A DNA stretch of 64,000 nucleotides, from contig OZ020484.1 in assembly GCA_963971405.1 (NCBI GenBank), positions 6,820,001 through 6,884,000 on the forward strand, read 5' to 3'. The notes below the pieces were generated by a model. It saw only the letters and a program-made list of their open reading frames with translations. It was not told where the DNA came from and did no database searches. This DNA comes from Psococerastis gibbosa (taxonomy: Eukaryota; Arthropoda; Insecta; Psocodea; Psocidae). Positions 1 to 64,000 of this stretch are shown piece after piece; positions within the stretch are counted from its first letter, which is position 1, and each line of letters begins with the position of its first letter. A program made the translations under genes and the position numbers.

Positions 1-84
1 AGACATTAAAGACAGTATAAAAATGCCTGCTACCACGTCAATACTACATTTACTATCACTATTGACGTTGGTGGAATATGCGTC
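1..84 (+). mobile_element. Right half of a Harbinger-like foldback MITE
   Basis: The window opens inside an element carrying the family core CTGCTACCACGTCA and ending GGTGGAATATGCGTC followed by TAA. The same core and a related end close the complete copy at 19646-19842. The left half lies outside the window. Confidence 0.6.
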
Positions 85-529
85 TAAAAGGGACCAACAT
101 TTAAAAAAAATTCCGGGGTATTCTGAGGAACTATTTAACAATTTCCGAGGAATACGGCAGAAGTCATTTGGCAGCCCTGCGACGAAATTTCCTTTGAAAC
201 CTTGTCGCAGTCGTAGTTTTAAACGGTTTTTTTAAGCTCAACTAAATAAATTGAATTTAATTAATTTATAGGAAAAAAAATTAATTTTTGTACCTTTTGT
301 ATCAGGGTTTAAATATAAAAATTTATATAAGGTTATCTCGAATGGTTGATTTAATTATAATTATTAATGTAGAAATATTAATATTTAATATATAATTAGA
401 AATGAAAAGTTAGTCGTTTAACTTTAATTCTAGTTATTAAATAAATTAATTCAATTAATTATAAAAATGAGTTTAAATGGTTTTAGTAAAATATTTAAAC
501 AAGCGGCGTCTGCTTATACTACCCTGATT
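85..529. other. AT-rich spacer, nothing recognised
   Basis: Strongly AT-rich sequence with short A and T runs between the MITE end and the Tc1 left end. No coding, RNA or repeat structure was recognised. Confidence 0.5.
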
Positions 530-2262
530 CAAAAAGGTTGGACCACCTCAATGAGGTTCATTTGTGACGTCAGTTGCAATGATATCAAAGCGTTGATTTT
601 TCCATAAGCCTCAATACTATTTTAAAATGATTTTTAATTACGTATTATTTTAAAGTGACATTTTTCTATAAATCATGGAGAATATATATATTAAATTATA
701 TGCAGCGAAATAAGGTCCAGGCATAGTAAAAAATATTATAAAAAATATTAAAAGAATTAATTTGATGCTAAGAGCTTAGTTTTCGCATGCAAACGGCGGC
801 CATTTTGAATAATATTGATATCGGTTTGTCGTCAGCGAACCTAGTGTTCAAAACTGTCCCTACAGAACCTCATTCACAATGCATTTCAATTTTTATCTCT
901 GTTAATACAAATTGTAGGTCCCTGAGTTTACTCTGGAAATTAGCCAGATACTCCCTTAATGACATTTCATCAATTCAATTTAGTCTTTCATCTATTCCTC
1001 GACACTTTCGAGAGGTGCACAATTAACCAAATCAAAAATCTTGGACCACTTAGCGTTATTCTTTCCGTGAACATCCAGGCAAGCTTGTAAAAAATGCACA
1101 TTGCTTACATGCAGTGTGTAACCACATTTCCAAAACATCATTGAGGAATGGCCAGAGGATCTGCTGTAGCGAAGAGCGTTCAGAAACTGCTAATTTTCCA
1201 TGATCAAGCAAGAAAAAGTGAGAGAGCGATAAAGAGAATCCTCCAATTATCAAAGTCTACCTTCCACAATATTTTTGGTACGCTGTGCAAACGCCCAGAC
1301 CACTGATCCGGGGGAAAGCGACGGGGCGACCACGGTAGGGAATTCGTAGAAATCATTAAAGCCAAACACATAACTGCTCTACAGCTCAAGGAAGCTTGGA
1401 ACCAACCAACATTGTCCAATAGCCCAGGTTCTGTGAGTACTACTGTTAGACGAATCCATTCTGCCCGCCATGGTTTTTACACTGCCAAGGGCAAACCCCT
1501 ATTGACACCCGTACAGATAAAGAGATTTGCTTGGGCAAGAGACGTTGAATTGGACTGGACAGGACTGGATCTAAGCGCGTAGTATGAATATCTGGCGAGA
1601 CAATCAAGCCCCACTGTATCAAGAAAACCGTAAAGTTTGGGTGTATGAGTGCATCAGGATCAGGTGTATTTCATTTTGTTGAGGGTACTGTTAATGGGTA
1701 GACGTACATTAAGATTTTAGAGGACAGTTTGAAGCCTTCCCTTACAAAGATGGTGTCGAATGGGAATTTTATATTTCAGCGATACCGCGTAACTTGCCAT
1801 ACCGGCCGAATCGCTAAGGCACGGTTTCAAAATAATAGTACTAAACCTCTCCTTTGGCTTTCAAGCAGCCCTGGCCTTTCCCCAATCGAAAATATTTGGG
1901 GGGAAAATGAAGAAGTTGAGAAACACTCTTGTACGGACAAAGGAGGACAACTGAGGACAATTTTATTAGAAATTTGGGATTCGTTCACTGCAGATGATTG
2001 TGTCGCTCTTGGTATCTTCCATGCCCCGTCGCAGTAAGGCAGTTATTAATGCAAAAGGCACTATAACAAAATATTGAAAACGTAGTGGTCCAGGTTTTTT
2101 GAATTGATGATTTGAGCAAAGCTAGGTTTTAAACCTAATGAGAATCTTTTCTCATTTGATTGAGGAATTGTTAAGCTACTTCCTATATTAAAATGCATGA
2201 TATATTATTCGAATTGACAGATAGAAACTGAAATGCATCGTGAATAAGGGTGGACCAACCTG
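530..2262 (+). mobile_element. Degraded Tc1-like DNA transposon
   Basis: A decayed Tc1-type transposase (1148-2077) lies between inverted ends. The left end reads GGTTGGACCACC near 536-547. The right end reads GGTGGACCAACC near 2249-2260, which is the reverse complement with one mismatch. The roughly 1.7 kb length suits a full-length Tc1 element. The exact outer boundaries and TA duplication were not resolved. Confidence 0.65.
1148..2077 (+). pseudogene. Tc1/mariner-family transposase pseudogene
   Basis: A Tc1-type transposase can be followed across several frames from ATG 1148 to TGA 2075-2077. The first segment begins MARGSAVAKS and contains a helix-turn-helix-like stretch (AIKRILQLSKSTFHNIF) of the paired-like DNA-binding domain. 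The next reads STTVRRIHSARHGFYTAKGK then PLLTPVQIKRFAWARDVELD, the linker before the catalytic domain. The C-terminal part (about 1729-2035) reads LSPIENIWG, which keeps the third catalytic acidic residue (E), and the end reads KAVINAKGTITKY. The first aspartate region near 1555-1580 is broken by a stop. The second, normally in a QDN..HT context, reads QRYRVTCHT, so the aspartate is missing. Frameshifts and stops make the gene inactive. The family is clear; the exact subfamily is not. Confidence 0.85.
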
Positions 2263-2546
2263 TCTGGGTCTGGGTTGTATTTTATATCTGCCGTGTCAGA
2301 TATGTAAGACCATTTTAAGTTTTGTTTACATTACAAAATTATATTACGGAATTACAGAACAATTAACAATTAAATAAAAATAGACAAATTCAGTTCAGCT
2401 CTCTGTCTGGGTCTGGGTTGTATTTTATATCTGCCGTGTCAGATATGTAAGACCATTTTAAGTTTTGTTTACATTACAAAATTATATTACGGAATTACAG
2501 AACAATTAACAATTAAATAAAAATAGACAAATTCAGTTCAGCTCTC
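2261..2546. repeat. 143-bp tandem duplication, two copies
   Basis: The unit beginning TGTCTGGGTCTGGGTTG at 2261 restarts at 2404 and appears essentially identical through 2546. It abuts the right end of the Tc1 remnant. The near-identity implies a recent duplication. It is non-coding and AT-rich. Confidence 0.95.
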
Positions 2547-4861
2547 CCAATCAATTTGTTATTGTTGACATAACTTTCAAAATTGCGCAATGAAATTTAA
2601 TTTTAAACCAATTTTTTCCCTTGCAGTGACTTTACATTTAATAATTGTTTAAAACATTAAACATTTTTATAAACACATTCATGTATTTCAATATTTTGTG
2701 AAACACAGAATTTACTTAAATTTAATATTATATTAAATTAGATCAACAAAAAAGCGTTCATGCATCATAGCAAAGCTGCGACACAACTTAAATCACTTCA
2801 TCAATTAATTTCCTTAGTGCTCTAAATGCGTTCATGCATCGGCTGTAAGCTACCACAATCATTACAGTCTAGTTGATAAACCCTTGATTTCCTCCCTTTC
2901 TCCAGTTTAGGCTTACAATTAATCAGTTGCTTACCCAACGAGCTATTAACGTTTCGTGCTATGCCTGATATACCAGCACGGTTAAAGCTAACACTTGGCC
3001 ACTATTCAGTATTCATTGCTTGTGGTTGCCCAGGCAACAATAGTTATACAACAAAAATATTCAAACACATACAATATTAGGAAATGAAGAGGGTCACCCC
3101 TATGGTCATAAGGTTCCTTAAGCCAACCCTTCAGAACAGAGGGGTCTTTAGGTTTCGTAACAACTTGAGTACGGGAACCGATAAGGACGACAAGGTGCCT
3201 AAAGTATACATAGAATAAAAGGAATTCCCTAGAAGACAATTTCACAGTGAAGTTGATAAGGCGAGAAGACTTCAGAAGCCAGGTGAAGGCCAGCAGATTA
3301 CCGATGACTCCAGTTGTCTGGTTGATATGCCGATGGACACTCCTTAACACAAGATGCGTGGTGAAGTGGATAAAACCCAGAAGAATACATCAGATGTATG
3401 GTTCCTCACACCCCGCATGCACCACAAAATAGGCATACGGTGGTGGAGTTACCACACCTCGTAACGTACTAAGTATTTGCAGAGCTCCCCTCGTATTCAC
3501 TCGAACGATCGGTAACTACCAACAGGATGTAGACTGGTATCCGAAGAAAGGAATCCGTATTACCTGAAAACATGTACAAAATTATAATCATTTTTAGAAG
3601 TGCCATTTATCATAGTAAATAACATGATTGACAGACAGGTGTATGATTGGCAGTAACTACCAGAAAACCTATAAGGTTAATAAGAGTAAGTCATTATAAC
3701 TACACTATGCTGTCAGTGTTGGCATTACCGAGTTACGGTAAATTATTCATCCAACAAGTTTCTGACAGTTCGAGGACAGGCGCCAGCAACTGATCCAACT
3801 GGTGCGTGTGTATATAGTATAGTATAGTACAGAAGTTTCCGGCATAGAACAGTTGGAAGAAAACCGAACCAAAGGAAACGGTCAAGCAGACACTAAAAAA
3901 ATTGTATTCTATCGTCTTTGGAGTATGTTATTTTGTAAAATATTACTAGAACCTCCTAGCAGGTTGAGTTAAGAGAAAGGGACAACAAAAATGGACTTTT
4001 TATGGCAGGAGGCCTATTGTAGACACCGACTACAACTAGCTATGGTCAAACTCAGATATGCCTACCATTGACGTTGCAATAGGTGTTAAACTCGAATTAA
4101 CTAAGTACGAGGCCGGCCTGATCGTTTTCCAAACGATTCAGACAAATCAGAGGTCTGAAAGTGCAACTGCAGAGTATGCAGAGACAACCGTTCAGGAAAA
4201 TCCGATTTTATGCCTATTACGTGTACAGGTACGTGCATTATCAGCCCAGCATTAGCTCACACAAATACTAAACAATGCCTGTGAATTAAGTCATGTGCGT
4301 GCGAGGAAGTCACGCAGTTACCTCTGTCAAACTATTCAGAAAGCATAGTCACATATATAGACATTGACCATAACTTGTGGAAACAAACTGAGTTGAATTC
4401 ATAACAAGCAAACTTTTTACTTCACAAATTAGAGCAAATGCTTCAGCCGGGTATAGATGCGGAAAGTTTTAAAGTTTGAATACAAGTGGAATAGGCCATG
4501 AATACCTCCTGCTACCTTTTACCCTTGAAGCAAATAATTTCTATTATAAATTCCACTGCAGCTATTGTCAGCAGTAGTTTTTTAGTTGGCTGACCAGCGA
4601 AGCCACTGACCGTGAGAATGCCTCTATTTACTTATACTACATTCTACTTTACAATGCGGAACTCGAAGCGGGAAATACAGTATATGGATGAGGTGTTATA
4701 ACTAGTAGAACAAACCTCATCTACGTTTTTATGTACTATATGTAGCCGCCACTAACACGGTTATGAATCTTGACATGTAAAAAATAACTCACTTAGGACG
4801 AAGGAGTTCCAAAACCGGTGGCCACATACTATGTATCAAACGTAACACTAACAGGAACATA
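2547..4861. other. No gene recognised; contains an X-box-like palindrome
   Basis: AT-rich unique-looking DNA. Open frames near 3006-3432 have no recognisable domain and overlap on both strands, as chance frames do. The only notable site is the X-box at 3025-3038. GCGTTCATGCATC occurs twice (near 2753 and 2829), and there is a short TATAG run near 3810-3828. Confidence 0.4.
3025..3038. promoter_or_regulatory. RFX X-box-like palindrome
   Basis: GTTGCC-CA-GGCAAC fits the RFX X-box consensus GTNRCC-N(0-3)-RGYAAC with a 2-base spacer and perfect arms. RFX factors drive ciliary genes in animals. No gene is visible beside it, so function is unproven. Confidence 0.35.
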
Positions 4862-5062
4862 TCGCTCATGCACGAGAAAATTGACACATTTCTAAATATT
4901 GACTTGTGAGATGTGAGTTTACTTGAAAGAGAAGTGTAATTACCACGTCAACGCCTGGAGCACATTCCGAATGTCAGTATTGCCAAACCCGAAGTAGTCA
5001 AAACTTGACAATGGATCAGTGACAAAACGCATTTTTTGAAATCACTTCTCGTGCATGAGCTA
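4862..5062 (+). mobile_element. TA-flanked MITE, internally deleted copy
   Basis: The left end is TCGCTCATGCACGAGAA after TA. The right end is CTCGTGCATGAGC before TATA. It shares ends and interior with copies at 10604-10983 and 48435-48831 but is about half their length. TA duplication suggests Tc1/mariner-type mobilisation. Confidence 0.75.
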
Positions 5063-5190
5063 TATTTCTCATTTATGACTACGATTGAAATTTGATGACT
5101 TCATGAAGAAAAAAAAAGGAAAAAAACGGAAAACGCCATGCTTTTAACCGCTGGTTAGTGAGTACCGGGCACAGACTCCACCATATAGAC

Positions 5191-5349
5191 CAGTGGCCAG
5201 CCAGCGAGACCCTGACAAATGCGTGCAGTGACTAAGAGCTGCCATTACCAAGAGCATTAAGCAGAGAATACAACTTGTAAATAGATGTAAGGGGTGGTCA
5301 CATTGTCGGCCTGAGTGGGCCGCAGACCGTCACTGTTTGGGAACCACTG
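5191..5349. mobile_element. Short hAT-like element with 15-bp flanking repeat
   Basis: It starts CAGTGGCC and ends GGGAACCACTG, so the reverse complement of the right end begins CAGTGGTTCCCAAAC, a common hAT terminus. It is flanked by CTCCACCATATAGAC (5176-5190) and CTCCAGCATATAGAC (5350-5364), a 14/15 direct repeat. That is longer than the 8 bp expected of hAT. Confidence 0.5.
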
Positions 5350-5364
5350 CTCCAGCATATAGAC

Positions 5365-7050
5365 AAACCTTGATACAATGCCTCTTACTGTACATGACTT
5401 CTTCTGACGCCAGCAGTATTTGCAGGCGGCCGAAGCGAGACTCGCCTTGAGAAAACCACTTTGTCATGAGTGTTGGGGCGGGGGCCTGGCCAAGGTTGTC
5501 CCGTAACAAGGACGAATCCCATCATAGACCGGCAATACCTGTAACCAATATTATAACTTTATACACTGGCCACTTCAATAATGGTTCATGCACAGCCGCT
5601 GCACTTTACACAAGGCTTAAAGCCATTGCTTGTGGAAAGAAAATCGAAAAATTTTGGAGTGTAGTGACAGCGAATAGTGAATATTGGCGATCTTATAGGC
5701 AATATGGGTCTGTTGCTCTGAAAAAAGTCGCGCTCATGCCACAACAACTGCCTCTAAGTTTCAGATGTTCTTCTGCCGGGAGTTCTAAGTCCTAATTTCA
5801 ATTGGATTATTACACGCAGAAGGCAATACTTTCCGTTCCTCAATCACTTGGCCTCAAGCAGTCAACAAATAGTTTATGACCACAGGGACGTTCTTCCACG
5901 TTGTCCAGCACTCCAGCTCACGCATTTTCAGGTGTGCGTCTTCCTCCCATATAAGTTTATTTGACATTCCTGGATAGTCTAGGCCATCGAAGAATACGCG
6001 TCCCCCTACCTTTTGGTAATTAGTACGTGGCCTTCACTACGCGGAAAAGCACTGAATACGACAGCAGAAAATACAGAAAAGTGCCGTCACTTCAATAACT
6101 GGTAGTAGTGAAGTAATGGCGTTTGAAAAAGGTGAGTAAGCTACCCCCAATAACAAAATTTAGTTATGTATAGCTTAATTAGCCTAACAAAAACCCATTT
6201 TTGAAAGAATTAAGTCGGTGAAGCAGTTACTGTATTTACTCACACTTTTATGTCAAATTTTATTCATAACCCGGTATAATGAGGTACTTTTTACTTGATA
6301 AAACTTTTATGGAAGTAGCATGGTTAGCAGCATGCAAATAAAACAATCCTTGCTTAAAATGTCTTCCACTTTATAAGTATTCTCATTCGACTTTTTGTAC
6401 CGTGGGGCAATTATAACTAGACCTTTACCCCCCGAGCTTAAATATTCTAAGGCTCCCACTATTTTGGCCGATGGGGTAATTATTTTATCAAAATGTAGAG
6501 GGACATGTATTCTACCCCATAAGACCTCATTGATAGCACCAAGATTGAAACACTTGCCTTATATTTCAATTTCAGATAAGTTAATGGTGAACTGTTAGAA
6601 TAACGTAGATAGAGCGAATTAATTAATTTCTCGGCCCAGATCCGTACTGGTTTTTCCTTTCAGACTATTTTATTGGAGGAGCAAGTATGCAAAGAGGTTT
6701 CTCACAAGAAATAATGTTTTGAGTAAGTGGGAAGGTGGCATCACTGGAATCGCAGAATTGCTACAAACCAACACAGCAATGAATATTAATTAAAATATTA
6801 CATCCCATGATGTAAAAGCGTTTAGATTTTTAAAAAATGTAGTCTCACATCATTAGTAAGTCTGCCATATAACTTAATTTACAATAGATAAGTTAAATAT
6901 CTACAGTCTCCTTAAAACAAAACAAGTCGATGACAAAATCAAATTTGAAAATCGCCGGTGGAATACTCTCCTTGGCAGTGAAAATAATTAGAAAGGCGCA
7001 CTCCCAATTTATTAATTGCCCCAACAAGAAAAGATTTACGAAAACGTAAC
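5365..7050. other. No gene recognised
   Basis: Frames such as 5466-5795 (109 codons) have no domain, signal peptide or splice context that I recognise. The sequence looks single-copy within the window. Confidence 0.4.
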
Positions 7051-7051
7051 A

Positions 7052-7116
7052 AATGGGGGACTCGAACCAACAGAGTTAAGGTTATAAGTCTAGACTACTT
7101 ACCACTAGGCTGCATA
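7052..7116 (-). tRNA. tRNA-like sequence (pseudogene or SINE head)
   Basis: On the minus strand it has an A-box-like GCCTAGTGGTAAGTAGTC, then a B box GGTTCGAGTCC followed by CCCATTTG. The anticodon arm and acceptor stem do not pair cleanly. A decayed tRNA or tRNA-derived SINE head is more likely than a working gene. Confidence 0.4.
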
Positions 7117-7234
7117 TAATAATAACGAAATGGATGGCACGCAGCTGAACCAGAATTCGAATATGGAGCAAAAAAATATGCATTCCAAAATCAGGCAATT
7201 TTTATTTTTTATTTAAGTAACTATAGTCCATACA

Positions 7235-7410
7235 ATTCATACAAGATTTACTCTATTAGATTAGTAGAAGACTATTGCATACATTAGAATAGCGTAATTT
7301 TTAAGATGTAAATTCATAAAATCCACAAAAAATTGAAAATACAATATTATTATGTATGCAATAGCCCTCTACAACTTGAATAGAGTAAATCTTTTAATAA
7401 CTTGCGTAGT
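7235..7410. repeat. Imperfect foldback repeat
   Basis: AGATTTACTCTATT near 7247 and ACTATTGCATACAT near 7271 recur inverted as ATGTATGCAATAG (from 7352) and AATAGAGTAAATCTT (7379-7393). The arms are about 45 bases with a central gap. This is probably a MITE remnant. Confidence 0.6.
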
Positions 7411-7419
7411 ATAATATTA

Positions 7420-8120
7420 AAGAAAAACACTGATTTTGTGGTAGGTATAGCAGGGGCATCCAATATCGACGTTCCACTCCATATCACGATTCAGGACGCA
7501 CTTACAAGTTACTACTCAAAAGACAAAACTCAAAAAGACACTAAGAGTTTCTGACTATGACAGTAAGACACGACAGTAAGACACAGACTGACCAGGGAAA
7601 GCAAGCCCCTCCGCTTATAAAGCCCCTTTTCAGTTTCCAGGCATTACCGCCTAAATTCCTTATTTTAGAAACTACAAAGTTCTTGGCCGTAAGCTAAGTA
7701 TAAAGAGGGGGACAAAGGGTACGGGGCATTTGTTCAGGTACGGATAAACAATTATTTTGAGACTGCCCACTGCGCTGTTCGGATTTCGCATGGACCTTTT
7801 GCTGTAGTGTATTATTGTCAGGAACACCATTTATGGGTTTGGGTTCAACACTACGAGACAGGGTTGTATTGTAAGAATTACAGCCCCATCGAAACAATAA
7901 GCACCCCAAAGACCACAACTAATGACCCCAGAAATCATTACAACAGGGTTGCAAATTGCACTTGCAACGGTGTTTCCAACAACAAATCTGATACAAACCT
8001 TCGACAAAAAAATGTCAGAATAAATGTGTACATGAATTTTTTTCAAATTATTCGTGTGCTATCTAGAATGTACTAGTTAACAAGTGTTACCCGACCACGA
8101 TAGGATGGCACTTGGAACAC
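7420..8120. other. No gene recognised
   Basis: Overlapping frames on both strands (7694-8076) resemble no family known to me. Confidence 0.4.
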
Positions 8121-8124
8121 TTAA

Positions 8125-8250
8125 AACCAACCTAGCGGAGTGAAGGCTAATAACCCCAATCTTACAGTCTTACACTCAAGAAGACACAGGATCGCTTGCT
8201 CTACATACCCTCCTCCGAAGCATGACCAGAGCCTAAGCAGCTTCGTATTA
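8125..8250 (-). mobile_element. tRNA-SINE fragment, diverged
   Basis: CCAACCTAGCGGAGT..., then CTTACACTCAAGAAG and CTCCGAAGCATG follow the order of the body of the window's main SINE family (see 38848-39051), inverted. The tRNA head is missing or decayed. Confidence 0.6.
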
Positions 8251-8777
8251 GAGCCATTGCAACCAGGGACGCATCCAGCCCAATCAAAATATAACTTATT
8301 ATCGATTCAATTATAACGTAAGACATTGACTTACTAAATAATGGGGGCAACTAACTAACCCCCCCCCCTGTATCCATTGCTTACGACTAGGTTCAAAATA
8401 ACCTCGCCCGACGTCAAAACTTCAAAATTACTCCCAAACATTTATAATATCTGCAAAACATCCCCCCCCCCCTAAATAAACTGACATGAATCATATCACC
8501 CACCCCCAAGCCTTTGAACACCCTTCCACCATACTTGAACACCGTTACACACAGTCTGCAATATGACGTCAACTATCTACCCTTCATCTACGCATAGAGA
8601 CGTCAAGGCTTCAAGGGTGAGACAGAATTCGAATTTGATAAAACGTTGAGTGCAAGGGAAAACCTACACCTTAGCCCGAGTCTTATCATAAAAGGGGGGG
8701 GGGGGAAACTGAATATTCAAGAGGGTTATTTCCCCCCAATAATAATTGCCCGAAGCTTTGGTGCACTATTAATCTCG

Positions 8778-8850
8778 ATAGGCCCGGGACCGCCTGCTTT
8801 ACATGCCCTCCGAGGCATGGCCACAAAATATAGCACGTGTGAGACTTGAG
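8778..8850 (-). mobile_element. tRNA-SINE body fragment
   Basis: GGCCCGGGACCGCCTGCTTT then ACATGCCCTCCGAGGCATGG is the inverted middle of the main SINE. The rest of the element is absent. Confidence 0.7.
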
Positions 8851-8869
8851 CCAATAACCAATTAGGACC

Positions 8870-9540
8870 TTTGTTAATCTTAGTGATCTCAATCCACTTG
8901 CAATGAGCCTGCCATGTTCAAATCAGTCGTTTCAGACACTAAACGGACATGTGCCTTGACTGTTTTATTTTTAGTTGTGCTACTGTATTGTGACTTTATT
9001 GTAAGTGCTATCGATTTTAGAGGGTAAATCTATTAATTCTTTATATTTATTATTTAACATTTCGGGTGAAAGTGTGAGTCCGTACCACTACTCTGCTAGA
9101 CCTAAATATTGATTCTTTTCATATTTCCCAAATTGGGGGGGGGGGTGTCCTTGGACTCCTGGACTGCCCCGGTTGCCTTTACCGAGCACTCTGCGCATGC
9201 TATTAGGTTGTTGAACCTAGCGTAGGCATCAAGCCAGATGGTGTATGAGTCACCACTTTACACAGTATTGACACACAATTGCTGTTGATCTATAGAAATT
9301 AACATGCATGCTTTTTACACGTCCTGCTAACCAGCTGACTCATTGGAGCACTGACTTTGGTCAGCCCAGAGTTCGGAGCCTGGTGTAACGTTTCAACTTA
9401 CCAATAGTTTAATAAACTTATTAGCAGAACTCTGCTTACTACCTCTACACTACAATATAATGGAGATTGGCCAATCCGACATTCACCATCAGGTACAATT
9501 GAAATGTTCATCTGCATTTCGTATGTACCACGTGGTGAGC
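8870..9540. other. No gene recognised; contains a G run
   Basis: AT-rich sequence with a G homopolymer near 9136-9146. No terminal repeats or coding signals were identified around it. Confidence 0.4.
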
Positions 9541-9545
9541 TCAAC

Positions 9546-9626
9546 GAGTGTAGCCCAGTTGGTAGAGCTGGAACTAGAGTTCTATATTATAGGAGAGATG
9601 GGTCATTCGATTCCCATCAAAATATA
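9546..9626 (+). tRNA. tRNA-like sequence, probably a SINE head
   Basis: GTAGCCCAGTTGGTAGAGC matches a tRNA A box and D arm, and GGTCATTCGATTCCC is a B box with an insertion. The T stem ATGGG/CCCAT pairs, but its loop is too long and the anticodon arm is irregular. Read as a tRNA-derived repeat. Confidence 0.4.
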
Positions 9627-9673
9627 ATCCATTGAAAAACCGCAATAATGGCCCCAGGATTTAAAAAATATAT

Positions 9674-9890
9674 GAGGAGCTTAGTTACAAACGTGGCCAA
9701 CTCCATATTTTCACAAAATTGGGTTTTGATCCGACCTTGCAGAAAATTGTAATGTCCACCTGCACGTTGTAAAATAAAGTGACAAAAGCAGCCAGATTGC
9801 GCACAGAAGCGCTGAGAAGTCTGGTGTTAGCTATAAAAAATGAAAAATTCTAAAACTTGGAGTTGGCCATGTTTGTAAACAGCCTCCCTC
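9674..9890 (+). mobile_element. MITE with GAGGAGC ends and 4-bp ATAT duplication
   Basis: The left end GAGGAGCTTAGTTACAAAC matches, inverted, the right end GTTTGTAAACAGCCTCCCTC. The element is flanked by ATAT on both sides (9670-9673 and 9891-9894). A second copy at 18261-18880 is flanked by AAAT. The superfamily is not assigned; 4-bp duplications occur in only a few groups. Confidence 0.8.
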
Positions 9891-10419
9891 ATATTAGCAC
9901 GCAAGAAGGTCCCATCTCTTCTATATACAACTTTACCTGGAACTAGGTATGAACAGGAGGGTCGACTGTCGAGGTTCAAGATCAGTCACAACACAAAAAC
10001 AATTCCCACTGGGTCTGGAGAACAACACGGCTGACTGACCACAACATTCCAACTAGGTGGGTGGTCAAGAAAGAGGGTCCTATATCAGTCCTTAGAGGCT
10101 TAGACTTTCAATGGGTCGTCATTACTTCAAGGGGGTCTTGTGGTAGTGTATTTTTGAATTTCTCATTCCAGTCGCAGACATAATGGAAAAGGGAAATGGC
10201 CATAAGAAAAATTCATAAAGATCCGCCAAAGGTCATTAAAAAATGTTGTAGTAACACATTATTGTCCCGTCAGTAATGCCTTATGGCCCCAAAGGCGAAA
10301 TTCCCTTATTCGTACCCCCTCATGGTGAAGATGGAAGCGCGTAATGGCGACTTAACATGTAGTCTGTAGGGGACCGAGTTTGAGCCGGGTTAAGCGAAAA
10401 GTGCAAGGCACTTTTCTGT

Positions 10420-10505
10420 CCTGGTGTTAGGAAACTGAGTGTAAATGGCATAAGGATGCAGAAGGCAAAATGGAAACCACTGTATTACAATTTCCTAGTG
10501 CAGTC
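10420..10505 (+). repeat. Dispersed repeat, partner of 24950-25065
   Basis: GGCATAAGGATGCAGAAGGC and ACCACTGTATTACAATTTCC recur inverted at 24950-25065. It is probably an old retroelement piece; the family is not recognised. Confidence 0.55.
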
Positions 10506-10603
10506 ATCATGACTACAATTGTCGTGACAATCGCCAATCTACGATAGAAGAGATATTACAACTTAGAAGAAGAATAGTAGTAAAGTAGTAGGTGAAATAC
10601 ATA

Positions 10604-10983
10604 TCGCTCATGCACGAGAAGTGACACATTTCAAAAAATTGCAAAATTGAGTTATTTATACAAAAATGTAGAGGAAAATATAGCGAATATTATGAATGCA
10701 GTGTCACATATCTGGTTAATTTGTTTCCGTAAGATTGCGTTTTGTCACTGATCCATTGTCAAGTTCGACTACTTCGGGTTTGGCAATACTGACATAATTC
10801 GGAATGTGCTCCAGGCATTGACGTGGTAATTACACTTCTCTTTCAAGTAAACTTTCACATCTCAAAAGTATTAAGTGCCTCGATAGTACTACAAATAAAA
10901 ACTAAAAAATGGTCAGAACTAAAATTTGAATTATCTCAAAAGTCAATATTTAGAAATGTGTCACTTTTCTCGTGCATGAGCGA
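10604..10983 (+). mobile_element. Full-length TA-flanked MITE
   Basis: It starts TCGCTCATGCACGAGAA and ends TTCTCGTGCATGAGCGA with TA on both sides (10602-10603, 10984-10985). At 380 bp it is the best-preserved copy of the family also seen at 4862 and 48435. The open frame starting at 10823 lies inside it and is not a gene. Confidence 0.85.
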
Positions 10984-11604
10984 TATAGAACTTTTAGAAA
11001 AAGCTTCCACTTTGTATGAATATTTTTTCATCTACCATCTTTGCGGCGGTGGAACGAGGAATTAAATAATTTATTCAAAAATACACGAACATTCCATGTT
11101 TACAAAAGATTTTGAAATCTGTCCATTGGCCTAGCAGCAGCATTTCGATTTTAACTGTCATCTAGAACTTCCATTCCACAAAACACGTACATTGTACACA
11201 CGCTACGCTCGAATACCCGCTAAGCCCGCAGGCCGTGCCGAGACCTAATTTAATAGTTTAACAACCTGAAAATGAGCCGAAAATATTTCAGTAGCAACAA
11301 TAATAATGACTTACAATGCTGGTGGCACCTCACTCGTGCAGGTATCTCTAATTAACCCCGCGCCATCCCGTGGATTAACAGCACGCATTTTGAAACCTGA
11401 AACAATACAACAACATTTAAAATTCCTGAAACCTACATTAAGGCACCAGAGGGGGAGAAACAATTTAGGCATAAATCGATATCGATGTAGAGCTATCAAA
11501 AATATCAACTCCTAGAATAAATGCACTTCTACATATCGATAAGATACGTCATGTGTCCGTCTCTATCCAATGGGAAGGGCATAATATACGGATAAATAAA
11601 TACA

Positions 11605-11683
11605 TAACTTTTTGTTCTACTAAGCCATCCTGACGGAGTTAGGGCTATAAATATAAAGCCCTCTCGTACACTCAACTAGGAAA
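11605..11683 (-). mobile_element. tRNA-SINE 3' fragment
   Basis: It contains TTTTTGTTCTACTAAGCC, GACGGAGTTAGGGCTATAAA and CACTCAACTAGG, the inverted 3' third of the main SINE. Confidence 0.7.
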
Positions 11684-11689
11684 GTATAT

Positions 11690-12285
11690 TTGTTGCGAGC
11701 AACGGATCACAAGATTCTCGTCATGGCCGCAAACAGCACCAAGCTATTAAAAAAAAAAAAAAAAAAAGTAATAAAGTACCAAACTTTATGAACCGCCAAT
11801 ATAAACCCGCCGTGGCCAGCACCGAGGCACCCATTAAATCACCAAAGACGTGCCTACGAGAAACCGCCAAGAAATTCCTCCGACGCCCAACACAGGTCGT
11901 GTACCTGGCCCGACCAAGGGCATTGCACCGGCCCGCAAAAACCTATAGCGAGAATTTTCCGCGAGTCACGGACCATAATGGGCGGAGAACGGTGAGGGGG
12001 GCAACGACCCCGCAAAACTGCAACCAGCCCAAAGATTGGCCAAAAGCGTGAGCTTGAGCCATAACTTCTTCAGAGACAATCTGACAGCCCACTAGACATA
12101 AAATATCCATCATAGAGCCATAGCAAAGTAGAAGAAATGCTCGTCTACATTTTGGCCCGTAGTGTGTACACCGCTTTTCCATTTAAATGAAATCAAGGTT
12201 AGGTAAGGTCAACGCCTTCAGAAACAGTGGCTAAATGGGTGCTAGTGCCGGCTTTTTTAATGCCTTGACCTGAAGGACTTTAAGA
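11690..12285. other. No gene recognised; A run and GC-richer segment
   Basis: A long A run near 11751-11767 is followed by a GC-richer segment with frames on both strands (11788-12182), none with a recognisable domain. A processed pseudogene or old repeat is possible but unsupported. Confidence 0.3.
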
Positions 12286-12289
12286 CCCT

Positions 12290-12425
12290 AGGCCTACTTG
12301 CAGTGGTCCATTGGTCCCTTCACCCGTGTCCAATGTCAACGACCCCATGGATTTCGGACATTATTTAAGCAATTTTGGTCATTGTCAAACTGGTATACGT
12401 CCTCGATATCAACCTACGCCGGCTA
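12290..12425 (+). repeat. Dispersed repeat, partner of 50145-50282
   Basis: TCCATTGGTCC, CAACGACCCCATGGATTTCG and CGGACATTAT recur inverted at 50145-50282 over about 130 bases. The family is unknown. Confidence 0.75.
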
Positions 12426-12741
12426 CAAGCTATAATGGACAAGCTGAGGCAAGCTTAGGCGAAAGCATGACATCAAGTACAGTACATCTTTATAAGATGT
12501 GGAGGAGCATTTGTGTCTCATTTATGTATCAAAAGTTTACTTTTCATTAGAAATGTCACTGCACCATAGACAGATTAGATGTATAGAAGTGCACATGCTT
12601 GCGTAGCGTAGTGCAGAATCAGAGACTGCTTCGAGTGTATGGCTCATTCTAACCTGCTGCAAGATCACTGAAGCGGGAAGCCTAAATTCACCCATTGGTT
12701 GTCATGGATGGTCAGAGCCACTCGTAATAATTAACTATTCT

Positions 12742-14097
12742 CAGTGCCGAATTAACCCTTGAGACCCACCCGATGTGGGGGCCCCCTACCTTCAATTTTT
12801 CAGGAAAAGAAAACCATAGTTGGTTGGCAGTCTAACCGTTAGTTTCCCCGCAGATTTTTTATGAAAACTTACATGCTGGCCTTGATCCTTGTTCTGCGCA
12901 TGTGTCAGGACTTAGTCGAATTGGCTCTACCCCTCCAAGGTGTACAACTTACAAGCTCCAGAATTTTAAAATATAGCCTAAAAGTAAAACCTCCAGCACT
13001 CATTTTTATCAATAGTTTTTCATCACCCTTAAACATTATTATAAGCCTAAATGCAACCAGTATGTACTGCATTTTGATTATAGCATACCTTCCTATAGGT
13101 TTTACTTTTAGGCTGTATTTTTAAATTCTAGAATTGTGACTTTATCAAATTATTATTACCATAATAATTGTTGGGTATTATCAATTATGACAGCTAATTT
13201 AATTAGTTACTGTTTTGACTATTTTCCATGACGAAATCGAGAATCTACTGAATTGTATTATATATCGTGCCTTATGGTTGGAAATGGAATAAATAGCCTA
13301 CTACTTTGAATATAGGGCCTACAGTACCTAACCTACCAACCATTTTTCATCTTTGGTCTTTCGCATATTTGGCCCAGTAACTAGTTATGTTAGCTGTCAT
13401 AATTAATAATACCTAACAATTAACCATTAATTTTGATAAAGTCAAAGTTCCAAAATTGAAAAATATAGCCTAAAAGTAAAACCTATAGGAAGGTATGCTA
13501 TAATCAAAATCCAGTATATACTGGTTGCATTTAGGCTTATAATGACTAAGGACCATGAAAAGCTATTGATAAAAATGAGTGATGGAGGTTTACTTTTAGG
13601 CTATATTTTAAAATTCTTTCCTCGTTGGAGGGGTAGAGCCAATTCGACTCAGTCCTACACATGCGCAGAACAAGGATCAAGGCCAGCATTTAAATTTTCG
13701 TGATTTTTTTTTTGCCAACAGAGCAGCAAACATAATAAAATTAGCGCCAGTTTTCTCGCCAATTTCAAACGTTTTTACAGCTATAATTTAATTGTTGTTT
13801 ATTGGAAATTTATTTTTGCTTGAGTCTATTGTGGGGGTCCTTTAACGGCCTTTTAGTGGGTCCCTGAGGCTTGACTATCCTTTCAAGATTTTTTTGCCAA
13901 CAGAGCATCACAAAAACGAAACAAAATTAGCGCCACTTTTCCCGCCAATTTCAAAAGTTTACATTTTTAGTATTATTGGTGTTTTTTTTTTGAAATTTCC
14001 GGTGAAAATATATTTTTGCTTGAGTCTATTGTGGGGGGGTCCTTCAACGGATTGTGTGGGGTCCTGAGACTTGGGCCTCATGGTTAATCCGGCACTG
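12742..14097. mobile_element. Non-autonomous hAT element with perfect 8-bp TSD
   Basis: It starts CAGTGCCGAATTAACC and ends GGTTAATCCGGCACTG, and is flanked by ACTATTCT on both sides (12734-12741 and 14098-14105). CAGTG termini and 8-bp duplications define hAT. Inside, arms at roughly 12860-13230 and 13390-13715 form a large foldback, and a segment with GCCAACAGAGCA is tandemly duplicated at about 13706-14060. No transposase frame remains; the frame at 12861-13124 is foldback arm. The 32954-33244 element has the same ends. Confidence 0.92.
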
Positions 14098-14105
14098 ACT
14101 ATTCT

Positions 14106-14820
14106 AATAGAGAAAAACAGGGAGGTTCAATCGTGCATGGTTCATTTAGATAAAATTGGTAATTTTATTTATAGCCATGGCGTATCTTCGTGCGAGGCCC
14201 ATGCACCTTGAACCTGGAGTAGCCCATCCATGTACCTGCATCATAATTATGCAGTTGCACCCGCCCATTTCATGCATCATCGCCATAACCTGCCAGACCG
14301 GGATCTAGAGGCACCATTGGGGACAAAATCAAAGAAATAGAATCAGAGAATGAACCTAATAAACGCTTTAAAAAAATAACTAACTACTGTTAGCAAAAAA
14401 AAAACACATGAGCTCTTTCGTCTAGAACTGCCATCTTCAGTAAATTAAATAATTAAAAAATAGATACTATTCAATTTACTTCAGAGATAAATTAAGAGGA
14501 TAAGGAATGTAGAAGATTAATAGGTTTTATTTATTGACTAATGAAGTTAATTAATAAATAAAACCTAGTGAGTGGTTAAATCTTCATTCGTAACTATCCT
14601 CTTAACTTCTCTAAAATAACCCACACCTTTTTAAACCAGCTTGCAGGTAGACACATGTCTTGACTTAAATGGTTGCAAGACATGTGGCACCTCGCATAAA
14701 GAAGCAACGGTACTTTATTTTCTTGTAAGCCACCCAAGAGGTTCCCAAGAGAGCAAAAAAATGCCCATTCATACAGCTGAAACCTGACAACAACCAAGCA
14801 GTCCAGGAACAAACTGTTAA
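14106..14820. other. No gene recognised; one short hairpin
   Basis: AGGTTTTATTTATT near 14523 and AATAAATAAAACCT near 14555 form a hairpin. The minus-strand frames at 14594-14850 overlap each other and match nothing known to me. Confidence 0.4.
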
Positions 14821-14957
14821 GGAGGGGTTTCCACATGCGTCAATGGTCAATAGCAGATATGGTTGACGTGGTAGCAGACATTTTAATGTCTTTAATGTCT
14901 GCTAAAACGTCAATTTCATATTTCTCATTGACCATTGACGTATGTGTAAACCCCGCC
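14821..14957. mobile_element. Short Harbinger-like foldback MITE
   Basis: It starts GGAGGGGTTTCCACA and ends TGTAAACCCCGCC, next to TAA on the left and TTA on the right. It contains GACGTGGTAGCAGACATT and its inverse, the palindromic core shared by this family. It lacks the second MITE found inside other copies. Confidence 0.8.
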
Positions 14958-15000
14958 TTATAAAGGAAAGCAAAAAACATTAATGTATATCCATCCGTCA

Positions 15001-15187
15001 GGACATGACCAGTAGTGGTACAGACTGACTTTCACCCGAAAGGTTGTTTTTCGAGTCCTACACTTCTTACATTTTCTGGCCATGCTTCGGAGGGCATGTA
15101 AAGCAGGCGATCCCGGGCCTTCCTAGTTGAGTGTAAGAGAGGGCTTAACTCCGCTAGGTTGGCTTAGTAATAGAACAAAAAGTCCTT
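15001..15187 (+). mobile_element. tRNA-derived SINE, nearly complete
   Basis: Head GGACATG...AGTAGTGGTACAG (A box region), CTTTCACCCGAAAGGTTG, and a damaged B box TTTTTCGAGTCC. The body continues with CATGCTTCGGAGGGCATGTA and CCGGGCCTTCCTAGTTGAG, and the tail is AATAGAACAAAAAGTCC. It lies soon after the MITE at 14821-14957. Confidence 0.85.
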
Positions 15188-15189
15188 CC

Positions 15190-16020
15190 TAAGTTGAAAA
15201 TCCTAACCGGCCTTTGGCCTTACGAAAACAAAGAAATGTCCACTCACCGTCCTACTTCCTGTAGATAATAGAAAGATAACCACACAACTATGTGATAATG
15301 GAAACTTGTATCCAATTATATATAGGCTCTGTTCGAAGAGATTCTGACTAATCGTTCACTACGAAGGCAATAAAAAGAATTGCAAGAATCATAACGAAGA
15401 ATATTATTTCATCTTTCAATCAAAAGCTTGCAAGCAATTTAAGAATGTCTTAAGAAAATTACTAAAACTATATTTTCTGAAAAACTATTCCTACTTCTGA
15501 AAACTGGCAAGATTTAAGAATCCAGCCGTTGGTATTGCCCACCGGTTAACCCCAAAACAGGCTGGTTACATTCTTTATTTTATTTAATGCTTAAATTATA
15601 AAGAATTTGTCTTTTAATTGGTAGAAAACTGCCAACGGCCAGATTAAATTTTAAATAGAAAATAACACCCAACATCTTGTTTTTTGCCACTAATAAAAGA
15701 AATCTTACCCATTGCAGACTATTGTACCTTGAGCCCCCAGAAAGCAAACACAACACCAACTAGACTAGAGCCAGCACAACCATTCACTGCTAGCACACGT
15801 CCGACCTCTGACTCGACACCAACTGAAAACCGGAGTCTTCACCGAACCGGCACATGACAAGTTCCCACATGCCGCACGGCAGCTGCCGGAGTGCGCTCGC
15901 GTCTACACAAAGTACCGGCTTTTGAGACCATTCCAACAACCATGTGAATTGGGGTTCTATATCATGGGACATTCGTCCGCTAAGGATTTTTTCTTATTTA
16001 AGGATAAGTTTATGCGTATG
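15190..16020. other. No gene recognised
   Basis: AT-rich sequence. The minus-strand 60-codon frame at 15790-15972 has no recognisable domain. Confidence 0.4.
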
Positions 16021-16026
16021 CACTAA

Positions 16027-16363
16027 GGCGGGGTTTCCACCGACCTCTCATTGCAGAATACACATACGTTGACGTGGTAGCAGATCATTAATAAAGGCGG
16101 AGTTTCCACCGACCTCTCATTGCAGAATGCAAATGACATTGACGGAAATTTTTGGTTTACTCTGTGCCATAGTTAAAATTGATCAATGATCATTGAGTAA
16201 AATCACAAACAAATTAAAAAATGGCGTCATGGTATATGTTATGTAGGCTACAAACATTTTAATAGATTTCTATAAAAAGAAAAATTCAAATTTCCGTCAT
16301 TCTGCAATGAGAGGTCGGTGGAAACCCCGCCTAAGTCTTGAATGTCTGCGTCAACGTATGTGC
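16027..16363. mobile_element. Nested Harbinger-like MITE pair, right end truncated
   Basis: The outer element starts GGCGGGGTTTCCACCGACC after TAA (16024-16026). At its palindrome centre sits an inner MITE (16096-16331) starting GGCGGAGTTTCCACC and ending GGTGGAAACCCCGCC before TAA. The outer right arm stops after TCAACGTATGTG near 16361, where LINE sequence begins. Confidence 0.8.
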
Positions 16364-16600
16364 TTGAGGCTATTGAAGAGGGACAGCTGCTACGTCCTAT
16401 TGAAAGTAGAAGAGCGAAATGGGTAGGGGATTTGTTAGCCTGCTACACACCATCATCATAGACACAGGGGAAGTAACCAATAGAAGAGGGCGGCCGAAGA
16501 AGGAATTCATGGAGTAACTGCACGGGTACGCAGAAGCTCAATGGTCCAAGAGCTGAAGAGGAAGGCGCAGCAAAACCGTGAGGGCTGGATGATGATATGC
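16363..16600 (+). pseudogene. LINE reverse transcriptase C-terminal remnant
   Basis: One frame reads EEGQLLRPIESRRAKWVGDL and, after stops and a frame change, passes through RRGRPKKEF and ELKRKAQQNREGW. This is the C-terminal tail of non-LTR retrotransposon polyproteins, where RR..WVG.L and GR.GRP.K motifs are typical. In-frame stops show it is dead. The frame opening at 16541 is the last part of this remnant. Confidence 0.75.
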
Positions 16601-16801
16601 AGGGGATTGCTGCTAACCAATCGTTGGTATTGTGACTTCAGAAGAAAGATCATGATAAGGAAGGAGGCTAAAACCTGGTGGATGCAAATTGAGCGGACCA
16701 CAAATATGACATTAAAACCCTTCACCGATCCTCAGGCCTTGATATTCAAGGTGAGTTATTTATTTATTATTTCTATACAAAACCAATACGGGCCAGAATA
16801 G

Positions 16802-17670
16802 CCAGAGATAAAAGCAAGAACTACGCATACTAGCGATATAATTATTTATCCACCCCACTACTACTACCCCCATCAAAACAGATGGCATAGCCGCTGGGCT
16901 GGGAAAAAAAACGGGGGTAGTTCATACAGCAGGGGGCCTGCTGCCCATTTAAAAGGTTAAATTCCAAATTCGCCACCCCTACTCAATGGAATAAACCGAG
17001 TTACATTTAGATTTGACACACCTAGAATTTACCAAGTACCAAAATATATTCCTAAGTTATCTTTTTACAAAAGGAAGAGTTCAATAGACTTGTAAAGCCA
17101 TTATGATTGAATTGAATTGAAAACGACTTTATTGAATAAAAACAAAACAAAAGGCGAACAATAAAAGACTTTTCTTCTTCTTCTTTTCATGCTAACCTTA
17201 AATGATGGCTGTTCGAACAATCTAACTTTTTGCCCACGTACATATTTAAATTTATACTTCTTTGGAACCGTACCGTCAACGGCGCCAGCGAACTACTAGT
17301 ACTGTAAAGGAACTTAAGGAAGACAATAAGGAGAATATCTCTGGAGGCACGAATGTTAACGGAGTGGCGTATAAGTCAACGCCAAAATAGACGCAACTCA
17401 TGCTATTGAGAAGACGTCTAAGATGGCTGTGACACATGGTAAGAACTGACAACTGACACGACCGCTTGCCGAACAGAAGGCACAAAGGCAGTATGAGCTG
17501 TATGACTCGGAAGTCAACTGCAGGTCGCTCGAAGACGATTTAGAAACCAACTACCAAGGGAATGTCCATTAAACACGTGAGGCTCGAAATGGGGGGAGGG
17601 GGTATAGTAAGATATCACGTGTATTTATTTTTTCGATTAACCGAGAAGCGGTGTGTTCTGTGACCTTGAC
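16802..17670. other. No gene; LINE-type 3' tail near 17100
   Basis: ATTGAATTGAATTGAAAACG near 17106 starts a TTGAA-repeat stretch like the 3' ends at 50520 and 60617. The remaining sequence is unrecognised. Confidence 0.4.
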
Positions 17671-17675
17671 TCGCC

Positions 17676-17688
17676 GTTGCCAGGCAAC
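17676..17688. promoter_or_regulatory. RFX X-box-like palindrome
   Basis: GTTGCC-A-GGCAAC is a perfect X-box with a 1-base spacer. No neighbouring promoter or gene was recognised. Confidence 0.35.
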
Positions 17689-17879
17689 GACCGAAGTCAT
17701 CGTGCACAGACATGGTCCTTAATTTTCTAGAATAAAATTAGATTAAACTTTATGTCTGTATTTAAATTAAGATTCTTTGTAGGCACTAAAAATACACGTG
17801 ATGTTTGGGGGGGGGTCTCACCTCACCATGTATCACCAATGGGGAGGGGTTCAAAAAAAGTTTTAAAAAAAACACGTGA

Positions 17880-18010
17880 TTAATGGACAGCCCCAACCTC
17901 CGTGAGCTGGTCAGCTGGGAGTTTGTAGAAAGTGGAGCGTCGTGCAAAATCGAGATGGGTGTTGTCGAGACGGCTAAATCCCACCAAGGGTGGTAGAGCC
18001 GAAACAAAAC
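17880..18010 (+). pseudogene. LINE C-terminal remnant
   Basis: The translation SPNLRELVSWEFVESGASCK followed by VVETAKSH is the extreme C-terminus of a LINE polyprotein (..LRELG..W......RW..VVE.AK.H). It resembles the remnant at 35135-35350, which ends in AKTHHVVPLAR. Confidence 0.65.
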
Positions 18011-18423
18011 ATTTCTTTGAAACATCCCTACACGAAAAAATCAGTGAACCTCTCATGACTTGGCTCGGACTAATAAATAAGCTTACATTGTGTTGCCAAG
18101 AGACTGAGTCCAAATATAGGACATTCCTTGCAAACTACCCTGTTCCAATTTAGCTGGCGAGCTTGAACAATCCTTTCGTGGACTATTCAGGGACTGTTAT
18201 AAGTTATTATGAATAGAAGACTGATATCTGGTATGAATGTAGTTCATTATAAATACAAATGAGGAGCTTAGTTACAAACGTGGCCAACTCCATTTTTTCA
18301 CAAAATTGGGTTTTGATCCGACCTTGCAGAAAATTGTAATGTCCACTTGCACGTTGTAAAATAGTGACAAAAGCAGCCAGATTGCGCACAGAAGCGCTGA
18401 GTCTGGGGTTAGCTATAAACTTA

Positions 18424-18798
18424 GGTGACCATTCCATTGACCGGCTAGGGCTATTTCCAAAAACGGTGACGTGGTAGCAGACATTCAAGACTTAGGTGGC
18501 GTTTCCACCGACCTCGCATTGCAGAATTGACGGAAATGTTTATTTTCCTCTATGCCATAGTTAAAATTGATCAATGATCATACAGTAAAATCACAAACTA
18601 AAATTAAAAAATGGCGTCATGGGATATGTTAACTACAAACATTTTAATAGATTTCTATAAAAAGAAAAAATGTAATTTCCGTCAATGTCATTTGCATTCT
18701 GCAATGCGAGAACAGTGGAAATGCAACCAAGTCTTGAATGTCTGCTACCACGTCACTGTTTTTGGAAATAGCCCTAGCCGGTCAATGGAATGGGCGCC
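18424..18798 (+). mobile_element. Composite Harbinger-like MITE (MITE within MITE)
   Basis: The outer ends GGTGACCATTCCATTGACCG and CGGTCAATGGAATGGGCGCC are inverted repeats flanked by TTA (18421-18423 and 18799-18801). The outer core GACGTGGTAGCAGACATTC is interrupted by an inner MITE starting GGTGGCGTTTCCACC. Three-base TTA duplication is typical of PIF/Harbinger. Confidence 0.85.
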
Positions 18799-18802
18799 TT
18801 AA
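18611..18802 (+). pseudogene. Small recurring frame in inner MITE, MADF-like N-terminus
   Basis: The inner MITE carries an ATG frame starting MASWDMLTTNILIDFYKKKK. It recurs at 29706-29906 (minus) as MVSWDMLTTNILIDFYKKKK and at 30534 (plus) as MASWEMLSTKILIDFYKKK. A hydrophobic-LIDFYKK start resembles the opening of a MADF domain, which is encoded by the accessory gene of some Harbinger transposons. The frame then runs into the element's own terminal repeat, so it is not a working protein. I infer it is the 5' end of a gene left after internal deletion of an autonomous parent; the MADF match is by eye only. Confidence 0.35.
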
Positions 18803-18884
18803 TGCAATTTTCAACAGAAAATCCGCTCTCCTGAAATATTCTAAAACTTGGAGTTGGCCATGTTTGTAAACAGCCTCCTCAAAT

Positions 18885-19640
18885 ATTCCAATTAAATTAT
18901 CGTTGATATGAACAGTTAGGTGGTAGAGAGGGCCCTAGGCCCTAATCTCGCTGTACCTTTTATTATTATTATTCAGTCCAGCAGGCGAAGCAAAGTAAAA
19001 ACAGTAAAACACGAGGAAAATGTCTTTTGTAAGGTCCGTACACGCAAGGATGTTCTGAACGTCATTTCATAAAATTACAAGACCAAAAATAAATAAATTA
19101 TCCTGACCCGGGCCCTGATGGGACGTCCCGATATTCAACTGATAAATAAATTATTAGTACCTTCTGGCGCTTAAGCATACTAAGATTTTCTTACTTCTTG
19201 TAAAGCATCATTTCACTATCGTTCATGCGGCTTTCAAATTTCAATGAACATAAAGTTCCGACTCAGTATGAAAAAATTAAAAAATGTTGCGAGATACATA
19301 CGAAATGTAGTCGTCCGTTCAAATCTATTTTTAAAAATAAACTAGTAGTTTGAACTAAAACTCCAACTAAGATTAAAAACGAGGGCGTTAACCAGGTTAA
19401 CCAGGAGTTCCCTGGTAAAACCAAGGCGAATGGTCACCTTAGGCTCAATCTATCTATCCTTCATTCAAATCTGATTAGAAAGTTCTTGTTTGCTACCTCA
19501 GTGGAATCAGTAGCTTCTTGTACATTAAGTGATGAATAAGCGAAGCATTCATTACGTTATTACGCTTCGTCTATATTGCATGCTATTATCATAAAAACAT
19601 TCCCTTTGAGACACCAACGCCATTTACCGGTAAGGTACTT
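18885..19640. other. No gene recognised
   Basis: AT-rich sequence with a short TTATTATTATT run near 18960. No terminal repeats or coding signals were recognised. Confidence 0.4.
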
Positions 19641-19645
19641 ACTAT

Positions 19646-19842
19646 GGCGGCCGTTCCACCGACGTGGTTTTTGAAAATTTAGATGTGAAATGACGTGGTA
19701 GCAGACAAGTCTCTGCCATATTTTAAGGAGACTTATGTTGATACTTATCTATTATAAATTTTAAGTTATAATATAGTAGACTTATTAATGTCTGCTACCA
19801 CGTCATGACACATTCACAATCCACGTCGGTGGAATAGCCGCC
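19646..19842. mobile_element. Harbinger-like foldback MITE without inner element
   Basis: It starts GGCGGCCGTTCCACCGACG and ends CGTCGGTGGAATAGCCGCC before TAA. It contains TGACGTGGTAGCAGAC and the inverse TCTGCTACCACGTCA. The centre is AT-rich rather than occupied by the second MITE, so this represents the outer family's simple form. Confidence 0.85.
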
Positions 19843-19849
19843 TAATCGC

Positions 19850-22080
19850 AATATTACAGCTGTAGAAACTAGTACCCACCTGGCACATTCATCTTTTAAA
19901 AAAAAAACTAAGAAAACTCACCAAATATTTATCTCCAATAGCTAACCGCACAAATTCCCGAAGAATATTTTTTTAAAAAACCGTTGCAAATGGGGCACAA
20001 GAAGCCACTGCAGTGCACACAGCGCCAGTTTCGCCGGCAATATACAAGACCTTGAAAATAACCCCGCACCCTGGCTTGGCGACCTATCCCCTAACTAGCA
20101 GCAGACCTCTTATGCCGACGCCAAATAAAAACCTGTCATCTTACAAAATGGGAAACCTACAAATGGCGGGCTGGAATACCACGCCATGTGGCGGGCCTGT
20201 TTTTATGTCCGTGCGCGCGGCACGGCCGGCTTCAGGTACCCAAAACCCCAGCCAGTCTTAGAAAACGGACCGGAAGGTAATACAAGGTGCGGGGAAGTGG
20301 GTCTTTTTCCTGCCTACCGTAATGGCAGGCAGGCTGTAGAAAATTACACAGGGGCCCCAGACCCACTCATTACATACACGAGCAATTTGGCTCTACTTTT
20401 TTTTCTCTTCGTAGCCAGAAAATGGCCACGGGAACACCTCACGTTTCGCAATCGGCCAGGTTCGAGGTCTTGGGCGTCCAGCCATGGTTGCATTGTTATT
20501 TGTTGGATTGAAATTTGTGGAATGTACCCACGGTCTTCAGAAGCTCATGCAGTGCACATGGTGGAGACTCCTGTCGGCTGCCATCAAAGCCAGACCAGAC
20601 ACGCTCACACGCATGAGAGGGCTTTTTCACACGATGTGTCTATGTCCAGCAGTGGCAGCAGTACTAGAGTCGGATTCAACGAGTACACAAAAGCGTTTTT
20701 GCCACCGGAATCAGATGTTAGAATAGATGAACTGGTGAATGTGGAGCCGTGTCTATCCAGGGTCAGTGGGTAGTAGCTTCCCCCCCCCCCCCTCTAAAAC
20801 TAAACTTTACGGCTGCACAATGCGTATACCCCTAATCACTCTTCTTTCAGTCAGTTTTCAAAAATTCCCCCGGGGAGAGGCCCCCTTGTATACAGTTTTA
20901 AGTTATCAAGCCCCCAATGTATATATTTCTTCAAAACTATACCTCAGTGGAGACCTCCTGTTCCCCCCTGTCTGCAGTTTACAGTCTAATATTGTCACGT
21001 CAAAACCAAATATGTCAATAGTGACACTAGCTCAAAAAACTGATTTCTTGCATACTAATGATATGACACTGTTGCTTGCACTTAGTTAAACTTTATGTTG
21101 GGCTAAAAATTAGATTTTCCAATTTTTTAGGGTTATGGTAGTATTGAAAAAGGGGTGCGTAGTAGTACTATAGTTCTCTGCTAACAGACCAAATCATTAT
21201 AAGTATTAAATTAAAAAAACTAACATATTATAGATTGATCCAGAGTGGACTTCCTCTGTAAGACTTTAACTCAAAGTTTTAAGGCGTTGTACTGTACCAA
21301 ATATATAACTAACGGCGCTACCAAATTATATACTGGAGTCAGGCTTGACTATGAGCCCCCCTCCCCGGCCAACACTAAATATCCCGTGGGAAAGACGAAC
21401 AATTACTTTAAGGTCTGCGAGTTATGCCAATATTAGCCAAAATTGAAGCCGGCCTAGCCTACAGTATTGAAAATGTAGTTCATAAAAAACAACCACGATC
21501 CATAACCGTCTTAGCCCTTTAGAGACGGAAAAAAATGTTTTGAACGTTATGGTTTGTTTTCGCCCTCTTATTAAACCCATAATTAGGAATTTTCGGAGGT
21601 ACAAAGACAATTGGGCTCCAGAATTAAATGTACTATTTTGGGACAAATGATTCGCATCCAGAATATTTTGTGTCCACGGGATACTGTACGTTCCATATCC
21701 GTATCCATATATAACCGCACCTAAAGTGGCAAGAGGTGTTTATCTGTTTTTGACCGATTCAATGTAGTTTAATTCAATATTAGATTGACTAGTTGTTGCA
21801 ACTAAAAATAAAAAAGTTTCAAATTAAGAGAACCGCACACCCCACTAGCCTTTTTTGTACAAAGTCATAAATACGATACCATAAAGTAGAAGTAATGCTC
21901 CCATGCATTTTTAATACATAGTATGTGTTATAGTGTGTTATAGTATTAATCTACTAATAAAAGAAAATGAAATAAATCATAGTAGGAATATTTTATTTTC
22001 AAGCATTTATGTAAGTTGGTAGTACTGACACCTCAATATATTAAAAACCCCTTAAAACTCAGTTGCATAGCCTGCAACGA
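19850..22080. other. No gene recognised; longest open frame is orphan
   Basis: The 195-codon plus-strand frame at 20186-20773 is the longest in the window. It has no recognisable domain, is overlapped by other frames and runs to a C homopolymer near 20780. I cannot support it as a gene. Other frames (20739-21089, 21245-21646) are equally featureless. Confidence 0.35.
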
Positions 22081-22130
22081 CCAATACATTGTAACAGTAG
22101 TAACAATGACACGGCACGCAATGTATTGGA
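22080..22130. repeat. Short inverted repeat
   Basis: CCAATACATTG and CAATGTATTGG form an 11-bp inverted pair separated by about 30 bases. Confidence 0.6.
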
Positions 22131-22454
22131 GCGTCAATTTGCCAGAATTTTGCACGGAACCAAATATTTTATTGGAAAAGCACCCCGTTTGGTTTTGTTT
22201 TTCTATTGAACACCTAAAAGAGACCTGAAAATTTAATGAAAATTGATTGTTTTTTACCACCAGAAGCGAACTATAAAGGGGCAAGCGACCCCCCGCATTT
22301 TGTTAACATTAATAACGACTACAATATATATGAACATCGTTGGAGCCGTTTGAGAAATAATTTTTTTTAGACTTTTTTTTTAGTTTTTTGAGAATAAAAC
22401 CCCCCAAATTGAGTTAGCTCAAAATAAAAATAAATCGTCCAGAGGTATGATTTT

Positions 22455-22535
22455 TGTGAACCTACATGCCAAATTTCATCAACATCGACCAAGTAGTTAG
22501 GCCGGAAATCGATGCACAGACGAGACAGTCGAAAA
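22455..22535 (+). repeat. Dispersed-repeat motif common in insect genomes
   Basis: TGCCAAATTTCATCAACATC followed by GACCAAGTAGTTAGGCCGG resembles a motif often seen near the 3' ends of retroelement-type repeats in insects. Only this copy is visible in the window, so the family is uncertain. Confidence 0.4.
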
Positions 22536-23399
22536 TCTCGACCATCACAAAGCTTTCCTTAACTACAAATTGGAAAGCAATAAATCAAATTATTTATCCA
22601 GTGTATTTTTATTATAGGAAATACAACCTGGTAAAATCCAACAGTATGTGTATCACCATTCGACCAGTTTCTGAATCATAATAAAAATTTGACTTAGTTC
22701 ATCAATCAACAAAAAAGTGTAGTGGAGATGTCCGGTAACCAGTTTGCTACTCGTGGCAATTATTCGCAACACTATAAAAGGAAGGAGGCATCGAGACCAA
22801 AAATGGCGAACCGATATCGCGACGGACGAGGTTCTTCAATGCTGCCATGATGGTGAGGATTTAGAGAAAAGGCTGGTTAAGCTACAAATAAAATAACTAA
22901 ATTCGGTTATGTTGTTTAATTTTACTTAGAGAAGCCCATTTCTGAAAGTCTGCGAAGCAGTTATATACTTACAGCCCAGCCCATTATGTCGAATTTTTAT
23001 ATTGGCAGTTATATGCACTTATATAAATTATTAGAGTTAACACTATATTGAGCTTGAGACGTATTCACAGGGTACGTTAATTGGAAAATTGTAATTAGAT
23101 TAAACTTTGTTCCCATCATAGCTTGAAAAGGAATACTGCAAGGCACTTCCAATGCCGTTCAGTATTCCTTACCGAAAGTTTTCCAGCAATGAGCCCCACC
23201 CTCGGCTGATGTTGGTCGAAAAAAAAAAAAAAATTAACTCACCAAAAGCAGCACAGCAAAAGGCAGAAAATCCAATCGTCCAGGCAAGGCTCCAGCTCCG
23301 TAGCAGCAACTCCAAAAATTATATCCAAATTCCAAACAACTCCAGTCAACCAGGCCGCCGTAGATCTCTGGGTACACCGACGCACTGCAACCGACAAAA

Positions 23400-23700
23400 T
23401 GAACGAATGAACGATTGAAGTTTGAACGACAAGATTCGAGAATGAGAGAGCGGCCGGGGCCGGAGGAGGGTGCGTCCCTGGCCTACCCCAACGGCTGCAA
23501 CCCTCGCGAGGGGTGGCGGCCACAAAAGACGGCCTTGGGGTGCAGCTGCACACCCCAACCCTCCATCCCTTGCGCGGGAAAAGTTCGTTACATTCATGAC
23601 GTCACTCCCCTCCGCGCGTCTGGAGACGGTCTGCTCAGCAATACACACCGCCAAGACGTTCATCTTCCACTTGGGTCGTCTTCCACCTAGTGTATGTAAA
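23400..23700. promoter_or_regulatory. GC- and CpG-rich island with a CRE
   Basis: In AT-rich surroundings this segment is markedly GC-rich with many CG dinucleotides, and contains TGACGTCA at about 23598-23605, a full CREB/ATF palindrome. Overlapping open frames exist on both strands (23239-23796), as expected when stop codons are rare in GC-rich DNA. It may be a promoter or first-exon region. No TATA box, initiator or splice donor could be paired with it. Confidence 0.3.
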
Positions 23701-24949
23701 TCTATGGCAACGGATACTGTAGCCTATTGCAATGCGTTTGAACTAAATAAATCAACCATGCAAAAGCATAGGAATGTAATATCTGCCGGATTCTAGTTCC
23801 CATAGCTTTACCAACAGTGAAACTTATGGTGGGGCCCGGCCTTGTATTCACATCGGACACACTGCAGGTGACGTACTGATGGCAGACTATCGATAGGACC
23901 GTAGGACACGAGGAACCCTCAGGAATGAATGAGTGGTGATCATCACCCTTAAGGGGGGGGGGGGAAGGGTTGTACAGTGCCAGCTACATTCCACATATCC
24001 GAGTGTATAGGAGCATTTCATCTACTTCTAGTCTCAATTATGGCTCTATGCTCGATATATTTTCATTGAAAACTGCACACAAAAAAACATTTATTGGGGT
24101 GCCCAAATTATTTCTAGCACAATGTGGACACATTTTTGCAAACAGGAAATCCCCATCAATTCATCACACAAAACCAACATGTTCTCTCTTCACACAGCCT
24201 AAATAGACCCTTGTACAAACCTCAAGCAAACGGCCAAACCTCATTTTCATAAAATGTAGCTTCAGGTAGTCAAAAGACCCCATAAATAACTAAGACAGGA
24301 ACTAGTGAGGAATTTAGCAGATTCAAAATGTACAAGGCCGTTTACCTGACGCGGCCCATCCCGAGGCCCCTATACGATTTACGCGCGTTCTTCACCCTAT
24401 TATCGTTTTCGACGGTGCCTTCAAAGAGTACATTATGGCAGCCCCCGTTACATACAGCCAACACAATGCTAACTCACAGGGCCGTACCCCGTTAATATGA
24501 TCAGTGGGCCCCGAGCCGTACTTACTCTCAGTCTGGGGGCCTCTCAACCTCTGTGCATGGAAAAATGTTAGATTTCATTGGAGATTTTAGGCTGATGTGC
24601 TTAGCAGAGAGAGAGAGAGAAATTGATTCGATGTAATATAAACTTTTTAAAGCCTTTGCGTTCATATTTCACTACTGCAACTATCATTTTTGTTAATTTT
24701 ATGCACAAAAAATGCTTCTTCAGCCAACGCTCGTCCTGGACTGGTAGGCCATTTGACGAAAAAAAAACTTATTTAGGAACAGTACTATGTTCAAACAGAA
24801 TGCAACTTAATACTTGTCTCATTGCTTCTTCTTCGAATCGAAGATTAGCTTTTATCATGGCAATTGTAAACTCGTAGATACCGTACTTCGGACTCCCTTA
24901 AAGGAAGTCAAGTATGTAGAGTACCGAATGTACTTCGTGATGATGTGAT

Positions 24950-25065
24950 GTACTAGGGAATTGTAATGCAGTGGTTTCCCGTTGCCTTCTGCATCCTTAT
25001 ACCGTTGACTCTCCCTTTTTAAGTTCCTCCGCCAGCGGGGCCCAACCCCAGGACAAAAGACTGCC
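24950..25065 (-). repeat. Dispersed repeat, partner of 10420-10505
   Basis: AATTGTAATGCAGTGGTTTC and GCCTTCTGCATCCTTATACC are the inverted equivalents of the 10420-10505 segment. The minus-strand frame here includes GNGKPLHYNS, possibly coding debris of a retroelement. Confidence 0.55.
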
Positions 25066-25675
25066 ATAGTATAGTAGTGGATGCTTATTTAATGGCGGTA
25101 ACAATTCGCCCCGTCGGCTGTCACAGTCATCCTCAGGCTACTTTTTCCAGGCAAGCCTGCACCACCCGACTTGCCACCACACCCTCCGATTATGCCGCTG
25201 CTTGGTCGGGGATTGCTCATTCGGTATATTCGCAGCTAGCCACTGTATCGGGTGGCCTTTTCGCTATCCCCCACCTGCGACCCCTCAAGTAGCCTACAGC
25301 ACAGCCCTAGAAACAATAGGTATTGAAGTCGAGCCTACAAAAAAGCACCGTACACCTAAGACCTGTCCGAGTAACGACTATGCCGACCATTATTATTATT
25401 ATTAACGATGAGGCCATAGAAGGCGTTGCGGAGGCGCACTGGGAATTATGCAAGAACCAGCCCACCACTGCTACGACGGCCGCGGCCTATGCACACTTCC
25501 TCCTCTTGAACTTGGACTCGGCAAAGGTGAACAACATTCGAGAATTCACGTTCAGGTATATACCAAACCATTTACAAATAGAATAGATGTACCATTCTCA
25601 GCTAGTGTACATAGATATAAGAATTCAGCAAGTACTTCGGTGTCGGAATCTGCGGTCGGACCTCGATTGAGAATG

Positions 25676-26060
25676 GTGAAAAGTTGTGTTATGGAAGGAT
25701 GGACGTTGACTCAAGCTAATAAGCTATGGAGAATAGAACCAGTGCGTTCGAAATGTGGATATACCGATGAAAGCTGCCCATATCCTGGAGAGATCGTGTC
25801 CCTAGTGCTGAGGTCCTGAGGCTAAGAGATATAGAAGCAGTGTTGCTGGTGACGGTTAAGAAGAAATTAACATATTTCAGTCATGTGCGGAGGAACGATA
25901 TTTTCCAGATTGCAACTGAAAAGAGTGAGAAGACGGTACCAATTGGGCTTGGGCAATTCCTTCAAAATTCCACGGGATGTCCATCCCAAACTGTGCAAAA
26001 CAATGCGCCATTGTCAGAACAACAACTTTCGCACAAGACCACACAGCTATTCTGGGAACC
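25676..26060 (+). pseudogene. LINE reverse transcriptase C-terminal remnant
   Basis: Frames read VMEGWTLTQANKLWRIEPVR, then VKKKLTYFSHVRRND, and later a degraded basic tail. MEGWTLT is shared with the minus-strand remnant at 51425-51820, and ...KKRKLTYFGHV...R is the typical pre-C-terminal LINE motif. Frames shift repeatedly, so it is dead. Confidence 0.7.
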
Positions 26061-26729
26061 CTCGTCCCCCGTGCAGAAAAACAATTTTACAACCCAAAAC
26101 TTCTTTGTCATGCAGATACTTACGAAGAATAAAAGCATTGAAATGACAGTCGATAATAATGAAAACAAATGAACATCCCAAGAAGACATTCAGAATTCTG
26201 CCAATTCAAAGCAGGCACTCGCTGGGCCATAGATAATAGCCGAAGCATCTTATATTTCTCAAATAGCGTAAAAGGAGAAATCCCAAAACAACAACTGGCA
26301 TGGACAGTTACTAATAACTATTGTTGAGAACCCTCATTATGCCCGTACAACGACAAATACAACATTATTGTTGCAAACTGACAAAGATGGAGACTCAGTA
26401 TCGCTGATAAAGCTAAGGAAAATATCTCACCATTTCTTCCCAAACGTCACAACTATTCACCCAACTGAATTAATAATGTATAAAATCTGTATGCATATTG
26501 TATAATGTATATGATTTTGTTTTTTCGTGTAATAATAATTCAGATGAGAAGATGAAAATATACAGCGAAAGCTTGTAATTATTATGAATTTTTCATTATA
26601 TTTTCGGAGCTGCAGAGCGATGAATTAATTAATGTCGCCAAAAGTTATAGCTTGTTATATTCTGAAATCTGCCAAAAAAAAACACCCTTAAGACATGAAC
26701 AAGATAACGTCAGAACCCGATTACCCTTA

Positions 26730-26998
26730 GGCCCGTATTACACTGCAAAACATTTTATAAAATATTTGAAGAATGGTTCTTTTATAAAAGAAAGCTTCAA
26801 CAGTCCAACTGAGCTTCGCCATTTTGGAATCTTCTTCAAATTCTTTTATAAAATGTAATGCAAATCTATTCAATTTTATAAAAGAAATATTAAAAAAGAA
26901 TGTTTTATAAAATATGGCCTATTACACTATCAAAGATCTTTGTCAAATAACTTTTATAAAATATCTTTTATAAAATGTTTTACAGTGTAATACGGGCC
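26730..26998. mobile_element. PIF/Harbinger-type MITE with TTA/TAA flanks
   Basis: It starts GGCCCGTATTACACTG and ends CAGTGTAATACGGGCC, flanked by TTA (26727-26729) and TAA (26999-27001). The inverted ends extend about 30 bases, and the interior repeats the palindrome TTTTATAAAA many times. The 67-codon frame at 26652-26858 overlaps it and is not a gene. Confidence 0.88.
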
Positions 26999-27004
26999 TA
27001 AACG

Positions 27005-28020
27005 GGCTAAACTTAAAATTTAATGCTACCTTACCTCCTTTCCGTCCTCATTTTAAACTCAGTAAAATTTTATTTTATCTAATATTGTTCCATTTGTATT
27101 TAATTTGACTGCATAGATAATATAAGATAATAATCGTAAAGAAGTATAATTAAAAAGATAAATAAACTCAATAATGTTGTCTATTTCATGCATGTGTAAA
27201 TGAAACTACAGTGGCCCCATAGTATCAAAAGCTCCCGTAGGATCTAATTGGCCAAAGCTGGCCGCGCGGTTGTACAATTCAAACAGATATTATACCATAT
27301 TGTATGAATCCAGCTACTTCTTGTGCAACCTGCGACGCTGGCCCTGCCCTTGACTGACCTTTAGGCCAGGCTAAGGCCAATTTGGCCGTTAACAAAGAAA
27401 GTAACAACAACTCAACTTCCCATTTCCGATGCGTAATCTACCTGCCTTACCTTCGGGAAGGGGGGGGGGGTGTCTAAAAGGTGTACAATGACCAACATCT
27501 CATAAAATGTCGGTCGTAGAACTGTCAAAAATACAATATCCCTTAGAAGATATGCTCCTCTACATTTCGATACAGGATATGTCCCATATAATACTGAACT
27601 TATTTGTAAGGAAGAAACTGAATGCGAGGGTATCCGGAGGAAGGAGGTATATACATTTTATTAACCTAGACCTACATATAGTCCAATGGCAAGGACCCGG
27701 TGGATTTTGGACAATATTAACCTTTTTTTCCGTAAGAATTTTTGAAGGCAACCTACACTGTCTACAAGCGATAATGGCCAAGCTGTCACAAGATTAATAT
27801 TGGCGCAGTATAACAGGTGCAAAGCATGACTTAACCAAGCACAGATACGAGTCGGGAAGCAGTTCCAATCTGTGTTCATTAGGGCCACATATTATGTATC
27901 AAAATGTAAAGTATTTTTTCCAATGGATGTGACATTTTTTAATAGTTCTACAATCGGTATTTTCTGAAAATTTTCAATTGGTTAAAAATGGATATTAAGG
28001 GTGTCCGATTTGCTCATATT
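27005..28020. other. No gene recognised
   Basis: A G run sits near 27462-27471. Sequence near 27550-27575 and 27885-27905 recalls a low-copy repeat also seen near 12490, 31540 and 40220 (GAAATGCTCCTCTA-like, CACATACTATGTATC-like). No coding features were recognised. Confidence 0.35.
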
Positions 28021-28039
28021 TATTACACTGTCGCTGCAG

Positions 28040-28195
28040 CAGCCTGATCGGGGCGTTTGTAATGCCGGTATTTATTTAATCCACTGCTAAACAAGATTAT
28101 TTTATAACGGAAAGTGCTATTCAAAATTTGTTTGTTTACAGTTATAATCCTAGGGTATTTATTTAACCCCGGTATTATAAACGCCTCGATCAGAC
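28040..28195. mobile_element. Small palindromic MITE, copy 1 of 3
   Basis: CGGGGCGTTTGTAATGCCGG and its inverse CCGGTATTATAAACGCCTCG bracket a core AGTGCTATTCAAAATTTG. The core recurs at 36817-36925 and 60175-60295, next to GTTTACAGTT-type arms. Confidence 0.7.
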
Positions 28196-28261
28196 TACTG
28201 GGGGAAAGATAGAAAACGTCTTTGCCATAGCTGCACTATTATCACAATAAAAACTTTGCAG

Positions 28262-28380
28262 GAAATGTTGGTTCGAGTCCCATACTTTTTTACTACATTT
28301 TCTGTGCAATGCTTCGAGAGACATGTAAACTAGGCCGGCTTTATAGACCTAGCTCAGCTAGGTGGTTCAGAAACAGACCA
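28262..28380 (+). mobile_element. tRNA-SINE fragment with B box
   Basis: TGTTGGTTCGAGTCCCATAC (B box), ATTTTCTGTGCAATGCTTCG and AGACATGTAAACTAGGC are a diverged run of the SINE middle. The A-box region is missing. Confidence 0.6.
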
Positions 28381-28695
28381 AACGTCAGTCTTTGATATAT
28401 TTAAATGGTTTGCATTATAAGCTGAAAGGTTGAAGTGGGAAATTCTGGTTTGGAGACAGTAACCCTAATGGATGGGATACATATGTTGCATGTTGCATAT
28501 AGCACACGTGACGCCCCGGATAGGCGTAGATGGTGAGTTCGAATCCCGCCAAGTCCAGTTCTCCTAAATCTCTAATTTCGGTTATAACGAGTAGGTTACC
28601 TCTTCAATCTAAGTTATAGTAGTTTAATGCCAGTGTTTATCCATATAATATAATAAAATTATAATAAGCTGAAAGGTGGAATAAATAAATAAATA

Positions 28696-28866
28696 TTGAC
28701 GCATTTTGTTCTATTACTAAGCCAACCTAGCGTAGTTAGGATAGCCCTCTCTTACACCCAACTAGGGAAGCCCAGGACCACCTGCCTTACATGCACTCCA
28801 AAAACATGGCTAGAAAATATAGAACCAACAACCTTTCCGGAAGTTACTCTACATGTACTGACGTGA
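28696..28866 (-). mobile_element. tRNA-SINE copy
   Basis: It begins TTTTGTTCTATTACTAAGCC and runs through TCTTACACCCAACTAGGGAA to ACTCTACATGTACTGAC, giving nearly the whole SINE in inverse. The B-box region is decayed. Confidence 0.75.
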
Positions 28867-28869
28867 ATT

Positions 28870-29700
28870 TGGGCTTGAATTCACCGAACAGTTACCCTAA
28901 TGCGTGGGATACAAAGTTGCGAATATCACACGTGTTTCCAGGGTCATACTGAATGAGCAACAGCGATTCGCCTCTACACGCGCTGACCGCTGAGTTTAAG
29001 CGGTATGAGCTAGTATGTCTTCCAACCTCCACCAGTTCTTAGGCCTACATGTGTTTAACGGAGATTAGTGGTATAGATAACACTAACGCCAAGCTTTCAA
29101 CATACAAACGAAGCTTAGACTAATAGGTCTCATAAGGCCACCGTCACCAGCACGTTAACAGAGAACACAATCGAGGCAAATCTTAATAACCAAGGTCAAA
29201 TTACTCACCCAAACGCACGTATACATGACGTTCCAGGAGAACCTTGGATATTGTATATCTATAGAAACTTAAAGCAACCTTGGCGGTTGCCAACCAAACC
29301 TAACTTCCAACTACAAGGAACTGCGGGGGGAAAGTCGAAGAAGACAGGTTGATCGGGCGGCGACTGAGATGCCCAGGTACCATTGTGGTGGGGGAAGGTG
29401 ACTGACTGAACCTAAGGGTCGTCGAACCTGAACAAGTACCTCAGGAGGCAGCAATCCGTACACCCAACTCGTCCGCGCACCGACAATTTCCCATAAAAAA
29501 CTCCGGGAGCTGTGTAATTGTGAGCGATCAACACAGAGAATGCTAATTAAACAAGGCATATGCTATGCCCCGCTTTCCGCGATGTCTTGCCTTGCCCACG
29601 CAATTCACGGCTCGCTATTTTTAGTGGAAAAAATTTTCCCGACCGGAACTGGAACCCGGCTCACCCGGGGGATAGGTGATCAGGATTGCTGCCACGGTTT
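28870..29700. other. No gene recognised; possible tRNA-like relic at 29635-29700
   Basis: ACTGGAACCCGGCTCACC near 29647 reads on the minus strand as a B-box-like GGTTCCAGTTCC, but no A box or stems could be assigned. The rest is featureless. Confidence 0.3.
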
Positions 29701-29718
29701 AAGTCTCATTTCAGCTTA

Positions 29719-30097
29719 GGCGCCCATTCCATTGGCCGGCTAGGGCTATTTCCAAAAACAGTGACGTGTAGCAGACATTCAAGACTTCGGTTGCATTTCC
29801 ACTGATCTCGCATTGCAGAATGCAAATGACATTGACGGAAATTAGATTTTTTCTTTTTATAGAAATCTATTAAAATGTTTGTAGTTAACATATCCCATGA
29901 CACCATTTTTTAATTTTAGTTTGTTTGTGATTTTACTGTATGATCATTGATCAATTTTAACTATGGCATAGAGAAAAATAAACATTTCCGTCAATTCTGC
30001 AATGCGAGGTCGGTGGAAACGCCACCTTAGTCTTGAATGTCTGCTACCACGTCACCGTTTTTGGAAATAGCCCTAGCCGGTCAATGGAATGGGCACC
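29719..30097 (-). mobile_element. Composite Harbinger-like MITE
   Basis: The outer ends GGCGCCCATTCCATTGGCCG and CGGTCAATGGAATGGGCACC are flanked by TTA (29716-29718 and 30098-30100). The inner MITE is in the opposite orientation to that at 18424-18798 and carries the recurring small frame on the minus strand. Confidence 0.88.
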
Positions 30098-30342
30098 TTA
30101 AGGTTGTTTAGGCCCGGACGATTCTCCTAGACCCTAGTCGCAATTTGCCGAAGTATTTTCCATTGTAGCCATGGAGCTAGCAGAAGATTTCGGAAGCTGG
30201 CCTGAAGCCGACCGCACAAGTGCTCGGGTTTCACCTAGACATCATAAAAATCTTTTGAATTAGACTCTGTGGTTTTGCACCAACCATTCACCAAGCCTTA
30301 TACCTACAATAGAAAAGACGTCAGCAAATCGTCCGGTCCTTA

Positions 30343-30679
30343 GGTGCACATTCCATTGACCGGCTAGGGCTATTTCCAAAAACGGTGACGTGGTAGCAGA
30401 CATTCAAGACTTAGGTGGCGTTTCCACCGACCTCGCATTGCAGAATTGACGGAAATGTTTATTTTTCTCTATGCCATAGTTAAAATTGATCAATGATCAT
30501 ACAGTAAAATCACAAACAAACTAAAATTAAAAAATGGCGTCATGGGAAATGTTAAGTACAAAAATTTTAATAGATTTCTATAAAAAGAAAAATTGTGGAA
30601 ACGCCACCTATGTCTTGAATGTCTGCTACCACGTCACCGTTTTTGGAAATAGCCCTAGCCGGTCAATGGAATGGACACC
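30343..30679 (+). mobile_element. Composite Harbinger-like MITE, inner right arm deleted
   Basis: The ends GGTGCACATTCCATTGACCG and CGGTCAATGGAATGGACACC are flanked by TTA (30340-30342 and 30680-30682). The inner element lost most of its right arm: its interior jumps from AAAAAGAAAAATTG to TGGAAACGCCACC. Confidence 0.88.
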
Positions 30680-31011
30680 TTACCAGTTCACCCAAATGCG
30701 TTGCCACGACATTTTTTTTAATGATAATCGCATACTGTACCAGCAATTCAATGAATTCCTTCGAATAACCTCTTCGGTCACCTCTGTAGGTAATACCTGT
30801 GTTGAGTTACGACAGGTCTCCGATCGCATGGCGTGTTGAGACTCGCACAAGTACGAACAAGCTACCAACTACGCCACCACCTGACCTGACCACCCTTAGT
30901 GACAACTGGAGGAGAAACTTTATAATTTACGTGTACAGTACACAATTTCACAGGAATTATATCCTACAGAGCTATCATTGGCAAATAAGTAGAGGAAAAT
31001 TTCTTCCATTT

Positions 31012-31400
31012 GGCGGGGTTTCCACCGACCTCTCGTTGCAGAATGCAAAGACATTGACGTGGTAGCAGACATTCAAGACTTAGGTGGGTATTCCACCGGC
31101 CTCTCATTGCAGAATGCAAATAACATTGACGAAAATTTGAATTTCTTTTTATAGAAACCTATTAAAATGTTTGTACTTAACATATTCCATGACGCCATTT
31201 TTTAATTTTAGTTTGCTTGTGATTTTACTCCGTGATGATTGATCAATTTTAACTATGGCATAGAGTAAAACAAAAATTTCCGTCAATGTCATTTGCATTC
31301 TGCAATGAGAGGTCGGTGGAATACCCGCCTAAGTCTAGAATGTCTGCTACCACGTATATGTTTTTGCATTCTGCAATGAGAAGTCGATGGAAACCCCGCC
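31012..31400 (-). mobile_element. Composite MITE with GGCGGGG outer ends
   Basis: The outer ends are GGCGGGGTTTCCACCGACC and GGAAACCCCGCC. The inner MITE at 31083-31329 starts GGTGGGTATTCCACC and ends GGTGGAATACCCGCC with TTA and TAA flanks. The outer flanks (TTT, TAT) are degraded. It lies about 0.3 kb from the 30343 copy. Confidence 0.8.
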
Positions 31401-31404
31401 TATA

Positions 31405-32950
31405 GTCCACAATGACAGCTTTACGATCGATATTCCCAGAGAAATTTAACTCAATGAATAAACTGGGGGCAAATATGGCATCCCAATATCGGCTTCTGCA
31501 CAAATGCTAATGTCACAAGAAATATCGGTCGCATCATTAGTCAATCGAAGAAATGCTCCTCTATATTTTGATAGTAAGAAATTACTAATTGACTAATTCG
31601 AATGTCACATGAAATTTCGTTTAGATATGAAGTACTGAGTACTACCACCAATTGATTGACCTCAGTTATGGAAGGCATGGAGAGTTGACAAAGCCATTCA
31701 ATGTTGAAGATCATACTTAATTTTACAACGTAAAGAAAATAATTATTCGAGCATAAAAGGTTACATTGATATATATATATAAAACAAACACTAATGGCAA
31801 TGTAACTAATACTAGTATTATATCACGATTGTAATAAAATGAATAATGTTTAAACTGTACTCTGTAGGGTGTATCCCGCACGCCTCTATGAAGGCATGGG
31901 AGCCATAATTGTATTTTTGTCTAATTATTGTATTTGTTGGAAATAAAGAATTGTTATTATTATTATTATTATTTATAAGGGTATAATTGTTAATTTATAA
32001 ATATATTCCTTCGGCGCAGGGGAGTACCGGCCGAAGAAGAAGAAAGAAAATTATTCTAGCCCTCTGATAGCCCACTTACGACTTCAACAATTGTCAGTTT
32101 ATCACAAGTCTCAAAGTTAAGTTAGCCTCTGAACTGATAAGAATCTACGATAACCAATAGAATGTGGACACACCTAAATACACACGCATTAATTAAGTTA
32201 GACTACTGAGTCTTCCTGCTACACTGAGAAAACAATCATAACAAAGCCAACACTGCTAAAAGCACCTTATATTAATAGTTTTCAATAAACCCCTTTTGTA
32301 TGGGAATCCAGAGAGAAAAGGCGCAAACACGCAATGTTTTGATTGGCAGGAGCCACGCTTTGAATGATCTGATTGGTTGGGGGCTAGCATTTCCCTAAAT
32401 GAAAGAGGCCCATTGTATCATGTCAGCAGTGTTCCAATTAGATTCAGATTCTTCAAACAACTTCTATGACCTATATGACATATTCACTGGTTCCACTTTT
32501 TAAATTTTTAATTTTGGCGCTTAACTTTACTAAATCAAATTTACATTTTCTGCTGCGGTACCCACGAATGATCACAACGCGGCAGGCACGCTTGGAAATT
32601 GGTCAGTGGATCACTTGGGTTGTTGATTTGATCGTGCAAAAAACATGATTTCTAGGTCGCTGTCGTGTCAAGGAGACACCTGCGTGAGGTCAGCTACAAA
32701 CCAGCGAAATAAATCTGCTGAAACAGACTCAGGGGTTCAGCACGAATCCATTTGCACCTAGGCAAATTCGTAAGCGAATCGCTGGCGTTTGAATTGTCCG
32801 TGTGTAACGGGCCTTCCTAGTAATTAAAAAAAGTGAACATTGAAGACTTCAACCTCATATTGTTTAGAGGGAAAAATTATTTCATTGGAATTGTTGATGA
32901 GTAAAAATCTTATAGAAATACATTATTAGTTGACACCTGCACGTAGTCTT
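31405..32950. other. No gene recognised; simple repeats
   Basis: A TTATTATTATT run lies near 31955-31972. Two inverted CCAAT-type boxes (GATTGGCAG near 32341 and GATTGGTTGG near 32370) are noted without a nearby gene. Confidence 0.35.
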
Positions 32951-32953
32951 AAA

Positions 32954-33244
32954 CAGTGTCGGATTAACCTAGAGGCCTTGGCCTCAGGGTCTCCAAATAG
33001 GCAAATACGGGCGTCCTAAATAGTCCCCTTCAATAGAACAAAGATAACCTTAAAAATTGTCTTGTGTTCGTGTGCTTGTTAGCGTATACACATAGGTATA
33101 TTTGAAGATAACAGTAAATGGTTGATCATGTTCATAAACATATATTCTCCAGTTGTTGTTTTTTTCATTTCTCACACCGGATGTGAATCGTAAGATAGTT
33201 TTTTTTAATAGATAAAATAGTAATAAAGGGTTAATCCGGCACTG
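32954..33244. mobile_element. Short hAT element of the CAGTGCCGGATTAACC family
   Basis: It starts CAGTGTCGGATTAACC and ends GGTTAATCCGGCACTG, like the 12742-14097 element but only 291 bp. The flanks GTCTTAAA and GCCTTATA match at 6 of 8 positions. Confidence 0.8.
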
Positions 33245-33249
33245 GCCTT

Positions 33250-34000
33250 ATAGCTTAAATTTCAATTATTAGGATCATAATAGGCGTGTAGGGGAGCTGC
33301 GTGTAAAAATATAGAGTAAAAAAAAAGTAATTTTAAGCTACTTGGATAAATTGGGCAAAGGTGAAAAAATAAATCTGGCATTCAGGCATGTAACACAGTA
33401 ACAAGACAAAACAATGCATTTCAATGACAAGACCTGTCATACCCAAGCCTTTCACCTAACCGCTAGGCCTAAAGGAAACAAGTTGGCAACTGCACTAGAA
33501 AAGGCTCAAATCAAAGAAACGCTATGATTACAAATTATTTACCAAATAAAAGGCCAGTAGCTGTAGTCCAAACATTCAATAATACGCCTATTTACTCATC
33601 AACTCATATTGGAATACGGGACAGACGCGACGCCGACGCGGGGAACTAAAAGACCCACCTCAATAAGATAACCCTACCTTGTTACATAATAGACGGCTGA
33701 AAAATAAAAAGCCAAAAAGGTAACTTATGGAGTAAGAAATACCCCCAATTTTAAAATGTTGGGCTTTGACATCCCAATGGAAAAATGCAATGAATTCTAC
33801 TAAATATGACAATCTCTACAATATTCATTGAAAAAACCACTGACGCCCAAGCCTCGCTGACATTCTCAGCATGAAAGCTCATGATTTAACAGTCTTGAAA
33901 ACATAGGAAAGCTACAAAGTCATGGTAAATATTTCTTTATTTCCATTTACCAATATTAAATAATGTTTTTTTAAGTCATAATTAGTAAAATTAAGCAAAC
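33250..34000. other. No gene recognised
   Basis: AT-rich sequence without recognised repeats. It would be the start of an intron if the minus-strand exon proposed at 34005-34115 is real. Confidence 0.4.
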
Positions 34001-34004
34001 TTAC

Positions 34005-34115
34005 CTTAAATAATATGCCGCTCCCAAACGACGCTACGCCGGCCCGAAACAAACACAAAATGGCAGCTAGGGGCGCTGCAGTCGCAGACTTGGCGCGCGA
34101 TGGGTTTCTATTTCA
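34005..34115 (-). promoter_or_regulatory. Possible non-coding first exon with CTCF-like site
   Basis: On the minus strand a CpG-rich segment ends ATTTAAG|GTAAGT, a strong splice donor at 34005/34004. It also contains CAGCTAGGGGCGCTGC (plus strand, near 34066-34081), resembling a CTCF core, beside AAAATGGC, a YY1/Pho-like core. There is no ATG in the exon. No downstream exon was found. Confidence 0.25.
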
Positions 34116-34389
34116 TTGTAAGAATATTCACATGCCAAATTATTTGTAAAGCAGTTTGAGGTTTTCTTAAATTAACAAAAACAGTTTCATTCCAACGGTT
34201 TTATAAAAGTTTGCAGTTTCCTGTTTATGAAAGTTTGAGAAAATTTGACATTATCTCTTTATTTTTTAGAAAACGCTTGTTATAACCACAAAATAACATG
34301 TAATTTTGTTCAATTCTTCATATGTTTTGGATGAAAATAGCTGAGAAATATCCAGATGCCTAATAATTCCTCCAAGAGCGAATACAGTG

Positions 34390-34720
34390 GAAAATTAGGG
34401 GGGGGGGGGGGTCACATGCGGTATGTAAGTTTAAAACAACTTAGCTTTAAGATGCCTAAAACTGGGATTATTCGCCTATATCTCAGTTAACAATGGCTAA
34501 CCTGTTTTGAACTTGAACTTGAAAGGTAATTGTTTTTGTTAAAAATTTGAGTTTTATTCAATTTTGTTTTTAATTTTTTTACTATCATATGAATTTACTC
34601 GTGTAGGGTGGGGGGGGGGGGTTATGGCCCCCCTGACCCAGTGGCGGATACAGAGGGGGGTCGGGGGGTCATTACTCCCCGTCACGCCTCGAAGGGGCGG
34701 CAAAATGACGATGAAAAATA
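34390..34720. repeat. G-run-rich hAT-like debris
   Basis: Long G runs occur near 34398-34411 and 34610-34620, followed by CAGTGGCGGATACAGAGGGG at about 34639, which resembles a hAT terminus of the GGATACAG type. The opposite end was not identified. Confidence 0.45.
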
Positions 34721-35134
34721 TTTATTAACATTTAATTTTAAAAAAAAAACATTGAATATTAACACGTTTTGCCAAAAAACGAAAACATCGAAGGGTTGAC
34801 TTTGTTTTGTAGGCTGAAATACAGTAGGCATAAAATAAAATCTTCCTTTCATAATTACATTTAATTTTGTATTAATTATTATTTATTTGTTACACTGTGG
34901 TTAACCTTTAAATGATTTGGATGTGTAACTCTGCGTAAGGAAGTAAAGATATTTTTCAACCTGCAGCTGTATCAATTTTTTAATTGTTTTTTTTTTCTAG
35001 TGTCTGTAGGAATTAGGTAACGACCTAACGACCTAAACAGCTACATGTTGTCGTATATAGCAGGATGCCACATCAAAGAGCACTAGAGACAATACTATGG
35101 GGGGGAGGGGGGCAAATTCGAAATGATGGCTGAG

Positions 35135-35350
35135 ACACGTCGTAAGAATGATAGAACATAATGTTCAAAGCAGTCATGATGGGAAGAAGGCTGCAGGGGC
35201 GTCCACGAAACAGCTGAAAGGACAAAGTAGAAACCGACCTCCGTGAGTTGGGAGTCCGTAGATGGTGGAGCGACGTACGAAATTAAGAAGATTAGAGAAT
35301 GAGTGTTGTTGAGCAGGCAAAACCCATCATGTAGTGCCACTTGCCAGAAG
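35135..35350 (+). pseudogene. LINE C-terminal remnant
   Basis: Translations include RMIEHNVQSSHDGKKAAGAS and, at the end, AGKTHHVVPLARR, matching the C-terminus of a LINE polyprotein (GHVVRM...GR.RGRP...QAKTHHVVPLARR). Stops interrupt the frame. Confidence 0.7.
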
Positions 35351-35599
35351 ATGAAGAAGATATGCTCCAATTATGGGAAGTATGAGCTGATTGTTTTTCC
35401 ACGGGCTTTAATATAAGCTACAGTGCTGTCAAAGTTTGAAGAATTCAAAGGTGGTGACGAGTTGTAGACAGGCTTACAGGCAAACCTGGATTTTCTCGTT
35501 TGACGGGTTCACTGAATTTGGAAAAATGGACTGTCGGTGAACTCGAGTCAACTCGTGGTGGAAGAATCCACATAGGCTCTTATAATGGAAGACTACAGG

Positions 35600-36290
35600 G
35601 CCGTGTCAAGTATAGCACTCAGTCAGTAACGCTTGCCGCCAGGATTCACGCACGTTTTTATTGTAAAGTTCTTTCTCAGGGGGGGCGGGGGCTGCTGATA
35701 AAAAAATTGACTTTTACATGGGGGGGGGGGACCATAAAGGCTCTCATAATGCAAGGAGGCAGGACCGTCTTAAGGAGTCATCCGTCAGGGCCGCTTGCCG
35801 TCAGGATTCACGAACATTTCTATTGTAGGGTTATCTTTCAGGAGTGGGCTGCCGATCCAAAAATTGACTTTTACGGGGGGGGGGGGGGCACAGGCTCTCA
35901 TAATGCAAGGAGCCAGGACCGTCTTAAGGAGTCATCCGTCAGGGCCGCTTGCCGTCAGAATTCACGAACGTTTCTATTGTAGGGTTATCTTTCAGGAGTG
36001 GGCTGCCAATCCAAAAATTGACTTTTACTTGGGGGGGGGGGGCACAGGCTCTAATAATGCAAGGAGCCAGGACCGTCTTAAGGTGTCATCCGTCAGGGCC
36101 GCTTGCCGTCAGAATTCACGAGCGTTTCTATTGTAGGGTTATCTTTCAGGAGTGGGCTGCCGATCCAAAAATTGACTTTTACTTGGGGGGGGGGTCCCCC
36201 ACAGGCTCTCATAATGCAAGGAGTCAGGGCCGTATCAAGGGGAGATACATCATTGCTGTCGGTATTCAGGAATGTTTCTATTGTAGAATT
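35600..36290. repeat. 154-bp minisatellite with internal G runs
   Basis: About four and a half units share GGGCCGCTTGCCGTCAG, TTCTATTGTAGGGTTATC, AAAAATTGACTTTTAC, a G run of about 10-13, and CTCTCATAATGCAAGGAG. Equivalent ATGs at 35795, 35949 and 36103 are exactly 154 apart. Because 154 is not a multiple of three, the open frames here rotate and are not a protein. G-run length differs between units. Confidence 0.93.
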
Positions 36291-36389
36291 CTCTGTCGAT
36301 GTATAAAAAGCAAACGGGCTCTATCAAACCAAAATCGAACACTCCACTAAATGTTTTTCCCTAGAATTTCTCATAGAATATCGATCATA

Positions 36390-36497
36390 GAGCTTCGTTC
36401 TGCTACTAAGCCAACCTAGCGAAGTTGGGATCATAAAGCGTTCTCTTACACTCAACTAGGAAGACCCGTCTACTTTACTTGCCCTCCGAAGGTATGT
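36390..36497 (-). mobile_element. tRNA-SINE 3' half
   Basis: It reads CTACTAAGCCAACCTAGCG, CTCTTACACTCAACTAGG and TTGCCCTCCGAAGG in the inverse order of the SINE body. The tRNA head is missing. Confidence 0.7.
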
Positions 36498-36816
36498 ACC
36501 TACTGTATAATAATTGTGCCGTGTTCAGGTGGAGTATTGCAGCCATCATCTGCATACTATCCAGTGTATGTAGCCCACAGGCTTTGCGGTTGTAACTCGA
36601 GGACTTAGCCACAGACGCGGCACACCTAATCTCCTTAATACGTCTCAAGGTCATGACCTCGGCAATGTTCAAGGTCACTATTACCTGTCAATACAATATA
36701 TTGCCCCATCTGTCAATTTTTTTTATAAAGTCTCATAGCCAATCTGCCATATAAATTTCATATTCGGGTTGTGTTTCGATTCGATTCGATTATACCCCTA
36801 TGGCGATTATTTTTTA

Positions 36817-36925
36817 ATCCCAACCTGGGATAAAAATGTAAACAAGATTATTTTATAATGGAAAGTATTATTCAAAAATGTTTTGTTTACATTTTTAGCT
36901 CCAAGAATAAGCTAATACCAAGCAA
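36817..36925. mobile_element. Small palindromic MITE, copy 2 of 3
   Basis: AATGTAAACAAGATTATTTT, AATGGAAAGTATTATTC and TTTTGTTTACATTTTT match the cores at 28040-28195 and 60175-60295. Confidence 0.65.
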
Positions 36926-37136
36926 CATAGTAGGCTCGCAGTAGCCCGTCTGACTTGTAGCATTCAAAGCGAGTGAGATTAAAAACAAACACTAAACAAG
37001 GATGGTTATTTGTATTGTAACGAAAATAATACAAATGCGGAAATGAACGATTCTGTATCGGTCTTTACTGTCTCCGTAGAAAGACGAATGCAAATGGGAC
37101 TCTGAATTTCGATACGAAATGAACGAATAGTTTTTA

Positions 37137-37315
37137 GGCGGCTATTCCAATTTCCACTTTTCAATATTCCGTCATTTCACTCATTTGTACATCAATAATT
37201 TATGAGATACTCAATTTATAATATTATATTATATATATATATAAATTAAGTTATAATATGGTAGAGACTTATTATTGATGCATAAATGACGGAATATTGA
37301 CGTGGAATAGCCGCC
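37137..37315. mobile_element. Harbinger-like foldback MITE, simple form
   Basis: The ends GGCGGCTATTCC and GGAATAGCCGCC are flanked by TTA (37134-37136 and 37316-37318). The inverted arms continue through TTCCGTCATTT/AAATGACGGAA. There is no inner MITE. Confidence 0.88.
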
Positions 37316-37319
37316 TTAA

Positions 37320-38365
37320 GAGAGATTCGTCAGAAACATAATCTGCTTTGTATTTATAGTATTTTTTTAATGTGCGGCTTAGTTATCAAAACATTGTAAA
37401 ATGGTTTAGAAACTTAGATGACCCCCGTTTAATGTATTCGTTTATCCGTTCGTACAATATCTGCTGAGCGTTTTTATCTCCAGTATATTAAGGTATTACT
37501 CTATACAGGCCTACTCTACCATAAGCATGGGTAGGGCGATCTGATGTGAAAAAATAAATCAATACAGGTTGAGCGGGGTACCCCCCCCCCCCCCGGAATT
37601 AAAAAATGGTATAAATTGATCGATTTTAACTAACTACGCTTATCAGCCTTTCTTACCTATTGGTATAGACAGCAAGCCTAGTAAAACCAGAATACAAGTT
37701 GTTTACATGACTCTAATGAAAACATATAATGGCATTCTTAATGCACATGTTATTGCTTACTATTATTAGTTTACAAATTATACTAGTCGGACTTAGTCAC
37801 TTTTTTGCAGAAGTCTATATAATTGTAGACACTGAAAAACTCTGGTATTTTAAGAAAGTTTTGCTGAGTTGGGTAAAATCAGTACATTTTTGTCCTGTCC
37901 TCTTAATAATAAGCCTATTATATTAGACCATTTTCATATCTTTGCGGCCAACCTTAAGTTAGTCAAAATACTTCAGGTCTCCTTTCCTGACCAAATATGG
38001 GGGTTTCAAAATTTCAGGAAGGTACAATCTTATGATGAAAAGCTTCGAAGAAGCCCGGCTTTTATTCCATGAGAAGGAACTCTGGGCCTTGACCAAAATG
38101 CGAAATTGCTAAAGGTGCTGACGTCGTACACAGCCGATTAACAAATTTTGGAGTGCTCATTTTCTACGTAGCATGTCCTCTCAACGGTATAGCCAAAACT
38201 CAAAAACCCAAGGTCAATATTGGCAAGAGCTCTAGCATGTTCTTATAGAGACCGTGAAGAACATAAAGGACAAAAAGTAAGAACTAAGGAGGGTGTTTTT
38301 GTATATAGGATGGCTGCCCGTAAATAACATCTGCCAACTGGACACAAAAGGTTTTTGTTTCCATG
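37320..38365. other. No gene recognised
   Basis: A 65-codon frame at 37729-37926 starts with a hydrophobic stretch, but has no promoter, poly(A) or splice signals I can support. A C run occurs near 37580-37594. Confidence 0.35.
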
Positions 38366-38367
38366 GC

Positions 38368-38650
38368 GGGTGTCTTTGGGCAAAGGTGTACTCGTGTCCT
38401 TGCCAACGGAAATAGTTCCTTTCAGCCTACCTGGGATCAGGACCGTATCTAGTGATAACCGGGTCTGCAGCTGGCCAATTCTGGAGCACTCAATCGTTTC
38501 TCCAACGACTAACTTATGTAGCCTACTTTGATTCACTTAATACGTCCGTCAGTCCGCTTGTCGGTCCGTCTCTCGTTGGGGTCTTTGGGTAAAGGTGTCC
38601 TCGTGTCCTTGCCAATGGAAATAGTTCCTTTCAGCATACCTGGGACTATT
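38368..38650. repeat. Two-copy direct repeat about 208 bp apart
   Basis: GTCTTTGGGCAAAGGTGTAC at about 38371 and GTCTTTGGGTAAAGGTGTCC at about 38581 each continue CGTGTCCTTGCCAA and ATAGTTCCTTTCAGC. It is a partial duplication of unknown origin. Confidence 0.85.
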
Positions 38651-38773
38651 TACTAAAAAAAAAAAAATACTCTGGAGATATCCGATTGTCTCAAAAGACA
38701 AAACCAAGAATATATATAATATATATATATATATATATACCTACCTATACCATTCAATGCCTATGTATGTACC

Positions 38774-39158
38774 CAAGAACGGATACAGGGGGTAGCTGCC
38801 CCCCCCCCCCCAATTTAATAATCTGTTGTAATTTGTAGGTTAATTTAGGGACATGTAGCGTAGTGGTACGGATTCTGACTTTCACCCGAAGGGTTGTTGG
38901 TTCGAGTTCCACACTGGCTACATTTTCTGTCCATGCTTCGGAGGGCATGTAAAGCAGGCTCTCCCGGGCCTTCCTAGTTTAGTGTAAGAGAGCGCTTCAT
39001 AGCCCTAACGCCGCTAAGTTGGCTTACTAATAGAAACAACAAAAAAGTCCCTAATTTATGACGTTATAATTTAATCGATACTACATAGCCTATGTTTATT
39101 CTATTTTCCCCACAACTACCCCACCCCCCCAAAAAAAAATGGGCTGCATCCGTCACTG
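38774..39158. mobile_element. hAT-like element (GGATACAG type) hosting a SINE
   Basis: It starts CAAGAACGGATACAGG with a C run just inside, and ends GGGCTGCATCCGTCACTG. The interior TTAATCGATACTACA is shared with 39941-40090. A SINE lies at 38848-39051. The target duplication was not clear. Confidence 0.7.
38848..39051 (+). mobile_element. Reference copy of tRNA-derived SINE
   Basis: Head GGGACATGTAGCGTAGTGGTA (A box region) leads to TTTCACCCGAAGGGTTG and the B box GGTTCGAGTTC (38899-38909). The body has CATGCTTCGGAGGGCATGTA and GGGCCTTCCTAGTTTAGTG, and the tail is AACAAAAAAGTCCC. It is flanked by TAATTTA (38841-38847 and 39052-39058). About a dozen copies occur in this window. The frame 38754-38948 on the other strand is repeat-derived. 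Confidence 0.9.
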
Positions 39159-39175
39159 TATAATGTACCTGTAAG

Positions 39176-39435
39176 CAGGCGTGGATCTAGCATGAGACCA
39201 AGGAGGGGGCTAAGATTAAATTCGATTAAAAAAAAAAAAACAAGGCTTAAATATTGGGGTTTTACGCATTTTGAGAGCAATAAGGGCTCTATATTATAGG
39301 TAATTAATACAATTGAGCACAAGGGGGGCCCGGGGCTCTCCCCCGGGAGAAAATTTGTGATAAATAGGACTGAAATGGTGGGGTTGTGCACATATTGAGG
39401 AACCTAATTGGGGGGGGGGGGCAGATCTGCGCCTG
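39176..39435. mobile_element. hAT miniature with perfect 8-bp TSD
   Basis: It starts CAGGCGTGGATCTA and ends CAGATCTGCGCCTG, with CCTGTAAG on both sides (39168-39175 and 39436-39443). A G run lies just inside the right end. The element at 58025-58231 is a second member in the opposite orientation. Confidence 0.92.
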
Positions 39436-39940
39436 CCTGTAAGTACTAGTATATTATTGTACAATCAGTACAGACAGGGTTCTCACTCTACAATATATAC
39501 TGTATATACACTCCTTTGACATTGCTATAGTTAAAGTCGTGACTCCCGATTTGAAATGAAAACGTGCACTTTAGAAAATCTTGTCCATATGGAGAATGCA
39601 TGGAAATCCACATATAAAAGCAGTAACTCCTTTTCCGTCGAAGGACATTTTTATATGGCAACCAGCCCATCACATGAACTGACATTTCTGTATAAAGCAT
39701 TCAATAGCAACAGACAGGCAGTTAGGCCCGTGGAAATCAAGAAGTAGCTCTATACCTGCTGGACAGCGTTTTCCAGGTTTTCCATAAATGAACATGATGG
39801 CAAAAAGCTGCAAGTAATGTCTGGAGTCTGGAATGGACTTGGCTGGCAGTCTGTTCCAGGAATTAGTTCGTTCACCTTAGGTTATACCTGACTTGCATTT
39901 CTTTCGAGTTGAGAAGAAAGGGGGAAGTTGAGAGTGTCCG

Positions 39941-40090
39941 CATGGACGGATACAGGGGGGGAGGGCAGGGGGGTAGCTGCCTCAAAATTTAGTAAACCTA
40001 TTGTAAGTTAATTCTGATTTAATCGATACTACAATACACATGTTTTTTCTATTATAACTCGCAACTACCCCCCCCCCCCAATGGGCTTAG
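39941..40090. mobile_element. hAT-like element without SINE, right end lost
   Basis: It starts CATGGACGGATACAGG, shares TTTAATCGATACTACA with 38774-39158 and ends within a C run then AATGGGCT. It serves as an empty-site comparison for the SINE at 38848. Confidence 0.65.
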
Positions 40091-40094
40091 CGGA

Positions 40095-40920
40095 AAGCTG
40101 TAGATAAAAGAAGCAGCAGCAGAAGCATAGCCTGGCAAATAATATACAGGACATACTGGAGAAAACACTTCTTGGCCACAAATTGATTGTTTGTAAGGGG
40201 TTCATGAGGTCTCGTACCTTAGAAGAAATTGTTCCTCTACATTTTCGACTCATGATACAATCATGATCTATGAGATTCATACATAATATGGCTCTAGGTA
40301 CGATAATGTCGAGGAAATTACCCCCTACATATCGCTTTGTTACTCATATCTTATTTTAAACGTTTGGTTTAAAAAACCTTTCCCACCAAGGTAAAGAAAA
40401 CTTAAGTTATATTCTATTGTAGACACTTTACAAAAGCCTGAAGGTATCAAACAGGTTTCAGATGAATGAGGGGCAAAAATGATCTCATTTCGTTGCCTGG
40501 AGGGAATAATTGCTCCAGCGGAGGATGTAAAATATGCCTATAGGTATCGAGGAAATTGCCCGCTACATATAGCTTTGTTACTCATATCTTATTCTAAACG
40601 TTAGGTTAAAAAAAATTAATTGTCCCTAGAGGGCAACTTGATAGGGGGAAATTTGCAACTATTAAATCGGGTGCGGTTTTGTATTGAGGATTTGACATGG
40701 TAACAGCTTTGGGCAATTTGTAATAATTACCTATGTAGCTCCTTTAATCCTTTGGTAAGTAATTGTCCAAAGGACGGTAATTATCCATGGTCGATTATAG
40801 AGAATCTAACTATGAAACGGAAGTTTGAGGTTCGAATTTCGTCATAATAAGAAAATTTATTCGTCGGATTATGGTCCATCCAACATTAATAGACTCCTTT
40901 GTCGTTTTCTTATTTATAGT
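40095..40920. other. No gene recognised; imperfect duplication
   Basis: ACATATCGCTTTGTTACTCA (40327) and ACATATAGCTTTGTTACTCA (40564) begin a roughly 60-base direct repeat. There is a B-box-like GGTTCGAATTTCG near 40831. Confidence 0.45.
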
Positions 40921-40925
40921 ATAAG

Positions 40926-41080
40926 TGTAATGCCCCAAATGGGTTATAAGGGCACTTTACTGGTTTGGCAAGAAGTTCTCCAAGAAGACCTAATTGACAA
41001 GTCAAAGGATTCGAACTGAATGCGCTTTTATGGTGGTAGGACAATCGTTTTACGGGTATACATATCGGAAATCTTAATGT
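40926..41080 (+). mobile_element. LTR fragment
   Basis: It starts TGTAATGCCCCAAATGG and continues GTTCTCCAAGAAGACC and GACAATCGTTTTA, matching the 5' half of the LTR at 41936-42563. The 3' half is absent. Confidence 0.75.
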
Positions 41081-41084
41081 TATT

Positions 41085-41930
41085 AGGCAGAGCCTTCAGG
41101 GCCCCCACAAAAAGCCGCAAAATACAAAATCGCAATTGATAAAAAAGAAACTAAAACAACAAACTAAAGCAAATAAGTAAACTTGTCGAAATATTTTAAG
41201 GGATTTGGCGTGGCAATTATGATAAATCGCCTTACACTATTCTATTCTGTATCTTGTGCCTCTATTTTATAAATGATATTCGTGTATGGGTGCAAGACTT
41301 TTCTGCCCGAGAGAGGGCCCCCACACAATTCCGGCCCAGGGGCCCCCACGAGGCCAAACCCAGCACTGAGTACACACGTATACAAAATATTAGGTAACGG
41401 TATACAGTCATACAGTAGGATGTACTATTGTAATGCCCCTGTAATGTACCAGCACTATTCTAGGCCTACTTTGTTACTTTGTACTCGGTACTCTGGAACT
41501 TGAATTAGGTTATTATTAGGACTCTGGATTATTATTCTTTAATTTACTCATTGTTCAACATACTTAACTATTAATCTGTATTTGTATTTACTTATACACT
41601 GTGTCCTATGACTAATCCATTGAATAGTTATGATATAAAACCAGAGAGCCAAATTTGCCTAAGTTAGTTATAGTTAGTTATTGCTAGTTATTACTAGTGT
41701 GTTGCCACAGTGTTGCTAGTGTTGTCCGTATATTCAAACCTCAGTATCGTCCATATTTTTAACCAGTAGTATTTCTGTGTTTCTCTGACCTTTAAAAGTC
41801 CACTGTTGTGTATGTGTATTTGATTTACTGAATTATAATCCTTTATAAGTGTCCAGTACCGTGATTCTTAATATCCTAAGAAGAAGGCTACCTAGGTATC
41901 AAAAGAACAGAAGTGAGTACTTCGCGAAAT
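41085..41930. other. No gene recognised; short GTTAGTTA tract
   Basis: Imperfect GTTAGTTA/GCTAGTTA repetition lies near 41664-41700. Open frames are short and unremarkable. Confidence 0.35.
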
Positions 41931-41935
41931 ACAGT

Positions 41936-42563
41936 TGTACTTCACACCCCGAAATGGTTAAGGGTGCACTACGAGTGAGCAAGGAGTTCTGTAATACACT
42001 CCCCATAAGGGGTAAGGCGTGTAATATCCGTGTTACAATATCCGTGTGTATGTATATTCATATATTTTGGTACGTCCGTTTATGTGTGACTCTCACGATA
42101 GTTATAATAGTATATCCTATTGTGTGATTACCTAACTATGAACCAGCCTCTGTCTAATGTAACATTGATGTATAAAACGATTGAACCACCACTATTATAC
42201 AGCATTTAGTTCGGATCCTCTGACTAGTTAATTAGTCTTCTTGGAGAACTCCTTGCCCATTCGTAGTGCACCCTTAACCATTTCGGGGCATTACAGTTCT
42301 CCAAGAAGACTAATTAACAAGTCAGAGGATCCGAACTAAATGCTATATAATAGTGGTAGTTCAATCGTTTTATACATCAATGTTACATTAGACAGAGGCT
42401 GGTTCATAGTTAGAATTTTAGGTAATCACTCAATAGGATATACTATTATAACTATAGTGAGAGTCACACATAAACGGACGTACCAAAATATATGAATTTA
42501 CACACACGGATATCGTAACTATAGGATATTACACGCCTTACCCCTTATGGGGAGTGTATTACA
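41936..42563 (+). mobile_element. Solo LTR interrupted by another LTR
   Basis: The outer copy has CCCCGAAATGGTTAAGGG near 41947 through GGAGTTC at 41989, then resumes at 42296 with GTTCTCCAAGAAGAC and ends GGAGTGTATTACA (42563). TG...CA ends fit an LTR, probably Ty3/Gypsy-like. The exact outer start and duplication are uncertain. No internal coding region is present. Confidence 0.8.
41990..42295 (-). mobile_element. Complete inverted solo LTR nested in an LTR
   Basis: On the minus strand it starts TGTAATGCCCCGAAATGG and ends GGGGAGTGTATTACA, 306 bp. It is flanked by GTTC on both sides (41986-41989, 42296-42299), or GTTCT if one shared T is counted. It is the same family as its host, in the opposite orientation, which makes a long near-palindrome. 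Confidence 0.9.
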
Positions 42564-43410
42564 CTATCTATAGGAGTATGAGTATTAGCCTACATATAAT
42601 AGGACATACTGTACTAACTGTAGGAATGTTACATTATACATATTCAATACATACATACATATATACATTACATATTACATTTATCCCTTATGGCATATGG
42701 GGAGAATATTACACAAGGAAAGTCGTTGGTCGAAATTTTAGTTTTTGAGATTTAACCGGATTTATATACGTTTTGAGGTACCAGGTACCAGCCCGTAGCC
42801 AAGGCCATTTACTCATACCAGTTCTTTTATTGGTAGGAGAAAAACGTGACTTCGGGGTATGTTGCTAAACACAACATCATCGGGGAAAGTTTGATTGTAA
42901 GCATTTCCACATGCTGTTTTTCAGAAAAACAAGTTGAGATTCCTATCGTGTAGGGGCCGGGCCCCAAGTTGGACAAACGTGTCGCCTGTCGGGCCCCACG
43001 TTGGGAGGTTGGGCCATCATGCAGGGCCACCGGCCCTATTTCGCAAATAGTATTTGGTCTGCGAGAGGCTGTCTTGAATAATTGCCCTTGGCCATTGTTC
43101 AAACATACTTTGCACCATGAAATTGCAGAATTCTGAGTTGTTCTCCTTCTTGGGAGGTTTTCTTTATTTTCCACTATCATTCTTCGTTTGTACCCCATGG
43201 CTAAGAATTTTTGGGTCTTATTGTTCGTTTTCTGCATAGGGACGAGTGAGGGTTTGCTTCCCTGCACAGCCTTTTTCAAGGTTCAAGGACCAAGGTAAAG
43301 GTACAGCCCATAGAAAATTGGCAGCCCGATATTTAATGCTTTAATTTTTTATTTTATTAACTAAGCAAGTTATTAAAGATTTGGCTCATTTAAGTTGTAG
43401 AAGACTAGTT
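42564..43410. other. No gene supported; orphan 150-codon frame
   Basis: The minus-strand frame 42827-43279 is among the longest in the window, but I recognise no domain, signal peptide or splice context. The LTR-like CTTATGG-GGAGAATATTACAC near 42696 recalls the LTR end. It is left as unannotated. Confidence 0.3.
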
Positions 43411-43412
43411 CA

Positions 43413-43566
43413 TGCATCATATAATGAGGTATTTTTAGTTTTCGAAATTGTAGTTTTTTTTTTATAAAATCGATTATAGGTGAAAAATGGTTGTTTATAA
43501 AATATTATCATGTTTATGAAAAAACTACAATTTCGAAAATTAAAGATATCTTATTATATGATGCGA
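43413..43566. repeat. Foldback repeat with arms of about 50 bp
   Basis: GCATCATATAATGAGGTATT and TTTTCGAAATTGTAGTTTTT are mirrored by AAAACTACAATTTCGAAAA and ATCTTATTATATGATGCG. It is a MITE-like palindrome with a loop of about 45 bp. Confidence 0.85.
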
Positions 43567-44167
43567 GAAAAATTGGAAAGTGTAATACCTAAATTCAGGT
43601 TCAAATCATGCACTTCAACATAAGCACCTCAAATATTTCTTCCAATAAAATAGTGAAACAAATAAATATTACAATAGAATACAATAGTATTATTAAAAGT
43701 TATATTATTAAATATTATATTATATATAGTTTCTTACTTATTATTATATAAGTAATCAGGTCAAATGCATAATTTGACTGATCTAATTGGTGTTCAGGTC
43801 AACAGGGAGAGGCAAGCGGTTCGGTTGGTAGAGTTCAATGTTGTCTCAGGCAAGAAGTTGATAGCAGGAGATTTTGCCCCCCCCCCCCAATATTATTTTC
43901 ATGAATTTTGGGTTACAAACTGTTTTCATCTGGTATTCATTGCCTACCGAGACTTTTAAAGTGATGATGGGAATCTCCATTTCCAATCAGTACGCAGAAC
44001 ATGCATGCGCAGTCAAAATTAGTACTGTACTGACAAAATCAGTATGGATCATTCATTTATTTTAGTAGGGTTGGTTAAAATCAGTACATTTTACAGTCAT
44101 AGCGCAACGGCATAACATACGAAATACCACTACATAAGACCACAAGACATGGGCAGGATTTTGTTTC

Positions 44168-44316
44168 GGGGGGGGGGGGGGGGTTAGAAATTTCATTGGG
44201 TATTACATAGCGGTTTTTATTTTTCCTCTGAAAATCTAATTCTATCTAGTATGAAGCCATTTCGTTTCGGGGGGGGGGGGGGGGGGTTTGAACCCCCCCA
44301 CCTTAGCTACGGCCTT
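44168..44316. repeat. Element remnant with two long G runs
   Basis: G runs of 16 (44168-44183) and 18 (44269-44286) each follow TTTCG. The right end TTAGCTACGGCCTTG resembles a hAT terminus (inverse CAAGGCCGTAGCTAA). The left terminus was not identified. Confidence 0.5.
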
Positions 44317-44319
44317 GTG

Positions 44320-45265
44320 GGGAATCTACAGTACTATGCACTATTCGCCACATGGAACCGAGTAGCATTGGAGCAGCTGATTCACTAAGTAGCTTTAAGA
44401 CTCTTTTCCCTCTCGTTTTTTTCCCCGCAATAATTTTAAGTAGAATAATACAATCTGTTTTAGGGTTAGCATGAAAACAAGACCATATAGTCTTATTGTT
44501 CGCCTTTTGATATGTCAATAAAGTAGTTTTTTCATTTTTATTTTTGCGTCTTTTTATAGTAGACCTATGCAAGACATTCATGGTCAAAATCAGTACGGAG
44601 GGTTACCCCAGTTAGAACTCTATTCCCCTAGTAAGTTATTCTTTCCAATTTGTGCTATGCCTGCTGACCTTCTTCACAGCTCCAATTAAGATTATTATAC
44701 CATTGTACAATAGCCAATAAAATATAATAACTCGACGAATTTTCGGCAAAAATGTATACCTGTATGCAAACTACATACATTAGGCGAGCCTTGAACCGGG
44801 CCAATAAGCGGGCTTCATCACGCGGCTGTACCTACCTAATAATTTTCCACTATGTGATTTTTCCATAAGCAATCTGGAGTGGATAGCGTCGGTAATGAGC
44901 GTTATTACCATCTGATGGCTTCTCATCGGCCATGTACTGTTCAATCTAGATGTACCTGTACCTGGTGTGGCTACTAAGCTACTAGACACGTTGATGATAT
45001 GCTATAGCTTCTTATGATGGACGTTGCAGTGCGAAAATTATCCAAGAAGTTGCACTATGATGGAGGCCAGGATTCTTCTGGACTCCTTCGGGCTTTCCTG
45101 AATCTCCAGCAATTCGTATAGCAGAGGTACTGTATGTAGGTTGTTAAATGACTGCACTTGTCGGTTTCACGAAAAATTAATGTAATAATAGTTACTTTTT
45201 CTTCTACTTTTACCGCGCCTTATCCTCATGGAGGGTCAGCGGCACGACAGCAGCGTTTCCACAGT
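44320..45265. other. No gene recognised
   Basis: The minus-strand frame 44780-44989 looks compositionally protein-like but matches no family I know. No splice or promoter signals were found. Confidence 0.35.
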
Positions 45266-45271
45266 CCTGAT

Positions 45272-45719
45272 GTTCTGTGCGTCCTCGGTTGAGAGCCCCA
45301 AACCTCTCATATCTCCAGCGATTTATACCCAGTTCCCAGTGTAACTTTCGGTCCCGGGTGGTCTTCTTTAAGTAAGTAATGTAAGTCCAACTAACCCTTT
45401 GTTAAATTGTCTTCTTCTTTGTTCTGTGCGTCCTCGGTTGAGAGCCCCAAACCTCCCATATCTCCAGCGATTTATACCCAGTTCCCAGTGTAACTTTCGG
45501 TCCCTGGTGGTCTTCTTTAAGCAAGTAATGTAAGTCCAACTAACCCTTTGTTAAATTGTCTTATTCTTTGTTCTGTGCGTCCTCGGTTGAGAGCCCCAAA
45601 CCTCCCATATCTCCAGCGATTTATACCCAGTTCCCAGTGTAACTTTCGGTCCCTGGTGGTCTTCTTTAAGCAAGTAATGTAAGTCCAACTAACCCTTTGT
45701 TAAATAGTCTTCTTCTTTG
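45272..45719 (-). repeat. 149-bp minisatellite built from a LINE coding fragment
   Basis: Three near-identical units start GTTCTGTGCGTCCTCGG at 45272, 45421 and 45570. On the minus strand each unit encodes IAGDMGGLGLSTEDAQN, matching ITGDMTSLGLSTRDTQN in the LINE remnant at 62064-62288. The unit length is not a multiple of three, so it is not a working repeat protein. The following 45720-45785 also matches 62328-62385. Confidence 0.92.
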
Positions 45720-45789
45720 TTGGTTTCTACGTTGATCTCTCAGTGTTACCGCGCAGGATCTTAGCATTCGCATTTCAGTTGAGTGAATC

Positions 45790-47270
45790 ATATTTTCCTC
45801 ACGCGTTAATTTAAAAAATGAAAAATACAGACTAGACCTTAACTTAAGGGCATTTGAAAGCAGAGTTATTATATTGCTAAGCTAAGGATAATTACGTTAA
45901 TATTTGGACCAGGCCAAGTGACCATTGGTCCATTATTTCAAACCAAGTCAAATAATTACCTAGGTATGAGGTTGGGCAGTTACAAAAACGCATTCATAAT
46001 AGGAGTTTACCAGGAATTTGCGGAAAACATACTATCTTTTCTTTGTGCGGCAATACAATCATAGGTGACAGGGACATTTGTCAAATTCTATACGCATTTA
46101 ATTTCAAGAAAAGGGGCTTTGCTCATAAGTCTTACAAAAGAGCAACAAACAACCTCCTAATAATCTCCAAATCTACAAAGTACAGAAATACAGGAAGTAT
46201 AAATAAACAAAAAATAACAAAAACCTTTAGTTTTAGAAAAACTTGTTATAACAACCCGAATTAGTAAAACCCAAATAATCGTTAAGAAATTAACTTTGTC
46301 TAAGAAACCCACTTGTGTTAGTATAAAACCCTGAGCGCTTTCGGCAAGAACTGCCATCTACAGAGGGAAACCCACTAGCACAGTTACACCGTATCTGCGA
46401 TTTGAGACTTGCTTAACTCGAGGAGAAGATGCAAATGTATACAAAAAGTACTGCATTCAGAACCCATCCCTTACTGCAGATACATAATATGTAGCAGCGA
46501 ATGCTTATTTATTGTTTATAATTTTTGTTATTTATTATTATTATTGATATATTTTAGCTGTTGGATATCACGATTTTAAACGACTACCTTTAGTACCTTT
46601 ATACCTACAATACAAATGCACATTGAGGTCTGAGGCTAGTATGAAAAATATCCAACTCATCTATTTACTGTGCAGTACCTTGAAATATTTACAACTCATG
46701 CTTGGGATTTCAAAGAGGTGCAAAACCCGTTACCGGTCAAAGACTTGGCCTCAGAAGGTTTAGTCAGACGTTAATGTTCAGGGCAATTGCAAAGTCAACG
46801 GTAATGGGTAGGTAGTGTAGGATACAAAAACCTAGTCATTATGGGCTTGGAATTAGCAAGAAAAAAATATACTTTTACTGGCAGGAGCGGAATTATTGCG
46901 GGTTATAAAGTTTATGACTACGAGAGTAGGTAGATAAGTTCGCAACTACGAAAGGTATTGTACACTTTATAAAATGTACAGTACGATACGGGATGAAACA
47001 GTTAACTGATTGTTGAAAATAAATAAATTTTTATTTGTTTCTTAGAAGAATTGTATCTTAGAAGCAGGCCCGAGCCTAGGCGGTGGCGAGTTGGGCCTGT
47101 GCCAATGTGCATGCGCAAAATTGACCTCTGGAAACATTCCATTTTCCTATGGGTATGAAGCGTTCTCCAAAAAAAAACTTTACGAGTAAAGATTGGAAGT
47201 AATGGAATAAGCTAAAACTGTGCTGCACAGTAACGTTGCTACTGAGGCTCCCAAACACAATTTTAGAAGT
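45790..47270. other. No gene recognised
   Basis: AT-rich sequence. Frames at 46043-46357 on both strands are low-complexity and unrecognised. A TTATTATTATT run lies near 46530-46543. Confidence 0.35.
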
Positions 47271-47283
47271 CTTCACAATTCCA

Positions 47284-47320
47284 CTGAAGATGTACACCGC
47301 ATATGTTGATGAAACGTTGG
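47284..47320 (+). ncRNA. Hammerhead-ribozyme-like core motif
   Basis: CTGAAGA, exactly 20 bases, then GAAAC, as in a hammerhead (CUGANGA...GAAA). The intervening stem II is poorly paired here. The same layout occurs at 62676 and 62843. It is probably a relic in a Penelope-like repeat. Confidence 0.35.
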
Positions 47321-47529
47321 AGAGTACGCTTTCAGATCGAACAAGGCCTAATGTATCATTTCGGATTATACTTCTACTTCATCACATCAAACATACAAGA
47401 ATTCCGCTTCGGGTAACTTTCTTTCTGCATACTTAAGGTCAAACTTTTCAGGACAGGGGGGTGGGGGTCATCCTCTCATCCTACGACGTTGCACATCTGG
47501 TCATCTCCACCATTCACGAACTCCTAACT

Positions 47530-47766
47530 CGTTGTTGTTTCTAACGCCTGCTTTCAGCATTTCTGCTTTAAGCAACCCTGTCAGCCTGGCGGAGGGAGTG
47601 AGTCTGTTTGTTAACTTGAGGCACCCAAAGGGCAGACTCTATCACCTCGGGGAAAGGGGAGTTGACTAACAGGGTGGACCTCCTGATTATAGTGGATTCC
47701 GAACCACTTGGGGAACATGGTAAAGTCACACGATTAGATCGGAGGTGACCAGGTGACTCCTAACTC
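47530..47766 (-). mobile_element. Unclassified dispersed repeat with simple tail
   Basis: GGACCTCCTGATTATAGTGG, ATTCCGAACCACTTGGGG and AAAGTCACACGATTAG are the inverse of copies at 56760, 58560 and 63360. It has a GTTGTTGTTT tail. It is SINE-like in size and tail, but no Pol III head was confirmed. Confidence 0.75.
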
Positions 47767-48098
47767 GTGGACGTCTCTGCAGCCCGCTACTGTATATGCC
47801 TATATGCTTGCTTTGTGCATTCAGCTGTCTGTCTGTCATTCTTACAACGTGTTCTACTACTACTTTCCGTTACATAGTAAGTAAGGAAGTAATTCAGTAT
47901 TGTATTACAATTTACATATAAATTTTACATTTGCCCTAGCACTTCGATGGTATAGTGGTAGCTTGTTCGTACTTGTGCGAGTCACTACTAACCAATATGC
48001 GATCGGAAACCTGTCGTAACTCAACACCGATATTACATACATAGGAGGCTGAAGAGGTTATTGGGTTCATCGAATTGTTGGAATGCGAATAATCTTTA

Positions 48099-48350
48099 AA
48101 ACTGGAAGCCATTGAGTTGTGGTGCTACGGAAGAATTTTGAAAATTCCATGGACAGACCACACAACCAACGAAGAAGTGCTCCATAGAATAAACGAAAAA
48201 AAGAGCTATTGTGGCCACCATTTCAACAAGAAGCGGCAAATGGAAGGAAGGAAAGGAAGGAGTACCTAGAGGATGTTATGAAGAACTTAGGGTGCGACAC
48301 CTATAAAGGACTGAAGGACTGCACAACACAGACAAGAGTGGAGAAGAAGA
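48099..48350 (+). pseudogene. LINE reverse transcriptase C-terminal remnant
   Basis: The frame reads KLEAIELWCYGRILKIPWTD then HTTNEEVLHRINEKK. This is the strongly conserved tail of many non-LTR reverse transcriptases (..E.WCYRR.L.I.WTD..TNEEVL.R). A frameshift leads to KERKEYLEDVMKNLGCDTYK. It is inactive. Confidence 0.88.
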
Positions 48351-48434
48351 CTACAATATTCGCTGCAAACCAATCCACAGATTGCAACTCAAGAGGAAGA
48401 ATCTTTTTTTTTTAAAAGTAATCTACATACAGTA

Positions 48435-48831
48435 TCTCTCATGCACGAGAAACGTGACACATTTCTAAATATTGACTTTTGAGATAATTCAAATTTTAGT
48501 TCTGACCATTTTTTAGTTTTTACTTGTATACAAGTACTATAGTACTATCGAGGCACTTAATACTTTTGAGATGTAACAGTTTACTTAGAAGAGAAGTGTA
48601 AGTACCAACGTCAACGCCTGGTGCACATTCCGAACTATATCAGTATTGCCAAACCCGAAGTAGTCAAACTTGAAAATGGATCAGTGACAAAACGCAATCT
48701 TATGGAAACAAATTAAACTAGATATGTGACACTACATTCATAAAATTCGCTATATTTTCCTCGACATTTTTGTATAATTAACTCAATTTTGCAATTTTTT
48801 GAAATGTGTCACTTTTCTCGTGCATGAGCGA
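48435..48831 (-). mobile_element. TA-type MITE, full-length copy
   Basis: It starts TCTCTCATGCACGAGAA after TA and ends TTCTCGTGCATGAGCGA before TG (duplication decayed). The interior runs opposite to the 10604-10983 copy. Confidence 0.85.
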
Positions 48832-49257
48832 TGTAGCGACGTGCTTCGCTGGGGTATAAAACCGACGCATTGTTGGATCGGCCCTAATTAGGGCAAATCG
48901 GGAAGGGGGGAATTTACAAAAAAAATCTAGATTATCGTTGATGAGTGAATGGCTCTAACATCAGAACAAGAAGAGCTATATGAGAAGGCCTAATTAGTAG
49001 GTAAGCCGTATATAGCCGTATTAAAAAGTTAGGCCTATCTTTCTTATGAATGAGCACGGCTCTAAGGATTGGTCGAGCTTCACTGATGCTAGGTACATTA
49101 TTGTAGGCTCATCGACCTGGCGATAATCCCCGTATACCATATGGTCCAATAGTCTCTATTCCAGACTTAAACCAAAACTAATTGCTCCTTCCATTTTTTT
49201 TTCTTTTTGGTCATAACTTCTAGCTTTGTGACTCCAACTCAAACCTGAAACAATGTT

Positions 49258-49305
49258 GCTGCCATGCTTGCAATACTTCGGAGGGCATGTAAAGCAGGTG
49301 GTCCA
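49258..49305 (+). mobile_element. tRNA-SINE body fragment
   Basis: CAATACTTCGGAGGGCATGT and AAAGCAGGTGGTCC match the SINE body and stop where the next element begins. Confidence 0.6.
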
Positions 49306-49308
49306 ATT

Positions 49309-50070
49309 GTCACCGACTTGGCCAAATATTTGAAGACGTCAGGGGAAAACCCGGAAAGGTGACAAAAAGTTGATTTTTCAGAAATCGAATTTTAAAGTTT
49401 AAAATAGCCGTATACAGTTTTTTTCCCACGCCAGTTGTGCAGAAACTTGTTTTTCTCCGGTTTTGTTGGTCATTTAAAACTACGTTAAAAACCGAGCCCC
49501 TACACATCCATATGATTTGCCTGTGGAAGCAGGGGACCAATAGAAAATCTGCCATATTTTGGCCTCAAATTTTCGCGCCAAATGAAACTCATAGTTTTCT
49601 TATGGACGGTACCTAACTCAAGATTTTTAAAACGAAAGAACGTGTGTCTTTATTAAATATTTAGGCTGTCTAACTTCACTATTACGATAAATATGCTTTC
49701 CCAAAATAACTGAATTATGTGGATTAAAAAGAAACAATAGCATCAAATGAGTTCAATCATCCAAAATAGTAACTTTACCCTATGAAATTTCATAGTCAGC
49801 AAATGCAAAATTAAATTATAGGCAATAATAATGGCAACAAAAAGGCATTTTCTCTTATTTTTTAAATAAAATACAGAATACCCCCAGCTGTGAGCCGAAA
49901 AATGGCGGAAGTCAAATGATCATGCGACACGAGCGCCAATGGTTCTTCTAGTGTATTAGGCCTACATAAGTTCTTTGTTAAAAACTGAACAGAATGCCAC
50001 CAATATCACAATTCCGACCAAAAGTGCACCTTTCCGGGGTTTCCCCTGGCGTCTTGATTTGGGAGTGCTC
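49309..50070. mobile_element. DNA-transposon-like element with near-terminal inverted repeats
   Basis: GAAGACGTCAGGGGAAAAC then CCGGAAAGGTG (49332-49361) is mirrored by CACCTTTCCGGGG then TTTCCCCTGGCGTCTTG (50027-50056). The interior is AT-rich without a transposase frame. Outer ends and target duplication are unresolved, so the superfamily is open. Confidence 0.65.
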
Positions 50071-50144
50071 GGATATTATACGGCTTTAGCTTCTGTTATG
50101 TTGATGAAGCAGCAGAATCCGGGAGGATGTTCATTCTGAAAGCA

Positions 50145-50282
50145 TGTAGGTTGACATCGAGGACCAGTTTGCCAATGGCTCAAAATCAATATGGAAACAA
50201 TACAGATAATGTCCGAAATCCATGGGGTCGTTGGCATTGGACAACTAAAGGACCAATGGGCCACTATAAGTAGTCCTAGGTT
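50145..50282 (-). repeat. Dispersed repeat, partner of 12290-12425
   Basis: CGAAATCCATGGGGTCGTTG and GACCAATGGGCCACTATAAG are the inverse of the 12290 segment. Confidence 0.75.
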
Positions 50283-50519
50283 ATATAAAGAGGCCTACAG
50301 GACTCAACACTAATGGCTACTTTTCTTTCATTGGTAGGAAAACACGGCTGTCGGGCATGTTTCTAGAATAGAATAGAATAGAATACATCTGTATTGATTC
50401 ATTACGAGGAATATAGGCGTTCTACAGACAAAACACAATAACTAATAAATAAATAAATACTCTGTCCACTACATTGCAAATAGAGTAGTGGGCAAGAGAG
50501 AGGACCCTATGCTAGTCCT

Positions 50520-50610
50520 AGACCCTCATTCAATTCAATTCAATTTATTTATTTGTCTCAAAAATATTTGTACAAGTTAAATTGGCTTTTACCACAGGCA
50601 GCATTGCATG
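50520..50610 (+). repeat. LINE-type 3' tail
   Basis: ATTCAATTCAATTCAATTTA then TTTATTTGTCTC recalls the AATTC/TTGAA-repeat ends at 17106 and 60617. GAATA pentamers occur at 50365-50385. Confidence 0.45.
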
Positions 50611-50649
50611 GCCGTGCGTGGTTTTTCAATACAATACATGATACATGAT

Positions 50650-51420
50650 GTCATTCTATAGGTATATGATATACCTACAGGTACAATATAACAATTTTTG
50701 TTTTCGTCAATATTTATTAGTAGGTTGGGCTAACGTGCCACGGCGTTTTTTTTTTTTTAAATACAATAACAACAAATTGAGAAATAATTTTTTTATTGCA
50801 ATACATAGGTGGCCCCAACCGGCCCACCCTGGTGTTGCCTCACATAAGTTAAACATTGACATTGGCAATGTATTGTATTCTACATTGTTGGAAATAATAG
50901 AATATAGTAGCTGAGGCATCCTGTTCAACTGAAGTCAATGTTCTAAACTCTAAACTAAAGGATGTCTGTCTTCCAGGATCGGATAATTCTTCATGGATAG
51001 ACGTTACCCAGGGCACTGGCTTCCAACTTACCAGATTCCGGTACCACACATTAGAAACAGGTACATACCTAGCAGTAATAGCCCTTTTTACAAGACTATG
51101 CTATAGTAAGCAATAAAAAATATTGCCTATGACAGCTTTTGCGTTCTCCTGCGTTTTGGCGCCATTTGCTGGTACTCCCGTTCTGCGGTTTCCTCGTAAA
51201 CGTCAAGAAAATGGCACTTCCTACGCTCTTAACCTCATTGCGCTGTTCTGGATCAGCTTCCAGTCTTTGCTCTGGATAAATATTGATCCCATGTGGTCCA
51301 GACAGCTATTATACGTAGCATCTTTTTCAAACTCAGTTTCCCATTGTCTTATGAGTCAGGTATTGTAGAAAACGCGATGCATCAGAGACATAACATGGAT
51401 TTTTTATTTCGAGATTTCAG
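50650..51420. other. No gene recognised; CTCF-like motif
   Basis: TTGGCGCCATTTGCTGG near 51157 resembles an inverted CTCF core. The 81-codon frame at 51123-51368 is unrecognised. Confidence 0.3.
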
Positions 51421-51424
51421 TGAA

Positions 51425-51820
51425 TATAATGTAGTACATTGATGTCCTACTTCTTCTTTTAATGCCCCTTCTATCGAATTTTGGCGATCATCATGGCAAT
51501 TTGAACCTTGGAGACGACTTCTCTGAAAAGGAAGTCGTGCTTTTGCCAAACCACTGCCTCAGGTTTTTCATCCAGGATGTTTTTCTTCTGCCCTCAATAT
51601 TCCCATGGATAATTACATGCAGAAGGTGATACTCATCACATGGCCAAAGTATGTTAGTTTCCGTTTCTTAACCGTCAGCAGCCACTCGACTTCGGTATCC
51701 ATTCGTCTCAGCATTAGGATTTGATCGAGCATTCATCAGTATACCCTTACTTCAAATGCACTGATTCTGTTCTCTATAGCTTTAGTTAAAGTCCATCCCT
51801 CCATACCTGTAGAACGATTG
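51425..51820 (-). pseudogene. LINE reverse transcriptase C-terminal remnant
   Basis: The minus strand reads MEGWTLTKAIENRISAFEVR, then MLRRMDTEVEWLLTVKKRKL and TYFGH, later AKARLPFQRS and CHDDRQNSI. The motif order matches a LINE C-terminus, and the family is shared with 25676-26060. Frames are broken by stops. Confidence 0.85.
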
Positions 51821-52302
51821 GGAACACATAAGCCTCCTCACTTGTAGTAATTTTATTAATAAATTATAATATATATAAATAATAAATAAATAAATAAATA
51901 AATCTTGGTTTGCAACATTTAAATAGTAGCCTACTACAGTCACAATGCATTGAGTCTGCCCCCCTCTAGCAAGAAAGCTGCGGACGCCCTTGTGGGTGCC
52001 TCAAAATTTTCGACATGTACCGCCATTAAATTTGAGACCGGTACTAGTTCCCATGGGTGTATCATTATCAGTAATTTTATCGGACGGACGTCTGTATGTT
52101 ACATAATAATTGGCCACTCCTATTATGAAGAAAAATTTCAGCATGCACCTCTGCGGTTTATAATCGTCGCCGGTCCAGCCAACCATGGAGGGGGTAGTCT
52201 GCTCGGTAATCAGGCCCATAACATAAATAGGGGGGGGGGGGGAGCAAGGCACGGACCCCCAAAGTTTTGGATTTTATTTTTATCAGGATATATTTTTGTC
52301 AG

Positions 52303-52375
52303 GACATGTAGAGTAGTGGTACAGACTCAGACTTTCACTCGCAAGGTTGTTGGTTCGAGTCCCACAATTCTTACT
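52303..52375 (+). mobile_element. SINE tRNA head only
   Basis: GACATGTAGAGTAGTGGTAC leads to TTTCACTCGCAAGGTTGTTG and a perfect B box GGTTCGAGTCC (52352-52362). The SINE body is missing, leaving an isolated Pol III promoter. It may be confused with a tRNA gene. Confidence 0.8.
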
Positions 52376-52399
52376 CCACAAATCTTATTTCTTGTCTTG

Positions 52400-53105
52400 T
52401 TCGATCCCTCCGAATTACCACAAAAGGAAGTCAGTATCTATCAATATAATTATATCTCTGAACAATGGGTTTTAAATGTGCACAGGTTGGGGACAATCAC
52501 ACCTAAACTCTAAAGTAACTGCATTTAATGAGAAAGTGAGAAACTAGCCATCCTCCTTGTCATTAGGCTCACGATCCCTCCGAAATCAGAGACCAGGCTA
52601 GTACCTAACTACCTATCGGCTATCGGCCAATATAAAACTATATAACACAAGTCTGAAGCCAGTGAGCCACAAGGTTTTCTAGTTACACAGGTAGTGACAG
52701 GTACAGACCAATTGCACCCACAGTACCTGCACCTTTATTAAGAAACCGTTAGGTACTCTTTTGCCCCTCGATCCCTCAAGAACGTGGTGAATCCACAAAA
52801 CCAAAACAAGTATCTGTCAATATAAAACCTTGAACGCTAGCCTGTAGCCTTTCATTGTACACAGGTACCTGACGTACCTGAGCCTTTACTAAGAAACCAC
52901 CCATTGCCTTACCCTCTTGGTTCTCGAACCTTCCGAAACCTGGTCAAATCGAAAATCGCAATACCAAAGGCTGTAACAGCCAATAATAAAACCCTGAAGT
53001 TTGAACACTATAGCCTTTCATTGTACCCAGGTAGGTACAGTCTGTACAGAGCAATTGCACCTACCTACAGTACCTAAGTACCTGTACCTAAGAAACCACT
53101 CACGG
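52400..53105. repeat. Degenerate tandem array, four units
   Basis: Units begin at about 52402, 52571, 52768 and 52922, recognisable by GATCCCTC-like starts, (T/C)CAATATAAAAC and TTTCATTGTACACAGG-type middles, and TTTACTAAGAAACCAC ends. Unit lengths vary (about 155-200 bases). It is an old satellite-like array. Confidence 0.75.
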
Positions 53106-53407
53106 GCAGTCTGACAGCCAAGTTCAAAACCAAGGTCAGCCCAGCCATTTTAACCTGACTGGCCTCTCATACGACCACACCACAGTCCATGAGTCTTTTT
53201 ACAATTCTGCCACATCCTATATAATCATCTGGAGTCGTTGCACTTTTCTCGAGCGGGGGCCCGCTGGATAAAAATTCCACAATATTTTAAAAGTGTGGTC
53301 TGCCTCCAGGGGGGAATTTAGATACAAGCATCTTTTACTGGCTGGTTGCTGGTGTTGGCATTTTCGAAGTTACTATTAGCTACAGTATAGCGCCTAGCGC
53401 ATGGGCG

Positions 53408-53561
53408 CAACGGCGGATCCAGCAGAAAATTTAGGGGGGGGGGGGTGTTACAAGTTGTATGTAAGTTGAAAAAGGTAATTTGTTTTTTTGAAAAGTTGAG
53501 TTTTATGAAATTATTCTTCTTATTCTTCTTACCCCCCCCCCCCCTCGTGGATCCGCCATTG
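53408..53561. mobile_element. hAT miniature with G and C runs at the two ends
   Basis: It starts CAACGGCGGATCCAG and ends CGTGGATCCGCCATTG. The flanks CATGGGCG and CATAGACG match at 6 of 8. A G run lies just inside the left end and a C run just inside the right, so they are mirror images. Confidence 0.8.
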
Positions 53562-53815
53562 CATAGACGTAGCTAGGATTGGATCCAGGGGGGGGGGGGG
53601 GTAGGTGCAAAAGTTCTATTAAATCGATTGGTTTTCGCGGGTTTACTTCTTGATTTTTTTCCAGTTTAGTATATAAACATTAAAATGGTATTCATTAGTT
53701 TAATATAATATATATTATATAAAATACCAATTCTATCATCTATCGTCAAATCTTTAGGGGGTGGGGGGGGGGGGGGGGGTGCCCCCTGCATCTCTCTGGC
53801 TAAGTATCTGTTTAA
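53562..53815. repeat. Second G-run element next to the hAT miniature
   Basis: GACGTAGCTAGGATTGGATC precedes a G run near 53588. A 17-G run occupies 53763-53779, followed by CCCCCTGCATCTCTCTGGC. It is similar in style to hAT miniatures but the termini are unclear. Confidence 0.4.
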
Positions 53816-54381
53816 GTCCCCACAAGACTGTAGGTTTACCACTGTCGTATGTCAGTTTATTTTTATTGAAAATTAAATATCACAGGAAATATTGATCGTA
53901 GGGCACTGAGCTGACAATAGTCAATAGTCAATGTATTAGGCCATTCTTCAGTCTTACTACATAAGTTTATTCAAATTTTGACAACCCCCCCCCCCTTTCC
54001 CAAGAAACGTGCATCATTGTTGTTTACCCACTTCTTTATATCAATATTCAATCACTAATACTCGTAGTTTAGCAGCTACCGTATATTTCCCTAGCAATCA
54101 TCATATCCTGCAGCCGTCACTGATGTGGATAGTCTGGTTTTTTCAGATGCAGCCGTGTATTAATCCAGACAACTTGGTTTAATTGTTCTGCCAGTAGACA
54201 TTTCCGCCCATTCATGGACTAACTAGTCTTATTATTTCCTCTGCTACTATTCAAGTTCCAAGAAAAACACTAGAAACTAGAACCAGCCTACGCCAATTCC
54301 GAGATATAGCCTGCCTAACTGTTTGCCGTAGTGGTGTTGATGAATTATTGGCAAATAAGCAATTTCTTTGGAATAATAAGA

Positions 54382-54568
54382 ACTTTTTGTTCTATTACTA
54401 AGCCAACCTAGCGGAGTTAGGGCTATAAGGCCCTCTGTTACACTCAAGAAGGCCCGGGACCGCCTGCTTCACATGTCCTCCGAAGCATTGCCAGAAAATG
54501 TAGGACTCGAACCAACAACCTTTCGGGTGATAGTCAGAATCCGTACCACTACTCTACATGTTCTGACA
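54382..54568 (-). mobile_element. tRNA-SINE, nearly full length
   Basis: It begins ACTTTTTGTTCTATTACTAA and ends ACTACTCTACATGTTCTGAC, with the B box readable in inverse as GGACTCGAACC. It is in good condition. Confidence 0.88.
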
Positions 54569-55304
54569 TAAATTGTGGGTTTGAAAGCCAGAATTCTGCC
54601 AGATACAAAAAAAAATTTGCCTACTAGGGTCAGAAATCAGAACAAGATCAGCTAGCGTGCTATAGTATAGCCTAACTATTTGCATTGTCTGCCGTAGTGG
54701 TATTGATGAATTACTGATAAATAAGCAGATTTTTTTTGGTCTTCTTCTTGAGTTTATATTTAAATTATATTAAAAAAAAAAAAAAAAAAAAAAGATTAAT
54801 CGCATACAAACAATTTAATGAATGTATCCGATTGACCTTTTCAGTCGCCTCTATAGGTTATTCCCCGTGATGAGTAGGACACGTCTCTGATTGCATGGCG
54901 TGTAAAGACTCGCATAAGTGCAAGCACGTTAGCACCTGGCCATCGAAGTCGATAGCTGTAATCTAAGGATTAGTTTGCAGGGAGTGTTGTAGGCCTATCT
55001 TGTAAGTAGTCTTGTTTAAAAGCCAGATTAAAAAAAAAAAATTGCTAGGAACCGCCCCCTCGCCCCCCTCTAGATCCGCATCTGTATGGGGTAGTCTCAG
55101 CAACGTGTTTTTAAGCTGTTTTCTCGTGTAATTTTATAATAATTAAAATTAACTTAGGTATCAGTTTACGCAGGAAATAGGAATAGGCCTAATTTTATCC
55201 AAAAGGGTAATAATGAAAAAAAAAAACTCGACTGGAACAGAACGATAACCCGATGACGGTGATATTGATTTATATTTTTGGATATCTAATATATTGCTGC
55301 TATA

Positions 55305-55721
55305 CAGGGACGGATCCAGCCCATTTTTTTGGGAGGGGTAGTAATCGGTCAAAATAATATAAAAAAATAATATAAAAAATATAATAAAGTCATTGTGTAA
55401 ATTTATTTTTGTGTATCGATTAAATTATAAATAAATAAACAAAATAAGGACTTTTCGTTACTAAGCCAATCCAGCGGAGTTAGGGCTATAAAGCCCTCTC
55501 TTACACTAGGAGGTAGGAAGGCCCGGGACCGCCTGCTTTACATGCCCTTCGAAGCATGGCCAGAAAATATAGGAAGTGTAGGACTCGAACCAACAACCTT
55601 TCGGGTGAAAGTCCATAGAGTCCATACCACTACTCTACATTATAATGGAATTAATTTAATTATCGCAGGGGGGTGGGCAGCTACCCCAACTGCCCCCCTG
55701 GCCCCTATGTATCCGTCCTTG
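55305..55721. mobile_element. hAT-like element hosting a SINE
   Basis: It starts CAGGGACGGATCCAGCCC and ends CCCCTATGTATCCGTCCTTG. The flanks CTGCTATA and CTACTATC match at 6 of 8. A minus-strand SINE occupies 55449-55641. Confidence 0.7.
55449..55641 (-). mobile_element. tRNA-SINE inside a hAT-like element
   Basis: It runs from GACTTTTCGTTACTAAGCC through GGACTCGAACCAACAACC to ACTACTCTACAT. The frame 55542-55739 is repeat-derived. Confidence 0.87.
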
Positions 55722-55995
55722 CTACTATCCTATACCTAGGCCGGTAAGAAATGGTAGTCCTAAAAGTTCCTGGAAAAAGTCGGTTATGCAATATAATGTA
55801 CACAACAGCAGTGATAGACGAAAAGTTGCCGCTATGGTTTTTGAAGGGTCTTTTTCGGCCTTGCCTATGTTTACAGGTTTTTAGGCATAAAAAGTGAAGT
55901 TAAGTTATGAGGTCAAAATATGGAACACCTAAAGTGCTAATGCGCCTTGGCTGTTCAATTGTTCGAATTGACGCTCCAAATTATGCCGTAAAATT

Positions 55996-56388
55996 TTAAG
56001 GGCAAACCGGAGTCGCCGATATTCCATTTCTGTGCAAACTTCAATTTCTCATGAAATATCGAACGTAGAACAGTGAAAAAATGCTGAGTCGCAAGAAGAA
56101 TTGTCTAATTTTGATATATTGTATGTTGCAATCATCAATACCGATCGGCTATAGTTAGTGAACTTGATGCGCAAAAAATAACGGTCACTCAGGAGTTCAA
56201 GTTGAAGGAGTCATCAACTGTGACGAATTGGGGTCAGTTAAGGCCACATACTATATATCAAAATTAGGAGAAAAAATTCTTCTTGCGACTCAGCATTTTT
56301 TCATTGTTCTGCGTTCCATATTTCATGAGAAATTGAAGTTTGAACAGAAATGGAATATCGGCGACTCCGGTTTGCCCTTAAAGTTTTT
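55996..56388. repeat. Foldback with arms of about 130 bp
   Basis: GGGCAAACCGGAGTCGCCGA, CATGAAATATCGAACGTAG and ATGCTGAGTCGCAAGAAG are mirrored by CTTCTTGCGACTCAGCAT, CATATTTCATGAG and TCGGCGACTCCGGTTTGCCC. The loop is about 130 bp. The superfamily is unknown. The 67-codon frame at 56228 is arm sequence. Confidence 0.9.
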
Positions 56389-56759
56389 AGAAAGTTTTCC
56401 TACTAATATATTTTTATTTTACTTTAAATAACTTATTTATTTGACATGACTGACTGTGCTATGCTGTGCTGTGAGGCCATTGGCTATTGAAGGTTGGGGC
56501 TTTGGAAATTTGTCGCCGGGGGATACATTTTGGGCTCCGGGGAGTTTTAACCCCCCTCTCCCACGGCCCCGGAGAGGTGCCTGAAAAAACCACTGTTCGT
56601 CACGTGTTCCCTCCAGCTGATCTGAAGTAATCTGCTGTAACGGCTTCAAGCCTCTGCGGTTCGGATTTATATCCGTACAATAGAACAATCCACACGCAGG
56701 TTTTCAGCAACTGCATCCTTATGCGTTTAATCCAGGATCTTAGATCTTGCTAATTGCCA

Positions 56760-57110
56760 ACCATGTTGATTCCATTAGAGCAGAGCATGTTTCAAACTGC
56801 GGCAACTTGGTAGTGTGCACAGCGTTGGCAGGGGAACCTGGTGGGACATGATAACTCGCTCAGGCAGTATAAGTCGAGTTCTGGTCACCTCCGATTTAAT
56901 CGTGTGACTTTACCATGTTCCCCAAGTGGTTCGGAATCCACTATAATCAGGAGGTCCACCCTGTTAGTCAACTCCCCTTTCCCCGAGGTGAAAGAGTCTG
57001 CCCTTAGGGTGCCTCAAGTTAACAAACAGACTCACTCCCCCCGCCAGGCTGACAGGGTTGCTTAAAGCAGAAATGCTGAAAGCAGGCGTTAGAAACAACA
57101 ACAACAACAG
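56760..57110 (+). mobile_element. Unclassified dispersed repeat with AAC tail
   Basis: AACTTGGTAGTGTGCACAG, GTTCGGAATCCACTATAATC and an AACAACAACAACAAC tail define a family also seen at 47530 (-), 58560 and 63360. Confidence 0.75.
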
Positions 57111-57569
57111 ATCTTGCTGAATGTCTGTTTATTTCACTTACTGAGCTATTGCCTTCAGCTATTGTGCTACCCCAGGTATTTAATTTGCTTCACACTGCTG
57201 AGGGCTACTCCGTCAATGACGTTTATATGTACGTAGGTACTAGGTTCATTCAGGTCTTCCTTATTTCTGTCCACCACGACTTTGCTAATGCAAAATATCT
57301 TTCATATCATTTCTTTCTCTATTCTCTCTATCAGTGACTCTGGCTCTTCTGAGCTAAGTTCATCGGAAACTTATTGCTATCCCTAAGTATAAACCGATGT
57401 AACTGCGGTCAGACTAATTTTGAGATAAACGCACATGAAGATAAGAAAACACTATAACCTTTTTCATTGATGTAAACTACTTTATGTTATTCAGGAACTG
57501 AGCATGCTACAGTTATACATAATAGTCTCCTTGTAGTAGCTTTTTAAAACTAATTGCTGTCACTCATTG

Positions 57570-58455
57570 TGAAATTAATACAGCTTTTGAATTTGAATTT
57601 TGGCAGCTTGGCGCGCATCTACCGTACATAATTTACTAGTATGTGCCTCTGTGGGCCCCTTTTGCCTTATCTTACGGTAGTTACGCCACTGCCCGCACTA
57701 CGCGTTTTTTGCCCAAAATTAATTTTCACAAGGTGACTGAAGAAGCCTTCTTTTTAATTTTGAGATAACTGCACAATGGTCTTCCCGAAGCACTTATCTA
57801 TTTTAGAGTTCAATTAGTCTGTAGCATCACTCATTGTGAAAAAAATACTTTGTGAAGTTTTACGTTATGAAATAAGTAAAAAACGGCGTTAGCCGAAACC
57901 GGTTAAAGTGTGTTTTTTATGTATTTTATATTATATCGAAAACTTTATTTGGTATTTTTTTCACAATGAGTGATGCTACAGACTAATTGAACTCTAAAAT
58001 AGATAAGTGCTTCGGGAAGACAATCAGGCGCGGATCTACGGGGGGGGGGGGGGGGTAGTAGGGTCCCCCGGGCCCCCCTTGTGCTCGATTTTATTAATTA
58101 CCTATAATATTGAACCCTTATTGCTCTGAAAATGCGTAAAACCCCAATATTTCAGCCCTATTTTTCAAATAGCCTACATTTCGAAATTTAATCTTAGCCC
58201 CCTCCTTGATCTCATTCTAGATCCGCGCCTGAAGACCATGGTGCAGTTATCTCAAAATTAAAAAAGGAAAAATGCAGTTGCTTTGGCTTCTTCAGTCACC
58301 TTGTGAAAATTGATTTTGTTCAAAAAACGCGTAGTGCGGGCAGTGGCGTAACTACCGTAAGATAAGGCAAAAGGGGCCCACAGAGGCACATACTAGTAAA
58401 TTATGCACAGTAGATGCGCTGCCAAAATTCAAATTCAAAAGCTGTATTAATTTCA
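57570..58455 (+). mobile_element. Large foldback, Penelope-like, with hAT inserted in one arm
   Basis: Arm 57570-57850 is the inverse of arm 57955-58455, sharing AAAAGCTGTATTAATTTCA, CAGTGGCGTAACTACCG and GATAAGTGCTTCGGGAAGAC. The spacer contains CGGCGTTAGCCGAAACCGG, a stem plus GAAAC as near the hammerhead of Penelope-like elements. A hAT miniature occupies 58025-58231 of the right arm. Confidence 0.6.
58025..58231. mobile_element. hAT miniature inside a foldback arm
   Basis: It starts CAGGCGCGGATCTA, has a 17-G run at 58040-58056, and ends TAGATCCGCGCCTG. It is flanked by AAGACAAT (58017-58024) and AAGACCAT (58232-58239). The other foldback arm shows the uninterrupted GAAGACCATTGTGCAG. Confidence 0.93.
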
Positions 58456-58559
58456 ATTATTTTATTTAATTTGGTTTTGTAAAAATCTCCTTTAATATGT
58501 AAATATTTTCATGACTTTTAAAGAAGATACATACGGTATAGTATTAGTATAGCCGGCCG

Positions 58560-58800
58560 CCTTACCAAGTTGAATCCAGCGGACCAGAGCAGGTTCAAAG
58601 ATGCAGATAACTTGGTAGTGTGCACATCAGTGCCGGTAGGGAAACATGATAGGACTTGTCCTGGTCACCTCCGAACTAATCGTGTGACTTTACTGTGTTT
58701 CCCAAGTGGTTCGGAATCCACTATAATCAGGAGGTCCCCTGTCCTATGGGCCCACACCGTGACCTGGGACTGTGTACAACCATACTACTACTACTACGGT
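58560..58800 (+). mobile_element. Unclassified dispersed repeat with TAC tail
   Basis: AAGTTGAATCCAGCGGACCA through GTTCGGAATCCACTATAATC, ending CTACTACTACTAC. It is read through by the 146-codon frame at 58570, whose first half is therefore repeat-derived. Confidence 0.75.
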
Positions 58801-59450
58801 ATAGTAGGCTATGTAAGCCTAAAGCCATTGAATTCCCATAGAAATGGACTTGTATTGCGAATACCCCGACATAACACAGCTTTATATGGTAGTTCTTTTT
58901 TTGTAAATGTCTGCCGCCAGTGGAACTCCCTAGATAAGGAAATTAGATCGCAGCCAAAGATTCGTGGGTTCAAAAGCCAGTTACTGAAAAAATTACTAGG
59001 AACAGAATAGGTTTAGAATAAGAATACTGTCTAGATATTTACTGTATGTGTTTTTTTTTTACGTCACGTCACTTTAGAATAAGTTCTTTTTATGCATACT
59101 TATAATTGTAGAAAGAATGAGACGCAACTGATCCACAATAAAATATATTAAACGTGACCGGTTTCGGTAAAAAACCATCATTTTACCGAAACCGGTCACG
59201 TTTAATATATTTTATTGTGGATCAGTTGCGTCTCATTCTTTCTACAATTATAAGTATGATGAAGTTCCACGAAGTCACTTTGGAGAATCTCACTATGATA
59301 CTTTTTATGCATTGTTAGAATAAGATTGTTTACGTTAAGCCTATGTATTTTGTAAATTGTATTGTTCTTGGACGTGGGTTAGGCAGAAAAAGACTTTCTA
59401 GTCTTAAGTCTCGCCCCGTAAATATAAGACGTTAATTATTATTATTATGC
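58801..59450 (+). pseudogene. LINE C-terminus and 3' UTR
   Basis: The last about 60 codons before TAG at 59008-59010 read NSHRNGLVLRIPRHNTALYG then SSFFVNVCRQWNSLDKEIRS, the standard C-terminus of Jockey/CR1-type LINEs (SFF....R.WNSLP.EIR). The 3' UTR continues to an ATTATTATTATT tail near 59436-59447. It is interrupted by the 59098-59300 insertion. Confidence 0.85.
59098..59300. mobile_element. Penelope-like inverted unit inserted in LINE 3' UTR
   Basis: The inverted arms 59098-59168 and 59189-59260 appear nearly perfect (ACTTATAATTGTAGAAAG...CTTTCTACAATTATAAGT). The element is flanked by a 12-bp direct repeat CTTTTTATGCAT (59086-59097 and 59301-59312). ACCGAAACCGGTCACG next to the loop matches the GAAAC..GUC half of the minimal hammerhead typical of Penelope-like elements, but the CUGAUGA half reads AAAATGA. 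Confidence 0.7.
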
Positions 59451-59454
59451 ACTA

Positions 59455-60170
59455 TGATCGCTCGATAAGCGGAAGCTTGAGCGTGATAATGCTGATTAAT
59501 AACAAATTGTTGTTCTCAATATATGCACCTTGTCCGGGGTTACCGGTCAAGGAAAAAAGTGAAAAGTGAAGTGATTATTAAGTCTAGGGATGGCATCCGG
59601 GCCCCGGGCAACATAGTTCCGCCCCTGAGTGAGGGTGACACTTGCTCCTAATCGTAATAGTATCGTACAATAATAGGGGGGAAAGGTTCAAACAATCCTG
59701 TGAGAGAAAAAGGTCCAACACAACTGTCATGAAGTTCAATACAATGTATGAAAAAGTATGGTACCGTACCGGTAATGCAATTGGTACCGTTCTAGATGAA
59801 ATACATGCAGTTTGTACATAATTAGCCTAGTAAAATCTGTTTCCTGCTGAATGATCCTTCCAGAACATATCCTGCTTTTTTAGCTTCTACAACGCTGGCA
59901 ATTTCTACTAAGTTAATATAGTAAATTGCCAGGCAAACACTACAGAGTAAATAATGCGGAAGACAGCAACAATATTTTGCAAAAAAATCCAGTCTGGTAC
60001 AGTGGCACAGGTTTCATACATAACAAAATATAAAATCTCACTAAGAATTGCCGCAAAGGTGAAAATAGCAAGAGCTGACACAATTGCATAGCGTTATATT
60101 TGCAGGAATGTATTACAATGGCATATCTTTCTTACACTGAATTACACCAGCGGCCCCATCATGGCGAATA
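59455..60170. other. No gene recognised
   Basis: Unique-looking sequence. GGTACCGTACCGGTAATGC near 59760 is a short low-complexity patch. Confidence 0.4.
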
Positions 60171-60174
60171 TAAT

Positions 60175-60295
60175 ATCGGGGTTAATATAATACCTGGTAT
60201 TAAAATTGTAAACAAGATAACTTTACAATGGAAAGTGCTATTCAAAATTTGTTTGTTTACAGTTTTAATCCCAGGAGTAAGTTAATACCATAGAC
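60175..60295. mobile_element. Small palindromic MITE, copy 3 of 3
   Basis: ATTGTAAACAAGATAACTTT, AATGGAAAGTGCTATTC and TTTGTTTACAGTTTTAATCC match the other copies. It lies 0.1 kb before the 5S sequence. Confidence 0.7.
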
Positions 60296-60387
60296 ATTTT
60301 ATACCATAGACATTTTATTAGCTCCATGGCCATGATCAGGCCGCAGAAACATGAAGATGATACACAACTTCCCTCACGATTTCCACA

Positions 60388-60505
60388 GCCAGTGATCATA
60401 CCATGTTTAAAGCACCGGTTCTCGTCCGATCACCGAAGTTAAGCAACATTGGGCGTGGTTAGTACTTAGATGGGTGACCGCTTGGGAACACCACGTATCA
60501 TTGGC
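60388..60505 (+). rRNA. 5S rRNA gene or 5S-derived retroelement head
   Basis: This 118-base sequence has the full 5S layout. Helix I pairs GCCAGTGAT with ATCATTGGC, with one G-U. The internal Pol III promoter reads AAGTTAAGCAAC (A box), GGTTAGTACTTAG (intermediate element) and GATGGGTGACCGCTTGGG (C box). TTTTT at 60512-60516 is a terminator. The spelling TCCGATCACCGAAGTTAAGC is arthropod-like. It is a single copy, not part of a visible tandem array. An AT-rich segment and a TTGAATTGAATTGAATT tail follow at 60617-60640, so a 5S-derived SINE is a serious alternative. Confidence 0.88.
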
Positions 60506-60544
60506 ATCCTTCTTTTTATCTATCAAATTACTGTTTTATTTCTT

Positions 60545-60645
60545 AAGTTATATTTTATAATTGGTATCTCGGAGTTACCGCCGGAGTGCCGCTTTATTTA
60601 AAATGCAAGTTTTGAATGAATTTGAATTGAATTGAATTAATGAAT
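60545..60645 (+). repeat. LINE-type 3' tail after the 5S sequence
   Basis: TGGTATCTCGGAGTTACCG then a GAATTGAATT repeat is reminiscent of LINE 3' ends. It follows the 5S terminator by about 30-40 bases. Confidence 0.4.
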
Positions 60646-60649
60646 TATG

Positions 60650-61250
60650 TATTTTCAAATCTCTACTAATTAATATCTAGTACAAGATAAACAGTTTTTC
60701 CCCTATTTTAGGGGAAATTTGAAATTAATATAAGATTTACTGATTTGAAGCAACATAAATTTGGTTGCATGTAGGTATGTATGACTGTAACTACTGTAAG
60801 TATAATACAATACGAGTACAATAAATTTATATTTCCATAAAAGTTAAGTTACAGTTACACAGTAGGTATATAATATGCTTTGGTTCGAAATGTTTATTAT
60901 CGTTAGCAAACTATTAACAATTTCCTACTAGATAGGCTTAGGTGGTTTGCAGAAAGGGGGGGGGGGGAGAACTTGTAACCGACGCCTACGGTTTTAGTTA
61001 GGTACCTATAGTGACGTTGACCAGATTTTAACCTTTTACTTTCTTATATTTGAAAGTCATGATTCTCCATGACGCCTGCTGTCTTAAGAGGCCTAAAGCA
61101 CTCCAGATAGCCTGTATATGAGCATTTCAGATTAGTGCCTAATTGTGGGATAGTTTACTAATTCGAGCTACGTAGATTATTTTAAAAGCATTTTAGTCTA
61201 TTTTAATGTGGAAACTTTGATCATTTGGGTAATTTTTGGGTGTGGAAATA
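60650..61250. other. Upstream flank of the peptide gene
   Basis: AT-rich sequence with a G run near 60956-60967. No further promoter elements were recognised beyond the TATA box at 61259. Confidence 0.4.
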
Positions 61251-61258
61251 AAATAAGG

Positions 61259-61296
61259 TATAAAACATAATGTTATAGGGAGAAATTAATCAGTTC
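61259..61296 (+). promoter_or_regulatory. TATA box and initiator of the secreted-peptide gene
   Basis: TATAAAA lies at 61259-61265. The arthropod initiator TCAGTT lies at 61290-61295, with its A at 61292 as likely +1. The TATA box is then at about -33 to -27, a normal spacing. The 5' UTR would be 39 bases to ATG 61331. Confidence 0.7.
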
Positions 61297-61330
61297 TTAC
61301 TTTTTGTGGACGAGTAAACAACGCTTCACA

Positions 61331-62553
61331 ATGTTCAAGGTAACTTTTTTTTTTAAACAATTTGCCACTATTAGGTTCGGTTTTAAGGGTTAACTATTTA
61401 AGAGGACATTGATCCCGCGCAAAGTCAAGGGCGGATTTTGCCTCCAATTTAGGGGGGGGGGGGTCAGCCAGTCAGCGGTCAGGTTCAGTGGATTATAACA
61501 TTAAAAAACATAATTATTTTTAATTCCCCCTGTAAACCCATTGTTATCTAGTGTAAGTTAATTTTTTTTTGGGAGGGGGGGGGGGGGGGGTACCGGACCC
61601 TCTGACCTCCCCCTAAAATCCGCCGTTGCGGAAAGTGATATGGCGTTGGAAACATTGATGAGCGTAAAGCCGTTAATGAGATACCGTACTGAGATGTCAA
61701 TCACGTCTTGTACAATCAAAGGAAATGTTCCCATATACAGTATACAGGGGGATATATGGGCCGCTCAAATGGAACGTATGCACATTTAGGCCACTTTTAA
61801 ACCCCCCTCCCCTGTAATAAATGGTAAGCAAATTACAACCCCTCCATGCTTGGAGCACCCCACATAATTTTGAACATTGTTAGGGGAGGAAACAAACATT
61901 ATACATTAAATTATTAAAAAATGAAGTAGTTTTTATTGTTCAGAGCTTCTGCCCATGAACTGTCAAATATTGACTTTTTGTTATATTACGAAGCCAACCT
62001 AGCGGAGTAAGGGCTGTAAAGCCCTCTCTTACACTCAACTAGGAAGGTACGGGACCGCCTGTTTTACATGCCCTCCGAAGCATCAGTCCTGTTCTGGGTG
62101 TCCCTGGTTGAGAGCCCCAAACTTGTCATATCTCCGGTGATCTTTCTTCTCAATGTAACTTTTGGCCTCCCTGGTGGTTTTCTTCCTTGTATCTCCCTGT
62201 CAATTACTCTTTTGACTGGGCGGTTTTCGCCTCTACGTAGTACGTATCCCCACCAGTTCAGCCTCTTTTCTCTTAGCTTTTCTTGCACGTCACGGGTTCC
62301 AATATTATTATGCCTTAAATCTTAATTTCTACGTTGGTCTCTCAGCGTTACACCGCAGGATCTTCTTAGCATTCGCATTTTATTACTTTTTGATCCTATT
62401 TTCAATTTTGTTTTTCAGATTTTCATGCTCGTGGTGGTACTAGCTGTTTTAACCATGGCTTCAGCTACCCTGCCAGTCTACAAGTACTACCCAGGCTACG
62501 TTCACTATAACTACCCTCTGCCTTACTACTACCACTATTACCCACTCAAATAA
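61331..62553 (+). CDS. Small secreted tyrosine-rich peptide, two exons
   Basis: Exon 1 (61331-61339) encodes only Met-Phe-Lys and ends at the donor AAG|GTAACT. The intron (61340-62418) ends TTTTTCAG, and exon 2 (62419-62553) continues in phase 0 to TAA. The 47-residue product starts MFKIFMLVVVLAVLTMASA, a textbook signal peptide with likely cleavage after ASA. It leaves a 28-residue mature peptide with 11 tyrosines, 5 prolines, no cysteine or acidic residue, and lysine at the C-terminus; a characteristic stretch is PLPYYYHYYPLK. An MFK/MK first exon split from the signal peptide is a classic layout of arthropod cuticle and small secreted protein genes. A structural cuticle or other extracellular peptide is a guess; no family is recognised. 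TATA box, initiator, splice sites and poly(A) signal all agree. Confidence 0.82.
61426..61628. mobile_element. hAT miniature in the peptide gene intron
   Basis: It starts CAAGGGCGGATTTTGC and ends AAAATCCGCCGTTG. The flanks CGCAAAGT (61418-61425) and CGGAAAGT (61629-61636) match at 7 of 8. There are two G runs inside, and the termini resemble those of 53408-53561. Confidence 0.88.
61974..62083 (-). mobile_element. tRNA-SINE 3' half in the intron
   Basis: It reads GACTTTTTGTTATATTACGA, GCCAACCTAGCGGAGTAAGG and CATGCCCTCCGAAGCAT. It stops where LINE sequence starts, so the SINE was truncated or joined there. Confidence 0.82.
62064..62390 (-). pseudogene. LINE C-terminal fragment in the intron
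   Basis: The minus strand reads MQEKLREKRLNWWGYVLRRG, ENRPVKRVIDREIQGRKPPG and RPKVTLRRKITGDM. This is the C-terminal W.G.V.RR...R...GR...GRPK signature of a LINE reverse transcriptase polyprotein. The frame is intact for 74 codons but lacks the catalytic domain. It shares a family with the minisatellite at 45272-45719. Confidence 0.9.
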
Positions 62554-62586
62554 AGTCTACTCAGAAGAAAATAACCCTATAATAAA
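62549..62586 (+). terminator. Poly(A) signals of the peptide gene
   Basis: AATAAA at 62549-62554 overlaps the stop codon (AAA-TAA-A). A second AATAAA at 62581-62586 lies 28 bases past the stop and is the more likely one used. Confidence 0.65.
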
Positions 62587-62675
62587 CAAATAAATAAATA
62601 GTGACTTTTTCTTCCCTTCGTAACGAGCCAAACCGCGGCGGAGACTCATTCGTTGTTAATGCGACTACTGTATCA

Positions 62676-62712
62676 CTGAAGATGTCAACAGTAAATGTCC
62701 ACGAAACGTTCG
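62676..62712 (+). ncRNA. Hammerhead-like core motif
   Basis: CTGAAGA (62676-62682), 20 bases, then GAAAC (62703-62707). Stem II GTCAACA/TGTCCAC pairs at 5 of 7 positions. See 47284 and 62843. Confidence 0.35.
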
Positions 62713-62842
62713 GATGTGTAATCATCCCGTCAGCCCGGATCATTCTAGTCCAAGTTACCTGTAGCGGAGATAAAGCTCCACATCTTCAGTGGAACTGCGT
62801 ATAGACTTCAAAGATTGCATCTCGGAAGTCTACGCAGAGTCA

Positions 62843-62880
62843 TTGAAGATGTCGACAGCATATGTTGATGAAACCTTTGG
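62843..62880 (+). ncRNA. Hammerhead-like core motif, best stem II
   Basis: TTGAAGA (first core base changed), 20 bases, then GAAAC (62870-62874). Stem II GTCGACA/TGTTGAT can form 7 pairs including 2 wobbles, closed by GCATA. Confidence 0.35.
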
Positions 62881-62934
62881 AAGTATGCTTTCAGAACGAC
62901 TACAGCCTATCATCCTAGATTCTGCTAATTCTTC

Positions 62935-63035
62935 AAATAAAATATTTATATATTTATATATTATATTTTTTATATTATATATATATATATTATATTATAT
63001 ATAAAAAATACATATATATATATATATATATATAT
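62935..63035. repeat. AT-rich TA microsatellite
   Basis: Long runs of TA and TATAT interrupted by short T and A runs. The reading frame passing through it is low complexity. Confidence 0.9.
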
Positions 63036-63359
63036 GGTGGGATCTCCTATATAAAACTATTGTGATAGGTGGTAGGTTTCGTCCCACGATCATTTGTAAA
63101 GTCTATATTGGAGCGGTGAGACATTCGAGCGAGCTAAAAATATTTTGTTAAATTCTGGTACGTTTTTTCAATAGCTGGCCATAGGAAGCGTCGCATCAGG
63201 TGGGCCCTGGATTCAGTAAAACATTTATAGCGCTTGAATGTCCCATCGCTCCTATATCGAGTTCTAGTTTCAGCAAGGAGATTTTGGTATAGCTGTGCCA
63301 TTCCTTATCGAGGCTTTCCAAGCGATGATCGGACCCGCTCTTAGGCTGTTCCAGCCGCC

Positions 63360-63630
63360 CGCCATACCAAGTTGAATCCAGTGGACCAGAGCAAGTTCAA
63401 AGCTGCAGATAACTTGGTCGTGTGCACAGTGCCGGTAGGGAAACATGGTAGGACTTGTCCTGGTCACCTCCGAACTAATCGTGTGACTTCACTGTGTTTC
63501 CCAAGTGGTTCGGAATCCACTATAATCAGGAGGTCCACTGTCCTATGGGCTAGCGTAGGGCAGTCAAGTCGGGGTCGCGCTATGGGCCCAAATTCGTTAT
63601 TAACCCGACGAACACTACTACTACTAGGCT
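63360..63630 (+). mobile_element. Unclassified dispersed repeat with ACT tail
   Basis: AAGTTGAATCCAGTGGACCA, TCCTGGTCACCTCCGAACTA and GTTCGGAATCCACTATAATC, ending ACTACTACTACTA. It is very close to the 58560 copy, so probably young. The frame 63372-63656 is repeat sequence. Confidence 0.8.
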
Positions 63631-63634
63631 GTTC

Positions 63635-64000
63635 CAACTATCGTAGGAAAAGTTAAGCAAAGTAGAATCCGATTTTGAAACCGTAGCATTGGAATAGAAA
63701 AAACCTGGTAGCTGCCAGCAGATTCCACTTTTCATATAGCTATACCTACGTAGGTGTGAATCCCCCCCCCTTTTACTTACTTACTTAGTTTTAACTAGCC
63801 TAAGGAAATAAGATACAAAGAATTTGAAAGAGGATGAGATTGGTGGAAAGGTCAGCAATCTGCTGTGGCAAGTGGGAGGCAAAGGTTCGAATCTCGCTCT
63901 CGATAAATTTTTCTCTAACTTAACACAATCAGCATGACCAGAAATAGTTCAGTTTGTAGTGAACTAGACTATGAAACGGAAGGTCCAAGTTCACATAATA
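63635..64000. other. No gene; tRNA-like boxes near the window end
   Basis: GGTTCGAATCTCG near 63884 is B-box-like. AGTTCAGTTTGTAGTGAAC with GGAAGGTCCAAGTTC near 63947-63993 recalls a tRNA head, and the related ACTATGAAACGGAAG occurs near 40810. The evidence is too weak for a tRNA call. Confidence 0.3.

Follow-up and report, generated by a model that had tools for sequence, protein, structure and literature searches.

The candidate gene and its predicted product

The elements of a compact two-exon gene follow one another on the forward strand of the window, the 64-kb stretch of DNA analysed here (C1:6820001-6884000, in a genome of 409 Mb). A TATA box (TATAAA, 61259..61264) stands 72 bp 5' of the ATG and, counted from start to start, 31 bp from an initiator of the TCAGT type (TCAGTT, 61290..61295), which on reading the sequence occupies the same place as TCAGT in all 13 genes of the cluster described below. 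The coding part of exon 1 (61331..61339, ATGTTCAAG) comprises the three codons ATG TTC AAG, encoding MFK, and runs directly into a gtaact donor. The phase-0 intron of 1079 nt (61340..62418) leads from this donor to a pyrimidine-rich acceptor ending in ttttgtttttcag (cag), the last base of which is 62418; long poly(G) runs lie within it, at 61450-61600 of the window. Exon 2 (62419-62553, 135 nt, phase 0) encodes the remainder of a signal peptide (IFMLVVVLAVLTMASA, 62419..62466), recognized from its translation by a simple hydrophobicity and cleavage rule, then a mature peptide (62467..62550) and a TAA stop codon (62551..62553). A poly(A) signal, AATAAA, follows at 62581..62586, with further copies at 62589 and 62593 and an extra one at 62549 that overlaps the stop codon.

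The predicted spliced product, MFKIFMLVVVLAVLTMASATLPVYKYYPGYVHYNYPLPYYYHYYPLK, has 47 residues, of which by inspection the first 19 form the signal peptide and the other 28 the mature part; cleavage was set by eye after A-S-A, and the simple computed rule cut two residues earlier. Tyrosine makes up 39% of the mature peptide (11 of 28 residues), which contains no cysteine and only 1 Gly, 2 Lys and 2 His. The original prediction had placed a TATA box, an initiator, a 9-nt exon, a donor and acceptor, a phase-0 junction, a stop codon and AATAAA at this locus, and on re-reading the sequence each was found at its assigned position; its description of the mature peptide as about 40% tyrosine and Cys-free is likewise borne out. 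Its further assertion that no single open frame reveals the gene was too strong, as an ATG-started frame at 62425-62553 covers residues 6-47 (42 aa). Other Tyr-rich frames in the window, at 62919-63062, proved to be a TA-rich simple repeat and were rejected.

How far such an arrangement departs from chance depends on which of its elements are taken together. When both strands of the 64 kb were scanned for the full plan, under rules fixed after the candidate had been seen, one complete candidate emerged, compared with none in 60 order-3 Markov sequences. The same scan found a TATA box with a short first exon once in the real DNA against a Markov mean of 1.65, which is no rarer than chance, and an acceptor with a signal-like exon 2 twice, against 0.57 in the Markov sequences. 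The weight therefore rests on the combination of elements.

A cluster of genes with the same plan

Analysis of the flanks, covering 80 kb before and 120 kb after the window (264 kb in total) and then 40 kb more (304 kb), shows the candidate to be the edge member of a cluster of one gene type and not a lone oddity. Low-stringency tblastn together with a splice-and-signal scan of the 264 kb located 12 more genes with the candidate's plan on both strands of C1:6,884,536-6,973,801, the first starting about 0.5 kb past the end of the window. Compared with the candidate by tblastn they score weakly (E 0.02 and worse), and a higher-ranking hit of this search, a poly-Tyr stretch at C1:6805119-6805743, was set aside as a simple repeat. 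The 13 cluster genes, the candidate included, were chosen by eye from the scan output; where alternative first exons were available (two each for 6896311 and the candidate, three for 6973652), the one with the usual TATA/TCAGT spacing was taken.

The plan is common to these genes. TATA and TCAGT lie 31 bp apart in 12 of the 13, the candidate among them, and 32 bp apart in the remaining one, and in the 12 neighbours the TATA box is found 63-89 bp 5' of the ATG. Every neighbour has a first coding exon of 12 nt (encoding MYKL, MYKF, MYKI, MFKI or MFKL) followed by gtaagt, and its intron, of phase 0 and between 745 and 2753 nt long, interrupts the signal peptide. The products, 54-151 residues before processing, carry a signal peptide, are Tyr-rich and Cys-free, and also contain much Ala, Ser, Pro and Gly. 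Against this background the candidate has the sole 9-nt first exon and, with gtaact, the sole donor other than gtaagt. A close poly(A) signal is no cluster trait: for 9 of the 13, inspection of some 150 nt next to the stop found no A[AT]TAAA. By its TATA box, TCAGT initiator, 9-12-nt MFK/MYKx exon, phase-0 intron, signal peptide and Tyr-rich Cys-free product, the candidate belongs with its neighbours, and the two-exon micro-gene model originally proposed, whose plan is common to 12 neighbouring genes, is well supported.

The promoter and first exon by themselves single out this region. A scan of both strands of the 304 kb for the promoter with a short first exon, under a rule that was written after the neighbours' promoters had been seen and is thus not blind, but that uses nothing of exon 2, returned 15 sites, all with exons of 3-4 codons and all within 6,881,331-6,970,971. 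Fourteen of these begin with MYK or MFK, and they correspond to the candidate, the 12 neighbours and the first exon of a shortened copy whose exon 2 lies at 6929386; the one remaining site (MNY) is probably a chance hit. No site was found in the 141 kb preceding the candidate. For comparison, 40 sequences generated by an order-5 Markov model of this DNA held on average 0.975 sites with exons of any length (maximum 4) and, against the 15 real sites, 0.225 sites with exons of 3-4 codons (maximum 3).

These counts bear directly on the reading in which separate signals have fallen into line by accident and no gene is present. Single signals are indeed common in such AT-rich DNA, with 71 TATAAA on one strand of the 64 kb, and the scan of the window, with its one TATA-plus-exon pair against 1.65, lends this reading some substance. 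The plan held in common with 12 neighbours, the outcome of the promoter and first-exon scan and the codon usage described below all argue against it, and we regard it as the most improbable of the explanations weighed here, which were treated as mutually exclusive.

The cluster also contains copies in differing states of preservation. The coding sequences at C1:6922708 (+) and C1:6939108 (-) are one base apart, a difference in exon 1 that separates MYKI from MFKI, and their acceptors read cag and caa, respectively; the copy with caa may use another splice site or may be inactive. The shortened copy lies at C1:6929386 (-), and a C-terminal fragment of the cluster family at C1:6932473 (+). When one neighbour protein was searched against the genome at E up to 0.1, it matched 11 places, namely 10 in the cluster and a weak one (E 0.008) at C1:30.9 Mb.

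Divergence, codon usage and the intron repeat

To describe the family we aligned 11 of the 13 cluster proteins (alignment A1), omitting 6896311, with its 151-residue product, and 6939108, which is near-identical to 6922708; removal of the candidate left 10 neighbours (A2). The A2 consensus, MYKLVIVVLALxAVASAQxIASPYAYSG...SYLYK, describes a family of small secreted peptides. With hhalign, the candidate matches this neighbour profile at E 5.6e-5 (probability 66) over 28 columns that span the signal peptide and the first mature residues. As signal peptides resemble one another in any case, a match in this region is weak proof of common descent. The mature part alone gave E 0.4 over 1 column against the neighbours and does not align with their mature sequence (ASPYAYSG...SYLYK). 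Judged from these comparisons, promoter, exon plan and a similar signal peptide are common to the candidate and the cluster, and the candidate's mature sequence is its own.

Both the whole candidate protein and the exon-2 DNA found only themselves in the 409-Mb genome, with no second copy. For the candidate, a Pfam scan with E as high as 10 yielded no family, and neither NCBIfam (a prokaryote library) nor the PDB yielded anything significant; the best PDB match was an enolase at E 0.41. With E allowed to reach 1, the Pfam family PF22861 (GEO12453p1-like) is matched by eight of the 11 A1 proteins, the candidate not among them, and the best E-value is 1e-5. Of nine proteins scanned singly, five match the family, all under the curated cut-off of 32.2 bits (the highest score is 27 bits); the candidate has no match here either. 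A search of the genome with PF22861 gave no match at E<=0.001, but neither did its 14 control genomes, so this negative carries little weight. The cluster resembles this family, which is presumably named after a fly protein, in size range and signal peptide. With the gene plan and the initiator, this resemblance suggests that the DNA comes from an insect. In the literature searched, no mention of 'GEO12453p1' was found, and among the matches listed for small cuticle or secreted peptides rich in tyrosine there was no paper on the candidate gene.

The composition of the mature part speaks to a further alternative, a neuropeptide-like precursor that is processed to a signalling peptide. Its size and signal peptide would suit such a role, and small Tyr-rich secreted insect proteins have borne neuropeptide-like names; the mature part, however, has neither a dibasic cleavage site nor an amidation Gly and is of low complexity, which makes this reading highly improbable.

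Codon usage sets the frame apart from background. Among 20,000 background back-translations of the same protein, only 7 reached the candidate's fit to the codon usage of its 12 neighbours, where the neighbour preferences include near-duplicate genes and the background is the surrounding region. Its tyrosines are encoded by 9 TAC and 2 TAT codons, against 8460 and 13369 in the region. Within the cluster this fit is nevertheless the lowest of the 13, with a log-likelihood ratio per codon of 0.004 compared with 0.145-0.644 for the others. For selection, dN and dS were computed on two neighbour pairs of equal length only: the first gave dN 0.020 and dS 0.122, so that synonymous change exceeds amino-acid change, and the second has one difference, which changes an amino acid and is uninformative on selection.

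The intron harbours a high-copy dispersed repeat, identified by genome search, at 62084..62380. At least 46 match rows were obtained, including the window's own place, with 40 of 5619 candidate places scored and identities of 81-89%; two matches continue to 62403, two short ones extend in the other direction as far as about 61982, and several partial copies stand in a row at C15:34067778-34068935. The three minus-strand frames of the repeat have no Pfam match, and on visual inspection it resembles a piece of a retrotransposon. Elsewhere in the window, a stop-to-stop frame of 162 codons at 58522-59007, also without a Pfam match, resembles by eye the end of a retrotransposon reverse transcriptase, and DNA similar to this frame occurs near 63400 (about 63400-63560).

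The repeat, which ends 38 bp short of exon 2, and a donor that reads gtaact where the 12 neighbours have gtaagt are the main grounds for considering that the candidate is a decaying or recently inactivated cluster member, in which promoter and frame persist while expression or efficient splicing has been lost. The lowest codon fit of the 13 points the same way, and decay does occur in the cluster, as seen in the shortened copy at C1:6929386 and the caa in place of the cag acceptor at 6939108. Yet the candidate retains an undamaged frame, start and stop, its splice dinucleotides and promoter spacing are preserved, and its codon usage is still far from background. On balance we consider decay unlikely.

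Proposed role and comparison with known systems

Taken together, these observations lead us to posit that the candidate is probably a genuine gene of two exons that encodes a small, secreted and likely unstructured Tyr-rich structural peptide of the insect cuticle-protein type, strongly diverged at the edge of its 13-gene cluster. We read it as a cuticle-type peptide because its plan is usual in insect cuticle genes and because of its likeness to the low-complexity gene clusters of Drosophila. Transcription would begin at the TATA/TCAGT promoter, and splicing of the 1,079-nt intron would join MFK to the remainder of the 19-residue signal peptide. Following cleavage after ASA, the 28-residue peptide would be secreted, most likely from epidermal cells, and incorporated into an extracellular matrix, be it cuticle, a cuticle-like lining or eggshell, where its tyrosines may stack on chitin or become oxidatively cross-linked. 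The sequence elements, the open frame, the codon bias and the plan held in common with the neighbours are observed here; expression and each of these later steps, including splicing, secretion, tissue and cross-linking, are inferred.

An unlikely alternative is that the candidate is a specialised product of the cluster, such as an epidermal defence peptide or a small diffusible molecule of the dityrosine or quinone type that cross-links cuticle or eggshell; the mature part of an ordinary cuticle-type gene would then have been replaced while promoter and signal exon were kept. Under the preferred reading, a cuticle-type structural peptide, the candidate belongs to a known kind of gene and stands out chiefly through its small size and high tyrosine content, representing for cuticle biology an extreme case with 28 mature residues, 39% Tyr and no Cys. 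It illustrates how a promoter and a split signal peptide can lead from raw sequence to a gene of 47 codons. A search for promoter and micro-exon singles out a cluster of small secreted-peptide genes of a sort that may escape homology searches and length cut-offs.

Among known systems, the nematode nlp/cnc peptides of the nlp-29 cluster are, according to extracts of the source, likewise small, secreted, Tyr-rich and clustered (PMC2453101), a likeness that suggests an epidermal antimicrobial peptide acting in the manner of these Gly/Tyr-rich peptides and not as a structural component. In contrast to the candidate, with its one mature Gly, the nematode peptides are Gly-rich in those extracts (PMC2453101). 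The candidate has no Gly repeat and little charge (1 Gly, 2 Lys and 2 His in 28 residues), and Ala, Ser, Pro, Gly and Tyr abound in its neighbours, a composition frequent among cuticle proteins. An antimicrobial role appears quite unlikely to us.

The CPR cuticular proteins of insects offer a parallel to the gene plan under the preferred, structural reading. In the portions of PMC2259329 drawn on here, 86% of the Anopheles CPR genes with introns are split in the signal peptide, first coding exons measure 3-36 nt (median 12), and TATA and INR are found in 93%. The candidate shows this plan, which is usual in CPR-type genes and not defining for them, and is like them in its TATA box and initiator, its signal-peptide intron, its short first coding exon and the scarcity of Cys in the product. 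Unlike them, it has 28 mature residues, compared with 87-837 in Anopheles as given in the same portions (PMC2259329), and the R&R consensus (PF00379) is absent from its 47-aa product in a Pfam scan at E up to 10.

The low-complexity secreted proteins of Drosophila (Cornman 2010; PMC2932725, cited from excerpts) differ from the candidate in being usually Gly- or Pro-rich where it is Tyr-rich, and GYR/YLP-like motifs are a feature of that set. As described in those excerpts, they are clustered, nearly Cys-free, poorly alignable and without Pfam domains, and chitin contact and cross-linking are named among possible roles of conserved tyrosines. The likeness to the cluster studied here extends over arrangement in gene clusters, a signal peptide, biased composition, near absence of Cys from the mature proteins, lack of a recognised Pfam domain and poor mutual alignment.
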